A DNA stretch of 64,000 nucleotides. Origin: Xenorhabdus eapokensis. GTDB taxonomy: Bacteria > Pseudomonadota > Gammaproteobacteria > Enterobacterales > Enterobacteriaceae. Positions 1-64,000 of this stretch are shown in pieces. Location of the stretch: NCBI RefSeq assembly GCF_001908105.1, contig NZ_MKGQ01000001.1:284990-348989 (forward strand), given 5' to 3'. The position numbers and the translations under genes are program-made. Positions within the stretch are counted from its first letter, which is position 1. Each line of letters starts with the position of its first letter. The notes below the pieces were generated by a model. That model searched no databases. It saw only the letters and a program-made list of their open reading frames with translations, and was not told the DNA's origin.

Positions 1-283
1 TCGGTCCGTTGGGTGATTTGTGATTTTTCGCAATTGATCAGATCGCAAAAACCGGACTGAGTTCCCTCCAAGTGATCTATTATTTTGAAATCTTATTTAC
101 TTGCATGGAGATAGTTTAAATATATTCCACAGAGCTATTTTAACACCTACTCTGTATGCTAGTATGTCGGGCGAGTTAGGGCAAATGTACCAGATACATT
201 TTGGAAATGTGACCTTAAATCTGTACACATCTTGCGGAGTGAAGCAAGGATTTGTTTCTAACGTACTGATTAATAATAAATTT

Positions 284-330
284 GGTTTAATGCACGTGAT
301 CTTTCGTGTGGGTCACCACTGTATATAAGG
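284..330 (+). promoter_or_regulatory. thrS translational operator (threonyl-tRNA mimic) and ribosome binding site
   Basis: The bases just before thrS can fold as a stem: GGT at 284-286 with ACC near 316, and GCACG at 292-296 with CGTGT at 305-309, leaving CGT in the loop region. A TAAGG ribosome site at 326-330 follows. In E. coli this position holds the operator where ThrRS binds its own mRNA through an anticodon-like arm. The fold here is my reading by eye. Bases 1-283 hold the rest of the leader and presumably the promoter; I see no convincing gene there. Confidence 0.55.
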
Positions 331-337
331 ATTTTAA

Positions 338-2266
338 ATGCCTGTAATTACTCTTCCTGATGGTAGTCAACGTCAATTTGATCATGCTGTTTCCGTAATG
401 GATGTGGCTCGTGATATCGGTGCTGGTTTGGCAAAAGCATGTATCGCTGGTCGTGTTAATGGTGAATTGGTTGATGCTTGTGAATTAATTGAGACTGATG
501 CCAATCTTGCTATTATCACCAACAAGAATGAAGAAGGTTTGGAAATTATCCGCCATTCATGTGCACATTTGTTGGGCCATGCCATTCAGCAGTTGTGGCC
601 TGATACGAAAATGGCTATCGGTCCTGTTATTGACAATGGTTTCTACTATGACGTTGATTTAGACCGCTCTTTGACGCAGGAAGATATCGAGCTGCTTGAA
701 AAACGTATGCTGGAACTTGCTAAAAAAGACTACGATGTCATCAAGAAAAGGGTTGGCTGGCAAGAAGCGCGTGACACATTTGCGGCTCGTGGTGAAGAGT
801 ATAAAATTCAGATTTTGGATGAAAATATTAGTCGTGATGATCGTCCAGGTCTGTATCACCATGAAGAATACGTTGATATGTGCCGCGGGCCGCATGTTCC
901 TAATATGCGTTTCTGCCATCACTTTAAACTGCAAAAAGTGGCAGGGGCATACTGGCGCGGCAATAGTGACAACAAAATGTTGCAGCGTATTTATGGTACA
1001 GCATGGGCGGATAAGAAACAGCTTAATGCCTATTTACAACGTTTGGAAGAAGCAGCAAAACGCGATCACCGTAAAATTGGTAAGCAGCTTGACCTGTATC
1101 ATATGCAGGAAGAAGCACCAGGCATGGCGTTTTGGCATAATGATGGCTGGACAATTTTCCGTGAATTAGAAACTTTCGTCCGCATGAAGCTCAAAGAGTA
1201 CCAGTACCAGGAAGTAAAAGGCCCGTTCATGATGGATCGTATTCTGTGGGAAAAAACAGGGCACTGGGAAAACTATAAAGAAAATATGTTCACAACTTCA
1301 TCGGAAAACCGCGAGTATTGTGTAAAACCGATGAACTGCCCTGGTCATGTTCAGATTTTTAACCAAGGATTGAAATCCTATCGTGACTTGCCGTTGCGTA
1401 TGGCTGAATTTGGTAGCTGTCATCGTAACGAACCATCGGGCGCGTTACATGGTTTGATGCGTGTACGTGGCTTTACTCAAGATGATGCCCATATCTTCTG
1501 TACTGAAGATCAAATCCTTCAAGAAGTCAGTAGCTGTATCAAAATGATTTACGATGTGTATAGCACATTTGGCTTTGAGAAGATTGTTGTTAAATTATCA
1601 ACTCGCCCAGAAAAACGTATTGGTACGGAAAAACAATGGGATGAAGCAGAAGCTGATCTTGCTGAAGCATTAACCCGAAACGGTATTGAATTTGAATACC
1701 AGCCGGGCGAAGGGGCATTTTATGGCCCTAAAATTGAATTTACCCTATATGATTGTTTGGATCGTGCGTGGCAATGTGGTACTGTGCAACTCGATTTTTC
1801 ACTACCAGCACGCTTGAACGCGTCATATGTAGGTGAAAATAACGAACGTAAGATTCCTGTCATGATTCACCGCGCGGTTCTGGGATCGCTAGAACGGTTT
1901 ATCGGTATCCTGACAGAAGAGTATGCTGGGTTTTTCCCAACATGGTTGGCACCTCAGCAGGTCGTTGTTATGAATATTACTGATGGCCAGTCAGATTATG
2001 TACAGGAATTGGTTAAAAAATTGCAAGATGCAGGCATTCGTGCAAAAGCAGACTTGAGAAACGAGAAGATTGGTTTTAAAATCCGTGAACACACTCTGCG
2101 TCGTGTGCCTTACATGCTTGTTTGTGGTGATAAAGAAGTCGAATCAGGAAAAGTATCCGTTCGTACTCGCCGCGGCAAAGATTTAGGTAGCATTGTTGTC
2201 AGCGAGTTTACAGAAAAACTGCTGACAGAAATACGCAGTCGTAATCTTCGTCAATTGGAGGAATAA
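338..2266 (+). CDS. thrS: threonine--tRNA ligase
   Basis: Charges tRNA-Thr with threonine in the cytoplasm and edits mischarged serine. The protein has 642 residues, equal to E. coli ThrRS. An N-terminal TGS domain (about 1-62) is followed by the editing domain with the HxxxH pair at H73 and H77, then the class II core with MNCPGH (zinc cysteine), the motif 2 region around [15 protein letters not shown], the zinc histidine in DDAHIF, and [12 protein letters not shown] near motif 3. An anticodon-binding domain ends the protein. The ATG at 338 follows TAAGG. The infC start codon lies 4 bases after the stop. Expression is probably autoregulated through the leader operator. Confidence 0.97.
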
Positions 2267-2809
<543 letters not shown>

Positions 2810-2882
2810 TCAGGCAAACAAGTAATGGGTTCCGGTTAATTTTGGCTGGAATCTATTCGCCTTACTAGTTCGTTGTAATTAA

Positions 2883-3101
<219 letters not shown>

Positions 3102-3134
3102 GCAATTTTTTAGATTAGAACTCAGAGACGATAG

Positions 3135-3500
<366 letters not shown>

Positions 3501-3508
3501 GTCAGGTT

Positions 3509-3534
3509 AAAAGAGGGAGCTTGCTCCCTCTTTT
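3509..3534 (+). terminator. terminator after rplT
   Basis: Inverted repeat AAAAGAGGGAGC / GCTCCCTCTTTT with a tight loop, running into TTTTACTTTT. Classical intrinsic terminator placed 8 bases after the rplT stop. Confidence 0.85.
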
Positions 3535-3607
3535 ACTTTTTTCCAAAATGTGGCTTACTGTTGATCAAATGATGATCAGCAAAAGGAATGCAGGAGAAAG
3601 AACACAA

Positions 3608-3655
3608 ATGATAAAGTTAGTCTTTTTTCGTTTCTTTTTTTACTTTAACACCTGA
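3608..3655 (+). CDS. pheM: pheST operon leader peptide
   Basis: Fifteen-codon reading frame giving MIKLVFFRFFFYFNT, with six phenylalanines. A GGAG ribosome site lies about 12 bases before the ATG. It matches the E. coli PheM leader (14 residues, [14 protein letters not shown]) in its RFFFYF core and in position. Ribosome stalling at the Phe codons when charged tRNA-Phe is scarce would prevent formation of the downstream attenuator and raise pheST transcription. Confidence 0.9.
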   Translation: MIKLVFFRFFFYFNT

Positions 3656-3701
3656 GATCAGGGGGCTTCGCGCGTAAGAAAAGAAACGAAAAATAGCGCT
3701 T

Positions 3702-3727
3702 GAGCCTCCAGTGTGGAGGCTTTTTTA
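3702..3727 (+). terminator. pheST attenuator
   Basis: Stem AGCCTCCA at 3703-3710 with TGGAGGCT at 3714-3721, followed by a T-rich tract. It lies 47 bases after the pheM stop and 84 bases before pheS, where the E. coli pheST attenuator lies. Confidence 0.85.
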
Positions 3728-3766
3728 TTTTTATGGCCTCGTTAGTCGAATAACATGAGGACATAG

Positions 3767-4795
<1,029 letters not shown>

Positions 4796-4809
4796 GGCGG
4801 GTATATCAC

Positions 4810-7197
4810 ATGAAATTCAGTGAACTCTGGTTACGCGAGTGGGCAAACCCAGCCATTAATAGTGAAGCATTGTCTGATCAAATCACCATGGCTGGTTTGG
4901 AAGTTGATGGTGTTGAAAAAGTGGCAGGTCAATTCCACGGTGTATTTGTTGGTGAAGTTGTTGAATGTGGACAACATCCAAATGCAGATAAATTACGTGT
5001 CACAAAAGTTAATATCGGCGGCGAACGTCTGCTGGATATTGTTTGTGGCGCACCTAATTGTCGTCAAGGGCTTCGTGTTGCTGTCGCTACAATCGGCGCT
5101 GTGCTGCCGGGTGATTTTAAAATTAAACCGGCTAAATTGCGTGGTGAGTCGTCAGAAGGCATGTTGTGTTCGTTTTCTGAACTAGGTATTTCTGACGATC
5201 ATGATGGCATTATTGAACTGCCAGCAGATGCGCCAATTGGTGTTGATCTGCGTGATTACATGAAATTAGATGATAACGCGATCGAAATCAGCATTACACC
5301 AAACCGTGCTGACTGCCTGAGTATCATGGGGGTTGCCCGTGACGTTGCGGTTATCAATAAATTGTCCATGACAGAACCGCAAATTGAAGCGGTTAAATCA
5401 ACTACAGATGCAACATTCCCTATTCGTGTTGATGCTCCTGAAGCCTGCCCACGTTATATGGGGCGCGTGATCAAGAATGTGAACGTCAAGGCAACTACTC
5501 CATTGTGGATGCGCGAAAAATTGCGTCGGGGTGGAGTTCGTTCTATTGATCCGGTTGTTGATATCACCAATTATGTTTTACTCGAATTGGGCCAGCCATT
5601 GCATGCGTTCGATTTAGAACGTTTGCAGGGTTCAATTATTGTGCGTTTTGCTGAACAAGATGAAAAACTCACTCTGTTGGATGGCAATGAAGTAGAACTT
5701 TCTGCTGAGACACTGGTTATTTCTGATGAAAAGCAAACACTTGCTATAGCGGGTATTTTTGGCGGGGAATATTCTGGTGTTAATGCTGAAACTCAGCATA
5801 TTATGCTAGAGTGCGCGTTTTTTGCACCACTGGCGATTACTGGCCGTGCTCGCCGTTATGGTCTGCATACCGATGCTTCTCACCGTTTTGAACGTGGTGT
5901 TGATCCACAGCTTCAGCACAAAGCGATGGAATATGCCACTCAGTTGTTGATCGACATTTGTGGGGGAGAAGCAGGAGAAATCGTTGATGTTGCTAGCGAA
6001 TCTCACTTACCAAAGTCAGCAACGATTACGCTTAACCGCGATAAATTGGATCGTTTGATTGGTCATCATATTACTGATGAACAAGTAACAGATATCCTGA
6101 CGCGTTTAGGCTGCCAGGTAACAGTTCAGGATGGTAGCTGGCAAGCTGTTGCACCTAGCTGGCGTTTTGATATGCAAATCGAGGAAGATCTTGTTGAAGA
6201 GGTCGCTCGTATTTACGGTTATAACAACATTCCTGACGTCCCAGTGCGTGCAGATCTGATTATGACTTCACATCGTGAAGCTGATTTGCCATTGAAACGG
6301 GTTAAAACAATGCTGGTGGACAGAGGTTATCAAGAAGCGATTACTTACAGCTTCGTTGATCCCAAAGTTCAGAAATATCTTCATCCACAGGAAGAAGCAT
6401 TGATCTTGCCTAATCCGATATCGGCGGATATGTCTGCAATGCGTTTGTCCTTGTTGACAGGATTATTGACCACTGTTGCCTATAACCAAAACCGTCAACA
6501 AAACCGTGTTCGTTTATTCGAAACAGGGTTACGTTTTGTGCCGGATGCCAATGCGGAACATGGAATTCGTCAGGAATTAATGCTCGGCGGTGTTATTGCA
6601 GGAAATCGGTTCGAAGAGCACTGGTCGATTGAAAAACAAGCAGTTGATTTCTTTGATTTGAAGGGTGATTTAGAATCTGTTTTAGAACTGACAGGTAAAC
6701 TATCTAACATTTCCTTTAAGGCAGAAGAACATCCTGCTTTACATCCTGGGCAAAGTGCTGGGATTTATCTGGAAAATAATTACATTGGTTATATCGGTGT
6801 TGTTCATCCAGAACTGGAGCGTAAACTTGACTTAAACGGCCGTACCGTGGTATTCGAGTTGTTATGGACTGGTCTGGTAAACTGCGTGATCCCTGAGATG
6901 AAAGAAGTTTCTCGCTTCCCATCTAACCGCCGCGATATCGCCATCGTTGTGCCTGAAAATGTAGCCGCAGAAGATGTTCTGGCTGAATGTAAGAAAGTTG
7001 GCGTAAATCATATAGTTGGCATAAACTTATTTGACGTGTATTGTGGTAAAGGTGTCGCGGAAGGCTACAAGAGCCTTGCTATTAGCTTAATCTTGCAGGA
7101 TACCATTCGTACACTGGAAGAAGAAGAAATTGCTGTGGCTGTCAACAAATGCGTTGCTGCATTAGAACAGCGATTCCAAGCATCCTTGAGGGACTGA
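4810..7197 (+). CDS. pheT: phenylalanine--tRNA ligase beta subunit
   Basis: Large PheRS subunit; carries editing of mischarged Tyr-tRNA-Phe and tRNA binding. The 795 residues equal the E. coli length. The N-terminal tRNA-binding (EMAP-like) domain includes [12 protein letters not shown]3/B4 (editing) and B5 domains follow, and the C-terminal ferredoxin-fold anticodon-binding domain begins near [13 protein letters not shown]. ihfA starts 4 bases after the stop, so pheST-ihfA is likely cotranscribed as in E. coli. Confidence 0.97.
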
Positions 7198-7201
7198 ACT
7201 T

Positions 7202-7498
7202 ATGGCGCTTACTAAAGCTGAAATGTCAGAAAATCTGTTTGAAAAACTGGGTATTAGCAAGCGTGATGCTAAAGATCTGGTAGAAATGTTCTTTGAAGAA
7301 GTTCGTCGTTCTTTGGAGAATGGGGAGCAAGTGAAATTATCTGGATTCGGCAACTTTGATTTGCGAGATAAAAATCAACGTCCAGGCCGTAATCCAAAAA
7401 CAGGTGAAGATATTCCGATTACGGCTCGCCGTGTTGTCACTTTTCGCCCCGGCCAAAAACTGAAAAACCGAGTGGAAAAGGCGTTACCCAAAGAATAA
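7202..7498 (+). CDS. ihfA: integration host factor alpha subunit
   Basis: IHF-alpha pairs with IHF-beta (encoded elsewhere) to bind and sharply bend DNA. The 98 residues start [20 protein letters not shown] and contain the DNA-binding beta-arm with [12 protein letters not shown], typical of the HU/IHF family. It starts 4 bases after pheT and is closed by a strong terminator. Confidence 0.97.
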
Positions 7499-7504
7499 CT
7501 ACAT

Positions 7505-7531
7505 AAAAAGGCCGCATTTTGCGGTCTTTTT
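7505..7531 (+). terminator. terminator after ihfA
   Basis: Stem AAAAAGGCCGCA with TGCGGTCTTTTT and a 3-base loop, ending in a T run. It separates the pheST-ihfA unit from btuCD. Confidence 0.85.
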
Positions 7532-7581
7532 CTTATCTTTTATATTTATTTGCTCAGTGGAAAGAGCATTTATTTCCTAAC

Positions 7582-8589
7582 ATGGCCTCACACATGCGCT
7601 CTGTTTATGAGTTGATCACCTATCAGAGAAAACGTAACCATCGGGTGATGGCGGTTTTGTCTGTCCTGTTCGTTATTTTGTTCATGTTGTCATTATGTGC
7701 CGGTGAAATTTGGTTTTGGCCTGATCAATGGTTATCGGAGCCTGCCCAGTTGTTTATTTGGCAGTTGAGATTGCCCAGAGCGATTGCAGTGATAGTGGTT
7801 GGTGCGAGCTTAACGCTGTCAGGGGCAATTATGCAGGCTCTGTTTGAAAACCCGTTGGCAGAGCCAGGATTGCTTGGGATCAGTAATGGTGCTGGTGTTG
7901 TCGTGGTATGTTTAATACTTATCTTTCATGGCATTGCGCCATTGTGGTTATTAAGTGCTGGTGCGGTATTTGGGGCATTTTTCATGACTGCAATTTTGCT
8001 GGGGTTTTCCAGAAAACATCAAATGACTAACGCTCGTCTGTTATTGATTGGTGTTGCATTTGGTGTGATCTTTGGCGCCTTGATGACATGGATGGTCTAT
8101 TTCAGTACCAGTTTAGATCTCCGTCAATTGATGTATTGGATGATGGGAAGTTTCAGTGGTGTTGATTGGCGCCAAAAATGGCTGATTGTTGTATTGTTCC
8201 CCGCTATTTTATGGTTAAGCAGCAAAGGCAACATTTTGAATTATCTCTCTCTTGGGGAATTACAGGCTCGGCAATTAGGTGTGTCTCACCATAAATGGCG
8301 TAATGTGTTTGTATTGGTAATCGGATTATTAGTTGGTTTGAGTGTTGCCCTTGCGGGAGCGATCAGTTTTATCGGTTTGGTTATTCCCCATATCTTAAGA
8401 TTGATTGGCTTGACTGATTATAAAGCATTACTTCCGGCCAGTGCATTGGCTGGAGGCAGTGGTTTACTGTTGGCAGATTTAGTTTCCCGTTTGTCATTAT
8501 CTCATGCAGAAGTGCCAATCGGGGTTGTCACGGTAACCTTAGGTTCACCAATTTTTATATGGCTTTTATTAAGAACACGTCATTATTAA
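7582..8589 (+). CDS. btuC: vitamin B12 ABC transporter permease
   Basis: Inner-membrane permease of BtuCDF; two copies form the channel that takes cobalamin from BtuF into the cytoplasm. From the ATG at 7582 it has 335 residues (E. coli 326). About ten membrane helices are visible, with conserved stretches [20 protein letters not shown] and [16 protein letters not shown], the latter contacting the ATPase. A longer frame from a TTG at 7519 was rejected because it lies inside the ihfA terminator; an ATG at 7594 is also possible. btuD follows after 48 bases. The btuE gene found between btuC and btuD in E. coli is absent. Confidence 0.93.
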
Positions 8590-8637
8590 GAAATACCGTT
8601 TTGCTTGTTAATGCAGATAAGGAGATGGGGGCAAAAC

Positions 8638-9405
8638 ATGATCGGTCAGCCGATTTTGGAACTGGATAATGTGAATGTAAACAATAGATTAATTTCACTG
8701 TCTGAATCTGTTACGGCAGGAAAACAAATTCATCTGGTGGGGCTCAATGGTTCAGGGAAAAGTACACTGCTTGCCGCAATTGCGGGTGTTTTATCCTATA
8801 GCGGTACTATTTGCTTGCATGGTCGGAACTTGCAGGATTACCGCCAGCACGAATTGGCAAAGCGCCGAGCCTGGTTCTCCCAATCTTCTTCTGTTCCTGT
8901 CATGCCGGTTTTTCAATACTTAGATATGTTCCGCCCTGAATGTGCGCCTTTAGCTCAAAGTGAACATGTGTTGTATGAACTTTGCCAGCAAATGAAACTT
9001 CTGCCATTGCTTTCTTCGTCAATTGGTCAACTCTCCGGCGGAGAGTGGCAGCGGGTCAGATTGGCAGGCACGTTTTTTCAGATATGGCCGGAGCTGAATC
9101 CTGATGGGAGTTTACTCTTACTTGATGAGCCGACAAATAATTTAGATATCACCCAACAAGCTATTTTAGATAAGTTAACAAAAAGATTTTGTGCATTGGG
9201 GGGAACCGTATTATTGAGTAGTCATGATCTTAACCATACATATGAACAAGCGACAGAAGTATGGTTGCTCTTGCATGGAAGATTGTTAGTATCAGGTCTG
9301 CCACAGAATGTAATGACAGAACGAAATTTGTCAGAAGTTTTTGAGGCCAATATTGGACATATCAGAAATGCCAGCTATAAATTATGGAGGGTCAGCCACG
9401 TGTAG
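8638..9405 (+). CDS. btuD: vitamin B12 ABC transporter ATP-binding protein
   Basis: ATPase that powers cobalamin import with BtuC. The sequence shows Walker A GLNGSGKST, signature LSGGEWQRVRLA, Walker B SLLLLDEPTNNLD and the switch histidine in SSHDLNHT. From the ATG at 8638 it has 255 residues (E. coli 249), beginning MIGQPILELDNVNV. The start is preceded by AAGGAG (8619-8624) and a G-rich stretch; upstream TTG and ATG codons give non-homologous extensions. Confidence 0.93.
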   Translation: MIGQPILELDNVNVNNRLISLSESVTAGKQIHLVGLNGSGKSTLLAAIAGVLSYSGTICLHGRNLQDYRQHELAKRRAWFSQSSSVPVMPVFQYLDMFRPECAPLAQSEHVLYELCQQMKLLPLLSSSIGQLSGGEWQRVRLAGTFFQIWPELNPDGSLLLLDEPTNNLDITQQAILDKLTKRFCALGGTVLLSSHDLNHTYEQATEVWLLLHGRLLVSGLPQNVMTERNLSEVFEANIGHIRNASYKLWRVSHV

Positions 9406-9480
9406 TTCTCGTAAGCAAATCCACCATAATCATTGCTTGCTATCTACTTTTGGTGTTTGGTTGACCATAATTTGTTTTAC

Positions 9481-9514
9481 GTTGATGTTTTGTTAAAGAA
9501 CCATCATCTAAAAT
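9481..9514 (+). promoter_or_regulatory. candidate PhoP box and -10 element of the arn operon
   Basis: GTTGA (9481-9485) and GTTAA (9492-9496) form a direct repeat with an 11-base period, each one base off the PhoP half-site GTTTA. The repeat ends 12 bases before a TAAAAT -10 element (9509-9514), the usual geometry of PhoP-activated promoters. arnB starts 46 bases further on. In Photorhabdus the equivalent pbgPE operon is known to depend on PhoP. The site itself is my inference. Confidence 0.42.
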
Positions 9515-9559
9515 TGATCAATTATAACACAATTAGGATATACAAGGCATAAGGCGGTT

Positions 9560-10705
9560 ATGGATAGTTTTTTGCCATTTTCTCGTCCTGCAATTGGCAG
9601 TGAAGAGATTGAAGCGATAGAGAAAGTTCTACACTCAGGTTGGATTACGACAGGCCCACAAAACCATCAGTTAGAGCAAGATTTTTCTCTTATGTTTGGA
9701 TGCAAACATGCTATTGCTCTATGTTCTGCTACGGCGGGAATGCATTTGGCTTTGTTGGCGTTAGGCATAGGCCCAGGTGATGAAGTTGTTACGCCTTCCC
9801 AAACTTGGGTTTCCACTATCAATATGATTTGTTTGTTAGGCGCTGAACCTGTCATGGTTGATGTTGACCGTGATACGTTGATGGTCAGTGCAGAAACAAT
9901 CAAAAAAGCGATTACTCCCAAAACCAAAGCAATTATTCCCGTCCATTATGCGGGAGCGCCTTGTGACCTTGACGCTCTTCGCGCTGTCGCTCAAAAAGCC
10001 AATATTCCCTTGATTGAAGATGCAGCCCATGCTGTCGGCACCCGTTATAAGAATGAATGGGTCGGAGAGCGAGGTACTGCAATCTTTTCTTTTCATGCCA
10101 TTAAAAACATGACCTGTGCAGAAGGTGGCATGTTCGTTACCGATGATGATGAGCTTGCCCAACGGGTTCGTTGTTTAAAATTTCATGGTTTAGCTGTCGA
10201 TGCTTTTGATAGACAAATTCAGGGTAGGAAACCCCAAGCGGAAGTGATTGAGCCGGGTTTTAAATACAACCTATCAGACATTCATGCAGCAATGGCAGTT
10301 GTGCAACTAGGCAAACTGGCATCAATGAATGAACGTCGTCGGGAGTTGGTGGCTCGCTATGCTGATGCTTTTATTGATTCACCATTGCAAATGCTGAAAG
10401 TTCCCGAATATGCGCATTTGCATTCCCATCACCTTTTTATGGTACGTGTTGACAAAAATCTCTGTGGTATTGACCGCGATACTTTTATGGCACGCTTAAA
10501 GGACAGAAATATTGGCACAGGTTTGCATTTTAGAGCCGCGCACACACAAAAATATTATCGTGAGCGTTATCCACAACTTTCCCTGCCTGTATCTGAGTGG
10601 AATTCGTCAACGCTTTGTTCATTACCGCTTTTTCCAGATATGAGCAATGACGATGTAGATCGTGTCGTAAATGTGATAACTGAAATTCTTTCGGAGCGTA
10701 AGTAA
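9560..10705 (+). CDS. arnB: UDP-4-amino-4-deoxy-L-arabinose--oxoglutarate aminotransferase
   Basis: PLP enzyme that transfers an amino group from glutamate to UDP-4-keto-pentose, giving UDP-L-Ara4N, the sugar later put on lipid A. The 381 residues fit the DegT/DnrJ/EryC1 family. Visible are EDAAHAVG (the PLP-contacting aspartate) and [14 protein letters not shown] with the Schiff-base lysine at K182. The ATG is preceded by AAGGCGG. First gene of the arnBCADTEF operon; arnC starts on the base directly after its stop. Confidence 0.96.
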
Positions 10706-11683
10706 GTGACATTTGAGAAGATCAAAAAAGTTTCAGTCGTTATTCCTGTTTACAACGAAGAAGAAAGTTTACCCCAGTTACTGGAAAGAACTCTCGCAGC
10801 GTGCCAAAAATTAGAACAGAAATACGAATTAATCTTGGTCGATGATGGCAGCCATGATAGTTCTGCCGAGATCTTAACTCAGGCGGCTGAATCTCCAAAA
10901 AATCATGTGATTGCGATTTTACTTAACCGTAATTATGGACAACATTCAGCAATTATGGCTGGTTTCCATCAAGCTGATGGTGATCTGGTTATTACACTGG
11001 ATGCTGATTTACAAAACCCACCAGAAGAGATCCCCCGTTTGGTTAAAACGGCAGAAGAAGGATATGACGTTGTGGGTACACGTCGTATTCATCGTCAGGA
11101 TTCTTGGTTCCGTAAAACTGCGTCTAAGATAATCAATGCGATGATAACCAAGGCGACGGGACGTTCAATGGGCGATTATGGTTGTATGTTGCGCGCCTAT
11201 CGACGTCACATTGTATGCGCGATGCTGCAATGCCATGAACGCAGTACGTTTATTCCCATCCTTGCCAACACCTTTGCACGTAAAACAATAGAAATTGATG
11301 TAGCCCATGCCGAGCGTGAGTTTGGCGACTCCAAATACAGTTTTATGAAACTGATAAACCTGATGTATGACCTTCTGACGTGCTTAACAACTGCACCATT
11401 GCGGTTATTAAGTGTCGCGGGAAGTATCATTGCCATAGCAGGTTTTTTATTGGCGGTGTTATTGATTGTTCTACGCCTTATATTTGGTTCAATGTGGGCT
11501 GCTGAAGGGGTGTTTACCCTGTTTGCTATTCTTTTCATGTTCATCGGAGCACAGTTTGTCGCCATGGGGCTGTTGGGTGAATACATTGGTCGAATATATA
11601 ACGATGTCCGTGCTCGTCCGCGCTATTTTATTCAAAAAGTGGTCGGAGTTAAGAAGACTAACGATAATCAGGAAGAAAGCTAA
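10706..11683 (+). CDS. arnC: undecaprenyl-phosphate 4-deoxy-4-formamido-L-arabinose transferase
   Basis: Membrane-anchored GT2 glycosyltransferase that moves formylated Ara4N from UDP to undecaprenyl phosphate. The 325 residues begin [19 protein letters not shown], with the DAD-type metal motif in [13 protein letters not shown] and two C-terminal transmembrane segments (about 235-300). The start codon is GTG, immediately adjacent to the arnB stop, which suggests translational coupling. The stop overlaps the arnA start by one base. Confidence 0.95.
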
Positions 11684-13668
11684 TGAAAGCAGTTATTTTT
11701 GCCTATCACGATATTGGTTGTGTCGGACTTAATGCATTAGTCAAAGCGGGTTTTGATGTTCAGGCTGTATTTACTCATACCGATGATCCCAATGAAAATC
11801 ATTTTTTCTCTTCTGTTGCACGTATTGGTGCTGATTTGGGTTTACCCGTGTTTGCGCCAGAAAATGTGAATCACCCGCTTTGGGTTGAGCGCATTCGTGA
11901 GATGAAGCCCGATGTCATTTTCTCTTTTTACTATCGCAATATGCTTAGTCAGGAAATTCTGTCACTGGCTGAAAAAGGGGCATTTAACCTTCATGGCTCT
12001 TTGCTACCGAAATATCGTGGTCGTGCTCCGGTTAACTGGGCAATACTCAATGGAGAGAGCGAAACCGGTGTAACATTACATAAAATGCTGGAAAAGCCGG
12101 ATGCGGGAGACATTATCGCGCAACAGTCTGTTCAGATAGCTGAAAATGATACTTCCTTAATAGTTCATGGAAAAATAGGCGAAGCGGCAGTTGAGCTATT
12201 GGATCATATTCTGCCGCAAATAAAATCAGGCCATTATCCATCAGTTCCACAGAATGAAAGTCAGGCAACTTATTTTGGCCGCCGCACCGCCGAAGAGGGT
12301 GAAATAGTGTGGAATAGGTCTGCCAAAGAGATTAATAACCTAGTCAGGGCAGTGACAGAGCCATATCCAGGAGCGTTTACTTTTCTTGGTGAGCGTAAGA
12401 TTACAATTTGGCGTTCACGGCCACTAAATCAATCCCACGGAAAACGCCCTGGAACCGTAATTTCGGCTGATCCATTTGTGATTGCTTGTGGTGATGGTGC
12501 ACTGGAAATTATCAGCGGACAAGGGGAGTCAGGGCTTTATGTACAAGGTAATCGATTAGCTCTTGAGATAGGCATTGTAGCTGGGGCTTATGTTGGCCCC
12601 AAAGCGACAACCCAAGTCAGTCGTCGTAAGCGTGTACTCATTTTGGGCGTCAATGGGTTCATTGGTAATCACCTGACTGAACGATTGTTGAGTGATGGCA
12701 ATTATGACATTTACGGGATGGACATTGGCTCTTCCGCCATTGAACGATTTATTGGCAATCCTCGCTTTCACTTCATCGAAGGTGATATCAGCATTCATAC
12801 CGAATGGATTGAATATCACATCAAAAAATGTGATGTCATCCTGCCATTAGTGGCAATTGCAACTCCGATTGAATATACCCGTAATCCTTTGCGAGTATTT
12901 GAACTGGATTTTGAAGAGAATCTTAAAATTGTCCGTTATTGTGTTAAGTACAATAAACGGATTATTTTCCCATCCACATCCGAGGTTTACGGTATGTGTG
13001 ATGATACAGAATTTGATGAAGATACTTCGCGTCTGATTGTGGGACCTATTAATAAACAGCGGTGGATCTATTCAGTTTCAAAACAATTACTTGATCGAGT
13101 CATTTGGGCATATGGCTCGCAAGAAAGTCTGAAATTTACCTTATTCCGCCCATTTAACTGGATGGGTCCAAGGCTGGATAACCTAAATTCAGCGCGTATT
13201 GGGAGTTCAAGAGCCATTACCCAATTAATTTTGAACTTGGTGGAAGGTTCTCCGATTAAACTGGTGGATGGAGGAGAGCAAAAACGCTGTTTTACGGATA
13301 TCCATGATGGTATTGAAGCACTGTTCAGGATCATCGAAAACCGGAATGGGTTATGCGATAACCAAATAATCAACATCGGTAATCCAACAAATGAAGCGAG
13401 CATTCGCCAGTTGGCTGAAATGCTATTAGCTAGCTTTGAGAAACATACATTGCGAGGGCATTTCCCCCCATTTGCTGGGTTCAAGAAAATTGAAAGCAGT
13501 AGTTATTACGGGCAAGGCTATCAGGATGTTGCCCACCGCAAACCCAGCATTAAAAACGCAGAGCGTCTGTTAGGTTGGAAACCCACTATTGATATGAAGC
13601 AAACCATTGATGAAACATTGGATTTTTTTCTGCGTGGAGCAGTTGAAGAATCCAAAGGAAAAAACTAA
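11683..13668 (+). CDS. arnA: bifunctional UDP-glucuronate decarboxylase / UDP-Ara4N formyltransferase
   Basis: Two-domain cytoplasmic enzyme of 661 residues (E. coli 660). The N-terminal formyltransferase (about 1-300) has [17 protein letters not shown] with the catalytic histidine; it formylates UDP-Ara4N. The C-terminal short-chain dehydrogenase (about 315-660) starts at [13 protein letters not shown], an NAD-binding GxxGxxG loop, and has STSEVYG in the active site; it oxidises and decarboxylates UDP-glucuronate, feeding ArnB. Third gene of the operon, joined to arnC through TAATG. Confidence 0.96.
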
Positions 13669-13709
13669 AAAGTCAATTGGAAAACGAGGAAGAGAGCGGG
13701 AAGGGCGTA

Positions 13710-14603
13710 ATGAAAAAAGTTGGTTTGAGAATTGATGTGGACACTTATCAAGGCACTAAGGAAGGTGTACCACGGTTGCTTGAAGTGTTACAAAAGCACC
13801 ATATTCAAGCCAGCTTTTTCTTCAGTGTTGGTCCAGACAATATGGGGCGTCATTTATGGCGCCTGTTGCGTCCGAAGTTTCTCTGGAAGATGCTGAGATC
13901 AAATGCGGTGTCTCTCTATGGTCTGGATATTTTGTTGGCTGGTACAGCTTGGCCAGGGAAAAAAATCGCAAAAGATTTAGGGCATTTGATGAAACAAACA
14001 ATGGATGCAGGCCATGAAGTGGGTTTACATGCATGGGATCACCAAGGTTGGCAGGCAAAAGCCGGGCGTTGGTCGGAGAAGGAATTAACAGAACAGGTGA
14101 AGTTAGGGGTTGACGCTTTGGCAAAGGCAACAGGGAAAGCCGTCACATGCTCAGCCGTTGCGGGTTGGCGAGCCGATGAACGTGTTCTGGCTGTTAAACA
14201 GCGTTTTGGTTTTGATTACAACAGCGATTGCCGCGGAACACATCCATTCAGGCCACTTTTACCTGATGGACAAGTGGGAACTGTACAAATTCCTGTCACA
14301 TTACCTACCTATGATGAAGTTGTTGGAACACAAGTCAGCGATGCAGATTTTAATCGCTTTATTCTTGAAGCGATTAAAAGTGATCATGGAGTTCCTGTTT
14401 ATACGATCCATACCGAAGTCGAAGGGATGTCGAAATCTGAACAGTTTGCGACATTGCTGGATATGCTCCATCAACAAGATATTCAGTTCTGTAAATTAAG
14501 CCATTTGTTACCAGAAAATAGGGATACGCTCCCTGTTGGGAAAATTGTTCGTGCGGATTTTCCTGGTCGTGAAGGCTGGTTAGGTTGCCAACAAGAGGTA
14601 TAA
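13710..14603 (+). CDS. arnD: 4-deoxy-4-formamido-L-arabinose-phosphoundecaprenol deformylase
   Basis: NodB-type polysaccharide deacetylase that removes the formyl group from the undecaprenyl-linked sugar. Metal-binding features include [10 protein letters not shown] near the N terminus and [12 protein letters not shown]. From the ATG at 13710 there are 297 residues (E. coli 296). GGGAAGGG lies about 5 bases upstream, and a TTG 33 bases upstream gives an extension absent in homologues. The C-terminal [12 protein letters not shown] is conserved. Confidence 0.95.
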
Positions 14604-14608
14604 CGCAG

Positions 14609-16270
14609 ATGTTGAATACTCGGACGAGTAAAGCAGGAGCCGCTCTGATGGCTCTTTTTTTTGTTCTTACTTACTTATTGCCTCTGAATAGTCGTCTATT
14701 ATGGCAACCGGATGAGACTCGGTATGCTGAAATTAGTCGGGAAATGTTGCAACGTGGGGATTGGATCGTCCCTTACTTCTTGGATATTCGCTATTTTGAA
14801 AAACCAGTAGCAGGATATTGGATCAACAATATTAGCCAGTGGATTTTTGGAGACAGTAATTTTGCTGTTCGTTTTGGCTCTGTGTTCAGTATCCTAATCA
14901 GCACATTTCTTCTTTATCGTTTGGCAATAATGATGTGGCAATGTCGCCAGACGGCTTTCGTTTCCAGCCTGATTTATATTTCCATGTTTATTGTTTTTTC
15001 CATTGGCACTTACAGTGTCCTCGATCCTATGTTTTCTTTATGGATCACAGCAGGAATTGTGAGCTGTTATTGGGTGCTTAAGGCGGTGGCGATCCAAGAA
15101 CGAATTTTGGCATGGTCTGTTTTGGGATTGGCCTGTGGGATGGCTTTTATGACAAAAGGGTTTCTGGCATTGGCGTTACCCGTGATTGCCATGCTGCCCA
15201 TAACGATATACCAGAGACGCTTTTGGGAAATGGTTCGTTTTGGGCCTCTTGCCGTGATTTTTGCTATTTTAATCAGCCTGCCGTGGGTGATTGCAATTGC
15301 TGCGCGTGAGCCGGATTACTGGCATTATTTCTTTTGGGTAGAGCATATACAGCGTTTTGCTTCTGAGAAAGCGCAGCATATTGCACCTATTTGGTATTAT
15401 TTACCCATATTGATCTTAGGCGTGATCCCGTGGTTAGGATTACTACCAGGTGCTTTAATCAAAAGCTGGCAAGAGAAAAAAAGTCATCCGGAAATGTTTT
15501 TCTTGTTTTGCTGGTTTGTTGTTCCATTGATATTTTTTAGCATCGCAAAAGGAAAATTGCCGACTTACGTTTTACCCTTTATCGGCCCTTTAGCATTGAT
15601 GATGGCAAAATATGGTGTCGATTGTGTCAAAAATGGCAATATGAATGCGTTGAAAATAAATGGATTAATGAATGTTTTTATCGGATTAATCGCCATTTTA
15701 GCCCTTTTTGCTATGGAAACCTTAAAATCTCCTCCACTTTATCAACCTGATGAATGGTTGAAATGGATTATGGGAATTATTGCCTTTGGTGTTTGGGGGG
15801 GGATTGGTTTTCTTTGTTTTATTCACGATGGTAAATATTGGCTATGGGCTGCCGCTTGTTCAATTATGCTCAGTTTATCTATAGGTAGCGCATTACCTGA
15901 CAAGACAATCAATTCCAAACTTCCTCAGCATTTTATTCAACAAAACAAAAAAGAGTTAGCTGATAGTCAATATATTTTGACCCAATCGGTTGGCGTTGGT
16001 TCGGCGATTGCGTGGGAATTAAAACGCAGTGATATTTATCTACTCGATCGTCCAGGGGAATTAAAATATGGGCTTGATTATCCTGACAGCCGATACCGAT
16101 ATATCACGGAGAAAGCATTTCCTGCGTGGCTGGCGAAAGCACGTAAAAAAGGTCAAGTTGCTGTTGTTTTCCTATTACCCTCAGGAGGTGAATTGTCTGA
16201 ATTACCAGAACCCGATTTTGTGCGGCGTAATCATAGATTCGTGCTTGTGATTTATAAGAAACAGCCATGA
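14609..16270 (+). CDS. arnT: lipid A 4-amino-4-deoxy-L-arabinose transferase
   Basis: GT-C glycosyltransferase in the inner membrane that moves L-Ara4N from undecaprenyl phosphate to lipid A, lowering surface negative charge and giving resistance to polymyxin-like peptides. From the ATG at 14609 there are 553 residues (E. coli 550), with about 12 membrane helices and the periplasmic acidic motif QPDETRYAEISREML near residue 33. AGAGG lies 10 bases upstream; the start is just inside the arnD 3' junction. An unbroken run of eight G occurs at 15795-15802. Confidence 0.95.
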   Translation: MLNTRTSKAGAALMALFFVLTYLLPLNSRLLWQPDETRYAEISREMLQRGDWIVPYFLDIRYFEKPVAGYWINNISQWIFGDSNFAVRFGSVFSILISTFLLYRLAIMMWQCRQTAFVSSLIYISMFIVFSIGTYSVLDPMFSLWITAGIVSCYWVLKAVAIQERILAWSVLGLACGMAFMTKGFLALALPVIAMLPITIYQRRFWEMVRFGPLAVIFAILISLPWVIAIAAREPDYWHYFFWVEHIQRFASEKAQHIAPIWYYLPILILGVIPWLGLLPGALIKSWQEKKSHPEMFFLFCWFVVPLIFFSIAKGKLPTYVLPFIGPLALMMAKYGVDCVKNGNMNALKINGLMNVFIGLIAILALFAMETLKSPPLYQPDEWLKWIMGIIAFGVWGGIGFLCFIHDGKYWLWAAACSIMLSLSIGSALPDKTINSKLPQHFIQQNKKELADSQYILTQSVGVGSAIAWELKRSDIYLLDRPGELKYGLDYPDSRYRYITEKAFPAWLAKARKKGQVAVVFLLPSGGELSELPEPDFVRRNHRFVLVIYKKQP

Positions 16271-16614
16271 GCAGCAATATAATATTATTGATTTTGGTTA
16301 GCTTGCTGACTTGTGCGGGGCAATTATGCCAGAAGCAGGCGGTTAGTTGTTGGCAGGAAAAAGATACCCCGCATAAAGTGGTATTGATGGTGATATGGCT
16401 GTCCAGTGCTATTCTTCTGTTAAGTATAGGAATGATATTTTGGTTGCGATTATTGCAATTTTTTCCACTGAGCATTGCTTATCCTATGCTTAGTATAAAT
16501 TTTGTTATAGTGACTTTGATTGGGCAATTTTTATATCAGGAAAAGGTGGGGTTAAAGCACTGGATGGGGGTTTTTGCCATTATGTTTGGCATCTTATTGA
16601 TGAGCTTAAGTTAA
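16267..16614 (+). CDS. arnE: 4-amino-4-deoxy-L-arabinose-phosphoundecaprenol flippase subunit ArnE
   Basis: Small four-helix membrane protein (115 residues) of the EamA/SMR-like type. With ArnF it is thought to flip undecaprenyl-P-Ara4N to the periplasmic face. It overlaps arnT by 4 bases (ATGA) and abuts arnF. Motifs such as [13 protein letters not shown] and [18 protein letters not shown] are typical. Confidence 0.92.
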
Positions 16615-17000
16615 TGAAAGGTTATCTTTGGGGAATTGCGAATGTTCTGCTGATCACTGTAGCGCAATTGTTACTGAAATGGGGAGTTGCCCGTCTGCCA
16701 GAACTTACGTTATCAATGCATTGGCTGGATATCAACTGGCTTTGGGCGAATCATAATCCTTTGCTGATGGTTATGGCTGGATTGGCGGGTTATGCACTAT
16801 CCATGTTATGTTGGTTTTTTACATTGCAATATTTGGCGTTAAATAAAGCGTACCCTCTTATTAGTTTGAGTTATGTCTTTGTTTATTTAATGGCGGTTTT
16901 ACTACCTTGGTTTAATGAAACTATTTCGCTGTTAAAAACGTTGGGATTTTTTTTCATCTTATTGGGCGTTTGGTTAATCAGCAAACCAGAAGCAAAATAG
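16614..17000 (+). CDS. arnF: 4-amino-4-deoxy-L-arabinose-phosphoundecaprenol flippase subunit ArnF
   Basis: 128-residue partner of ArnE with four predicted helices and the stretch [19 protein letters not shown]. Last gene of arnBCADTEF; the start overlaps the arnE stop by one base (TAATG). nlpC starts 41 bases downstream on the same strand and may be read through from the operon. Confidence 0.92.
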
Positions 17001-17041
17001 TAAAAGTTTGTTGTTTCTATGTGGTGATTGAGGAAAAAGTG

Positions 17042-17545
17042 ATGACTGAGGGAAAGCGGATAGTAATAAGTATAAAGCATTTATGCTTATTATTGAGTTT
17101 CGTTCTTATTGGATGTAGCAATCCTGTTTCCAGGCCTGACTCGTCTCCACTGAAGGTGGCTCTCTCTGATCCGATAAGAGTTATTGCTCAGTTAAAAGAT
17201 CAACTTGAACGATGGCAGAATACGCCCTATCGCTATGGTGGCATGGATAGACGTGGTATCGATTGTTCCGGTTTTGTGTACCGAACTTTTTCTGATCGCT
17301 TTGGTATCCAGCTTCCTCGCACGACCAGTGAACAAACACAAATAGGCACGCGGATAAGTAAAGATGATCTGAGGCCAGGGGATTTGGTTTTTTTCAAAAC
17401 CGGCAGTGGAAAAAGTGGATTGCATGTGGGTATTTACGAGATTAATAATCAGTTTATTCACGCATCCACAAGTAAGGGCGTAATACGTTCATCTCTTGAT
17501 AATGTGTATTGGCATCGTGTTTTTTGGCAAGCCCGTAGGATTTAA
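17042..17545 (+). CDS. nlpC: NlpC/P60 family lipoprotein endopeptidase
   Basis: Predicted lipoprotein peptidoglycan endopeptidase. From the ATG at 17042 there are 167 residues: a signal peptide ending in the lipobox LIGC, a linker, then the NlpC/P60 domain with catalytic cysteine in GIDCSGFVYRTF and histidine in LHVGIYEINNQFIHAS. GAGGAA lies 6 bases before the ATG; a TTG start 72 bases upstream would run into arnF and bury the signal peptide. In E. coli nlpC follows btuD; here the arn operon lies between them. Confidence 0.92.
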   Translation: MTEGKRIVISIKHLCLLLSFVLIGCSNPVSRPDSSPLKVALSDPIRVIAQLKDQLERWQNTPYRYGGMDRRGIDCSGFVYRTFSDRFGIQLPRTTSEQTQIGTRISKDDLRPGDLVFFKTGSGKSGLHVGIYEINNQFIHASTSKGVIRSSLDNVYWHRVFWQARRI

Positions 17546-17615
17546 CGTCACTGCCATCTTATTGTTTTATTATAAATAGGATTCCGAAATATTGGTGTTA
17601 TTTTGGATTACGTGC

Positions 17616-17981
17616 TTATTCTTCACAATGTAGGAACGTCTTGAGCTCAGGCAAGTGTCCATTTTCCCGGAATTTAGCGGGCGTAGTATTAAAATGTTTT
17701 TTAAATATTCGGGTAAATGTAGCTTGAGAGCTAAAACCATATTGAAGAGCAATATCAAGAATGGGTAAGTTGCCTTCACGTAAAGATCTGGCCGCTTCAT
17801 GAAGACGACGACGGCGCACATATTGACCTAACGTACAGCCTTTCAATTCCTTAAAAATTCGTTGTAAGTGCCATTTTGAGTAACCACTTTTGTGGGCTAT
17901 AGCATCTATTTTGATGCCTTCAGTCCGTTGAAGTTGGCTTTCTAACCATCTTACAATATCGTTGATAATATTTTCTAACAT
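17616..17981 (-). CDS. MarA/SoxS/RamA-like AraC-family activator
   Basis: Stand-alone AraC-type DNA-binding protein of 121 residues with two helix-turn-helix segments: IDAIAHKSGYSKWHLQRIFKE (about 29-49) and ILDIALQYGFSSQATFTRIFKK (about 78-99). There is no ligand-binding domain, as in MarA, SoxS, RamA and Proteus PqrA, which activate efflux and stress genes. The ATG at 17981 is chosen because GGAAGG lies 7 bases upstream. It converges on nlpC and diverges from the membrane protein at 18107. Which member of the group it is cannot be settled from sequence alone. Confidence 0.88.
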   Translation of the reverse strand: MLENIINDIVRWLESQLQRTEGIKIDAIAHKSGYSKWHLQRIFKELKGCTLGQYVRRRRLHEAARSLREGNLPILDIALQYGFSSQATFTRIFKKHFNTTPAKFRENGHLPELKTFLHCEE

Positions 17982-18106
17982 GTTTACCTTCCACATGGGC
18001 GAGGGTTTGCTAAAAATACACAGACTAATAATTAGTAAAGTTATGTGTGAGCCATTTTAAGAATTTCTTTTTTATCGTATACGCAAAATGTGCGGTCGAG
18101 GATGTC

Positions 18107-18739
18107 ATGCAGTCGGATATTATCTATTTAACCAGAAAGCTGACTTTTTTTATTTTCTACGCATTAGTGATAGCAGGAGTTACAGGTTTACTCTTTTTGG
18201 ATGTTAATTACCTGAAAAATGGTGTTCGGGAAGATTCACTGACTGAGATTTTTCAGGAGTTAACGTTGCTGATTATTGCTGTTTTGTTGTTTTATGAAGT
18301 AAAGAAAAATGTAAAACTGCGCCCGTCATTGGTATTAATGGCTGGTTTTTTCAGTTGTCTTCTGATTAGAGAATTAGATATCTATTTTGATAATCTCTTT
18401 TTTCATGGTGCATGGTCATGGTTTGCCATTCCGCTCGCTTTAGTCTGTATTGGTTACGCCTGTAAAAATGGGCAGCAAACTTTTGCCGGACTCGTCCATT
18501 TCACACGTCACCAAAGCTATCCGATGATGGCTTGTGGCCTGTTGTGTGTACTGGTGTTTTCCCGTTTATTTGGCATGGGGGCGCTATGGCAGGGACTGAT
18601 GGATGAACATTTTAACCGGACGGTTAAAAATATGGTGGAAGAAGGCTGTGAAATGTTGGGTTATGCTCTGTGTTTTATTGCTACACTTTGGTATCTTCCT
18701 TCAGCCCGCAAACAGCGTATTTCTAAAAATATTCATTAA
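18107..18739 (+). CDS. integral membrane protein of unknown function
   Basis: I do not recognise this gene. From the ATG at 18107 (GAGG at 18098-18101) it encodes 210 residues with about six hydrophobic segments. Acidic and polar residues lie beside or inside membrane segments: REDSLTEIFQE (near 41-51), IRELDIYFDN (near 102-111) and MVEEGCEMLGYALCF (near 177-191). Such repeated acid-rich motifs can mark a metal or proton site, but this is inference. A GTG at 18047 would add 20 residues. It is divergent from the MarA-like regulator and followed by a terminator. Confidence 0.75.
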   Translation: MQSDIIYLTRKLTFFIFYALVIAGVTGLLFLDVNYLKNGVREDSLTEIFQELTLLIIAVLLFYEVKKNVKLRPSLVLMAGFFSCLLIRELDIYFDNLFFHGAWSWFAIPLALVCIGYACKNGQQTFAGLVHFTRHQSYPMMACGLLCVLVFSRLFGMGALWQGLMDEHFNRTVKNMVEEGCEMLGYALCFIATLWYLPSARKQRISKNIH

Positions 18740-18774
18740 TTTCAAACCATTTTGAACCCAATTTTTACTTATTC

Positions 18775-18814
18775 AAGGCAAAATTTGCCGATCACAACAA
18801 AATTTGCCTTTTTT
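18775..18814 (+). terminator. terminator after the unknown membrane protein
   Basis: AAGGCAAAATTT and AAATTTGCCTT pair with a one-base bulge across a short loop and run into TTTTTT at about 18808-18814. It lies between the membrane protein gene and the convergent end of hmuV. Confidence 0.6.
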
Positions 18815-18854
18815 ATCTGCATCTCACTATAAAAAGGGAATAAATGCTAACCTT

Positions 18855-19649
18855 TTATTGCCGGAGATAGATTTGTGGCTGATGAGTTTCAGGATGCTGC
18901 ATAACACCCAAATCGGCTTGATACCATTGCTTAAGAATATCGTCACGCAGTACATCTTGTGGAGTACCGGAGGCGACTAATCGGCCTTTATGCAATAAGA
19001 TAATCTTATCGGCGTAAAGTGATGCCAGATTCAAATCATGCAGTACACAACAGGCAGCAATCGGCTGCTGTCGTGTCAGGCGGTGAACCAATCGTAATGT
19101 ATGTTGCTGGTGATAAAGATCCAATGCTGACGTGGGTTCATCCAAAAACAGACAAGATTCGGTAGGTTCAGGGTGCCAAAGTTGAGCTAAAACTCTTGCC
19201 AGTTGAACCCGTTGTTGTTCTCCCCCAGATAATTGCTGATAATTCCTGTTTCTCAGCGCTTCACACTCTGTCAGTGCAATCGCTTCATCAATGGCAGTTT
19301 TTTTGTGGGCATTTTCATGGGGAACACGTCCCATAGCGATGACTTCCTCTACGCTAAAGGGAAAGGTGAGGGCGCTATATTGCCGCATGACGGCACGAAT
19401 ACGAGCTAACTGCTGAGTTGGCCAGCGGGAAATGGGAATTCCTTTTAACAGACAATCTCCTGAACTGGGTAGGACATAGCCAGTCAATAGACGCAATAGT
19501 GTTGATTTTCCCGCTCCGTTTGGGCCAATAATTGCTACAACTTCCCCTTGACGCAGGGAAAGGGAAACCTCCTTGATTATCTGACGCTGCCCGATGAAAT
19601 AATTTAAATTTTGCGCTTCAAGTAAATTATTTGACATGATCGGTTCCAT
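18855..19649 (-). CDS. hmuV: hemin ABC transporter ATP-binding protein
   Basis: ATPase of the HmuTUV heme importer. Walker [10 protein letters not shown], signature [16 protein letters not shown], Walker [14 protein letters not shown] and the switch histidine in [13 protein letters not shown] are present. It has 264 residues from the ATG at 19649, which overlaps the hmuU stop by one base (TAATG); an ATG at 19637 would give MSNNLLEAQ and is also plausible. The C-terminal QIYLRQ matches Yersinia HmuV. Last gene of hmuRSTUV. Confidence 0.94.
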
Positions 19650-20650
19650 TATGAACGGTTTCTTGATGGCTTAAGAATGAGCCATAAAAAATAGGGGGCA
19701 CCGATCAAACCAGTGATGAGGCCTACTGGCATTTCAGCAGGAGAAACTAATGTTCTGGCTAATGTGTCGGCTTTTAACAGAAGACAGGCACCACCTAGGG
19801 CAGATATCGGCAGTAACCAGGTATGATCGCCCCCAAACCGTTGTCTGGCAAGATGCGGGATAACTAACCCAATGAAACCAATGACACCGGTCAAGGCAAC
19901 CGCACATCCAACTAATAAGGCGCTTAACAGCAATAATTGATATTTGGTGCGTTGGACATTAACACCTAAATAGTGCGCTTCTTCATCACCCAGTTGCAGC
20001 AAATTGAGTTTACGTGACTGACTGATTGTCAGTATACAAACAGGAATAATGAGTGATGCCGCAATAGCTAGTGTTGGCCACTCGATTTGACTGAGTGAAC
20101 CCATCATCCAAATGGAAAATTGGCGTAATTGCTGGTCGTTACTGATATAACTCAATACACCAATAAATGATGAACATAGTGCATTAATGGCAATGCCGGC
20201 AAGGAGTAGCTTTGACAGGTTGCCGTGGTTATATTTATTGAGGGTGAATATCAGGGATGATACCAATAAACTGCCGATAAACGCGGCAATAATATGTCCG
20301 TACAATGCAATGCTGGCAGGTAAAGCGAAAGGCAACACAATAAACATTGCGACGGTAAGTGCTGCACCACTACTAATCCCTAATAATCCAGGATCGGCCA
20401 GAGGATTACGGAATAACCCTTGCATGACCGCACCAGATATAGCCAGCGCTCCTCCAATGAGGATCGCCAGCAAAATACGTGGTAACCGAATATTTAACCA
20501 AATTTGCCACTGTGGATCATCCAAAGAGGATTGCCACAGTGTTTTAAAAGAGAGTGGCAATGCCCCCATATTTGCTGAACTAATTGCCAGAAAAAACAAC
20601 AATAAGCTCAGTACTATCACACCGAGACTGGGGGAGCGGGAATGACTCAT
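19649..20650 (-). CDS. hmuU: hemin ABC transporter permease
   Basis: Inner-membrane permease of the FecCD/BtuC family, 333 residues with 8-10 helices. Conserved stretches are [20 protein letters not shown] and [16 protein letters not shown]. Two copies with HmuV and the periplasmic HmuT move heme into the cytoplasm. The start overlaps the hmuT stop by 4 bases and the stop overlaps the hmuV start. Confidence 0.94.
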
Positions 20651-21465
20651 TGCACTTTCTCCGCGGCATCACGGACTTGTTTCATCACAGCAGGTGTTTG
20701 CAGACCAAATCCAAGCAGGCCCATTTCATCAATAATCACGACCTGTTTTTTCTTTCCTGCGGGTGTGAAATTTAACCCAGGAAGTTGCCAGACTTTATCC
20801 ATTCCACCCAATGTTTTTAGCCCTTCGGTGCTGACGAGTAGTAAGTCCGGCTTGCTGGCAATAACACCTTCTTGAGATAAAGGACGATACCCTTGGAAGC
20901 CTTGCATCGCATTTTTTGCACCAATAGCACGAATAATTTGATCGGCTGCGGTTTTTTGACCTGCGGCCATTGGCATGATACCACCATGACTCATGACAAA
21001 GATGACTTTGGTGGAAATATCTGACGTAGCGATATTTGCGAGTTGTTGCCGATATTGGGCAACCAATGCTTCGCCACGTTTTTCCTGGTTGACCGCCTTA
21101 GCGACGGTCATGATTTTTGCAGGAACGGCTTCTAACGAGGTTTCGCTGGTTACTTTAATGACTTTTACACCGGAATCTTCGACTTGCTTGAGTGTCAGGG
21201 AAGGTTGAGCCGACTCACTTGCAATCACGAGTGATGGGCGCATGGATAGGATCCCTTCTGAATTCAGCATCCTCATATACCCGATATCGGGTAAGGAGAG
21301 TAGTTCCTTGGGATTTTGGCTGGTACTGTCCCTTGCGACAACGTGCTGTCCTTCGCCAAGTGCAAAAACAATTTCAGACACATCGCCACCAATGGTAACA
21401 ATGCGTTCAGCAGAGAACACATTGCAAGAGATGGCAAGCATAAATGTTAGAAGCCATTTTTTCAT
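20647..21465 (-). CDS. hmuT: periplasmic hemin-binding protein
   Basis: Substrate-binding protein that hands heme to HmuUV. From the ATG at 21465 there are 272 residues: a signal peptide of about 19 residues (MKKWLLTFMLAISCNVFSA), then the BtuF/FepB-type fold starting ERIVTIGGDVSEIVFALGEG. The ATG overlaps the hmuS stop (ATGA); a TTG 9 bases upstream was rejected. It sits between hmuS and hmuU with overlapping ends. Confidence 0.94.
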   Translation of the reverse strand: MKKWLLTFMLAISCNVFSAERIVTIGGDVSEIVFALGEGQHVVARDSTSQNPKELLSLPDIGYMRMLNSEGILSMRPSLVIASESAQPSLTLKQVEDSGVKVIKVTSETSLEAVPAKIMTVAKAVNQEKRGEALVAQYRQQLANIATSDISTKVIFVMSHGGIMPMAAGQKTAADQIIRAIGAKNAMQGFQGYRPLSQEGVIASKPDLLLVSTEGLKTLGGMDKVWQLPGLNFTPAGKKKQVVIIDEMGLLGFGLQTPAVMKQVRDAAEKVQ

Positions 21466-22535
21466 GCTACACAAGTTTCCTGTTCTGATTGCAGTTTAGG
21501 TAAAGCAGCAATTTGTTCACGCCATTGAGCTTGTTCAGGAGTGCCTTCAGTGCGTTGGCCGTACAACTGTGCGATTTGGTTGCCACTGGCATCAAACAAT
21601 TCAAGACTGGTGACGAAGCCACAATCGGTTGGCTTGCGGGTCACCCAACTTTCCGCGATGGCACTTTCAATCAGGTGCAGCGTGAAATTGCGGTTGAAAA
21701 TGTTGAGCCATTTCTGGGGAGAATTTTCTTCCTGATAAGGCATCAGACGTTCCAATTTACCCGTGAAAATCTGGACACAACCACGATTTCCGACAAAGAT
21801 CATGATCTCGTTTTGATCTTTATAGGCAACGTCAATAAGTTGAGTGAGCGCTGAATTATCCACACGATAAGCCAAATCATCTTTAACCGCATTGAAAATC
21901 TGCTGGCGGTTAAGATTGTGGCGTTTCATCATGATGAAGAATTGATGAACGTCAGTCATGGCGCGCCATTCCTCATCTAACTGTGCTTTCAGTTGTTCTG
22001 TGACTTTTGCATGTTCAGCTATTTCTTCCGGTTGGATTTCCAGCGCGGGGTTTTCACCAGTCTGATATTTTTCGATCAGTGCATCCCATGCAGCCATATC
22101 GGTGTTGCTGGTGGCATAGACTTTATGCAACGCATCGCCTTGGCGGTCAAAGAATTGAATGCTGTGACGCACTCCATTCTTGGCGGGTTCAATCAAGGAG
22201 AACACGCTGCTCCAGTGATCGAAGAATAGACGCAGGTCAAGCTCACGCGGATTAAGGATCAAACCAACATGTGGGCTAAATTTGGTATTTTCGTAGCGGC
22301 CAATATGTTCATGAACGGCGAAGTCATTACGGGTAATTGCCTTGGTTTCACCAACTGTAGCCAGTTCCTGAAGCAGAGTCGGCGCGTCAATATTCAAACG
22401 TTTTGCGTCGATACCGACACGGCTATGCAATAACTCTCCTTCGCTGACGTTAAGGTAAGCTGCCAGATCGCGGGCATACTTAGCTTTGTTTTCTGCCTTG
22501 GCTTGTAAATAACGTTCATAAAGTGATTGATTCAC
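21462..22535 (-). CDS. hmuS: hemin degradation / handling protein
   Basis: Cytoplasmic protein of the HemS/ChuS/HmuS family that binds imported heme and in homologues helps release iron. The 357 residues begin MNQSLYERYLQAKAENKAKY, close to Yersinia HmuS, and contain the duplicated HemS fold with FDRQGDALHKVYAT in the first half and LFDASGNQIAQLYGQRTEG in the second. The start codon is GTG, with AAGGAG about 8 bases upstream. It lies 75 bases after hmuR and overlaps hmuT. Confidence 0.94.
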   Translation of the reverse strand: MNQSLYERYLQAKAENKAKYARDLAAYLNVSEGELLHSRVGIDAKRLNIDAPTLLQELATVGETKAITRNDFAVHEHIGRYENTKFSPHVGLILNPRELDLRLFFDHWSSVFSLIEPAKNGVRHSIQFFDRQGDALHKVYATSNTDMAAWDALIEKYQTGENPALEIQPEEIAEHAKVTEQLKAQLDEEWRAMTDVHQFFIMMKRHNLNRQQIFNAVKDDLAYRVDNSALTQLIDVAYKDQNEIMIFVGNRGCVQIFTGKLERLMPYQEENSPQKWLNIFNRNFTLHLIESAIAESWVTRKPTDCGFVTSLELFDASGNQIAQLYGQRTEGTPEQAQWREQIAALPKLQSEQETCVA

Positions 22536-22610
22536 AGTTGCTAGCTCCTTAAAAAACGGGGTTTAAAAACAATTTTTTTCTAAAATTGAGATAATAGTTT
22601 GTTTGTTCTT

Positions 22611-24647
22611 TTACCACTGGTAGCTCACAAACAGTTTGGCATTACGGCCATGCTGTGGTGCTCCCAGCGATGAGTAGTAGGTTTTATCAAAAGCGTTACC
22701 CAGTACAACGGAGGTAGTTAGACCTTTTAATGTTCCAGTGCCATGGTAGCTGACGTAGAAGTCATTGACGCCATAACCAGCGTATTGGAGGATTTTCTGG
22801 CCACGTTCATTCCTATCACCGTTTACTCCTCTGAGGTTAGTCTGTTGGGTAAATTTACCAATCCATCCGATAGAGAAATCCGTGTTAGATAATGGAATAT
22901 CCAATGTGCTGGTTAGGATGTCAGGGGTCAGTGCTCCTATAGAGGCTCCAGTTTGTTCGTTCTTACCCGTTGTACGGTTATAAGCGAGATCCCATGAGAA
23001 CCAATCAGAGTCATACGTCATAGAAATATCCCAGCCCCAAATTTTAGCCTTTGGAATATTAAAGGATGTCGTAAACCTCATATCAGATGTCACAGTAGAA
23101 GATATGTAATCTTTTGCTTGAGTATCAAAATAGCTGGCTTTAAATTTCAAACCATCATTGTTGGCTAAAACATCATCGAAACGTAGTCCGAAGCCATATT
23201 CCTGAGTTTCATTGCTTTCAGGGCGTAGGTTTGGATTGGGTTTCCAGTAGTTTCCAGGAAAATGTCTGGAATCGTTATACATTTCGCCCATAGTCGGGGC
23301 ACGGAATGCCTGGGAATAAGAAGCAAATAGCATTGACCAATCTGTGGGGGTAATACTAATGGCACCTTTTGATGACCACTTATCGGCACTGATATCATCA
23401 TATTTGCTATTTGTGGCTTTGTAATTGTCGTAACGTGTACCCACAATAAATGAAACAGGTAAATCACGCAGGGTCATTTCGTCTTGGATCCAGCCAGATG
23501 CGAAATGAATATTTGCGTTAGGAAAACCTTCTACAATGCTGCTACTTGGCTTTTGTTTTTGTTTATAGGTTTCACCACCATAGGTCAATTGGTGTGCTGC
23601 AAAGGTCGTGGTGCCAAAATGGGAGCGGTTTTCAAGCTTTATACCATAAGTTTCTTGTTTACGGCCTTCAAAGCCCTTGTCTTTGCTTCTGTTATTAATA
23701 TTGATATCGGAATAATAAATATCTGCTTTGGCATTTAACCAGCCATATTTTGCTGGATTTAATTGATAAGACAGTTGAGCATCACGTTGTACAGTGGTGC
23801 GATCTATCCGTTGACTGTTATCTTTGTCTAGAAGTTGTGGATTTTTAGGTTCATGTGCTTCATTACGGTAATAGCGCAGGTTACCGCTGAGCTTTTGGTT
23901 GTCGTCTATTTTCCAAGAACCTTTTGCCAATAGGTTACCAATGGTTTCGTCATTATGATCTTTGACGCCATTCCCGAAACGGATATTGCCTACATCACGG
24001 GTACCAAATGCAACTACCCCATCAAGCTGTTCTGTTTTACCGAATGCGGCTCCCCCAAATCCCAGACTGTGGTCACCGCTCCCTGCGCGACTAAAGATCC
24101 GAAAACCCGTATTTTTGCCTTCTTCCAATAAATCTGTAGCATCGACGGTTTGATAGGCAATAACGCCACCCAAAGCACCACTGCCATATAGTAGTGCTGA
24201 TGGGCCACGGACAACTTCAACCTGTTTGATCAATGCAGGATCGAGGAATATGCCATTGAGGTGTCCGGTATCGGTTCCTTGCCGAATACCATCAACAAGA
24301 GTCAAAACCCCTTTTTGGGTATAACCCCGAATGCTGATATCTTGTCCATTGGCACGACCAATGCCAGCGACATCAATTCCCGGAATATTGTGCAGTAAAT
24401 CATTTGCGTTGCCTGCAACCTGATTGCTGGCAGAATTGCTTTCAATGACTGTAACCATCATAGGGGCTTCAAAACTGTCACGTTGGTTGCCAGTGGCATA
24501 GACAGTTACAGTGTCTTTGGAAGATTTCTCTTTCTTGGAATGTATTGTATCCGAAGGTACTGTGGTGGCATTCGCAGAAGATAAACTTGCGAAGATGAGT
24601 ACACTTAATGTAGCCAGTTTCAGGTTTGGTGATTTAATTAAAGTCAT
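22611..24647 (-). CDS. hmuR: TonB-dependent hemin receptor
   Basis: Outer-membrane receptor that takes heme or hemoproteins across the outer membrane using TonB energy. From the ATG at 24647 there are 678 residues: a signal peptide ending near SSANA, a TonB box region around DTVTVYAT, a plug domain with GIGRANGQDISIRGYTQ and VRGPSALLYGSGALGGVI, then a 22-strand barrel ending in the aromatic LFVSYQW. First gene of hmuRSTUV, preceded by a Fur box and a structured leader. Confidence 0.95.
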   Translation of the reverse strand: MTLIKSPNLKLATLSVLIFASLSSANATTVPSDTIHSKKEKSSKDTVTVYATGNQRDSFEAPMMVTVIESNSASNQVAGNANDLLHNIPGIDVAGIGRANGQDISIRGYTQKGVLTLVDGIRQGTDTGHLNGIFLDPALIKQVEVVRGPSALLYGSGALGGVIAYQTVDATDLLEEGKNTGFRIFSRAGSGDHSLGFGGAAFGKTEQLDGVVAFGTRDVGNIRFGNGVKDHNDETIGNLLAKGSWKIDDNQKLSGNLRYYRNEAHEPKNPQLLDKDNSQRIDRTTVQRDAQLSYQLNPAKYGWLNAKADIYYSDININNRSKDKGFEGRKQETYGIKLENRSHFGTTTFAAHQLTYGGETYKQKQKPSSSIVEGFPNANIHFASGWIQDEMTLRDLPVSFIVGTRYDNYKATNSKYDDISADKWSSKGAISITPTDWSMLFASYSQAFRAPTMGEMYNDSRHFPGNYWKPNPNLRPESNETQEYGFGLRFDDVLANNDGLKFKASYFDTQAKDYISSTVTSDMRFTTSFNIPKAKIWGWDISMTYDSDWFSWDLAYNRTTGKNEQTGASIGALTPDILTSTLDIPLSNTDFSIGWIGKFTQQTNLRGVNGDRNERGQKILQYAGYGVNDFYVSYHGTGTLKGLTTSVVLGNAFDKTYYSSLGAPQHGRNAKLFVSYQW

Positions 24648-24674
24648 GCAAGTCAATTTCCATGGTGAAATAGC

Positions 24675-24725
24675 GTGTTCCTATGAACACAATCAACGGA
24701 TATATCACTGTTATTCAGCAGTGAT
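24675..24725 (-). repeat. two perfect hairpins in the hmuR leader
   Basis: ATCACTG/CAGTGAT (24704-24710 and 24719-24725, loop of 8) and GTGTTC/GAACAC (24675-24680 and 24685-24690, loop of 4) lie between the Fur box and the hmuR ATG. They would form in the hmuR 5' untranslated RNA. No T run follows either, so they are not ordinary terminators. Confidence 0.6.
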
Positions 24726-24764
24726 TTTGTTGGATGTTTTATTTCATTGAACAATAATTATTCT

Positions 24765-24783
24765 GATATTGAGAATAATTATC
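24765..24783 (-). promoter_or_regulatory. Fur box of the hmuRSTUV promoter
   Basis: On the minus strand the site reads GATAATTATTCTCAATATC, which by my count matches 15 of 19 positions of the Fur consensus. A TTGAAA -35-like element lies at its upstream edge and further AATAATTAT repeats lie beside it, suggesting overlapping Fur binding. It is 118 bases before the hmuR ATG. Iron-bound Fur would repress heme uptake when iron is plentiful. Confidence 0.75.
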
Positions 24784-24874
24784 GTTTCAACTGTGGTTAA
24801 CTTCAAGCTCTTTTTTCTTCACTTGAAATGGTGTTTTAATATTTTGATTTTAAATGATTTACTTCTTTAGATGA

Positions 24875-24901
24875 TTGGCTCCGACGGTCGGCAGGAGCCA
24901 A
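24875..24901 (-). other. hairpin just after aroH
   Basis: TTGGCTCC and GGAGCCAA pair across an 11-base loop, 15 bases past the aroH stop. There is no clear T run on the minus strand, so this may be an RNA 3'-end stabiliser or weak terminator. Confidence 0.4.
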
Positions 24902-24915
24902 AATAAGGAAAGGAT

Positions 24916-25962
24916 TCAGGAACGATTTCTCATGGCTTGGTCAAGAATATTGATAAATTCTTCCGTATCCTGCCAACCAAGGCATGGATCGGTAATAGAT
25001 TGGCCATATGTCAAAGCTCCTTCTTTGGTAACTTTTTGAGTTCCTTCGACTAAAAAACTTTCAGCCATAACACCAGCAATAGCGGTTGAGCCAGATTGGA
25101 TTTGTTCGCCAATATTTTTTGCTATATCCAATTGACGATGATGGACTTTCTGGCAATTAGCGTGGCTGCAATCCACAATTAAACGTTCAGGTAAGTGAAA
25201 TTCACGTAATTTCTGGCAGGTTACCGTAATATCTTCAGCACTGTAATTCGGTTTTTTCCCACCACGCATAATAATATGTCCATAGGGATTTCCACTGGTT
25301 TGATAAATAGTCATCTGACCATTTTTATCTGGGGACAAAAACATGTGCTTGGCTCGCGCTGCACGCATTGCATCAATAGCGATAAGTGTATTGCCATCCG
25401 TTCCGTTTTTAAAACCAATTGGACATGACAAAGCAGAGGCCATTTCTCGGTGAATTTGGCTTTCCGTTGTTCTGGCGCCGATTGCTCCCCAACTAATTAA
25501 ATCGGCAATATATTGACCCGTGACCATATCCAGAAATTCTGTAGCAGTCGGGACGCCTAATTCATTGATATCAATTAGTAGCTTACGAGCCAGGGTGATC
25601 CCTTTATTAACCCGGCAAGAGCCGTCCAACATAGGATCTGAAATTAAGCCTTTCCAGCCAACAACGGTTCTCGGTTTCTCGAAATAGGTTCGCATTACAA
25701 TTTCCAGATTTTGCTGGTATTTTTTGCGCAGGGTGTGTAAGCGAGAGGCATAATCAAGGGCGGCATCAACATCATGAATGGAGCAGGGACCAATAATGAC
25801 CAATAGACGTTGATCCTCCCCTGTTAGGATAGATTGAATACGCTTTCGTGACAATGTCACATTTTGTAATATTTTGTCTGATATAGGATATTGTTCTGCA
25901 AGCGTTTTAGGTGTGATTAGGCTATCAATGCGGAGGGTTCTTAACTCATCTGTTTTGTACAT
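24916..25962 (-). CDS. aroH: 3-deoxy-7-phosphoheptulonate (DAHP) synthase, AroH type
   Basis: First step of aromatic amino acid synthesis: PEP plus erythrose-4-phosphate to DAHP. The 348 residues equal E. coli AroH. Family motifs include GPCSIHD, MRTYFEKPRTVVGWKGLI, GARTTESQIHREMASALS and NPYGHIIMRGGKKPNY. The AroH (tryptophan-sensitive) assignment rests on overall similarity and on its place next to ppsR and ppsA, as in E. coli. The ATG at 25962 gives MYKTDELRTL; an upstream TTG was rejected. No TrpR operator was recognised. Confidence 0.9.
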   Translation of the reverse strand: MYKTDELRTLRIDSLITPKTLAEQYPISDKILQNVTLSRKRIQSILTGEDQRLLVIIGPCSIHDVDAALDYASRLHTLRKKYQQNLEIVMRTYFEKPRTVVGWKGLISDPMLDGSCRVNKGITLARKLLIDINELGVPTATEFLDMVTGQYIADLISWGAIGARTTESQIHREMASALSCPIGFKNGTDGNTLIAIDAMRAARAKHMFLSPDKNGQMTIYQTSGNPYGHIIMRGGKKPNYSAEDITVTCQKLREFHLPERLIVDCSHANCQKVHHRQLDIAKNIGEQIQSGSTAIAGVMAESFLVEGTQKVTKEGALTYGQSITDPCLGWQDTEEFINILDQAMRNRS

Positions 25963-26011
25963 ATACTTTCTTTCTCGGATTCTACTTCTTATTGAGACAG
26001 AGTCTGAAATG

Positions 26012-26042
26012 ACTGGGGAATTACAATAACTCAACCCCCAGT
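26012..26042. repeat. inverted repeat upstream of aroH
   Basis: ACTGGGG and CCCCAGT (with one extra C) flank a 16-base AT-rich centre, 50-80 bases before the aroH ATG. It could be an operator or a leader stem. It does not fit a TrpR or TyrR consensus that I can recognise. Confidence 0.4.
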
Positions 26043-26114
26043 AAATTCAACAGACAATCATAATATTTGCGCGAGAAAGTGTTGTGAATAAATATTGTTA
26101 AATATGTTTTGAAA

Positions 26115-26978
26115 TTAGAACATACGGCGTTTTAATCCCATGCTGTCAATAATTTTGGTCGAAATCTCTTCGACAGAATAATTAGTTGTATTCAGGTAAT
26201 TGATCTTATTTTTTCGGAATAAAGCCTCAACTTCAGCGATTTCAACCCGACATTGTCGCAATGAAGCGTAACGGCTATTTTCACGCCGCTCTTCACGGAT
26301 AGCAGCAAGCCTTTCTGGGCTAATCGTCAGGCCGAATAATTTATGCTGAAAGGGTTTTAAAGCGGCGGGTAACTGCAAATTATCCATATCATCTGCGGTA
26401 AAAGGATAGTTTGCAGCCTGAATACCAAATTGCATGGCAAGATAGAGGCTGGTTGGTGTTTTCCCGCACCGAGATACACCAAGAATAATGACTTGCGCCT
26501 GATCAAGATTACGTAATGAAATACCATCATCATGGGCGAGAGTGTAATCAATAGCCGCAATGCGTGCATCATATTGCCCCAAATTTTTTCTAGATAAACC
26601 GTGGGTTCGGTGTAATTCTGGTTTGGGTTCGATGCCAATTTCTTGCTGCAATGGTGCAACTAATGTTTGCACAATATCCTGACAAAATCCGTTGCTGAGG
26701 GTAATAATACTTTTAACTTCATCCGAAATGATGGAATAAAAAACTAATGGCTTAATTTGGGTTTGCTGGTATATCGCATTGATTTGATCTCTGACTTTCT
26801 CAGCTCTGGTTTTGCTCGTCACGAAAGGTAAGGTATAGGAAGTAATAGCAATTGGAAATTGGGATAACACGGCATGGCCTAATACTTCCGCCGTGATTGC
26901 TGTTCCATCAGAAATAAAAAATACACTGCGTTTCGGTGTTTCATTTTCCGCAGTTTGGGGAGGATGGGTGTCTATCAT
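26115..26978 (-). CDS. ppsR: PEP synthase regulatory protein (kinase/pyrophosphorylase)
   Basis: DUF299-family enzyme that inactivates PEP synthase by ADP-dependent phosphorylation and reactivates it by phosphorolysis. The 287 residues contain the nucleotide-binding loop [15 protein letters not shown] and the N-terminal [18 protein letters not shown]. It is divergent from its target ppsA with a 190-base gap. The same pair is found in E. coli. Confidence 0.94.
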
Positions 26979-27052
26979 GATCTCTCTTCTTTTATCGTTA
27001 TGCCCTTAGGATTTTTTCCGAATTATACCCGTAAAAAAATAATATTGTTGGG

Positions 27053-27064
27053 TTGATCGATTCA
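27053..27064 (+). promoter_or_regulatory. Cra (FruR)-like box upstream of ppsA
   Basis: TTGATCGATTCA matches 10 of 12 positions of TGAATCGATTCA. It lies 105 bases before the ppsA ATG, on the upstream side of the probable promoter, which suits activation. Cra activates ppsA in E. coli. Confidence 0.5.
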
Positions 27065-27168
27065 CCTTTCTATATCTGGCAAGACAATGTGCTAGGCTAT
27101 TTCCTGCTGTGAAGTGCAGCTTTAATTTTCCGATTTGTACCTCCGAATGTAAAAAAGGATAGTTTCTA

Positions 27169-29547
27169 ATGTCCAATAGTGGCCTCACCCCAAACAATGT
27201 GCTCTGGTATAACCAATTAGGCATGAATGATGTTAATCGGGTTGGTGGTAAAAACGCCTCGCTTGGCGAGATGATCACCAATCTGGCTGAACTGGGCGTG
27301 TCTGTTCCTAATGGTTTTGCGACAACGGCACAGGCATTTAATGATTTTCTGGAACAAAGTGGTGTGAACCAGCGTATTTATCAATTGCTGGATGAAACCA
27401 ATGTTGATGATGTTAATCAATTGGCTAAAGCTGGTGCGCAGATCCGTCAGTGGGTGATTGATACGCCATTGACAGTCCAGCTTGAAAAAGATATTCGTGA
27501 TGCCTATCTGCAATTGTCTGAAGGCGAGCCTGATGCCTCTTTCGCCGTGCGCTCTTCTGCAACAGCGGAAGATATGCCAGATGCTTCTTTTGCTGGACAG
27601 CAAGAAACTTTCTTGAATGTGCAAGGCATTGACGCGGTGATGGTGGCTATCAAGCATGTCTTTGCATCCCTTTTTAATGATCGTGCCATTTCTTACCGCG
27701 TCCATCAGGGTTATGACCACCGTGGTGTTGCACTTTCTGCCGGTATACAACGCATGGTGCGTTCTGATTTGGCTTCGTCTGGGGTGATGTTTACGATTGA
27801 TACTGAATCAGGTTTTGATCAGGTTGTGTTCATTACATCTGCTTATGGTTTGGGGGAGATGGTTGTGCAGGGGGCGGTAAACCCTGATGAATTTTATGTC
27901 CACAAACCGACGTTGAAGAACAATCGGCCTGCAATAGTGCGCCGTAATCTTGGCTCTAAAAAAATCCGCATGGTTTATGCAGAGAGTAAAGAGCATGGGA
28001 AGCAAGTGCGAACAGAAGCTGTCTCAGAGGAATTGCGCAATCGTTTCTCTTTGGCCGATAGTGAAGTGGAAGAGTTGGCCAGACAGGCTTTGCTGATAGA
28101 GAAACATTATGGCCGTCCGATGGATATCGAGTGGGCGAAAGATGGACACAATGGCAAGTTATATATTGTTCAGGCTCGTCCGGAAACGGTTCGATCAAAT
28201 CAGCAAGTCATGGAACGTTACCAACTCAATGAGCAAGGCAATGTCTTGATAGAAGGTCGGGCAATTGGGCATCGTATTGGTGTTGGAACAGTCAAGGTTA
28301 TCCACAATCTTAGTGAGATGGATCGCATTCAAGTGGGAGATGTCTTAGTCACCGATATGACTGATCCGGATTGGGAACCGATCATGAAAAGAGCAGCCGC
28401 TATTGTCACCAATCGTGGTGGACGGACTTGCCATGCCGCTATTATTGCTCGTGAACTGGGTATTCCTGCTGTTGTTGGTTGTGGCGATGCGACTGAACGT
28501 TTGCAAGAAGGCCTACAGGTAACGGTTTCTTGTTCAGAAGGTGATACGGGGTACGTTTATCAGAATAAATTAGACTTTAGTGTTCAGAGTTCCCAAATTG
28601 ATAAACTGCCGGAATTGGATGTGAAGATCATGATGAATGTGGGTAATCCTGATCGCGCATTTGATTTCGCTTGCTTGCCAAATGAGGGGGTTGGTTTGGC
28701 TCGACTGGAGTTTATCATTAACCGAATGATCGGTGTGCACCCTCGCGCACTGCTTGAATATTCCAAACAACCTCTTGAGCTGCAAGAGCAAATTAACTCG
28801 TTGATGGTTGGTTATGATAATCCGATTGAGTTTTATGTAGGGAAATTGACGGAAGGGATTGCAACGCTCGCAGCGGCATTCTGGCCTAAGCGTGTGATTG
28901 TTCGCTTATCAGATTTCAAATCCAATGAATACGCGAACTTAGTGGGTGGAGACAGGTATGAGCCACATGAAGAAAACCCAATGCTGGGTTTCCGTGGGGC
29001 AGGGCGTTACGTTTCTGACAATTTCCGTCAATGTTTTGCTTTGGAGTGTGAGGCGATCAAGCGGGTACGCAATGTGATGGGGTTGTCTAACGTTGAAGTG
29101 ATGATCCCGTTTGTGCGTACCGTTGCTCAGGCGGAAGCGGTGATAGCGGAATTGGCATCTCAAGGTTTGAAGCGCGGTGAGAATGGCTTGAAAGTCATCA
29201 TGATGTGTGAAATTCCATCGAATGCGTTGTTAGCAGATCAATTTCTTGAATATTTTGACGGCTTCTCAATTGGCTCAAATGATATGACGCAATTGGCTTT
29301 GGGATTAGATCGCGATTCTGGTGTGGTATCCGAATTATTCGATGAACGTAATGAAGCGGTGAAACAATTGCTTTCTATGGCAATTCGAGCAGCTAAACGG
29401 CAGGGGAAATATGTTGGTATCTGTGGGCAAGGACCTTCGGATCATGAAGATTTTGCTCAATGGCTAATGAAGGAAGGAATTGACAGTTTATCATTGAATC
29501 CTGATACAGTCGTGAAAACGTGGATTGCGTTAGCTGAAAATAATTAG
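27169..29547 (+). CDS. ppsA: phosphoenolpyruvate synthase
   Basis: Converts pyruvate and ATP to PEP, AMP and phosphate, needed for growth on three-carbon sources. The 792 residues equal E. coli PpsA. The N-terminal ATP-grasp domain has [20 protein letters not shown]. The swivelling domain has the phospho-histidine in [14 protein letters not shown], and the C-terminal PEP/pyruvate barrel has [20 protein letters not shown] and the catalytic cysteine in [15 protein letters not shown] precedes the ATG. Controlled post-translationally by ppsR. Confidence 0.97.
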
Positions 29548-29580
29548 CTGGAAATAACTCATCGCATTTAATTCAAATAT

Positions 29581-29617
29581 AAAAGCCTGTTAAGATACTT
29601 TCAGGCTTTTATATTTT
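29581..29617 (+). terminator. terminator after ppsA
   Basis: AAAAGCCTG and CAGGCTTTT pair around a 12-base loop, followed by a TA/T-rich tract. It lies 34 bases after the ppsA stop. Confidence 0.75.
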
Positions 29618-29639
29618 ATGTCACATGATTTTTGAATGC

Positions 29640-29771
29640 AAAAAAAAAGCCTATCATGGGCTGACAGGCAAAGACTACACACAGCAATATATATTACTTT
29701 ATGGAACCTAGCCTATGGCGTTATAGGCCTAGGTAGCAATACTCTGGGAAACATTTGTTTCGATGAAATGA
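29640..29771 (-). ncRNA. rprA: RprA small regulatory RNA homologue
   Basis: The minus strand at 29668-29687 reads TTGCTGTGTGTAGTCTTTGC, identical to a block near the 3' end of E. coli RprA. An 8-bp terminator stem with a 5-base loop (29649-29669) and nine T (29640-29648) follow directly, as in RprA. Upstream are two more hairpins, at 29707-29733 and 29748-29761. The gene lies downstream of ydiK on the same strand, as in E. coli. RprA, with Hfq, activates rpoS translation and is induced by RcsB. The 5' end is estimated from a -10-like TTAAAT, so the length (about 132) is uncertain. Confidence 0.85.
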
Positions 29772-29800
29772 ATACTAATTTAATAAGTTGGCTTATTCAT

Positions 29801-29814
29801 TAAGAATCCTCTTA
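29801..29814 (-). promoter_or_regulatory. RcsB box of the rprA promoter
   Basis: The minus strand reads TAAGAGGATTCTTA, close to the RcsB box consensus TAAGAATATTCCTA. It covers the position of a -35 element 17 bases before TTAAAT (29778-29783). Activation of rprA by the Rcs envelope-stress phosphorelay is established in E. coli. Confidence 0.6.
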
Positions 29815-29948
29815 ATAAATAGAGATTAGAAAAGAAATTTTGTGAAAATAACTTTTTTGCAACAATTTTTTGCAGTAGGTTTTATTTTTTTCGAAAAATA
29901 ACTTTGTATTTTGGATAGAATCTTGATGATATATTTACTAGTTTTATA

Positions 29949-29980
29949 ATTGCGCGAAAATATTATTTTTTTCGCGCAAT
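29949..29980. repeat. GC-rich inverted repeat after ydiK
   Basis: ATTGCGCGAAAA and its near complement TTTTCGCGCAAT flank a short AT centre, 8 bases beyond the ydiK stop. It probably forms the 3' hairpin of the ydiK message, but no clean T run follows on the minus strand. The remaining bases 29815-29948 are AT-rich and I see no gene in them. Confidence 0.5.
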
Positions 29981-29987
29981 CATTTGG

Positions 29988-31097
29988 TTATTTTATGTGC
30001 TTTTTCCCGAAATGTTTTTTTATGTCTGTCATTTTTTCTTCGGGCTTAGGAACTTCATTCATCCACGCCAATAGTAAGCTGTAAGAAACAGCCAATACAA
30101 CAGGCCCAATAAATAGCCCGATGACACCCAATGAAAGTATCCCGCCGATGACACCAGTAAGAATTAACACCATAGGTAAATCAGCCCCAAGACGGATCAG
30201 GAAAGGGCGCAGGACACCATCCATTGTGGTTAATATCAGGCTCCAGATAATTAAAATGGTTCCCCAGGTTGTTTCTCCCGTCCAATAAAGCCATGCAATA
30301 GATGGAACGAGAACAAGCAGAGGCCCAAGCTGGGCAACACAGCATACAAACATCAGTACTGTCAATATCATTGGATACGGAATGCCGACAATGGCCAGTC
30401 CAATTCCGCCTGCAATGGCTTGAACCAATGCCGTTACCACCACGCCAAGAGCGACGGCTCGGATGGATTGGGCAGCCAGCAACACGACGGCATCCCCTCG
30501 TTTATCTGCCAGCCGGATAGCAAAATGGCGGATACTCAGCATCACCTGATCACCTTTCCAATAAAGTAATACACTAAACATGACCATCAGTGCCAGATGG
30601 AAAAGAAAGCGCCCTGCATTAGCCGCTTGGGTGAAAAACCAGGTTGCTGCTTTACCGATGTAAGGGGGAATTTTGTTGAGAAGCATGTTACTGCCATCAG
30701 CAATCAAATCCTGCCATTTAAGATATAAATCTTTACCAATGACAGGTATCCGATTAAGCCACTCCAACTGTGGAAGTTGGAAAGAGGAAGGCGATTTTGC
30801 CCATTCAATCAATGGCGCACTGTTTTCTACCAGGCTGCTGACAAGTAATGCAATAGGGATAACAAACAACAAAACTAATAGCAACGTCATGATAGAAACT
30901 GCAATCCAGCGTTTTCCCCATAATCGTTGTTGTAATTTCTCCAATAATGGCCAGGTTGCGATAACTACCATTCCTGACCAAATAAATCCTAAAATAAAGG
31001 GACTTAAGACCCAAAAGCTGGTGGTAATGAGCAATAAAATGAAGAATAGAGCAAATAATAGTTTAGGTAAATCTGGGTGTGATTGTGATTTTTCCAT
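29988..31097 (-). CDS. ydiK: AI-2E family transporter YdiK
   Basis: Inner-membrane protein of the AI-2E exporter/PerM family; the substrate of YdiK is not known. From the ATG at 31097 there are 369 residues (E. coli 370) with about eight hydrophobic segments and the family stretch GIPYPMILTVLMFVCCVAQLGP. A TTG five codons upstream was rejected. It is divergent from ydiJ across 214 bases. Confidence 0.9.
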   Translation of the reverse strand: MEKSQSHPDLPKLLFALFFILLLITTSFWVLSPFILGFIWSGMVVIATWPLLEKLQQRLWGKRWIAVSIMTLLLVLLFVIPIALLVSSLVENSAPLIEWAKSPSSFQLPQLEWLNRIPVIGKDLYLKWQDLIADGSNMLLNKIPPYIGKAATWFFTQAANAGRFLFHLALMVMFSVLLYWKGDQVMLSIRHFAIRLADKRGDAVVLLAAQSIRAVALGVVVTALVQAIAGGIGLAIVGIPYPMILTVLMFVCCVAQLGPLLVLVPSIAWLYWTGETTWGTILIIWSLILTTMDGVLRPFLIRLGADLPMVLILTGVIGGILSLGVIGLFIGPVVLAVSYSLLLAWMNEVPKPEEKMTDIKKHFGKKHIK

Positions 31098-31311
31098 GAA
31101 ATCATTTCTCAAGTAATTAAAAGTGGTATTGGCAGTAACAACGGTAATTAAATATAACGTTATTTCACTGGTTGCTCAAAATCGATAAATATTGTGATAT
31201 GGTTGAAAGCCTGCCTACTCAGAAACCAGAAAATTATCTTAGTTACGTTATCCAAGATAGTATACAGATAAAGCAATGTGGATATTTATTAGAATAAGGG
31301 GCAATTAGCCA

Positions 31312-34300
31312 ATGATCCCACGTATATCACAAGCCCCCCATGTCAGTGAACTGGCACAGGACTATTTGACTGCACTGAAAGAAGTTGGTTTTACTGGAGA
31401 TACCGCCAGTAGCTATGCCGACAGGCTGACTATGGCGACAGATAATAGTATTTATCAACTATTACCACAAGCCGTTGTATTTCCTCGTTCCAGTGCCGAT
31501 GTTGTATTGCTGACAAGAATAGCAGAAGAGAAGCGTTTTAAGACTCTGACCTTTACCCCACGCGGCGGGGGAACGGGCACGAATGGGCAATCACTTAACA
31601 ATGGCATTGTGGTGGATATGTCCCGTTATATGAACCGCATTCTGGAAATCAATCCAGAGCAAGGATGGGTAAGGGTAGAAGCCGGTGTTATCAAAGATCA
31701 GCTTAATCAATATCTAAAACCTTTCGGTTATTTTTTCTCCCCAGAACTTTCAACCAGTAATCGTGCCACGTTGGGCGGTATGATCAATACCGATGCTTCC
31801 GGTCAGGGATCGTTGGTTTATGGCAAAACCTCGGATCATGTATTGGGTGTACGCGCTGTTCTACTGGGAGGGGAAATGTTAGATACCCGTCCTATGAGCA
31901 CAGCATTGGCGGAATCGATTGCCCAAGAAGAGAGCATCGTTGGTTGTATTTATAAAACGGTATTGGAGCGTTGCCGCGAACAACGGCAATTAATCATTGA
32001 GAAATTCCCTAAACTCAATCGATTTCTGACGGGATACGATTTACGCCATGTATTCAGCGACGATATGCAGTCTTTTGATCTTACCCGTATTTTGACGGGT
32101 TCTGAAGGTACGCTGGCCTTCATTACTGAGGCGACACTGGATATCACGCCGTTACCTAAAGTCAGACGACTGGTAAATGTCAAATATAACTCCTTTGATT
32201 CTGCCCTGCGTAATGCCCCCTTTATGGTCGAAGCCAAGGCGCTCTCAGTTGAGACGGTAGATTCGAAGGTACTCAATCTGGCGCGTGAAGATATCATCTG
32301 GCATTCAGTGAAAGAACTGATTACTGATGTGCCTGATAAGGATCTGCAAGGCCTGAATATTGTCGAATTCAGTGGTGATGATGAACAGAAAATTGATCAG
32401 CAGTTGCAGGCGCTTTGCTTACGCCTTGATGAATTGATAGAAAAAAATCAGGCGGGCATTATTGGCTATCAGACGTGCCATGAGTTAGTGGATATTGAGC
32501 GCATTTATGCCATGCGAAAAAAATCCGTTGGATTGTTAGGCAACAGTAAAGGCCCAGCTAAACCTATTCCGTTTGTCGAAGATACCTGTGTTCCTCCTCA
32601 ACATCTTGCCGATTATATCGCTGAATTTCGCCAGCTTTTGGATAATCACAACTTGAATTACGGCATGTTTGGACATGTAGATGCAGGTGTTTTGCACGTG
32701 CGTCCTGCGTTGGATATGTGTGATCCTCAACAAGAAATTTTGATGCAACAAATTTCTGATGAAGTTGTTCATTTGACGGCCAAATATGGTGGTTTGTTAT
32801 GGGGAGAACATGGGAAGGGTTTTCGGGCAGAATATAGCTCTGCCTTTTTTGGTGAGGTCTTGTATAACGAACTGCGCCGAATAAAAGCGGCGTTTGATCC
32901 TCTCAATCGACTGAATCCGGGGAAAATTTGTCCACCCATTGGAGTCGATGCCCCAATGATGAAAGTCGATGCAGCCAAGCGTGGAACTTACGACCGTACC
33001 ATCCCGATCAATGTCAGGGAGGCATTCCGCGGAGCGATGGAATGTAATGGTAATGGATTATGCTTCAATTTCGATGTCAGAAGCCCAATGTGTCCATCAA
33101 TGAAAATCAGTCAGCACCGCATACACTCCCCCAAAGGCAGGGCGACCTTGGTAAGAGAGTGGTTGCGGCTTTTGACAGAACAAGGGATTGAACCCAAATT
33201 GTTGGAGTATGGGCTGGATCAAGCGAGTCCCAGTTTACGCGGGCTGATTGAAAAGACACGGCATAGTTGGCGGGCGTGGCGAGGTGAATATGATTTTTCA
33301 CATGAAGTTAAAGAGGCAATGTCAGGTTGTTTAGCCTGTAAAGCGTGTTCAACACAATGCCCGATCAAGATCGATGTTCCTTCATTTCGTTCACGTTTCT
33401 TAGCGTTGTACCACAGCCGTTACTTGCGTCCATTGCGTGATCATATTGTTGCTAATGTTGAACACAGTACGCCATTAATGGCAAAGGCCCCGCGAGTATT
33501 TAATTTTTTTCTGAAGCAACCGTGGGTACAAAAAATTAGCCGGCATACCATTGGCATGGCTGATCTACCGTTACTCTCCTATCCGACATTGCAGCAACAA
33601 CTTGCCGGTCATTATGCTGCAAGGACAACTCTGGAACAGTTGGAAGGCTTATCGTCACTACAGCGTGACCAACATGTGCTTATTGTCCAAGACCCTTTTA
33701 CAAGTTATTACGATGCGAAAGTGGTCACCGATTTTGTCTTGCTGGCAGAAAAGTTGGGGTATAAACCGGTCTTATTGCCCTTTTCACCCAATGGAAAAGC
33801 CCAGCATATTAAGGGGTTCTTGAATCGATTTGCCAAAACCGCGGAAAAAACGGCTGACTTCCTTAATCGGATAGCGCATCTGAATATTCCTATGGTAGGT
33901 GTCGATCCTGCTTTAGTTCTGTGTTACCGAGATGAATACAACGCTATTCTCGGTGAACGGAGAGGGAGTTTTAACGTTCAGTTAGTACATGAATGGCTGA
34001 CCAGCATTCTACCGGAAACAATGTCACAAGAAAAAAACGATAATTCAATATCCAGACATGACTGGTATCTCTTTGGCCACTGCACCGAAGTGACAGCATT
34101 GCCTAATAGCGGTAAACAGTGGGCTGATATCTTCTGCCATTTTGGTCATCAATTGAATCAAGTCAGTGTCGGCTGTTGCGGCATGGCGGGTACATATGGT
34201 CATGAAAAGAAAAATCTGGAGAAATCCATTGGCATCTACAAACTTTCATGGGCTCCGGCACTGAAAAATTTGTCCTTAGAACATTGCCTGAGTACAGGGT

Positions 34301-34383
34301 ATTCATGTCGCAGCCAGGTGAAGCGCATAGAAGGAAAATTACTTAAACATCCATTACAAGCCTTATTGGAGATAATGCCGTGA
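31312..34383 (+). CDS. ydiJ: FAD-linked oxidase with iron-sulfur domain (D-2-hydroxyacid dehydrogenase type)
   Basis: Large flavoprotein, 1023 residues (E. coli YdiJ 1018). The N-terminal FAD-binding PCMH domain has PRGGGTGTNGQSLNNGIVVD. The FAD-oxidase C-terminal part has FGHVDAGVLHVRPALD. A ferredoxin-like segment has the cluster cysteines in SGCLACKACSTQCPI. A C-terminal CCG-type domain has VGCCGMAGTYGHE. Homologues oxidise D-2-hydroxyglutarate or D-lactate and pass electrons onward; the substrate here is inferred. The stop overlaps the menI start codon. Confidence 0.92.
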   Translation: MIPRISQAPHVSELAQDYLTALKEVGFTGDTASSYADRLTMATDNSIYQLLPQAVVFPRSSADVVLLTRIAEEKRFKTLTFTPRGGGTGTNGQSLNNGIVVDMSRYMNRILEINPEQGWVRVEAGVIKDQLNQYLKPFGYFFSPELSTSNRATLGGMINTDASGQGSLVYGKTSDHVLGVRAVLLGGEMLDTRPMSTALAESIAQEESIVGCIYKTVLERCREQRQLIIEKFPKLNRFLTGYDLRHVFSDDMQSFDLTRILTGSEGTLAFITEATLDITPLPKVRRLVNVKYNSFDSALRNAPFMVEAKALSVETVDSKVLNLAREDIIWHSVKELITDVPDKDLQGLNIVEFSGDDEQKIDQQLQALCLRLDELIEKNQAGIIGYQTCHELVDIERIYAMRKKSVGLLGNSKGPAKPIPFVEDTCVPPQHLADYIAEFRQLLDNHNLNYGMFGHVDAGVLHVRPALDMCDPQQEILMQQISDEVVHLTAKYGGLLWGEHGKGFRAEYSSAFFGEVLYNELRRIKAAFDPLNRLNPGKICPPIGVDAPMMKVDAAKRGTYDRTIPINVREAFRGAMECNGNGLCFNFDVRSPMCPSMKISQHRIHSPKGRATLVREWLRLLTEQGIEPKLLEYGLDQASPSLRGLIEKTRHSWRAWRGEYDFSHEVKEAMSGCLACKACSTQCPIKIDVPSFRSRFLALYHSRYLRPLRDHIVANVEHSTPLMAKAPRVFNFFLKQPWVQKISRHTIGMADLPLLSYPTLQQQLAGHYAARTTLEQLEGLSSLQRDQHVLIVQDPFTSYYDAKVVTDFVLLAEKLGYKPVLLPFSPNGKAQHIKGFLNRFAKTAEKTADFLNRIAHLNIPMVGVDPALVLCYRDEYNAILGERRGSFNVQLVHEWLTSILPETMSQEKNDNSISRHDWYLFGHCTEVTALPNSGKQWADIFCHFGHQLNQVSVGCCGMAGTYGHEKKNLEKSIGIYKLSWAPALKNLSLEHCLSTGYSCRSQVKRIEGKLLKHPLQALLEIMP

Positions 34384-34793
34384 TTTGGAAACGTAATATA
34401 GATGTAAATACACTTAATCAATTTAATGGTGAGTGTATGGTAAAACATGTAGGGATCGAATTTACCCAACTTGGCGAGGATTTTATCGAAGGAACAATGC
34501 CAGTCGACCAACGAACTAAACAGCCATTCGGGATCTTGCATGGCGGAGCATCTGTGGTATTGGCTGAAACACTCGGTTCGATTGCTGGTTATCTTTGTTC
34601 GGAAGGCGAACAGAAAGTGGTGGGGGTAGAAATTAATGCTAACCACCTTAAATCAGTTCGTGAAGGTGTGGTTAAAGGGGTTTGCAAACCTGTCCATCTT
34701 GGCCGTTCACATCAGGTCTGGCAGATTGATATCTACAATGATCAGCAACAATTATGTTGCACATCTCGCCTGACAACGGCCATTTTATCTTAG
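34380..34793 (+). CDS. menI: 1,4-dihydroxy-2-naphthoyl-CoA hydrolase
   Basis: Hot-dog thioesterase that releases 1,4-dihydroxy-2-naphthoate in menaquinone synthesis (YdiI in E. coli). The 137 residues include QPFGILHGGASVVLAETLGS, the active-site helix, and end SRLTTAILS. The start codon is GTG at 34380, overlapping the ydiJ stop (GTGA), so translation is probably coupled. Confidence 0.93.
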   Translation: MIWKRNIDVNTLNQFNGECMVKHVGIEFTQLGEDFIEGTMPVDQRTKQPFGILHGGASVVLAETLGSIAGYLCSEGEQKVVGVEINANHLKSVREGVVKGVCKPVHLGRSHQVWQIDIYNDQQQLCCTSRLTTAILS

Positions 34794-34809
34794 CTATTTT
34801 GTTTTTTTA

Positions 34810-34836
34810 TTCCTGTCAGTATTTCACTGGCAGGAA
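34810..34836. repeat. hairpin between menI and ldtE
   Basis: TTCCTGTCAGT and ACTGGCAGGAA pair (one G-T) around a 5-base loop. It is preceded, not followed, by a T run, so it is not a standard terminator for menI. Confidence 0.45.
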
Positions 34837-34946
34837 CAGCCGAATATATACACCTCTCTTTAATAACTACGAATGAGATAGAATAGTTTTGTAAAATAGA
34901 CTATTAATTAACCACAAACATTCAATATCATTTTCAGGAAGCACGT

Positions 34947-35999
34947 ATGAAGCGATCTTTAACTGTTATCGGCATGTTCTTGATTGGCATGTTGTCGTTA
35001 AGCGGATTGACTAATATCGCCCATGCTATCGAGTATCCATTGCCTCCTGCTAATAGCCGTCTGATTGGCGAAAATTCTACCTATACTGTGCCCGATGACG
35101 GGCGCCCGTTAGAATCCATTGCAGCCAAATACCAAATAGGATTATTGGCGATGTTGGAAGCAAATCCTGGGGTTGATCCCTATTTACCTAAACCTGGCAC
35201 TGAGTTAATTATTCCATCACGGATGCTGCTTCCAGACACGCCTCGTCAAGGAATTATTATCAATCTGGCTGAACTTAGGCTCTATTATTTCCCTGAGGAA
35301 AAAAATTATGTTGTTGTGTACCCTATTGGAATAGGGCAACTTGGGCGTAACACGCCGACTATGACAACATCAGTCAGCCAATTGATTAAGAACCCGACAT
35401 GGACACCCACCGTTAATATTCGCAAGGATTATGCTAGTCGGGGAATTATTTTACCTGCCGTAATACCCGCAGGTCCAGATAATCCAATGGGGGATTTTGC
35501 CTTACGTTTAGCCGCTGGGCGTGGTGAATACCTGATCCATGGAACAAATGCGAATTTTGGCATTGGTATGCGTGTCAGCTCAGGATGTATTCGTTTGCGG
35601 CCTGATGATATCGAAGCCCTGTTTCAGACTGTTCCGCGAGGAACGCGTGTCCAGGTCATTAATGAACCGGTGAAATATGCCATAGAGCCAGATGGTAAGC
35701 GCTATGTGGAAGTTCATCAGCCACTTTCTAATAAAGAGACAGATGATCCACAAACAATGCCTATTCCACGTTCTGAAGGCTTAGTGAAGTTTATTAATAA
35801 TCGTGCAACAGATGAATTCCGTGTTGATCAAGCTATTATTCGCCGTTCAGGAATGCCAGTACAGGTGAATAATGGGCAAGTGGAAAAGGCGATTTTAGAT
35901 CCAATTGAAGATACGGAAGAAACGGTTACCTCAGGAATTAAACCGGCCAAGATACCGCTATTACATCAGCCAGGGCCGATTTATCAACCTGAAACGTAA
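34947..35999 (+). CDS. ldtE: L,D-transpeptidase with LysM domain
   Basis: Periplasmic YkuD-family enzyme (YnhG/LdtE type) that makes 3-3 cross-links between peptidoglycan stems. The 350 residues comprise a signal peptide (MKRSLTVIGMFLIGMLSLSG and following, cut near AHA), a LysM-like segment (YTVPDDGRPLESIAAKYQIG), and the YkuD domain with HGTNANFGIGMRVSSGCIRL containing the catalytic cysteine. E. coli LdtE has 334 residues; the C-terminal tail is longer here. It converges on lpp, as in E. coli. The suf operon that adjoins it in E. coli is absent. Confidence 0.9.
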   Translation: MKRSLTVIGMFLIGMLSLSGLTNIAHAIEYPLPPANSRLIGENSTYTVPDDGRPLESIAAKYQIGLLAMLEANPGVDPYLPKPGTELIIPSRMLLPDTPRQGIIINLAELRLYYFPEEKNYVVVYPIGIGQLGRNTPTMTTSVSQLIKNPTWTPTVNIRKDYASRGIILPAVIPAGPDNPMGDFALRLAAGRGEYLIHGTNANFGIGMRVSSGCIRLRPDDIEALFQTVPRGTRVQVINEPVKYAIEPDGKRYVEVHQPLSNKETDDPQTMPIPRSEGLVKFINNRATDEFRVDQAIIRRSGMPVQVNNGQVEKAILDPIEDTEETVTSGIKPAKIPLLHQPGPIYQPET

Positions 36000-36008
36000 G
36001 GAATAGGA

Positions 36009-36035
36009 ATGGCGTACAGAGGTACGCCATTTTTT
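36009..36035 (+). terminator. terminator between convergent ldtE and lpp
   Basis: ATGGCGTAC and GTACGCCAT form a perfect 9-bp stem with a 4-base loop, followed by a run of T. It ends ldtE transcripts, and the stem may also serve lpp from the other side. Confidence 0.85.
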
Positions 36036-36062
36036 AGCAACAATTTCTACCTACTGTAAAGA

Positions 36063-36299
36063 TTATTTCTTGTATGAACGAACTTGGTTATCAAGGCGCT
36101 GGTTCGCGCGAGCAGCTTCATCTCTGGCTGATTGTACATCAGAACGGATAGAACTGAGATCACTGCTCAATTGGTCAACTTTAGAACCGAGAGTTTGAAC
36201 CTGAGAGGCGAGTTGCTCAACTTTAGTCGCGCTTGAGCAACCCGCTAACAGAGTAGAAGCCAGAATTACTGCACCAAATACAACTTTAGTACGATTCAT
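36063..36299 (-). CDS. lpp: major outer membrane (Braun) lipoprotein
   Basis: Trimeric coiled-coil lipoprotein that ties the outer membrane to peptidoglycan through its C-terminal lysine. The 78 residues match E. coli Lpp in length: signal peptide with lipobox LLAGC, heptad region [20 protein letters not shown], and end RSYKK. The ATG at 36299 follows AGAGGG; the GTG codon before it was rejected. The promoter is closely conserved with E. coli. Confidence 0.96.
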
Positions 36300-36343
36300 C
36301 ACATTACCCTCTAGATTAAGTTAATCTCCAAGTAGCTATCTAA

Positions 36344-36372
36344 GTATTACACAAACTATTTTAGAAAGAGAA
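36344..36372 (-). promoter_or_regulatory. lpp promoter
   Basis: Minus strand TTCTCT (36367-36372) and TAATAC (36344-36349) are separated by 17 bases. TTTGTGTAATACTT and the leader GGAGATTAACTTAATCTAGA follow the E. coli lpp promoter and untranslated region nearly base for base. The stretch upstream (36373-36743) is AT-rich and I see no gene or site in it. Confidence 0.75.
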
Positions 36373-36743
36373 TAAATTTTTGCTATGAAAAAATTTTTAC
36401 CATTTTTTATTTCAAAATAAATCAGTAATTTTTTGATATCGACAATAAAGGGTTACCGAATAAATGATTTAACCAGAATAATCTTAACTGTTGCGTGATG
36501 TCTATTCCATTTTTGTCTTTTCATCATAATAAACATAGTGCTACTTATCTGTTTAATTAATTTAATGATAAAAGGATAATTGAATCAATATTGTTAAATT
36601 AACATGAATTATTGTTATATAAAAAATCCGCAGAGATAAACATAATTGAATGAAAATAGTAAAATATTCTTGTATTTAGCAGTAACTTGAAATAAGAATA
36701 TTAGTTTATAACGTTCACTACGACGATTGTGCACCATAGAAAT

Positions 36744-36775
36744 ATAAAAAGCCCAATTTGCATAAATATGGGCTT
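36744..36775 (-). terminator. terminator after pykF
   Basis: On the minus strand AAGCCCA and TGGGCTT pair around a 13-base AT-rich loop and run into TTTATATTT. It lies about 60 bases past the pykF stop. Confidence 0.75.
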
Positions 36776-36833
36776 CTTTATGATTCCAGTACTGTCCAAA
36801 TTTAGACAGCACTGTTGTTTAATTTATATAGTC

Positions 36834-38243
36834 TTATAGCACGTGAACGGAGGAAGTGTTTGTGGTGCCACTAGGTACTAATGCACCAGATACCATGACA
36901 ACGATATCGCCTTTGTGTGCCATACCACTTGCTAATGCCGCTTCTTTACCAATACGGTAAAAATCATCGGTAGAGGCGATTTCTTTGACAACCTGAGTGG
37001 AAACACCTTTGATCAACAGCAATTGGCGGGCAGTGATTTCATTGGTTGTTAACGCAAGGATTGACGCATTAGGGAAATATTTGCGGATAGATCGTGCAGA
37101 CTTACCACCATATGTTGCCACAACAATTAATGGAGATTCCAATTTCTCTGCGATTTCAACCGCACCACGGCACACGGCTTCGGTAACGCGCAGTTTCTGA
37201 GTTCTGGTATGTTCAATTCGGCTGCCCATAACGCGATCTGTGCGTTCACAGATTGTTGCCATGATAGAAACGGCTTCAACAGGATATTTTCCTTTCGCAC
37301 TTTCGCCAGAAAGCATCACAGCATCTGTGCCATCTAAAATAGCGTTAGCAACATCGCCAGCTTCAGCACGGGTAGGACGTGGGTTTTTGATCATTGAATC
37401 CAGCATTTGGGTTGCAGTGATAACAACCTTACGCGCTGAATTACATTTTTCGATCATCATTTTTTGTGCGAAGATAACTTCTTCAACTGGGATTTCAACA
37501 CCCAGATCACCACGGGCAACCATGATACCGTCAGATGCTTCGAGAATTTCATCGAAGTTATTCAGACCTTCCTGATTTTCGATTTTAGAAATGATTTGGA
37601 TGTGTTCGCCGCCATGCGCTTTCAGGTGTTCACGGATTTCCAGAACATCGGAACGTTTACGGATAAAAGACGCCGCAACAAAATCTACGCCTTGCTCACA
37701 ACCGAAGATCAAGTCTTGTTTATCTTTTTCTGCTAGTGCTGGCAGGTTGATGGAAACATTTGGCAGGTTAACGCCTTTGTTTTCACCCAAGTCGCCGTTG
37801 TTCAATACTTCACAGATGACTTCGGTCGCGGTAGTTTCTTTAACTGTCATGGCAATCAAACCATCATCAACCAATACGGTGTTTCCTGGTTTTAGATCTT
37901 CTGGCAGTCCTGCATAAGTCACGGCGACACGATCTCGATTGCCGATAACAGATTTATCTGTTGTAAAAGTGAAGGTTTGACCCGCAGTAAGGGAGACGTC
38001 ATTGCCATCTTCCAGTTTTATGGTACGGATTTCAGGACCCTTAGTATCCAGTAAGATTGCTGCTTTTTTGCCAGTTTTTGCTGCGACCGCGCGAATGTTT
38101 TTAATGCGTTGACCATGTTCTTCGTAATCACCGTGAGAAAAGTTCAGGCGCATCACATTCATACCCGCATTAAGCAGTTCGGTCAATTTCTCTTCGGATT
38201 CTGTTTTTGGCCCGATAGTACAAACAATTTTGGTTTTTTTCAT
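36834..38243 (-). CDS. pykF: pyruvate kinase I
   Basis: Glycolytic enzyme that turns PEP and ADP into pyruvate and ATP. The 469 residues (E. coli PykF 470) begin [20 protein letters not shown]. Substrate and metal-site stretches are [38 protein letters not shown] and [12 protein letters not shown]. The C-terminal allosteric domain ends [10 protein letters not shown] long leader with a Cra box precedes it. Confidence 0.97.
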
Positions 38244-38477
38244 GACAATCTATCTACTGATTTAATGGATTAAAAGAGTGAATCACTAGCCATTAACATT
38301 TATGCCTGCATCATCTGCTGTTTTCAGTTGCGCAACATAGTGGAATGGATAGCAATGGAAAATGGATAGCAGTAAGCGTCAAATGGTTTTTCAGCGTGAA
38401 GTTAGGTATGTGTAGATATGTGGATTTAGTTCGACTAATCATCTGTAATTTTTTCTGGATTCGGTAAATTAATTGGC

Positions 38478-38489
38478 TGAAACCATTCA
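38478..38489 (-). promoter_or_regulatory. Cra (FruR) operator of pykF
   Basis: TGAAACCATTCA, read TGAATGGTTTCA on the minus strand, fits the Cra consensus and the known E. coli pykF operator. A TATAAT -10 element lies at 38507-38512, so the box falls about 10-20 bases past the start of transcription, a repressing position. Confidence 0.75.
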
Positions 38490-38506
38490 ACTTATGACAT
38501 AAGCGT

Positions 38507-38535
38507 ATTATAGAGACTAATTTCTGTGAAATGAA
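38507..38535 (-). promoter_or_regulatory. pykF promoter
   Basis: A perfect TATAAT on the minus strand (38507-38512) with a weak TTCATT-like -35 17 bases upstream. The transcript would carry an untranslated leader of about 255 bases to the pykF ATG at 38243. I see no leader peptide in it. Confidence 0.6.
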
Positions 38536-38592
38536 TCAAAAAATGGCTCTGGCAAGGATTTCCATACAGAAAAGAGAAGATAGTTATGGTTC

Positions 38593-38676
38593 ATGATTAA
38601 AGAAATCAGAGAGTTGTTGCGCAAACAAGATATGATTGAATTTTTGAGTACACAGGTAGATTGGGTTGCTATTTAG
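38593..38676 (+). CDS. possible 27-codon small protein
   Basis: ATG to TAG frame giving MIKEIRELLRKQDMIEFLST plus seven more residues, mostly helix-forming. No strong ribosome site is seen (AGAAG about 16 bases upstream). It lies in the gap between the pykF promoter and the tRNA genes. I do not recognise it; it could be chance or a gene remnant. Confidence 0.2.
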   Translation: MIKEIRELLRKQDMIEFLSTQVDWVAI

Positions 38677-38760
38677 TTCATGAACCAAGAAGGTATAGAA
38701 TGAAAAAACTGGAAAAAGTTAAAAAGAGTATAAGGAAAGTATGAGGTGATAAATTAGATA

Positions 38761-38837
38761 TGGTGCGTCCGAGTGGACTCGAACCACCGCCCCCCACCAT
38801 GTCAAGGTGGTGCTCTAACCAACTGAGCTACGGACGC
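38761..38837 (-). tRNA. valW: tRNA-Val (GAC), second copy
   Basis: 77 bases including encoded CCA. The cloverleaf has acceptor GCGTCCG/CGGACGC, D arm AGCTCAGTTGGTTAGAGC, anticodon stem ACCACC around TTGACAT (anticodon GAC) and GGTTCGAGTCC in the T arm. It differs from the copy at 38870 by one base in the variable loop (G in place of T). It is downstream of that copy and probably cotranscribed, as valV-valW in E. coli. Confidence 0.95.
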
Positions 38838-38869
38838 ACATTAAGATTCTTTTTTGTCAACCAGATATT

Positions 38870-38946
38870 TGGTGCGTCCGAGTGGACTCGAACCACCGAC
38901 CCCCACCATGTCAAGGTGGTGCTCTAACCAACTGAGCTACGGACGC
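38870..38946 (-). tRNA. valV: tRNA-Val (GAC), first copy
   Basis: 77 bases with encoded CCA, anticodon GAC. As far as I recall it is identical to E. coli tRNA-Val2A, including GGGGGTC in the variable region. A good promoter with a GC-rich stretch after the -10 lies 34 bases upstream. The second copy follows after 32 bases. Confidence 0.96.
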
Positions 38947-38979
38947 AATCTAAATTTTCGTGGCTGACAACGGGGACGA

Positions 38980-39008
38980 ATATTAGCGGGCACTGAGCTT
39001 TCTGGCAA
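38980..39008 (-). promoter_or_regulatory. promoter of the tRNA-Val pair
   Basis: Minus strand TTGCCA (39003-39008) and TAATAT (38980-38985) with 17-base spacing, followed by TCGTCCCCG. The GC-rich discriminator is typical of stringently controlled stable-RNA promoters. Confidence 0.7.
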
Positions 39009-39116
39009 GGGGAAAAATGCAAATTCTTGTTCAATTGCTCGCATTTACATCTTTTAGCATGAATTCGCAGCTTTTTCCCCTTGTATTGGTAAATCAGGAC
39101 ACTGAAATGTGCTGAA

Positions 39117-40490
39117 TTAACGGGTAGAACGTTTCAGAACATAATGGGCGGGCTGTTTTTGTGTCCACAGAATACGGTAACCCATCATAAATGCTGATGC
39201 GGTTAAACCGATAATAAACCCAATCCAGAAACCCTGAGGTCCCATCGGCTTAGTGACATAATCAGTCAATGCCAGAATATAACCACTGGGCAGCCCTAAG
39301 ATCCAATAAGCAATAAAAGTGATAAAGAAAATAGAACGTGTATCTTTGTATCCGCGCAATACCCCTGATCCAATGACTTGAACTGCATCGGAAAGCTGGT
39401 AAATAGCAGCAAACAGCATCAAGTGGGAGGCGAGAAGAACAACCTCAGGGTTATCGTTGTACATAAACGCAATGTGTTCACTAAACAGTATCGTGAAAGT
39501 TGCTGTCACACAGGCAATAATCAAGCCAACAATAATACTCGTATATGCAGATATCTTAGCACCTTCTGTTGATTGTTGGCCCAGGTTGTAGCCAACGCGA
39601 ATGGTTACCGCTATCCCCAATGACAGCGGGAACATAAACATCATGGAGCTGAAATTGAGAGATATTTGATGCCCTGCAACGGCCACGACCCCAAGTGGAG
39701 AAACCAACAGTGAAACGATAGCAAACAGAGTAACCTCAAAGAACATCGCCAAAGCGATGGGCAGGCCAAGCAGTACAATACGTTTCTGTGTATGCCATTC
39801 AGGGCTTGCAAATTTGTGGAATGTTTGGATATCTTTTTGGGAAGGCGAGTACTTCACATAGACAAGCAACAACAGGAACATCACCCAGTAAACAGTCGCC
39901 GTTGCAACACCACAACCTACACCACCCAATGCAGGCGCACCAAATTTACCATAAATAAAAATATAGTTAACGGGAATATTGACCAGTAATCCGGCAAGGC
40001 CAATGACCATTGCTGGTTTGGTTTTCGATAATCCTTCACATTGACCACGCAAAACTTGATAAAACAAATAACCTGGCGCTCCCCACATGATGGCATGGAT
40101 AAATTCCGTGGCTTTTTGTGCCAATGCAGGATCAATATTATGTTGTGCTTCTATAATAAATCGGCTGTTATACAGTATTGCGATGGTCAAGATAGCGAGG
40201 AAGGTTGCAAGCCAAAACCCTTGCTGGATCTGGCCTGCAACATTTTTTCTCTGGCCTGAGCCATTCATGTGTGCCACGATTGGTGTCAAGGCGTATAATA
40301 AGCCTTGGCTAAACAGAATGGTTGGTAGCCAGATTGATGTACCAACAGCAACCGCTGACATTTCAACAGCACCAGCTTTACCAGCCATGACGGTATCGAC
40401 GAAACCCATCGCAGTTTGTGAAAACTGTGCGATGACAATAGGGATCCCTAAAGCGAGCAAACTACGCGCTTCATTTAAATATTTCTGCAC
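39117..40490 (-). CDS. mdtK: multidrug efflux MATE transporter
   Basis: Na+ or H+ driven multidrug exporter (NorM/YdhE group) with 12 membrane helices. The 457 residues equal E. coli MdtK. Conserved stretches are [43 protein letters not shown] and [29 protein letters not shown]. The start codon is GTG, giving [15 protein letters not shown], which aligns with the E. coli start. The ribosome site is weak. Confidence 0.95.
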
Positions 40491-40706
40491 GTACTACACC
40501 TTTTTTGATTGAAAATTAACGAGAAAAACAAGAAATATTTTGCGAGCAAACGATGTTAATGGAAAATATATCGCTTATAAGCTGCCATATTGTATAGGAC
40601 TCATTTTATTAATCCAATCATTGCACGATATTTATACTCAACGTGATTGAAGCAACACTCAACTGAAACTAAACTCAACCAAAATAATGTGTTAAATAAA
40701 ATGATA

Positions 40707-40744
40707 TTTAAACAAAATGCTGTTTAAACAGCATTTTGTTTAAA
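40707..40744. repeat. 38-bp perfect palindrome upstream of ribE
   Basis: Base-perfect dyad with 19-base arms centred between 40725 and 40726, inner core TGTTTAAACA. It lies 53 bases before the ribE ATG in the divergent mdtK-ribE gap. No T run follows. As RNA it would be a long stem; as DNA it could be an operator or cruciform. The rest of the gap (40491-40706) shows nothing else I can name, and no FMN riboswitch elements. Confidence 0.85.
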
Positions 40745-40797
40745 AATGGTGAGTGGGTTAAACTAATCCACCAGATAAAATTATGAAAGAGGTTCCC

Positions 40798-41439
40798 ATG
40801 TTTACAGGTATCGTTCAGGGAAAAGCACCAATAGTTGCCATTGATGAAAAAATGCATTTTCGAACTCATATTGTTAAATTTCCGGCTGAATTATTACCTG
40901 GAATTGAAACGGGCGCTTCTGTTTCCCACAACGGTTGCTGCCTGACTGTAACTAAGATCGATGGTGATTTAGTCAGTTTTGATTTAATGAAAGAAACATT
41001 GCGCCTGACCAACCTTGGTGAACTGAGGGTAGGTGATTTAGTCAATCTGGAAAGGGCGGCTAAATTTGGTGATGAAATTGGTGGACATTTGATGTCCGGT
41101 CATGTTATTACGACAGCAGAAATTGCCAAGATCTTCACTTCTGAAAATAACCATGAAATATGGTTTCGAATTCACGATAAACAATTAATGAAATATATTC
41201 TGCATAAAGGATTTGTTGGTATTGACGGAATTAGCCTAACAATTGGAGATGTGGTCAATAATCGTTTCTGTGTTCATTTAATTCCAGAAACATTGGAGCG
41301 TACAACTTTGGGTAAAAAACGTTTGGGTGAAAAGGTTAATATTGAAATTGATCCACAAACTCAAGCGGTTGTAGATACCGTTGAACGGGTTGTGGCTCAG
41401 CAAGCACAAGAAAAACAATGGCTACAGACGGAAGAATAA
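40798..41439 (+). CDS. ribE: riboflavin synthase alpha chain
   Basis: Joins two 6,7-dimethyl-8-ribityllumazine molecules to give riboflavin (named ribC or ribE in E. coli). From the ATG at 40798 there are 213 residues, the E. coli length, in two similar lumazine-binding halves: [15 protein letters not shown] with [10 protein letters not shown], and GHLMSGHV with [16 protein letters not shown] lies 5 bases upstream; an ATG 15 bases earlier adds MKEVP and was rejected. Confidence 0.95.
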
Positions 41440-41472
41440 TAAAGAAATATTTCTATATTCGATAAAACGCGA

Positions 41473-41501
41473 AAGCTACAGAAATGGTGTTTCTGTAGCT
41501 T
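41473..41501. terminator. hairpin between convergent ribE and cfa
   Basis: AAGCTACAGAAA and TTTCTGTAGCTT make a perfect 12-bp stem with a 5-base loop. T content after it is low on the plus strand and moderate on the minus strand. It probably serves as a shared end for both genes. Confidence 0.6.
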
Positions 41502-41522
41502 GGGGAAATTTCGTTATGGGAG

Positions 41523-42674
41523 CTATCTAGGTACTCTTAATCCTTTTTCGATACCTCGTGGACTGAACACTATCTGCCATAACTGTATATCTCTTGCACG
41601 GAATGCACCAGCACAGGCATTCAGATAATAACTAAACATTCGCTTGAAGCGTGGGCTGTAGTTATGCTCTATTTCATGCCAACTGGCAGTAAACCGCTCA
41701 TACCATGCCATTAATGTCCGGTCATAATCGGCCCCAAAGTTGTGCCAATCTTCCATGACAAACTTTCCGGCAGTTGCTTTAGCAATTTTGGCGATTGAGG
41801 GTAAGCAGCCGTTGGGGAAAATATATTTGCTGATCCATGCATCGGAACCTAATTTATCAATATTGGAACCGATGGAGTGGAGCAGGAACAAACCATCCGG
41901 TTTCAAATTCTTTTTCACTATATTGAAATAATTATCATAATTTTTAGGGCCAACGTGCTCAAACATGCCGACGGATACAACGCGATCAAACTGAAGGTTA
42001 AGGTTGCGGTAATCTTCAAGGATAATTTTTACATTCAGATCCTTACAGCGTTCTTGTGCATATTTCTGTTGTTCGGCTGAAATCGTTACCCCTGTGACAG
42101 ATACACCGTAATTTTCTGCCGCATAGGCAGCCAAACCTCCCCATCCACAACCAATATCCAATAAAGTCATGCCTGGAGACAGTTGTAGTTTTTCGCAAAC
42201 CAGGCGCAGCTTATGAGATTGTGCTTCTTCCAGTGTGTTGGCATCTTTCCAATAACCACAAGAATATTGCATGTTAGGATCAAGCATACGAGTAAACAGA
42301 TCATTACCTAAATTATAATGTTCCTCACCTACAATCCAGGCGCGTTTGGGAGATTGTAAATTAAATATACGAGAGGTAATTATCTTGAAGATGTCTTTGG
42401 TATTTTTGGGAATACAATGCTCTAAGCCGACCCGTAATATTTTATGAAAGAAAATATCAAGGCGATCACATTCCCACCAGCCATCCATATAACTCTCACC
42501 CAGACCCAAGGAACCCTCTTTCAATACGCGTTTATAGAAGTCAGGGTTTTTAACACGTATGTCGAAAGGGCGCTTGCCATTGATATCAATATCAGCTTCC
42601 TGGAGCAATTCGTGGGCAATCCTATGCCAAGGATTAGTGATTGTTTTTTTACCTTCAACGAAAGATGAACTCAT
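41523..42674 (-). CDS. cfa: cyclopropane-fatty-acyl-phospholipid synthase
   Basis: SAM-dependent enzyme that adds a methylene bridge to unsaturated acyl chains in membrane lipids, protecting cells in stationary phase and acid. The 383 residues (E. coli 382) contain the SAM site LLDIGCGWGGLAAYAAENYG and FDRVVSVGMFEHVGPKNYD. GGAGAG precedes the ATG by about 5 bases. Confidence 0.96.
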   Translation of the reverse strand: MSSSFVEGKKTITNPWHRIAHELLQEADIDINGKRPFDIRVKNPDFYKRVLKEGSLGLGESYMDGWWECDRLDIFFHKILRVGLEHCIPKNTKDIFKIITSRIFNLQSPKRAWIVGEEHYNLGNDLFTRMLDPNMQYSCGYWKDANTLEEAQSHKLRLVCEKLQLSPGMTLLDIGCGWGGLAAYAAENYGVSVTGVTISAEQQKYAQERCKDLNVKIILEDYRNLNLQFDRVVSVGMFEHVGPKNYDNYFNIVKKNLKPDGLFLLHSIGSNIDKLGSDAWISKYIFPNGCLPSIAKIAKATAGKFVMEDWHNFGADYDRTLMAWYERFTASWHEIEHNYSPRFKRMFSYYLNACAGAFRARDIQLWQIVFSPRGIEKGLRVPR

Positions 42675-42984
42675 ATACTCTCCAACATTTGTGTGATGGA
42701 ATTTTAAGGTGTCACTTTGTAGCTGATTTTTATTATATAAAACCTCGAAGGTTTATTGGAAAATAATATAGAATTTGCATTGAAAAGCACATATTGCCTA
42801 TTCATCCTGAAATTAAGTAGAGCGTCAATGCCCTAAAAGACCTCAAATTCCGAATTTTTAGAATAATGAATCCGTATGAGTATATGAGCGAAATGATATT
42901 TAAACAATCATCTAAAGGTCACATAATGGCGTAACCCTTAGATAATAATGTTCTTACCTATTATTTTTTGGAAAATTATTATAT
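42675..42984. other. cfa upstream region between cfa and punC
   Basis: This AT-rich gap holds a candidate cfa promoter: minus strand TATAAT at 42732-42737 with a poor -35 (TTCCAA near 42756-42761). It would give a leader of about 50 bases. I see no gene or other convincing element in the rest. Confidence 0.4.
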
Positions 42985-44172
42985 TTATGCTTGGTGGTTT
43001 TTTTTAATACCTTGTTTTTGCAACCAATAACCGACAGCCATTGGAATAACCGTAAGCGCCATTATTGTTGTCGTTGATAAAAGAGGATACTCCATAAATA
43101 CAGAGACGATCATACTTGCGACAAAACAGAGTCCCAATTGCAGGGCATTTTGTAATGCAGCCGCTTTACCACTATGCTGAGGATAAACAGACAGAGCATT
43201 TGCTACTGCAATTGGATAGGATGCACCATTCATTGCCGCCATCACACAAAAAGGAATAAGAATGGCGATAAATGAAGGCTCACTTAATATGGAAATCAAA
43301 TAAATAGTGATCATACTTACAGCATAACCCATCAGCAAAAATGGGAATACTGTTTCACTTTTCACTTTCTCCAATAAGATACGGCAACCATACCCGCCAA
43401 TCATAAATGCCAGAGTTTGGGGAATATAACTTAACCCAATATCAGTAGGATCATAACCCATATCTTTCAAAATTGTTGGTGAACCTGTTAGCCAGGCAAA
43501 AAAACCTGCGCTGCAAGATGCATAAATCAATACATTTCCGTTAAAAATTGGGGAAGTTAATAATGTAAAGAAAGAAACTGCCTTTTTATCGGCGTGAGTT
43601 TCGATATTAGTACGCTTATTGTCCAGAAAAAAGGTGGGTATTAACAGCAATATCGTTACGATCATTAAAACAAGGAAAATGATTCTCCAACCATTATGCG
43701 TTAATAACCATGCGCCTAACAAAGGAGCAAGAGCAGGGGAAAGAGCAACCAAAGGCATGATCATAGCAAAAACACGTTTGGTTCGTTCTGCATCATACCT
43801 ATCAACGACTAAAGCCTGCCAGGTCACCGCAGCGGAACAAATACCAACCGCTTGCATAAATCTCAATATCAGTAACTGGATAGGATCTGTTATCCAAAGC
43901 ATACCTAAACAACTAATGGAAAACAGGGATAGACCGATAATAAGAACAGGTTTTCTACCTAAACGGTCAGATAATTGACCCCATAAAAGTTGGGCAAAAG
44001 CAAATCCGGCAAGAAAAATGCTGAGGCTCGCACTGATAGCATTAGTTGATGTACCTAGTTCTGCTTTCATTGCATCAAAAGCGGGCAGATACATATCGAT
44101 GGCTAAATAGCCTAACATGCTTAAGCCCGCGAGATAAGACATAAATGGAATGGAGTTTTTATTTGTTGTCAT
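42985..44172 (-). CDS. punC: MFS transporter, purine ribonucleoside exporter/importer type
   Basis: Bcr/CflA-type major facilitator, 395 residues with 12 helices. Conserved stretches are YLAIDMYLPAFDAMKAELGTS and LLWGQLSDRLGRKPVLIIGLS. It is the counterpart of E. coli YdhC, named PunC for its purine transport role under control of the adjacent LysR activator PunR. Here too it is divergent from punR with a 123-base gap. Substrate is inferred from the pairing. Confidence 0.87.
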   Translation of the reverse strand: MTTNKNSIPFMSYLAGLSMLGYLAIDMYLPAFDAMKAELGTSTNAISASLSIFLAGFAFAQLLWGQLSDRLGRKPVLIIGLSLFSISCLGMLWITDPIQLLILRFMQAVGICSAAVTWQALVVDRYDAERTKRVFAMIMPLVALSPALAPLLGAWLLTHNGWRIIFLVLMIVTILLLIPTFFLDNKRTNIETHADKKAVSFFTLLTSPIFNGNVLIYASCSAGFFAWLTGSPTILKDMGYDPTDIGLSYIPQTLAFMIGGYGCRILLEKVKSETVFPFLLMGYAVSMITIYLISILSEPSFIAILIPFCVMAAMNGASYPIAVANALSVYPQHSGKAAALQNALQLGLCFVASMIVSVFMEYPLLSTTTIMALTVIPMAVGYWLQKQGIKKNHQA

Positions 44173-44295
44173 TGTGTTAATAACTTAGTTTGGTAATGGA
44201 TAAGGAAATATTGGGCTTATTTTATATAGCATGATTTTTACTTGTGAAACGGTAATATTTGCACCATGTTGTGAAAAAAATTGAAAGGAAGATAT

Positions 44296-45204
44296 ATGTG
44301 GTCTGAATACTCTCTGGAAGTCATTGATGCAGTTGCCAGAACAGGAAGTTTCAGTGCGGCTGCGTCAGAACTTCATCGTGTGCCTTCTGCTGTCAGCTAT
44401 ACGGTAAAACAGCTTGAAGAATGGCTGGCTGTATCTCTATTTGAACGTCGTCATCGTGATGTCGATTTAACAGAAGCAGGGGCAATTTTTGTTAAAGAAG
44501 CGCGTTCTGTTATCAAAAAAATGAATCACACTCGGCACCAATGCCAACAGGTTGCCAATGGTTGGCGGGGGCAATTTAGTATTGCGGTTGATCAGGTCGT
44601 GAAACCAGAGCGAACGCTTCGGCTAATTTTGGATTTTTATCGCCATTTTCCAGATATTGAGTTACTTATCTATCCTGAAGTTTTCAATGGCGTATGGGAT
44701 GCTCTGGTGGATGGTCGAGTGGATGTTGCCATCGGTGCGACACGTGCTTCTCCTGTTGGTGAGCGATATAGCTTCAGGGATATGGGGTTCATGCCTTGGT
44801 TGTGTGTAGCCAGTCCTGAACACGAACTGGCAGTCATATCGGAAAAATTGAATGATGACCAAATGCGGCCTTATCCCAGTTTATGTCTCGAAGACACTTC
44901 GCGCAGCTTACCTAAGCGCGATACATGGGCCTTGAATAATCAACGGCGATTGATTGTTCCTGATTGGAATGTTGGATTAAGTTGCTTGATGGATGGATTG
45001 TGTGTAGGCATGGTGCCCAAACATCGTGCACTGCCGCTGATCCGTAAAGGCAAGCTGATTACACTTGAGCTTGAACAACCATTGCCTGATAGCCCATGCT
45101 GTTTGACATGGTCGCAAAAAAGCCACTCGCCGGCATTAAGCTGGTTACTTGATTATCTGGGGGATAGCGAAACGCTTAATGCCGAATGGCTGCAAGAAAG
45201 TTAA
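44296..45204 (+). CDS. punR: LysR-family activator of punC
   Basis: DNA-binding activator (YdhB in E. coli). From the ATG at 44296 there are 302 residues beginning MWSEYSLEVIDAVARTGSFS. The N-terminal helix-turn-helix has GSFSAAASELHRVPSAVSYTVKQLE; a periplasmic-binding-like effector domain follows. AAGGAAG lies 5 bases before the ATG; a TTG 15 bases upstream was rejected. It converges on purR with only 3 bases between the stops. Confidence 0.9.
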   Translation: MWSEYSLEVIDAVARTGSFSAAASELHRVPSAVSYTVKQLEEWLAVSLFERRHRDVDLTEAGAIFVKEARSVIKKMNHTRHQCQQVANGWRGQFSIAVDQVVKPERTLRLILDFYRHFPDIELLIYPEVFNGVWDALVDGRVDVAIGATRASPVGERYSFRDMGFMPWLCVASPEHELAVISEKLNDDQMRPYPSLCLEDTSRSLPKRDTWALNNQRRLIVPDWNVGLSCLMDGLCVGMVPKHRALPLIRKGKLITLELEQPLPDSPCCLTWSQKSHSPALSWLLDYLGDSETLNAEWLQES

Positions 45205-45207
45205 CCG

Positions 45208-46233
45208 TCAGCGGCGATAATCGATAAAAGGTCCATCTGCAACAGAGCGCCGCTCAACAAGGCGTGGATGGACTTCAATAGTTTGTGCATCCTCACGTTT
45301 ATTGATGATCCTGTCCAGTAACATTGAAAAGGCCATTTGCCCTAAACGCTCTTTGGGTTGGTGGATGGTTGTCAATGCAGGTGTAAAATAGCGGGCATTG
45401 CGAATATTATCATAACCGATGATTGAAATATCTTGTGGAACACGCAATCCCAACTCGTCAGCGGCACAAATCGCACCCATAGCCATGACATCTCCACCAC
45501 AAAAAACAGCGGTTGGGCGATGTTTTTGATTCAGGATTTTGTACATAGCTTGATAACCGGATTCAGGTTCAAAATCACCTTGTACAATCCACTCATCCCG
45601 AATGGCGATATTGGCTTCTTTTAGTGCCTTGAGGAAACCTTGGTGGCGCCCCCCCCCAGTATTTCTTGCCAATGGTCCAGGGATGGAGGCAATATCACGA
45701 TGACCGCGTTCAATGAGATAACGGCCAGCCAGGTAACCACCGTGAAAGGCATTATCAATAATTGCATCGGTAAAATCGCCTCTGGATTCCCCCCAATCCA
45801 TAACCACCATAGGAATATTGCGATAGCCTTCTAACATGCTCAAAAGTTGCTCTGGATATTCTGAACACATTACCAGCAAACCATCTACGCGTTTTTGTGC
45901 CAGCATTGCGAGATAAGCTTTCTGTTTATCGAGGTTGTTATGAGAGTTACATAAAATCAGAGTATAGCCTTTGCTATAGCAGCTATTTTCAACAGATTCT
46001 ATAATCTCAGCAAAGTAGGGTGCTTCACTTGATGTTGCCAGCAATCCAATGGATTTGGTGTGGTTCACTTTCAAGCTGCGGGCAACGGCACTGGGGGAAT
46101 AATTCAATTCTTTAATAGCAGCCCAAACTGCGGCCTTGGTATCTTCGGCGACGAAACGGGTTTTATTGATAACATGGGATACGGTTGTGGTTGAAACACC
46201 AGCGTGTTTAGCCACATCTTTAATCGTTGCCAT
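45208..46233 (-). CDS. purR: purine repressor
   Basis: LacI-family repressor that, with hypoxanthine or guanine, shuts down purine synthesis genes. The 341 residues equal E. coli PurR. The N-terminal helix-turn-helix and hinge read [20 protein letters not shown] and [10 protein letters not shown]; the core has the effector-binding fold. A run of nine G in the coding strand (45649-45657) encodes NTGGGRH. A PurR-type operator lies 70 bases upstream, suggesting autoregulation. Confidence 0.96.
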
Positions 46234-46302
46234 GAAAAAAGGACTCCTGACCTTCTGGTCTAATTTATATACCCTTTATCTTTCTAATCGGGTATAGCTA
46301 TT

Positions 46303-46318
46303 TGTTAATCGTTTGCCA
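46303..46318 (-). promoter_or_regulatory. PurR operator upstream of purR
   Basis: The minus strand reads TGGCAAACGATTAACA, close to the PurR consensus ACGCAAACGTTTGCGT and to the E. coli purR operator. It suits autorepression of purR. Confidence 0.6.
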
Positions 46319-46523
46319 ATATATTTATATACGGGGTGATGGTTGGCAATAATTTAGCGGTAAACTTTGGATTTTGTCTGATCTAACTCAAAAGTGAAAG
46401 TAATAATCGATGCTATAAAGAGTATGGATTAGATATTGCGGTACGATTTTTCGATAATATGACAAATAATCGCCTAAAATTTATGGTGTTGAGGTGTTTT
46501 AATTTTCACATTGAGGATGTTCT

Positions 46524-46610
46524 ATGGATACAGATCTGAAATTGGGATTATTGGCCGCCAGTAGTGCATTAATCATGATTGTTTTTCTGGGGAGCCTCTG
46601 TCTGAGTTGA
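46524..46610 (+). CDS. cydH: small membrane protein CydH/YnhF, cytochrome bd-I accessory subunit
   Basis: Twenty-eight-codon gene giving MDTDLKLGLLAASSALIMIV plus eight residues: a short polar head and one membrane helix. It matches E. coli YnhF (29 residues, MSTDLKFSL...) in start, length and position between purR and sodB. YnhF was found in cytochrome bd-I structures as the fourth subunit (CydH/CydY). GAGGA lies 6 bases before the ATG. It is too short for most gene callers. Confidence 0.82.
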   Translation: MDTDLKLGLLAASSALIMIVFLGSLCLS

Positions 46611-46649
46611 CCAAGATCTAAAAGAAGAATTTATAGCCCACTTACTTTA

Positions 46650-46710
46650 AGGGCGGGTTCTCCAGCATACGAAATTGTGCAAATGAAGGAAAACCTGCCC
46701 TTATTATTTC
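46650..46710. terminator. inverted repeat between cydH and sodB
   Basis: AAGGGCGGGTT (46650-46660) and AACCTGCCCTT (46693-46703) pair with one G-T around a 32-base loop, then ATTATTTC. It probably ends cydH, and perhaps sodB from the other strand. Confidence 0.5.
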
Positions 46711-46734
46711 AAGTCAGTATAAGAATTAATCTTA

Positions 46735-47313
46735 TTAAGCTAGGTTTTCTTCAACAAATTTCCAGTTGACCAGAGCCCAGAAGTGCTCCAAATATTGAGG
46801 GCGTGCATTGCGATAATCGATGTAATATGCGTGCTCCCAAACATCAACGGTCAGTACTGGCTTATCTTCACCAGTCAATGGGGTTGCTGCATTAGACGTG
46901 TTAACGATAGCCAGAGTGCCATCGGCTTTCTTGACTAACCAAGTCCAACCAGAACCAAAGTTTTTCAAGGCTGCATCTGTGAACTGCTGTTTAAACTCAG
47001 CAAAAGAGCCGAAGGCAGTGTTGATAGCGTCTGCTACTTTCCCGGTTGGTTCGCCACCACCATTTGGTGACAGGCTATGCCAGTAGAAAGTATGGTTCCA
47101 GACTTGTGCGGCGTTATTGAAGATACCACCTTCAGATGTTTTGATAATTTCTTCCAGAGATTTTCCGGCAAAATCAGTCTCTTTGGTCAGATTATTCAGG
47201 TTTACAACATAAGCATTGTGATGTTTGCCGTAGTGGTATTCCAGGGTTTCTGCAGAAATGTGTGGTTCCAGGGCATCTTTGGCATAAGGTAATGCTGGTA
47301 ATTCAAAAGACAT
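46735..47313 (-). CDS. sodB: iron superoxide dismutase
   Basis: Cytoplasmic FeSOD that removes superoxide. From the ATG at 47313 there are 192 residues (E. coli 193). Metal ligands lie in EYHYGKHHNAYV (His), NHTFYW (His) and DVWEHAYYID (Asp, His); AAQVWNHTF has the glutamine typical of iron enzymes. AAGGAG precedes the ATG; an upstream start adding 13 residues was rejected. The start region GCAATGTC is complementary to the RyhB seed found at 62888-62895. Confidence 0.96.
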   Translation of the reverse strand: MSFELPALPYAKDALEPHISAETLEYHYGKHHNAYVVNLNNLTKETDFAGKSLEEIIKTSEGGIFNNAAQVWNHTFYWHSLSPNGGGEPTGKVADAINTAFGSFAEFKQQFTDAALKNFGSGWTWLVKKADGTLAIVNTSNAATPLTGEDKPVLTVDVWEHAYYIDYRNARPQYLEHFWALVNWKFVEENLA

Positions 47314-47674
47314 TGCATGCTCCTTTTTAATATCGGGTTTTTGGCTCCGCAAACCATGGCTTAGACACTAACCATGGGCAGGGCAAATTTAAGCTTATTA
47401 TCGTGTTACTATTTTGATAATTATCTTAACAACTTTTCTGCTAAATAACAGGGAAAAAGATGCTATCACGCTGCGAACTGGTGCAGAACTAAACTTAACA
47501 TGGATTGAATACAGTCAGTTGGGGGAGAAATATCTAATGATCATTTGCTGCAAGTCATGGCAAAAATTTGCCATGTAAAGTTCACGGTAGAAAAATTAGC
47601 ATAGAAAGTGGTATTCTGAATCAATCTTTATCTTATGTTAATAAATAACGCTTGCAGTTTTTAAGGAAGCAAAA
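47314..47674. other. sodB-grxD divergent region with two dyads
   Basis: Two dyads stand out. GATAATTATC (47416-47425) lies about 100 bases before sodB and resembles Fur half-sites. ATGGCAAA/TTTGCCAT (47557-47574) lies about 100 bases before grxD. Promoters for both genes must be here but I could not fix them. Confidence 0.35.
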
Positions 47675-48049
47675 ATGACTAATACAAACACTAACACGGT
47701 TACTGATACGACGGTTGATGCAGTCATTGAAAAAATCGAACGCCAGATCAGAGAAAATCCCATTCTGTTGTACATGAAAGGCTCACCAAAATTGCCAAGC
47801 TGTGGTTTCTCTGCACAGGCAGTTCAGGCCTTATCAGCTTGTGGTGAACGTTTTGCTTATGTGGATATCCTGCAAAATCCAGATATCCGTGCTCAATTAC
47901 CTAAGTATGCCAATTGGCCGACTTTCCCTCAGCTTTGGGTTGATGGTGAGTTGGTAGGAGGTTGTGACATCCTTGTTGAGATGTATCAACGTGGTGAACT
48001 ACAAACATTGATCAAAGAGACTGCCGACAAGTATCGTGATCAGGAATAA
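47675..48049 (+). CDS. grxD: monothiol glutaredoxin, iron-sulfur carrier
   Basis: CGFS-type glutaredoxin (Grx4, YdhD) that carries [2Fe-2S] clusters with glutathione and BolA partners. The 124 residues include the active site KLPSCGFSAQAVQ, the glutathione-contacting WPTFPQLWVDGELVGGCDI, and an N-terminal stretch somewhat longer than E. coli (115), rich in Asn/Thr. Ribosome site AAGGAAG precedes the ATG. A terminator follows. Confidence 0.95.
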   Translation: MTNTNTNTVTDTTVDAVIEKIERQIRENPILLYMKGSPKLPSCGFSAQAVQALSACGERFAYVDILQNPDIRAQLPKYANWPTFPQLWVDGELVGGCDILVEMYQRGELQTLIKETADKYRDQE

Positions 48050-48085
48050 GGTCAGTCATTCATCTGAATAATGGCTACTTTTTAT

Positions 48086-48122
48086 AGCCCCATATTTTGA
48101 CAGGTATGGGGCTTGCTTTTTT
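48086..48122 (+). terminator. terminator after grxD
   Basis: AGCCCCATA and TATGGGGCT pair around a 10-base loop and lead into TGCTTTTTT, which abuts the convergent rnt stop codon. Confidence 0.8.
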
Positions 48123-48780
48123 AGGATTCGCAGTTAGCGCTATCAATAGATGGTAGTGGCCAACCACCTAGTCGTTTCCAGCGATTAACCAGTTCACAGA
48201 AAAGTAGAGCCGTTCGGTCAGTATCATAAAGAGCGCTGTGAGCCTGATTACTGTCAAACGGAATTTCCGCTGTGATGCAGGCTTTGGCAAGAATTGTCTG
48301 GCCGAGAACCAAGCCACTGAGTGCAGCGGTATCAAAAGTAGCGAATGGATGGAATGGATTGCGTTTCAAACCAGCACGTTCAGCAGCAGCCATAACAAAA
48401 CTGTGATCAAAATTGGCATTATGAGCGACTATAATCGCACGGTTACACTTCGTATCTTTCATTCCCTTACGGATCATTTTAAAAATTGCATGCAAGGCAG
48501 TGTATTCACTGACAGCGCCTCGCAAGGGGTTCGTAGGATCAATGCCAGTGAAAGCGAGAGCGGCAGGATCAAGATTGGCCCCTTCAAAAGGCTCGATATG
48601 AAAATGCAGTGTATCGGCAGGCGTTAGCCAGCCATTTTCATCCATTTTTAAAGTAATTGCAGCAATTTCAAGTAAAGCGTCTGCGCGCGCATTAAAACCA
48701 GCGGTTTCGACATCAATGACAACGGGATAGTAGCCACGAAAGCGTCCACTTAATATATTTTGATCATTTTGATTAGACAT
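48121..48780 (-). CDS. rnt: ribonuclease T
   Basis: DEDD-family 3'-5' exoribonuclease that trims tRNA CCA ends and 5S and 23S rRNA 3' ends. The 219 residues (E. coli 215) show [20 protein letters not shown] (Asp, Glu), [11 protein letters not shown] (Asp) and [14 protein letters not shown] (His, Asp). It lies downstream of gloA on the same strand, as in E. coli. Confidence 0.95.
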
Positions 48781-48890
48781 CTGATTTTCAGTTCTTAGTT
48801 TCAGGATTCTGTTTTTGATTCTGTAATAGCGGATATTATGACAAAATTTGGTGTGTCTTGCAGGAGTAATGCTTATCCGAAGAGGAATTA

Positions 48891-48907
48891 AAGGGCAATA
48901 TGCCCTT
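48891..48907 (-). terminator. possible terminator after gloA
   Basis: AAGGGCA and TGCCCTT form a perfect 7-bp stem with a 3-base loop, about 50 bases after the gloA stop. The following bases on the minus strand (TTAATTCC) are only weakly T-rich. Confidence 0.45.
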
Positions 48908-48958
48908 ATTTAAGTATGTAATTAATTTCTAACTATAACTCGATAGCTATTGATAGAG

Positions 48959-49366
48959 TTAGTTACCTAATGCATTGCTGGCACTTGAATTTTCGATGAG
49001 TTCAATCTTATAGCCATCAGGATCTTCAACAAATGCAATAACGGTTGTTCCACCTTTAACAGGTCCTGCTTCACGAACAACTTTCCCCCCAGCAAGTTTG
49101 ATGCGTTCACAGGTTGCTGCAACATCATCAACGCCCAAAGCGATATGTCCAAATGCAGTTCCCATTTCGTAGTTTTCAACACCCCAATTATAGGTTAGCT
49201 CAACAACAGCGCCTTGACTTTCGTCGGTGTAACCAACAAACGCGAGAGAATACTTATACTCTGAATTTTCGCTGGTGCGAAGTAAACGCATACCCATGAC
49301 CTGAGTATAGAAATCAATTGAGCGCTGCATGTTGCCAACACGGATCATAGTGTGGAGTAAACGCAT
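48959..49366 (-). CDS. gloA: lactoylglutathione lyase (glyoxalase I)
   Basis: Nickel enzyme that detoxifies methylglyoxal via its glutathione adduct. The 135 residues equal E. coli GloA. Metal-ligand positions are in [11 protein letters not shown] (His5), VVELTYNWG (Glu), GHIALGVDD (His) and GYKIELIEN (Glu). AGAGG precedes the ATG. Confidence 0.96.
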
Positions 49367-49603
49367 GATTACCTCTTGATCTTTATAATTTTATTGCGAA
49401 ACATAAGCTTATTACAAAACTGTGCTCACATATTTGCATGTGTTGGTTAACTATAGCGTGTATAGATCAAATAATTCAAATTATCCGGTTTATTTAGCTT
49501 TAGCATTTTATTTTGAAATGTCATAGCTGAAGTTTATACTGGTCAATAAATAGCCTTGATTATAGGGGTGTTTGATAAACTTATAGATATAGGGGAGGAT
49601 GAG

Positions 49604-49843
49604 ATGACTGAACAATTAGAATTCTTTGCTATTCCCAATCCTTGCCGAGGCGTTTGCGAATCAGATCCTCGTGGTTTTTGCCAAGGATGTTATCGTAGTA
49701 GGGAAGAACGGTTTATATGGATGAAATTATCGGATAGTGAAAAAAGAGAAATATTGCGGTTATGTCATCAGAGAAAACTAAGGGGGCTGAGAAAGAAGGA
49801 AGATGAAAAAAATATTATTCTGATACAACCTGATTTATTTTAA
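49604..49843 (+). CDS. ydhL: DUF1289 family protein YdhL
   Basis: Small cysteine-rich protein of unknown function, 79 residues, the E. coli YdhL length. Four cysteines in PCRGVCESDPRGFCQGCYRS suggest a zinc or cluster site. It ends in PDLF, near the E. coli PSLF. The ATG at 49604 follows GGGGAGG closely; upstream starts adding 16 residues were rejected. Confidence 0.88.
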   Translation: MTEQLEFFAIPNPCRGVCESDPRGFCQGCYRSREERFIWMKLSDSEKREILRLCHQRKLRGLRKKEDEKNIILIQPDLF

Positions 49844-49941
49844 CTCTACTCTAAATTGATTAAGAAATATCATTTATATGAATAATAGTTTAGGATGATC
49901 ACAAAAAATTAAGAAGTATTATTAGTTACAAATGATATATT

Positions 49942-50130
49942 ATGTATATTACATTTCTTTTATTTGAGATAAGTCACTTCAAAATATCACTTCTATTGCC
50001 TATCGTAATCGTTACAGTAAAATTTCTTATTAAAGAATTATTTATTGAACATAAAATGATCTATTTTGTTATCTTATTGTTTTTTATATTATTTATTTCA
50101 ATATTATCAATCATTGTAAGAGAAAAATAA
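49942..50130 (+). CDS. possible small hydrophobic protein
   Basis: A 62-codon ATG frame rich in Ile, Leu and Phe with two hydrophobic segments (about 4-30 and 38-58) separated by KELFIEHK. There is no clear ribosome site, and the region is very AT-rich, where hydrophobic frames arise by chance. I do not recognise it. Confidence 0.25.
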   Translation: MYITFLLFEISHFKISLLLPIVIVTVKFLIKELFIEHKMIYFVILLFFILFISILSIIVREK

Positions 50131-50522
50131 TATTAATGTAAAAATATATAGATTAGTATTTGGATGGCGGTTATTCTTATAGAACTTTAACTGAGTGGAA
50201 ACGTATATATTTTGGGGGGTTGTATTTTTTTTGTTGATATTTAAACTTAAACTAGTTTAGTTGGAAGATTATTTTATACAGTTTATATCGTTGGTGGATT
50301 AATGCGCGATTTTATTCGGTGTGCCGTACAATTTCGCTCTTTAGGGCGACGAAGATGTCAACTTTGAGTAACAAGCCAACACGATACTAATTAGGTAATT
50401 AGCGAAATTGCTGACTCTGCTAATGTAAGCATGATATAGAGTACGTATCTATTATTCAGATGAATAAACTGATTGGATAATTCATTGATGTTATATGAGT
50501 CTCTAATTATAAGGAGGAGTAA
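50131..50522. other. slyA upstream region
   Basis: AT-rich stretch of about 390 bases with a six-G run near 50213 and a dyad AAACTAGTTT near 50249-50258. It ends in a strong AAGGAGGAG ribosome site (50511-50519). It should contain the slyA promoter. I cannot assign elements with confidence. Confidence 0.3.
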
Positions 50523-50960
50523 TTGGAATTGACATTGGGATCAGATCTTGCACGTTTAGTCCGTATTTGGCGCGCTTTAATTGATCATCGTTTGAAACCG
50601 TTGAAATTAACTCAGACGCATTGGGTTACTCTATACAATATTAGTCAACTACCACCTGAGCAGTCACAGATACAGCTCGCAAAAGCTATTGGTATTGAGC
50701 AACCATCTTTGGTAAGAACACTTGATCAATTAGAAGAAAAGAAATTGATTACACGCCATACATGTGCCAATGATCGACGTGCAAAAAGAATCAAATTAAC
50801 CAAAGAATCAGAAAATTTTATTAGAGAAGTGGATAGTGTTATTGATTCGACAAGAAAAGAAATTTTGGAGGGAATTACTCATGATGAGTTAATTCTGCTT
50901 GCTTCTGTAATAAAGAAAATTGAAAAAAATATTAACCAATTGCACAAACAGGTAATTTAA
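50523..50960 (+). CDS. slyA: MarR-family regulator SlyA, TTG start
   Basis: Winged-helix regulator that counteracts H-NS and controls virulence and stress genes. The 145 residues begin [20 protein letters not shown] and include the recognition-helix region [21 protein letters not shown] and the wing [13 protein letters not shown]. The start is TTG at 50523, with AAGGAGGAG ending 3 bases before it. No ATG lies near the conserved N terminus. A rare TTG start is also used by Salmonella slyA. Divergence from E. coli is greatest in the C-terminal dimer helix. Confidence 0.93.
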
Positions 50961-50975
50961 AAATTAAGCGATAAT

Positions 50976-51019
50976 AAAATCGCGGCCCAGATCTTGTTAC
51001 TGGTAAACCGCGATTTTTT
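50976..51019 (+). terminator. terminator after slyA
   Basis: AAAATCGCGG and CCGCGATTTT pair around a 22-base loop and run into six T. It separates slyA from the convergent slyB. Confidence 0.8.
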
Positions 51020-51040
51020 GTCTTGCGTTATTTGCACATT

Positions 51041-51514
51041 TTAGAGAGGTGATACAGTCAAAGAATCTCCGCTATTTGCGATCCTGACACGTTGTCCTCT
51101 GTTGAACACGATGCTGTCTAACTTCTGTACTATGATGATGCTTTTTCCGCTGTCCATACGAATTTCTAGCTCAACACCTTTCGTTTGGTCTAAAGCACCT
51201 TCGATTTTTTGACCCGCCAGACCACCAGCAATAGCCCCCGCAGCGGTGGCAAGCCTTTGACCAGAACCATCACCAACTGTATTACCTAGTAATCCACCCA
51301 AAACAGCACCACCAATGAAACCTAACATATTAGGATCACCAGTTTGTTTGCCTTTAATTGTGACGGGGCGTATAGACAGAATGGTACCATAGGTCACAGT
51401 TTGAGCTTGTTTGGCTTGACCAACAGAGTAAGTATCACTAGAAAGTGCTCCCATGTCTGCACAGCCAGACAACGAGGTTACTATAACTGCGCCAACCAGG
51501 AAACGTTTTAACAT
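51041..51514 (-). CDS. slyB: outer membrane lipoprotein SlyB
   Basis: Glycine-zipper lipoprotein that stabilises outer-membrane proteins under stress; PhoP-regulated in E. coli and Salmonella. From the ATG at 51514 there are 157 residues (E. coli 155): signal peptide with lipobox LSGC, then glycine-zipper stretch GFIGGAVLGGLLGNTVGDGS and AGAIAGGLAGQKIEG, then a C-terminal beta domain. TAGGAG precedes the ATG. I looked for a PhoP box upstream and found only half a site. Confidence 0.94.
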   Translation of the reverse strand: MLKRFLVGAVIVTSLSGCADMGALSSDTYSVGQAKQAQTVTYGTILSIRPVTIKGKQTGDPNMLGFIGGAVLGGLLGNTVGDGSGQRLATAAGAIAGGLAGQKIEGALDQTKGVELEIRMDSGKSIIIVQKLDSIVFNRGQRVRIANSGDSLTVSPL

Positions 51515-51861
51515 AATCACTCCTAATTTTAATGCCCGATTAGGGAAGCTTGATAATAAACTGATCACCAAGTGTTCGGCTACTCTATCTAGTAATGGAT
51601 ACTATTGTTAGCAGCAGAACCAATAAATTTGCATGCTACTAATAATGCACAATTACATATAATAAGTATTCACGATGAACTCTGAAAGGAATAATTCCTG
51701 ACCAAAAGCTTAGCATGTTTTGTGAAGGGCTTTCCAAAACTCAGATTTTATCTCTGATAATAATCATTAAGTATATATAGTCCAAATAGATGTGCTTTAT
51801 AGTTTATGCGAGATTAAAGGTAATGCACATGTTAAATGTAATCCATAATAGGGGAGTGTTT
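51515..51861. other. slyB-anmK divergent intergenic region
   Basis: About 350 AT-rich bases that must hold the slyB and anmK promoters. I see no convincing operator, RNA or small gene in it. Confidence 0.3.
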
Positions 51862-52971
51862 ATGAAATCAGGACGTTATATTGGTGTGATGTCTGGCACC
51901 AGTATGGATGGGGTTGATGTTATTTTGGCAGAGATTAGTGATAAAATTGTTATTCAACAAGTGAGTTATAGCCATCCTTTTCCGCAAGAGCTTAAACAAA
52001 AATTACTTTCCATTTGTCAAGGACAGCAGACAACTTTATCCATGGTTGGGAGATTTGACTATGAGCTTGGTACCCTCTTTGCGCAAGCTGTTCAAGGATT
52101 ACTGAATAAAGCAGAACTGACTGCAAATGATATTATAGCAATCGGGTGTCATGGGCAGACCGTATGGCATGAGCCGGACGGTGAAAAACCTTTTACCATG
52201 CAAATCGGTGACAATAACCGTGTAGCAGCACTGACCAATATTACAACGGTCGGTGATTTCAGACGGCGTGACATGGCTTATGGTGGTCAGGGAGCCCCTT
52301 TAGTGCCAGCTTTCCATATGGCGGTATTGGGTCATCCGACAGAAAGACGTATTATTTTAAATATTGGTGGAATAGCAAATATTTCAGCACTTCTGCCTAA
52401 CTCAGCCGTTAAGGGATATGATACCGGACCGGGTAATATGTTGATGGATGCCTGGACATGGCGACATAAGCAGTTACCTTACGACAAAGATGCACAGTGG
52501 GCTAGTGAAGGTTCTGTTGATGAATCCTTGCTCCAAAAGATGCTTTCTGATCCCTATTTCGCACGTACTGCACCGAAAAGTACAGGGCGTGAATACTTTA
52601 ATATGGCATGGTTAGAAAAACAGTTGGCTGATCTTCCTGATGTTGCACCAGTGGATGTTCAAGCCACATTGGCTGAACTAACGGCTGTAAGCATTGCCCA
52701 GCAAGTTATGTTGAGTGGTGGATGTGACCGTCTTCTGGTATGTGGCGGCGGGGCGCGTAATCCTCTCGTAATGAACCGTTTATCGGCTTTGTTGCCAGGT
52801 ACTGAAGTAACTACGACAGACAAATATGGCTTAAGCGGTGACGATATGGAAGCACTGGCATTTGCCTGGCTGGCATTCCGAACAATGTCTGGATTGTCTG
52901 GTAACCTGCCATCAGTCACAGGTGCGGATAGAGAAACGATTTTAGGTGCAATTTATCCGGTTGTCAGATAA
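51862..52971 (+). CDS. anmK: anhydro-N-acetylmuramic acid kinase
   Basis: Phosphorylates 1,6-anhydroMurNAc from recycled cell wall to MurNAc-6-P. From the ATG at 51862 there are 369 residues, the E. coli length. Motifs: [19 protein letters not shown] at the N terminus, [10 protein letters not shown], and [21 protein letters not shown] lies 5 bases before the ATG, which rules out the upstream starts. Confidence 0.95.
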
Positions 52972-53074
52972 TTGGTTGGATAATGGTCAGTTAACAGATG
53001 ATCATTATTAGAAGACAGTTAGCTAACAGATAACAATGATATGCTAATACGCATTAATAAATCGAGAGTTAGAA

Positions 53075-53728
53075 ATGTCAGAAAATAATGAAACAGATAT
53101 CGCAGAACTGCGCCGTGAATATATACGTGGTGGCTTAAGGCGAAAAAATCTTACTGAAGAACCGATTGAACTCTTTGAATGTTGGTTAAAGCAGGCTTGT
53201 GAAGCGAAGCTCATCGATCCGACGGCAATGTGTATTGCCACAGTAGATGAACATGGGCAACCTTATCAACGTATTGTTCTATTAAAACATTTTGATGCTA
53301 ATAACCTGATATTCTATACCAATCTTGGCAGCCGTAAGGCAAAACATCTGGCCCAGAATAACCGGATCAGTCTCCATTTTCCTTGGCATCAATTGGAACG
53401 ACAGGTCAGTTTTCTCGGCAGAGCTGAGCGTTTATCTCCGGTTGAGGTTGTAAAATATTTTCATAGCCGTCCCAAGGATAGCCAAATTGCAGCTTGGGCT
53501 TCCCAGCAATCCTCAAAGATTTCAACCAGAAGCATTTTGGAAGGGAAATTTTTGGAGTTGAAACAGAAATTCCAAAATGGTGAAGTACCTCTTCCAGGTT
53601 TTTGGGGGGGATTCAAGGTCAAATTTGACTCAGTCGAATTCTGGCAGGGCGGTGCCCATCGTCTTCATGATCGTTTCCTGTATCAGCGTGAAGGTGATAA
53701 GTGGAATGTTGAACGTTTGGCGCCTTAA
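53075..53728 (+). CDS. pdxH: pyridoxine/pyridoxamine 5'-phosphate oxidase
   Basis: FMN enzyme that makes pyridoxal 5'-phosphate. The 217 residues (E. coli 218) include [20 protein letters not shown] and [13 protein letters not shown] (FMN site), and the C-terminal [18 protein letters not shown] run of seven G lies at 53604-53610. With tyrS and pdxY downstream, this is the E. coli gene order. Confidence 0.95.
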
Positions 53729-53871
53729 CAACAGTCTTTACGTAAACTCCTAAACTAATAAAGTCTAATAAATTGCAAATTACAGCCTATCAAGCAGTGA
53801 TTTGCAAAGTAGGGGGTAATTACTGTTTTTAATACTGGCACTTATAGGACTGGCGTTTTATTCTATAGCAC

Positions 53872-53899
53872 TTGATTTATCACAAGATGCTTATATATA
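53872..53899 (+). promoter_or_regulatory. candidate tyrS promoter
   Basis: TTGATT (53872-53877) and TATATA (53894-53899) with 16-base spacing, about 97 bases before the tyrS ATG. It lies just before the leader hairpin. Confidence 0.4.
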
Positions 53900-53911
53900 T
53901 CCGACAGGCTT

Positions 53912-53945
53912 CACGTTGTCGCGTAGTTAACAAGGCGGCAACGTG
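53912..53945 (+). repeat. 11-bp hairpin in the tyrS leader
   Basis: CACGTTGTCGC and GCGGCAACGTG pair (one G-T) around a 12-base loop, 50 bases before the tyrS ATG. No T run follows. It would form in the tyrS untranslated leader. Confidence 0.6.
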
Positions 53946-53995
53946 GAGAAGAGTATAGAGATATAAGCAAAGTATACAAACCGATGGAGTCATTA

Positions 53996-55267
53996 ATGTC
54001 TAGCAATAACCTGATTAAACAACTGCAAGAGCGGGGCCTTGTTGCCCAGGTAACGGATGAAGAGGCGTTAGCTGAGAGACTGGCGCAAGGTCCGGTTTCT
54101 CTCTATTGTGGCTTCGATCCTACCGCTGACAGCTTGCATTTGGGCCATCTGGTTCCCTTGCTGTGTTTAAAACGATTCCAACTTGCTGGTCACAAACCTA
54201 TTGCGTTGGTTGGTGGGGCGACAGGTTTGATTGGTGATCCAAGCTTTAAAGCAACGGAACGCAAATTGAACACAGAAGAAACGGTCGGAGAATGGGTTGA
54301 AAAAATTCGTAACCAGGTTTCCCCGTTCCTTAGTTTTGAGGGTGCAAATGGTGCAGAATTAGCCAATAACTACGATTGGTTTGGTCAAATGGATGTGTTG
54401 ACTTTCCTGCGTGATATCGGTAAGCACTTCTCCGTCAATCAGATGATCAACAAAGAAGCAGTAAAACAACGCCTTAACCGTGATGATGTTGGTATTTCGT
54501 ACACTGAGTTTTCTTATAACCTATTGCAGTCTTATGACTTTGCAAATTTGAATAGAAAATATGGTGTTGAATTACAAATTGGTGGTTCAGACCAATGGGG
54601 TAATATTACTTCAGGTATCGATTTGACTCGTCGCTTGAACCAGAAACAAGTGTTTGGCATGACCGTACCGCTGATCACCAAATCAGACGGAACTAAATTT
54701 GGTAAAACAGAAGGTGGTGCAGTTTGGTTGGATCCGAAGAGAACCAGCCCATACAAATTTTACCAGTTCTGGATTAACACAGCAGATGCAGATGTTTACC
54801 GTTTCCTGAAATTCTTTACTTTCATGAGCAGTGAAGAAATTAATGCACTGGAAGAAGAAGATAAAAACAGTGGTAAAGCTCCACGTGCTCAATATGTATT
54901 AGCAGAACAAGTTACGGGTCTGGTGCATGGCGAAAAAGGTCTTGCGGCGGCGAAGCGTATTACTGAGAGTTTATTCTCAGGCGCTATTGCTGATTTAACC
55001 GAAGAAGATTTCGCTCAACTGGCACAAGATGGCATGCCAGCCATTGAACTTGAAAAAGGTACTGATCTGCAACAAGCATTGGTCACAGCTGAATTTGTTC
55101 CTTCCCGTGGGCAGGCGCGTACTATGATTAGCTCTAATGCGGTTTCCATCAACGGTGAAAAACAGTCCGAACCTATGTATGTATTTACGGATAGTGATTG
55201 TTTATTTGGGCGTTATAGCTTATTACGCCGTGGTAAAAAACATTATTGCCTTATCAATTGGAAGTAA
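53996..55267 (+). CDS. tyrS: tyrosine--tRNA ligase
   Basis: Charges tRNA-Tyr. From the ATG at 53996 there are 423 residues (E. coli 424), beginning [16 protein letters not shown]. The class I HIGH motif is HLGHLVP, the tyrosine pocket is in [13 protein letters not shown], the KMSKS loop is KFGKT, and an S4-like RNA-binding domain ends the protein ([20 protein letters not shown]). GGAG at 53986-53989 precedes the chosen ATG; an ATG at 53984 overlaps that ribosome site and was rejected. Confidence 0.95.
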
Positions 55268-55279
55268 TTAATTAATATC

Positions 55280-55309
55280 ATTAAGGGCAACGATAATGTT
55301 GCCCTTAAT
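55280..55309 (+). terminator. hairpin after tyrS
   Basis: ATTAAGGGCAAC and GTTGCCCTTAAT form a perfect 12-bp stem with a 6-base loop, 12 bases after the tyrS stop and 63 before pdxY. It lacks a T run, so it may be a partial terminator or processing signal between the two genes. Confidence 0.55.
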
Positions 55310-55372
55310 GTATCTGGTGTCTTGATAAATATTATCTATTCATAAATTAAAAATAATAAACTAGGCCTTATC

Positions 55373-56251
55373 ATGAATAATGTTCTTTCAATTCAGTCTC
55401 ATGTTGTCTTTGGTCATGCAGGAAACAGTGCGGCTGTTTTTCCGATGCGTCGTATGGGGGTGAACGTATGGGCATTAAATACGGTTCAATTTTCAAACCA
55501 TACCCAATATCCTCAATGGCGTGGTTGTGTAATGCCGCCGGAACATTTGACTGAAATTGTGCGGGGAATTGGTGACATTAATAAACTCGCATCCTGTAAT
55601 GCAATCCTGAGTGGTTATATTGGTTCTGCGGAGCAGGGAAATTATATCCTTGATATCGTGAAGCAGGTTAAAAAAGCTAACCCTGATGCCTGGTATTTCT
55701 GTGACCCTGTAATGGGACATCCAGAAAAAGGATGTATAGTTGCGCCAGGGGTTGCTGAATTTTTGTGCGATAATGCACTACCTGCCAGTGATATTATTGC
55801 ACCTAATTTGTTGGAACTTGAAACATTAACTATGCGGAAAATTGGCAGTGTAGAACAAGCTATATCCGCCGCGCGTGAGTTATGTGAAAAAGGTCCCAAG
55901 ATTGTCTTGGTCAAACATTTGAGCCGTGCAGGTTATCAGGCCGATTGTTTTGAAATGCTTTTGGTAACGAAAGAACATAGTTGGCATGTTAGCCGCCCAC
56001 TAATTGATACAGGATCGCGTCAACCTGTTGGTGTTGGAGATTTAACGAGTGGTTTGTTTCTCGCCAATCTATTGAAAAACCCATCTTTGGCAAATGAAAC
56101 ATTGCAAGCTGCTTTAGAACATGTTGTGGCTGCGGTCTACTAAGTCATGTTGGCGACCCAACAGAGTGAGGAATATGAATTACAGATTGTTGCCGCACAA
56201 GATAAGATAGTCGCTCCAGACCATCAATTTCATGCTGTCAGAATAGACTAA
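55373..56251 (+). pseudogene. pdxY: pyridoxal kinase PdxY, interrupted by an in-frame stop
   Basis: PdxY phosphorylates pyridoxal in vitamin B6 salvage. The open frame from the ATG at 55373 runs 256 codons and stops at TAA 56141-56143, directly after EHVVAAVY. E. coli PdxY (287 residues) continues there with EIMVTTKAMQEYELQVVAAQ. In the same frame after the TAA the sequence encodes VMLATQQSEEYELQIVAAQ and 16 more residues, ending at a TAA at 56249-56251, for 292 codons in all. One G-to-T change (GAA to TAA) would explain this. The ATP/substrate motif GVGDLTSG is upstream and intact. The short form may retain activity; sequencing error or read-through are alternatives. Confidence 0.85.
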
Positions 56252-56255
56252 TAAC

Positions 56256-56299
56256 AAAAAACAGTCCCACCCATAATGTTATGGACGGGACTGTTTTTA
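56256..56299. terminator. bidirectional terminator between pdxY and fabI
   Basis: ACAGTCCC (56261-56268) and GGGACTGT (56287-56294) pair, flanked by five or more A before and T after, so it can act on both strands. It lies just past the distal pdxY stop at 56251, consistent with the ancestral gene end. Confidence 0.8.
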
Positions 56300-56313
56300 A
56301 TATACTGACGAGC

Positions 56314-57105
56314 TTATGGTTTTAACTCTAACTCATTCATGGCAGCGATGCTGAAACCACCATCAACATGCAAGATCTCACCGCTAATACCACCAGCCAG
56401 ATCTGAGCACAAGAAGGCAGCCGCATTACCGACATCTTCTGTTGTCACAGTGCGGCGAATAGGTGTAACCGCTTCACAGTGTGCCAGCATCTTACGGAAG
56501 TCTTTGATACCAGAAGCAGCCAGAGTACGGATTGGGCCCGCAGAGATACCATTAACACGAACACCTTCAGCGCCCATCGCATTTGCCATATAACGCACGT
56601 TTGCTTCCAGAGATGCTTTCGCCAGACCCATGACGTTATAGTTAGGAATTGCACGCTCTGCACCCAAATAACTCAAGGTGAGCAGGGCAGAACCCGGATT
56701 CAACATATTACGGCAGACTTTTGCCATTGCGACAAAGCTGTATGCACTGATGTCGTGCGCAATTTTGAAGCCTTCACGGTTAACAGCATTAACATAATCA
56801 CCATCAAGCTGGTCAGCCGGTGCGTAACCGATAGAGTGAACAAAACCATCGAATTTAGGCCATACTTTACCTAATTCAACGAACAATGCGTCAATACTTT
56901 CATCTTCAGCCACGTCACATGGCAGAACGATATCTGAATTCAGTGATGCGGCGAATTCTTCGACACGAGGTTTCAGCTTGTCATTTTGGTAAGTGAAAGC
57001 CAGCTCTGCTCCTTGATCGTGCATTGCCTTGGCAATTCCATAAGCAATAGACAGTTTGCTGGCGACGCCAGTAATGAGAATGCGCTTGCCGGTCATGAAA
57101 CCCAT
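56314..57105 (-). CDS. fabI: enoyl-[acyl-carrier-protein] reductase (NADH)
   Basis: Last reduction in each fatty-acid elongation cycle; target of triclosan. From the ATG at 57105 there are 263 residues (E. coli 262). It is an SDR fold with [20 protein letters not shown] (NAD loop), [20 protein letters not shown] (catalytic Tyr and Lys) and [17 protein letters not shown] at the end. AAGGATA precedes the ATG; an upstream start adding ten residues was rejected. Confidence 0.96.
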
Positions 57106-57311
57106 AGCAGTATCCTTATTGTTCTTTATGATCAAAATTGTTCTTTGTGATCAAACACCAAAAGTCATGGCAAAACAGAAATAATTAATAGTTAACCATA
57201 ACTACGGTATTTATGGTGAATAAACGGGGATGATTCTACCATGCCGGAGGAAAATGTGGTGAGTTTCCCATTCTGTTCCGATCAGTGATTAAAATACATC
57301 CAAGAAAAACA

Positions 57312-58121
57312 TTAGGTGATATCTTGTCGCCATGCTTCAGCAGACAGGGCTTCACCAAAATGGCTGGCTATCAATTTGCGGGTAATATCATGCAGCGGGG
57401 AAGCCAGAACCTCCGCTGTATTACCACGCTCGACAACCTCCCCTTGATGCATGACCAGTACTTGATCACTGATATGTTTCATCATACCGAGATGCTGAGT
57501 GACATAGATATATGAAATACCCTGTTTTTCCTGTAATTCCAGCATCAAGTTGATGATTTGGGAACGCATCGACATATCAAGGGATGCCAGGGCTTCATCG
57601 GCAACAATGATTTGTGGTTGCAATATTAAAGCCCGAGCCAAAGCCACCCGCTGTTTCTGTCCTGATGCCAGCATGTGTGGATAATAATTGGCATGATCTG
57701 GCAGTAAACCAACTTGACGTAATGTCTGGTTGATCCGTTTTTCCCGTTCGGAGGGAGATAACTCTGTATTCAAAATTAACGGCATATCCATAATCTGACC
57801 AATACGTTGGCGGGGATTCAGTGATGTGCTGGGATCTTGAAAAATCATGCGAATGCGCTGGCTGCGATAGCTGTAGTCTCCGTAAGACAGCTTATGCCCG
57901 TTAATCAGAATTTCACCTGAAGTCGGTTCAATAACTCCTGATAACATTCTGGCTAGTGTTGATTTACCGGAACCATTTGCACCAAGGATAGCGAGGGTTT
58001 TTTTCGGTTGCAGGGTAAAGCTCACGGGTTTTACGGCATCAAGTTGATGATGGCGAAATAGTCCAGTTTGATGGCGAAATGTTTTAGTCAAATTTTTAAC
58101 TTCCAGCAATGTCTCAACCAT
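57312..58121 (-). CDS. sapF: Sap ABC transporter ATP-binding protein SapF
   Basis: One of two ATPases of the Sap peptide/putrescine-type transporter. The 269 residues show Walker A GANGSGKST, signature LASGQKQRVALARAL, Walker B IIVADEALASLD and the switch histidine in VTQHLGMMKH. The signature is LASGQ rather than LSGGQ, as in SapF homologues. Last gene of sapABCDF, directly abutting sapD. No terminator was seen before fabI's promoter region. Confidence 0.94.
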   Translation of the reverse strand: MVETLLEVKNLTKTFRHQTGLFRHHQLDAVKPVSFTLQPKKTLAILGANGSGKSTLARMLSGVIEPTSGEILINGHKLSYGDYSYRSQRIRMIFQDPSTSLNPRQRIGQIMDMPLILNTELSPSEREKRINQTLRQVGLLPDHANYYPHMLASGQKQRVALARALILQPQIIVADEALASLDMSMRSQIINLMLELQEKQGISYIYVTQHLGMMKHISDQVLVMHQGEVVERGNTAEVLASPLHDITRKLIASHFGEALSAEAWRQDIT

Positions 58122-59117
58122 TTACGGTTCCTCCATATTCAAAGGGAAATGGCAGGCGAAGGCATGACTCTTAACCACCCGTAACCGTGGCGTTGCTATA
58201 CAGGTTTTTTGTGCATAAGGGCAACGTGGCCCCAAACGGCAACCTACCGGCAGATGTTCCAGTGATGGAATAGCACCAGACAGCGTATTTAATCGACTTT
58301 TGTGTGGCAACGGGCTGCCAAAATCAGGAATTGAACGGATCAGCGCTTGCGTATAGGGATGGTAAGGTTTCACCAGCAATTCATCCGGTGTGGCGCTTTC
58401 CACTGTTTGACCGCAATACAGTACATTGATGCGTTTGACCAGTTTACTCATCATTTGCAGGTCATGGCTGATTAGCAGGATAGTCATGTTGTTGTTTTGA
58501 TTGAGGCTCGACAGCAAACGGAATATTTGTGCCTGTGTGGTAGGTTCCATGGCATTGGTCGGTTCGTCGGCAATCAGCAATCGAGGCTGATTGGCAAGCG
58601 CAATGGCAATCATCACTTTTTGACACTCACCTTCTGTTAATTCGTAAGGGTAGCTGTGCATGATGTCATAGTGATCTTTAATACCAACACGGTGTAATAA
58701 CTCAATTGCACGACGTTTTCGCCAATTAAATCTCTGCCACCAGCGGCCTTTATATGTCCACCCAGGAATAGATTGAATAATCTGTTTACCAATATTTTCT
58801 GATGGATCGAGACATGACTGTGGCTCCTGAAAAATCATTGAAATATTGTGACCAATCACCTTACGGCGCTGCCGTGGCGTTAGGCGTAATAAATCAATAT
58901 CGTTAAAACGGAAACGATCCGCGGTGACTGTGAGGTTATCTTTTGTGACACCACAAATCGCTTTGGCAATCAGGCTTTTGCCTGAGCCTGATTCGCCAGC
59001 CAAACCCAATATTTCACCTTCTGTTAGTGAAATACTCATTCGGTCAACGGCTTTGACGGGACCTTCTGCCGTCATAAATTCAATCGTAAGATTTCGAATA
59101 TCAAGCAATGGCATCAT
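58122..59117 (-). CDS. sapD: Sap ABC transporter ATP-binding protein SapD
   Basis: ATPase of the oligopeptide-transporter type, 331 residues. Walker [10 protein letters not shown], a degenerate signature [16 protein letters not shown], Walker [14 protein letters not shown], and the C-terminal oligopeptide-type cysteine region with [14 protein letters not shown]. SapD also supports Trk potassium uptake in E. coli. The ATG at 59117 overlaps the sapC stop (ATGA); the next codon is also ATG and gives the E. coli start MPLLDIRNL. Confidence 0.94.
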
Positions 59118-60001
59118 TCGACTCCTGCGTTAATAGCGCGGTGCAGGCCATCGCCCAGTAAGTTAACCAACAGGACACTGAGCATGATCGCTGCTCCGGG
59201 TAACATCACAGTCCACGGTGCCGCATAGATCAATTCTAATGAATCTCCCAGCATCGCTCCCCATTCGGGGGAGGGCAGCTGTGCACCAAGATTGAGAAAT
59301 CCCAACGCGGCAATATCAAGAATAGCGATGGAAAGAGCACGGGTTAACTCACTGACTATCACCGCAGTGATATTGGGGAGAACGGCATAACGTAAAATAT
59401 GGTAGTTTGAAGCGCCATCCAGACGTGCTGCAATAATGTACTCTTTATCCAGTTCATCATGCACCGCAGTATAAACGGTTCGTACTATTCTTGGTAGCAG
59501 TGCCAGCGAAACGGCAATCATAGCGTGCTGCAAGCTAGCGCCAACAAAAGCAACGACAATGATAGCCAGTAGCAAGGAAGGAATTGAGAGCAAGGTATCA
59601 AGAATATGGTTCAGAACCGCCGATCTCAAGCCATGAGTCATTCCGGCAAGGCTACCGATGATTAACCCTACAATGGCCGTGACCGCAGTGACAACCAATG
59701 CCCCGCCAAATGTGGAAGACGTGCCAATCAATAGACGGCTGAAAATATCACGGCCAAGATCATCGGTTCCAAGGAAAAAGGCGACATTACCGTGATGCGA
59801 CCATGAAGGAGGCATAAGCTGCGCCATAAATTGTTGATCAAGCCGATATGGGGCGAGAAGAGCTCCCAACAGGCACAGTGCAATTAAAATTAACACGCCA
59901 TAAAAACCGGTCATTGCTAATATATCAGCATAGAAAAATCGCCAGATAACCCTCAATGGTGACGGCATTTTCTTTTCGCGGTAAAAATTATCTAACGGCA
60001 T
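59114..60001 (-). CDS. sapC: Sap ABC transporter permease SapC
   Basis: Inner-membrane permease of the DppC/OppC type, 295 residues (E. coli 296), six helices. The EAA loop region is in [41 protein letters not shown] near residue 75 is typical of the family. It overlaps sapB by 14 bases and sapD by 4. Confidence 0.94.
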
Positions 60002-60953
60002 ATCGTTCCTTATGTTTCAGGGGATTAGCCATCGCACCAATAATATCTGTCAGAATATTAACGGAAATAACCAGCGTTCCTATCACCATGACGCCCGCCG
60101 AAATTGCGGAATAATCCTGTTGGCGGATAGCGCTAATAAGCCAACGCCCTAAACCCGGCCAGTTAAAGACTTGCTCTGTCACCATCGCTAATGTGAGCAT
60201 GGTTGAAAATTGTAATCCTAACTTAGGAATGATGGGTGGCAAGGCATTATGCAATAAATGGCGACGAATGATAGTTAGCCGAGATAAACCACGCGTTGCT
60301 GCCGATTTGATGTAATTTTCACCTGAAACTTCCTCTGCACTATTGCGCATCAAACGGATAACTTCAGTAGTCGGCGCAACGGCCAGCGTGATAACGGGCA
60401 GAACCATATGCAGAATAACGCTCATGATCATTTCATTGCGATAAGGCGCCTTTGACAACCAGGCATCAATCAGTGCAGAACCCGTGACAGGCTCCATCCG
60501 ATAGAGTAAATCAACCCGCCCTGAGACAGGCAGCCAGCCCAAATACAGTGAAAAAAGCAAGGTCAGCAATAACGCCAGCCAGAAAACCGGAATGGAAAAA
60601 CCACAGAGGGCAAATGTACTGATAATGATATCGGCTTTTTTATTGCGCCAGACACCAGCAATAATCCCAAGAGGGATGCCGATTAACAATGCCATGGAAA
60701 AAGAGAGGACACACAGCTCCATCGTGGCAGGGAGAACATTATACAGTTGTTCGATAACTCGTTCCCCATTAATTCTGGAAATACCAAAATCCCATTGGAG
60801 CAAGCTACGGAAATAGTAGAGATAAGCGTCTGACAATGATGCGCCACTTAAGGCACCATGAGGTGTGAAATACATCAGGCTGAAGCTGATTAATGAAAGA
60901 AAAAACAACGTCACAATCAGAAGTAACAAACGACGCAGAATATAAATAATCAT
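59988..60953 (-). CDS. sapB: Sap ABC transporter permease SapB
   Basis: DppB/OppB-type permease, 321 residues, starting [20 protein letters not shown]. The EAA loop region is [23 protein letters not shown]. It pairs with SapC to form the channel. The start overlaps the sapA stop by 4 bases and its end overlaps sapC. Confidence 0.94.
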
Positions 60954-62689
60954 TTGCTTCCCTTTTTATTTTTATCAGGAACGGTGGCTTCCTGTTTGCG
61001 GTAGACTTTGTCAAAGGAACTATTGCCAAACGGGCTGAGTACCAATCCTTGGATGTTATAGCGAGAGATTTGTAAACGCATCGAATAAGCCAGTGGCAAT
61101 ACGGGTAATTGTTGCGCGAGGATTTCTTGGGCAACATGATAATTTTTGATGCGTGAAGCAAGTTGTTGATTTAATAAGGCTTCATGAAGAGCATCATCAA
61201 AAGCTGAGTTACACCAACGGCTCAGATTTGTTTGGGATGCAATGGCGGCACAACTCAACAATGGGCGGAAAAAACTATCAGGATCGTTGCTATCAGTAGA
61301 CCAGCCTGCCAGCGTCATATCGTGGGTTTTATCCATGAGTTGGTTTTCCTGAAAACGGCCTTCGACGGGGCGGATAGACATCTTAACACCAACCTGTGCC
61401 AAATCTGCCTGAATCAGCTCCGCCATTTTCAGAGGGCTTGGGTTATAGGATTGTGAAGCCGTTGGAACCCATAAAGTTAATTCCAATCCGCTTATTCCCA
61501 GTTCATTTAACATTTTGCGGGATTTTTCAGGGTTGTATTCAGTGATTTCAGCCCGATTATCATACGCCCATGATGCACGAGGCAAAATAGAAGCTGCCGT
61601 CTCTGCCGTACCATAGTAAATGGATTTCATCAGGCGTTGGTTATTGATGGCGTAAGCAATGGCTTGACGAACGGCTAACTGATCCAATGGTGGTTTACTG
61701 GTATTAAAAGCAAGATAAGCAATATTCATACCTGAACGTAATGTCTGACGCAGATTTGGATCATCATGCAGAATATTCCACTGGTTAGCATCGGGATAAG
61801 CCAATACATCGCATTCACCTGTAAGCAATTTTGAGATCCTGCCTGTACTTCCCGCGCCAGTGTCTATAACAATCTGTTCCATGCGCGGTTTACCTTTCCA
61901 ATAGTTATCATGGCGAACAAGGCGGATAAATTGGTCCATCTGATAATCTTCCAGCATGAAGGGGCCGGTTCCGACAGGTTTCCAGTCTATTTGTCCCTGC
62001 CGATTCATTTGCTGCAATTTTTCAGCATATTCCTGGGACAGTATAGGGGCATAGTAGGTTGCCAGATGCCAAAGAAAAGAAGCATCGGGGGCATTAAGGC
62101 GAAATTCGACAGTATATTGATTGATTTTCCGAATATTCTTGACTGAATCACCAAATTGTAAGCTGTCAAAATAGGGATAGCGACCACCATTAACATCATG
62201 ATAATCATGTGTATTATCGAAGACACGGCGGAAACTGAAAACGACATCATCCGCGTTCATTGTGCGGGTTGGTGTAAACCAATCGGTTGATTGGAAAGCA
62301 ACATTATGACGCAAATAAAGGCGATAAGTTGCCCCATTGTCCCGCACTTCCCAATCAGTAGCCAGTTCAGGAACCAGACGATAAGTGAGAGGATCAACAC
62401 CCAGCAGGCGATTGTAAATCTGTGCAGCCAGCGTATCCACAGTCAAGCCGCTGATAGCCATTTGGGGATTAAATGTATTCAAATTGCCATTAACGCAATA
62501 AATAAAACCGTTCTGCCGTATGGAAGTCGAAATATGAGGCAGACTTTCCGAGGTGGTGTTTGGCTTCGATGCTGGAATCGTTTTAGTAGGCTCTGGAATG
62601 GATTCCGCAGCAGTTTCTGGAGTAGCATCTTTGGCTGCCAGAGTCGGAGCGGAAATCAATAATATAATCCAGTAAATCAAATAACGCAT
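60950..62689 (-). CDS. sapA: Sap transporter periplasmic binding protein SapA
   Basis: Solute-binding protein of family 5 that binds peptides, antimicrobial peptides or heme in various species. The 579 residues (E. coli 547) comprise a signal peptide (about 1-18), then a Pro/Thr/Ser/Glu-rich stretch (about 19-52) not found in E. coli, then the SBP5 domain beginning [16 protein letters not shown] basic tail after VYRKQEA is also extra. First gene of sapABCDF, divergent from ryhB. The sap genes protect Salmonella and Haemophilus against cationic peptides. Confidence 0.93.
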
Positions 62690-62813
62690 ATAAAATGTCA
62701 GTCATAAAAAAGAGTTTAGCCATTGTAACTTAATTAACGCTTTTTGCTCAAAAACAACGAACAGATCACGATAACGAGAGAAATTCTCAATAAAATGCTT
62801 TACAAGTGTAATT

Positions 62814-62832
62814 GATAAGTATTATCATTCGC
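62814..62832 (+). promoter_or_regulatory. Fur box and promoter of ryhB
   Basis: GATAAGTATTATCATTCGC matches 14 of 19 positions of the Fur consensus by my count. It overlaps a TATTAT -10 element (62820-62825); TTTACA lies 15 bases before that. Fur would block ryhB when iron is available. Confidence 0.7.
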
Positions 62833-62948
62833 ATGTGCTCTCAGAGGGACACCTTGCAGTAGCAAGTAGGTATCTCAGATAAGGCACGACATTGCTCACA
62901 TTGCTTCCAGTATTTTTATTAGCCGGCTCGGGTGCCGGCTACTTTTTT
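62832..62948 (+). ncRNA. ryhB: RyhB small regulatory RNA homologue
   Basis: The stretch 62884-62914 (GCACGACATTGCTCACATTG, then CTTCCAGTATT) matches the conserved core of E. coli RyhB base for base. The terminator AGCCGGC/GCCGGCT with loop TCGGGT (62921-62940) and six T (62943-62948) follows at the same distance. RyhB, with Hfq, shuts off non-essential iron-using proteins in iron shortage. The 5' half (62832-62880) differs from E. coli, and the start is estimated from the -10. It lies between sapA and pspF, unlike E. coli where ryhB is near yhhX. Confidence 0.9.
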
Positions 62949-62968
62949 ATCTATCGTTTTTTATCTGT

Positions 62969-63991
62969 CTACTCTATCTTGCCATTAACATCAATACGGT
63001 ATTTTTTGATTAACCCGCGGAACTGGTGGTAAGTCAAATTAAGTTTGTCAGCGGCCTTTTTCTGATTAAATTGGCTTTCTGTCAAAGCCTGTATGAGTAA
63101 ACTCTTTTCGCTGTCGTTTTGCCACTGCCTTAAATCAACAGGTAATTTGGGAAGGACGTTATTGCTCATCTCGCTCTCTGTGGATGAAGGAGCAGATTGC
63201 TGTGAGAGTGAAAAGGGGTTGATGATGATCGTATTTAATTCATTTTCGCTATTACCATTTTTACTATTACTATGCCGGTAAATAGAGCGTTCGATAACAT
63301 TTTTGAGTTCGCGAACATTTCCGGGCCAGTGATAGGAAAGCAACTGTTGTTTGGCTTCGTCAGTAAATCCGGGGAAAAATGGCAGAGCCAACTCACGGCA
63401 CATCTGAATCGCAAAATTCTGTGCCAGTAACATAATATCCTGTTGTCGCTGGCGTAATGGTGGGATATGAACCACGTCAAACGCGAGCCTGTCGAGCAAA
63501 TCAGCCCTGAATTTCCCGCAGGCAGCCATGACAGGTAAATCTTCGTTGGTGGCACAGATCAAACGTACATCAACTTGTAATGACTGAGTGCCGCCTACAC
63601 GCTCCAGGTGACCATATTCAATAACACGCAGTAATTTCTCCTGTACCTGCATAGGGGCAGTGGCGAGTTCGTCAAGAAATAAGGTTCCGCCATCAGCCCG
63701 TTCAAAGCGCCCCTGGTGTTTTGAACGGGCACCCGTGAACGCCCCAGCTTCATGACCAAATAATTCTGAGTCAAGCAGATTTTCATTGAGTGCTGCACAG
63801 TTCAGGGAAATGAAAGGGCCTTGCCAACGTGGAGAAAGATAGTGTAAACGTCGGGCAATTAACTCCTTACCGGTTCCTCGTTCTCCCAGAACTAAAACCG
63901 GTTTATTCAATTTCGCTAATGCGGAGACTTGTTCCAAAATTTCAATAAAACAGTTTGCTTCACCTAATAGGTTGTCAATAAACTGGGACAT
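62969..63991 (-). CDS. pspF: psp operon transcriptional activator PspF
   Basis: Sigma-54 enhancer-binding AAA+ protein that activates the phage-shock (membrane stress) operon and lacks a regulatory domain. The 340 residues (about 325-330 in E. coli) show Walker A GERGTGKE, the sigma-54-contacting GAFTGA loop in ELFGHEAGAFTGARSKHQ, Walker B GGTLFLDEL, arginine fingers in FRADLLDRLAF, and a C-terminal helix-turn-helix NQKKAADKLNLTYHQFRGLI. The frame is complete. The pspA operon is expected just past the window end on the other strand. It converges on ryhB. Confidence 0.95.
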   Translation of the reverse strand: MSQFIDNLLGEANCFIEILEQVSALAKLNKPVLVLGERGTGKELIARRLHYLSPRWQGPFISLNCAALNENLLDSELFGHEAGAFTGARSKHQGRFERADGGTLFLDELATAPMQVQEKLLRVIEYGHLERVGGTQSLQVDVRLICATNEDLPVMAACGKFRADLLDRLAFDVVHIPPLRQRQQDIMLLAQNFAIQMCRELALPFFPGFTDEAKQQLLSYHWPGNVRELKNVIERSIYRHSNSKNGNSENELNTIIINPFSLSQQSAPSSTESEMSNNVLPKLPVDLRQWQNDSEKSLLIQALTESQFNQKKAADKLNLTYHQFRGLIKKYRIDVNGKIE

Positions 63992-64000
63992 GGTATTTTT

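Follow-up and report, generated by a model that had tools for sequence, protein, structure and literature searches.

The window analysed here is a 64,000-nucleotide stretch of the Xenorhabdus eapokensis genome, in which pdxY lies downstream of pdxH and tyrS and converges with a fabI-like gene (Table 1). The names of the two genes that flank pdxY are presumptive, tyrS being assigned from its sequence and the gene order and the fabI-like gene from its sequence. The pdxY frame opens with ATG at 55373 and breaks off at TAA 56141-56143 directly after EHVVAAVY, so that 256 residues are encoded and 36 residues of PdxY are removed; coordinates, frame and codons are as an earlier preliminary description of this DNA had given them.

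Table 1. Genes and sequence features around pdxY (positions within the window).
Feature	Position	Strand	Basis or remark
pdxH, pyridoxine/pyridoxamine 5'-phosphate oxidase, intact	53075..53728	+	TIGR00558, 263 bits (cut-off 180)
tyrS (presumed), intact, between pdxH and pdxY	53984..55267	+	ORF reading
pdxY, shortened frame, 256 codons and stop	55373..56143	+	ORF reading; NF004398 match
In-frame TAA, codon 257	56141..56143	+	all 30 other genus genomes have a glutamate codon here
Four window-only transversions (56141, 56154, 56158, 56162)	56141..56162		branch substitution scan
Continuation of the frame for 35 codons, aligning with the C-terminal part of PdxY; translated only in the event of read-through or restart	56144..56248	+	
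Perfect hairpin of 6 bp around a 4-base loop; the substitutions at 56158 and 56162 complete it	56148..56163		
Second TAA	56249..56251	+	same end codon in 29 of 30 full-length relatives; G010 runs on
Terminator-like hairpin, 19 pairs, between convergent pdxY and fabI	56257..56298	minus strand only in the scan	hairpin scan
fabI-like enoyl-ACP reductase (presumed), intact, convergent with pdxY	56314..57135	-	ORF reading

The pdxY frame and its severed tail

The 256-residue form scores 406.1 bits against the PdxY model NF004398, above the curated cut-off of 292, so its match to PdxY is no chance likeness. The match is not full length, covering positions 2-251 of the 287 in the profile against 2-286 in an intact relative (P0001). 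The Pfam kinase match is barely altered by the truncation (60.8 versus 64.1 bits) and is almost complete without the tail. Upstream of the stop, the window retains both Cys121, a residue that an excerpt of PMC11995724 assigns to pyridoxal binding, and the GVGD motif (220-223), all in invariant or nearly invariant columns.

Downstream of the stop, the frame runs on for 35 codons corresponding to the C-terminal end of PdxY, without a further stop or indel, to a second TAA that is followed by a terminator-like hairpin, as the preliminary description had held. The arms of this hairpin (AAAAA...TTTTT) would suit termination in both directions. In an alignment of 26 homologues, our choice from 120 listed matches, 12 columns from codon 257 onwards are invariant, and the tail of the window keeps all 11 that follow the stop. 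Relative to intact orthologues the pdxY frame is interrupted, as expected of a pseudogene.

The stop among Xenorhabdus relatives

A pdxY gene is present in all 30 other genomes of the genus and is free of internal stops in 29. None of the 30 shares the stop of the window, and all carry one identical glutamate codon at the site, in agreement with the proposed single-base change from GAA to TAA. The comparison of related pdxY genes bears out that the gene, intact in other respects, has undergone a nonsense change specific to this lineage, and a stop shared with relatives is rejected. The best named protein-level matches are those of X. thuongxuanensis (97%) and X. kozodoii (96%). Identity across the window, computed for four genomes, is 93.5% for X. 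thuongxuanensis (G023), 93.0% for G001, 91.6% for G011 and 88.5% for G016, values at which the window is probably of another species than these four.

The one other interrupted copy is that of X. hominickii (genome G024, locus L047), which has TAG at codon 98 (about 3292-3294 of the locus) with the rest of the frame open. Codon 98 specifies glutamine in the other 21 of the 22 named loci that were compared at this position, out of 80. The stop of X. hominickii is independent of that in the window, and it is the sole early pdxY stop in the 80 named loci. None of the 80 ends at codon 257, and no homologue of 256 residues appears among the 120 matches listed from a database clustered at 90% identity, a clustering that could hide one. 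In-frame stops occur in 1 of 30 pdxY orthologues versus 0 of 30 for each of anmK, a MATE transporter gene and pdxH; a parallel loss of pdxY beyond chance is not shown by these counts. Among publications on Xenorhabdus with pdxY or pyridoxal kinase, judged by title and the start of the abstract, none concerns the gene in the window.

The surroundings of pdxY vary within the genus. In X. indica (L048, 3988-6744) and X. budapestensis (L049, 4153-6735), the gene that immediately follows pdxY is a large one encoding AMP-binding and chorismate-binding domains, and the 3-kb flank in which fabI was expected did not yield it. Genome G010 has a second, partial pdxY (L156, 7312-7803), which corresponds to codons 130-292 of the query and lies some 58 kb away from the main copy, and the gene after it resembles, by eye, the large gene of X. 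indica, which suggests that a block was inserted with duplication of the 3' part of pdxY. In X. koppenhoeferi (L052), the 3 kb that precede pdxY contain neither tyrS nor pdxH; a gene with a peptide-synthetase-type condensation domain is found there (2-1012). The surroundings of pdxY may be an insertion place for biosynthetic clusters.

Sequence quality and a cluster of transversions at the stop

A stop found in one assembly could be a sequencing or assembly error, in which case pdxY would be intact in the strain and a bad consensus would account for the stop, perhaps along with three neighbouring transversions. A five-genome comparison of the region covered 84 gene groups with a full-length member in three or more of the genomes. 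It took in frames that end inside the window, and so not the one of about 340 residues at 62969-63991; one relative gene falls past the end of the window, and window-absent frames of 81-116 residues were taken as chance frames. Among comparable conserved genes of at least 130 residues, pdxY is the only broken gene in the window. Elsewhere in the comparison, G001 has only a 515-residue frame (joined coordinates 40987-42534) of a gene that reaches about 686 residues in the window and three relatives.

Substitutions are likewise ordinary. Over 42 genes the window branch has 138 replacement and 563 silent changes, and the X. thuongxuanensis branch 111 and 472; these genes are what was used of 45 groups found, the other three overlapping with longer groups, and G001 was apparently paired with a divergent copy in two of the 42. 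Since only pdxY is broken and the replacement and silent counts are close to those of X. thuongxuanensis, the sequence of the window is not generally poor, and poor sequence throughout is rejected. One pseudogene in 64 kb is also usual: an excerpt of PMC4079199 gives 38, 45, 58 and 99 pseudogenes for four Xenorhabdus chromosomes, about one per 45-100 kb by our arithmetic.

The window has 1,173 substitutions of its own in 53,256 compared bases, 291 of which are transversions, and the stop is the first member of the only cluster of four transversions within 22 bases on this lineage, as a bad stretch could give. G001 and X. thuongxuanensis have one such cluster each, elsewhere. The preliminary description made no mention of the cluster at the stop. 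The restriction to transversions was chosen after the site was seen, and the site stands out only among them, because window-only substitutions of any type are commonly clustered (four within 22 bases at 24 merged places, five at 4). With 291 transversions placed uniformly, such a cluster arises somewhere in 4.6% of trials; the probability of three more transversions within 21 bases of a given one is 0.0017, a figure conditional on having picked the stop. Against an error stand the unbroken state of every other comparable conserved gene of at least 130 residues, the ordinary substitutions elsewhere and the lack, by eye, of a homopolymer at the site. We regard an error as the likeliest of the alternatives, though itself unlikely.

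The cluster also fits a hairpin-templated or other multi-base mutation. Two of the four changes lengthen the longest stem from 3 to 6 pairs, the stop itself lying outside the hairpin. A stem of at least 6 pairs appears in 2.2% of trials with four randomly placed transversions and in 25% of those in which the four sites were kept and the transversions drawn at random. A conversion event with some other Xenorhabdus sequence as donor is not supported: the 21-base variant stretch has no match at up to 2 mismatches in the 30 genomes of the genus. In addition, a 24-base stretch has no exact match in 158 loci, and a 19-base piece has no second copy in the window at up to 3 mismatches.

Selection before and after the stop, and its age

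Measured against the unanimous state of G001, X. thuongxuanensis and G011, the window branch has 2 replacement and 9 silent changes in codons 1-256, and 3 replacement and 1 silent in codons 258-292. A count on the pdxY tree gives the window tip 6 replacement and 14 silent changes upstream of the stop, and 4 replacement changes and 1 silent change downstream. How old, then, is the stop? The 4 tail replacements match the expectation for an unconstrained tail along the entire branch, 4.1 (0.65-0.97 under constraint), which speaks against youth, and tests of the surplus with the strict count give P values of 0.002 to 0.07. Compared with the share of tail changes in the genus, however, the tree count gives P = 0.145; the intact tips G017, G010 and G020 have tail shares like or above that of the window, and two of the four replacements sit in the transversion cluster. 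As proof of an older stop the surplus is not supported. For youth speak the uninterrupted tail frame, the invariant columns kept in it and the four replacements themselves, all of which, relative to X. thuongxuanensis, are residues found in homologues (chance 0.02 without constraint). On balance a young stop is favoured, though not decisively. The preliminary description had called the downstream codons undamaged and had offered a recent event as one of its explanations: the first holds for the frame and the conserved sites and fails at the four replacements, while the second is favoured with mixed counts of replacement and silent changes.

The constraint seen in codons 1-256 is also what a working enzyme of 256 residues would leave, if this lineage could do without the last 36 residues and selection acted on the short form. 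Such an enzyme would have Cys121, GVGD and an almost complete Pfam kinase match. A young stop, however, would give the identical substitution pattern, and the invariant columns at and after codon 257 and the lack of any such end among the 80 named loci and the 120 listed homologues point the other way, which makes a working short PdxY improbable. Very unlikely is a combined version, in which a complex hairpin-templated event cut the sole pyridoxal kinase of the genus and what is left of it, 256 residues either by themselves or together with a tail peptide that has its own start, remains an active kinase, the C-terminal block being not strictly needed. Very unlikely, too, is a full-length or two-piece PdxY through read-through of the stop, suggested in the preliminary description, or through restart at an ATG 3 bases past the stop codon: the frame of the tail is uninterrupted and its conserved residues are retained, but the stop is found in the window lineage and in none of the 30 others, the local fold (as DNA) is unremarkable (z -0.43), UAA followed by G is a strong termination context, and no ribosome-binding sequence is visible by eye before the ATG.

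Pyridoxal kinases and vitamin B6 salvage in the genus

In Xenorhabdus, the PdxK model is above its cut-off in 0 of 30 genomes (1 of 14 control genomes), and a full-length TIGR00687 kinase occurs once in each of the 30, at the place of pdxY; the X. hominickii copy carries its stop, and G010 has an extra, partial copy. Judged from these profile matches, PdxY is the only recognised pyridoxal kinase of the genus, a point that is new here, and it is probably the only pyridoxal kinase of the window lineage, the absence of PdxK there being deduced from relatives. We say "recognised" because weaker matches to the kinase family exist, namely ThiD-sized frames and a 297-residue frame at 44-48 bits in G019 and G045, and because, according to an excerpt of PMC9997740, B6 forms can be substrates of certain ThiD-like kinases; the weaker matches might thus have some pyridoxal kinase activity.

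According to extracts from the literature on E. coli, PdxK takes all three unphosphorylated B6 forms and PdxY takes pyridoxal (PMC10202323), and growth of a pdxY deletion in LB does not differ significantly from that of the wild type (PMC11995724), but this species also possesses PdxK. The preliminary description had supposed that B6 salvage may be altered; it is probably affected, and perhaps more than was first supposed, because PdxK is above its cut-off in none of the 30 congeners. PdxJ is found in all 30 and pdxH is intact in the window, so that, if this genome is like its congeners, pyridoxal 5'-phosphate (PLP) would still be made de novo.

Interpretation

We favour, with a probability of roughly 0.56, a real nonsense allele, probably a young one, that is carried by the pdxY gene of a single Xenorhabdus lineage and disables pyridoxal salvage. 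The stop was perhaps born in one complex, possibly hairpin-templated mutation, as the cluster with its completed hairpin hints. The ribosome would terminate at codon 257, and the product, lacking the conserved C-terminal block, would be unstable or weakly active, since the conservation of the tail suggests a role in folding or activity that the protein cannot do without. The cell would then convert pyridoxal back to PLP poorly or not at all, PdxY being the only recognised pyridoxal kinase in congeners, and PLP would continue to come from de novo synthesis via PdxJ and PdxH. The constrained appearance of codons 1-256, as a working short enzyme would show it, argues against loss of function.

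Most likely, the event is an ordinary recent loss of function of a known kind. By itself it merely adds to the several dozen pseudogenes per Xenorhabdus chromosome that the excerpt of PMC4079199 indicates. If real, it is a natural knock-out of pyridoxal salvage, without a PdxK backup judging by 30 relatives, and it would serve as a test on a small scale, set up by nature, of how far salvage counts in a cell that obtains PLP by de novo synthesis.

Comparison with known systems

Quasipalindrome (hairpin-templated) mutation occurs in bacteria. The window resembles it in that two substitutions make an imperfect hairpin perfect, and differs in that such a mutation accounts for only two of the four clustered changes. 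With PdxY as represented by NF004398 and the solved chains 3pzs, 1vi9 and 1td2, the last of which we take to be the E. coli protein, the window shares the sequence family, Cys121 and GVGD, whereas its form is without the last 36 residues; the gene order pdxH-tyrS-pdxY is presumably also that of E. coli. X. hominickii likewise has a single in-frame stop with the remaining frame open, but its TAG at codon 98 removes two thirds of the protein. A further likeness is to Serratia symbiotica SAp, an insect-associated relative in which pdxY is lost: an excerpt of PMC3471834 lists the gene among its pseudogenes. There pdxY is one of 24 listed symbiont pseudogenes, whereas here a single gene is broken in a window that is otherwise intact.
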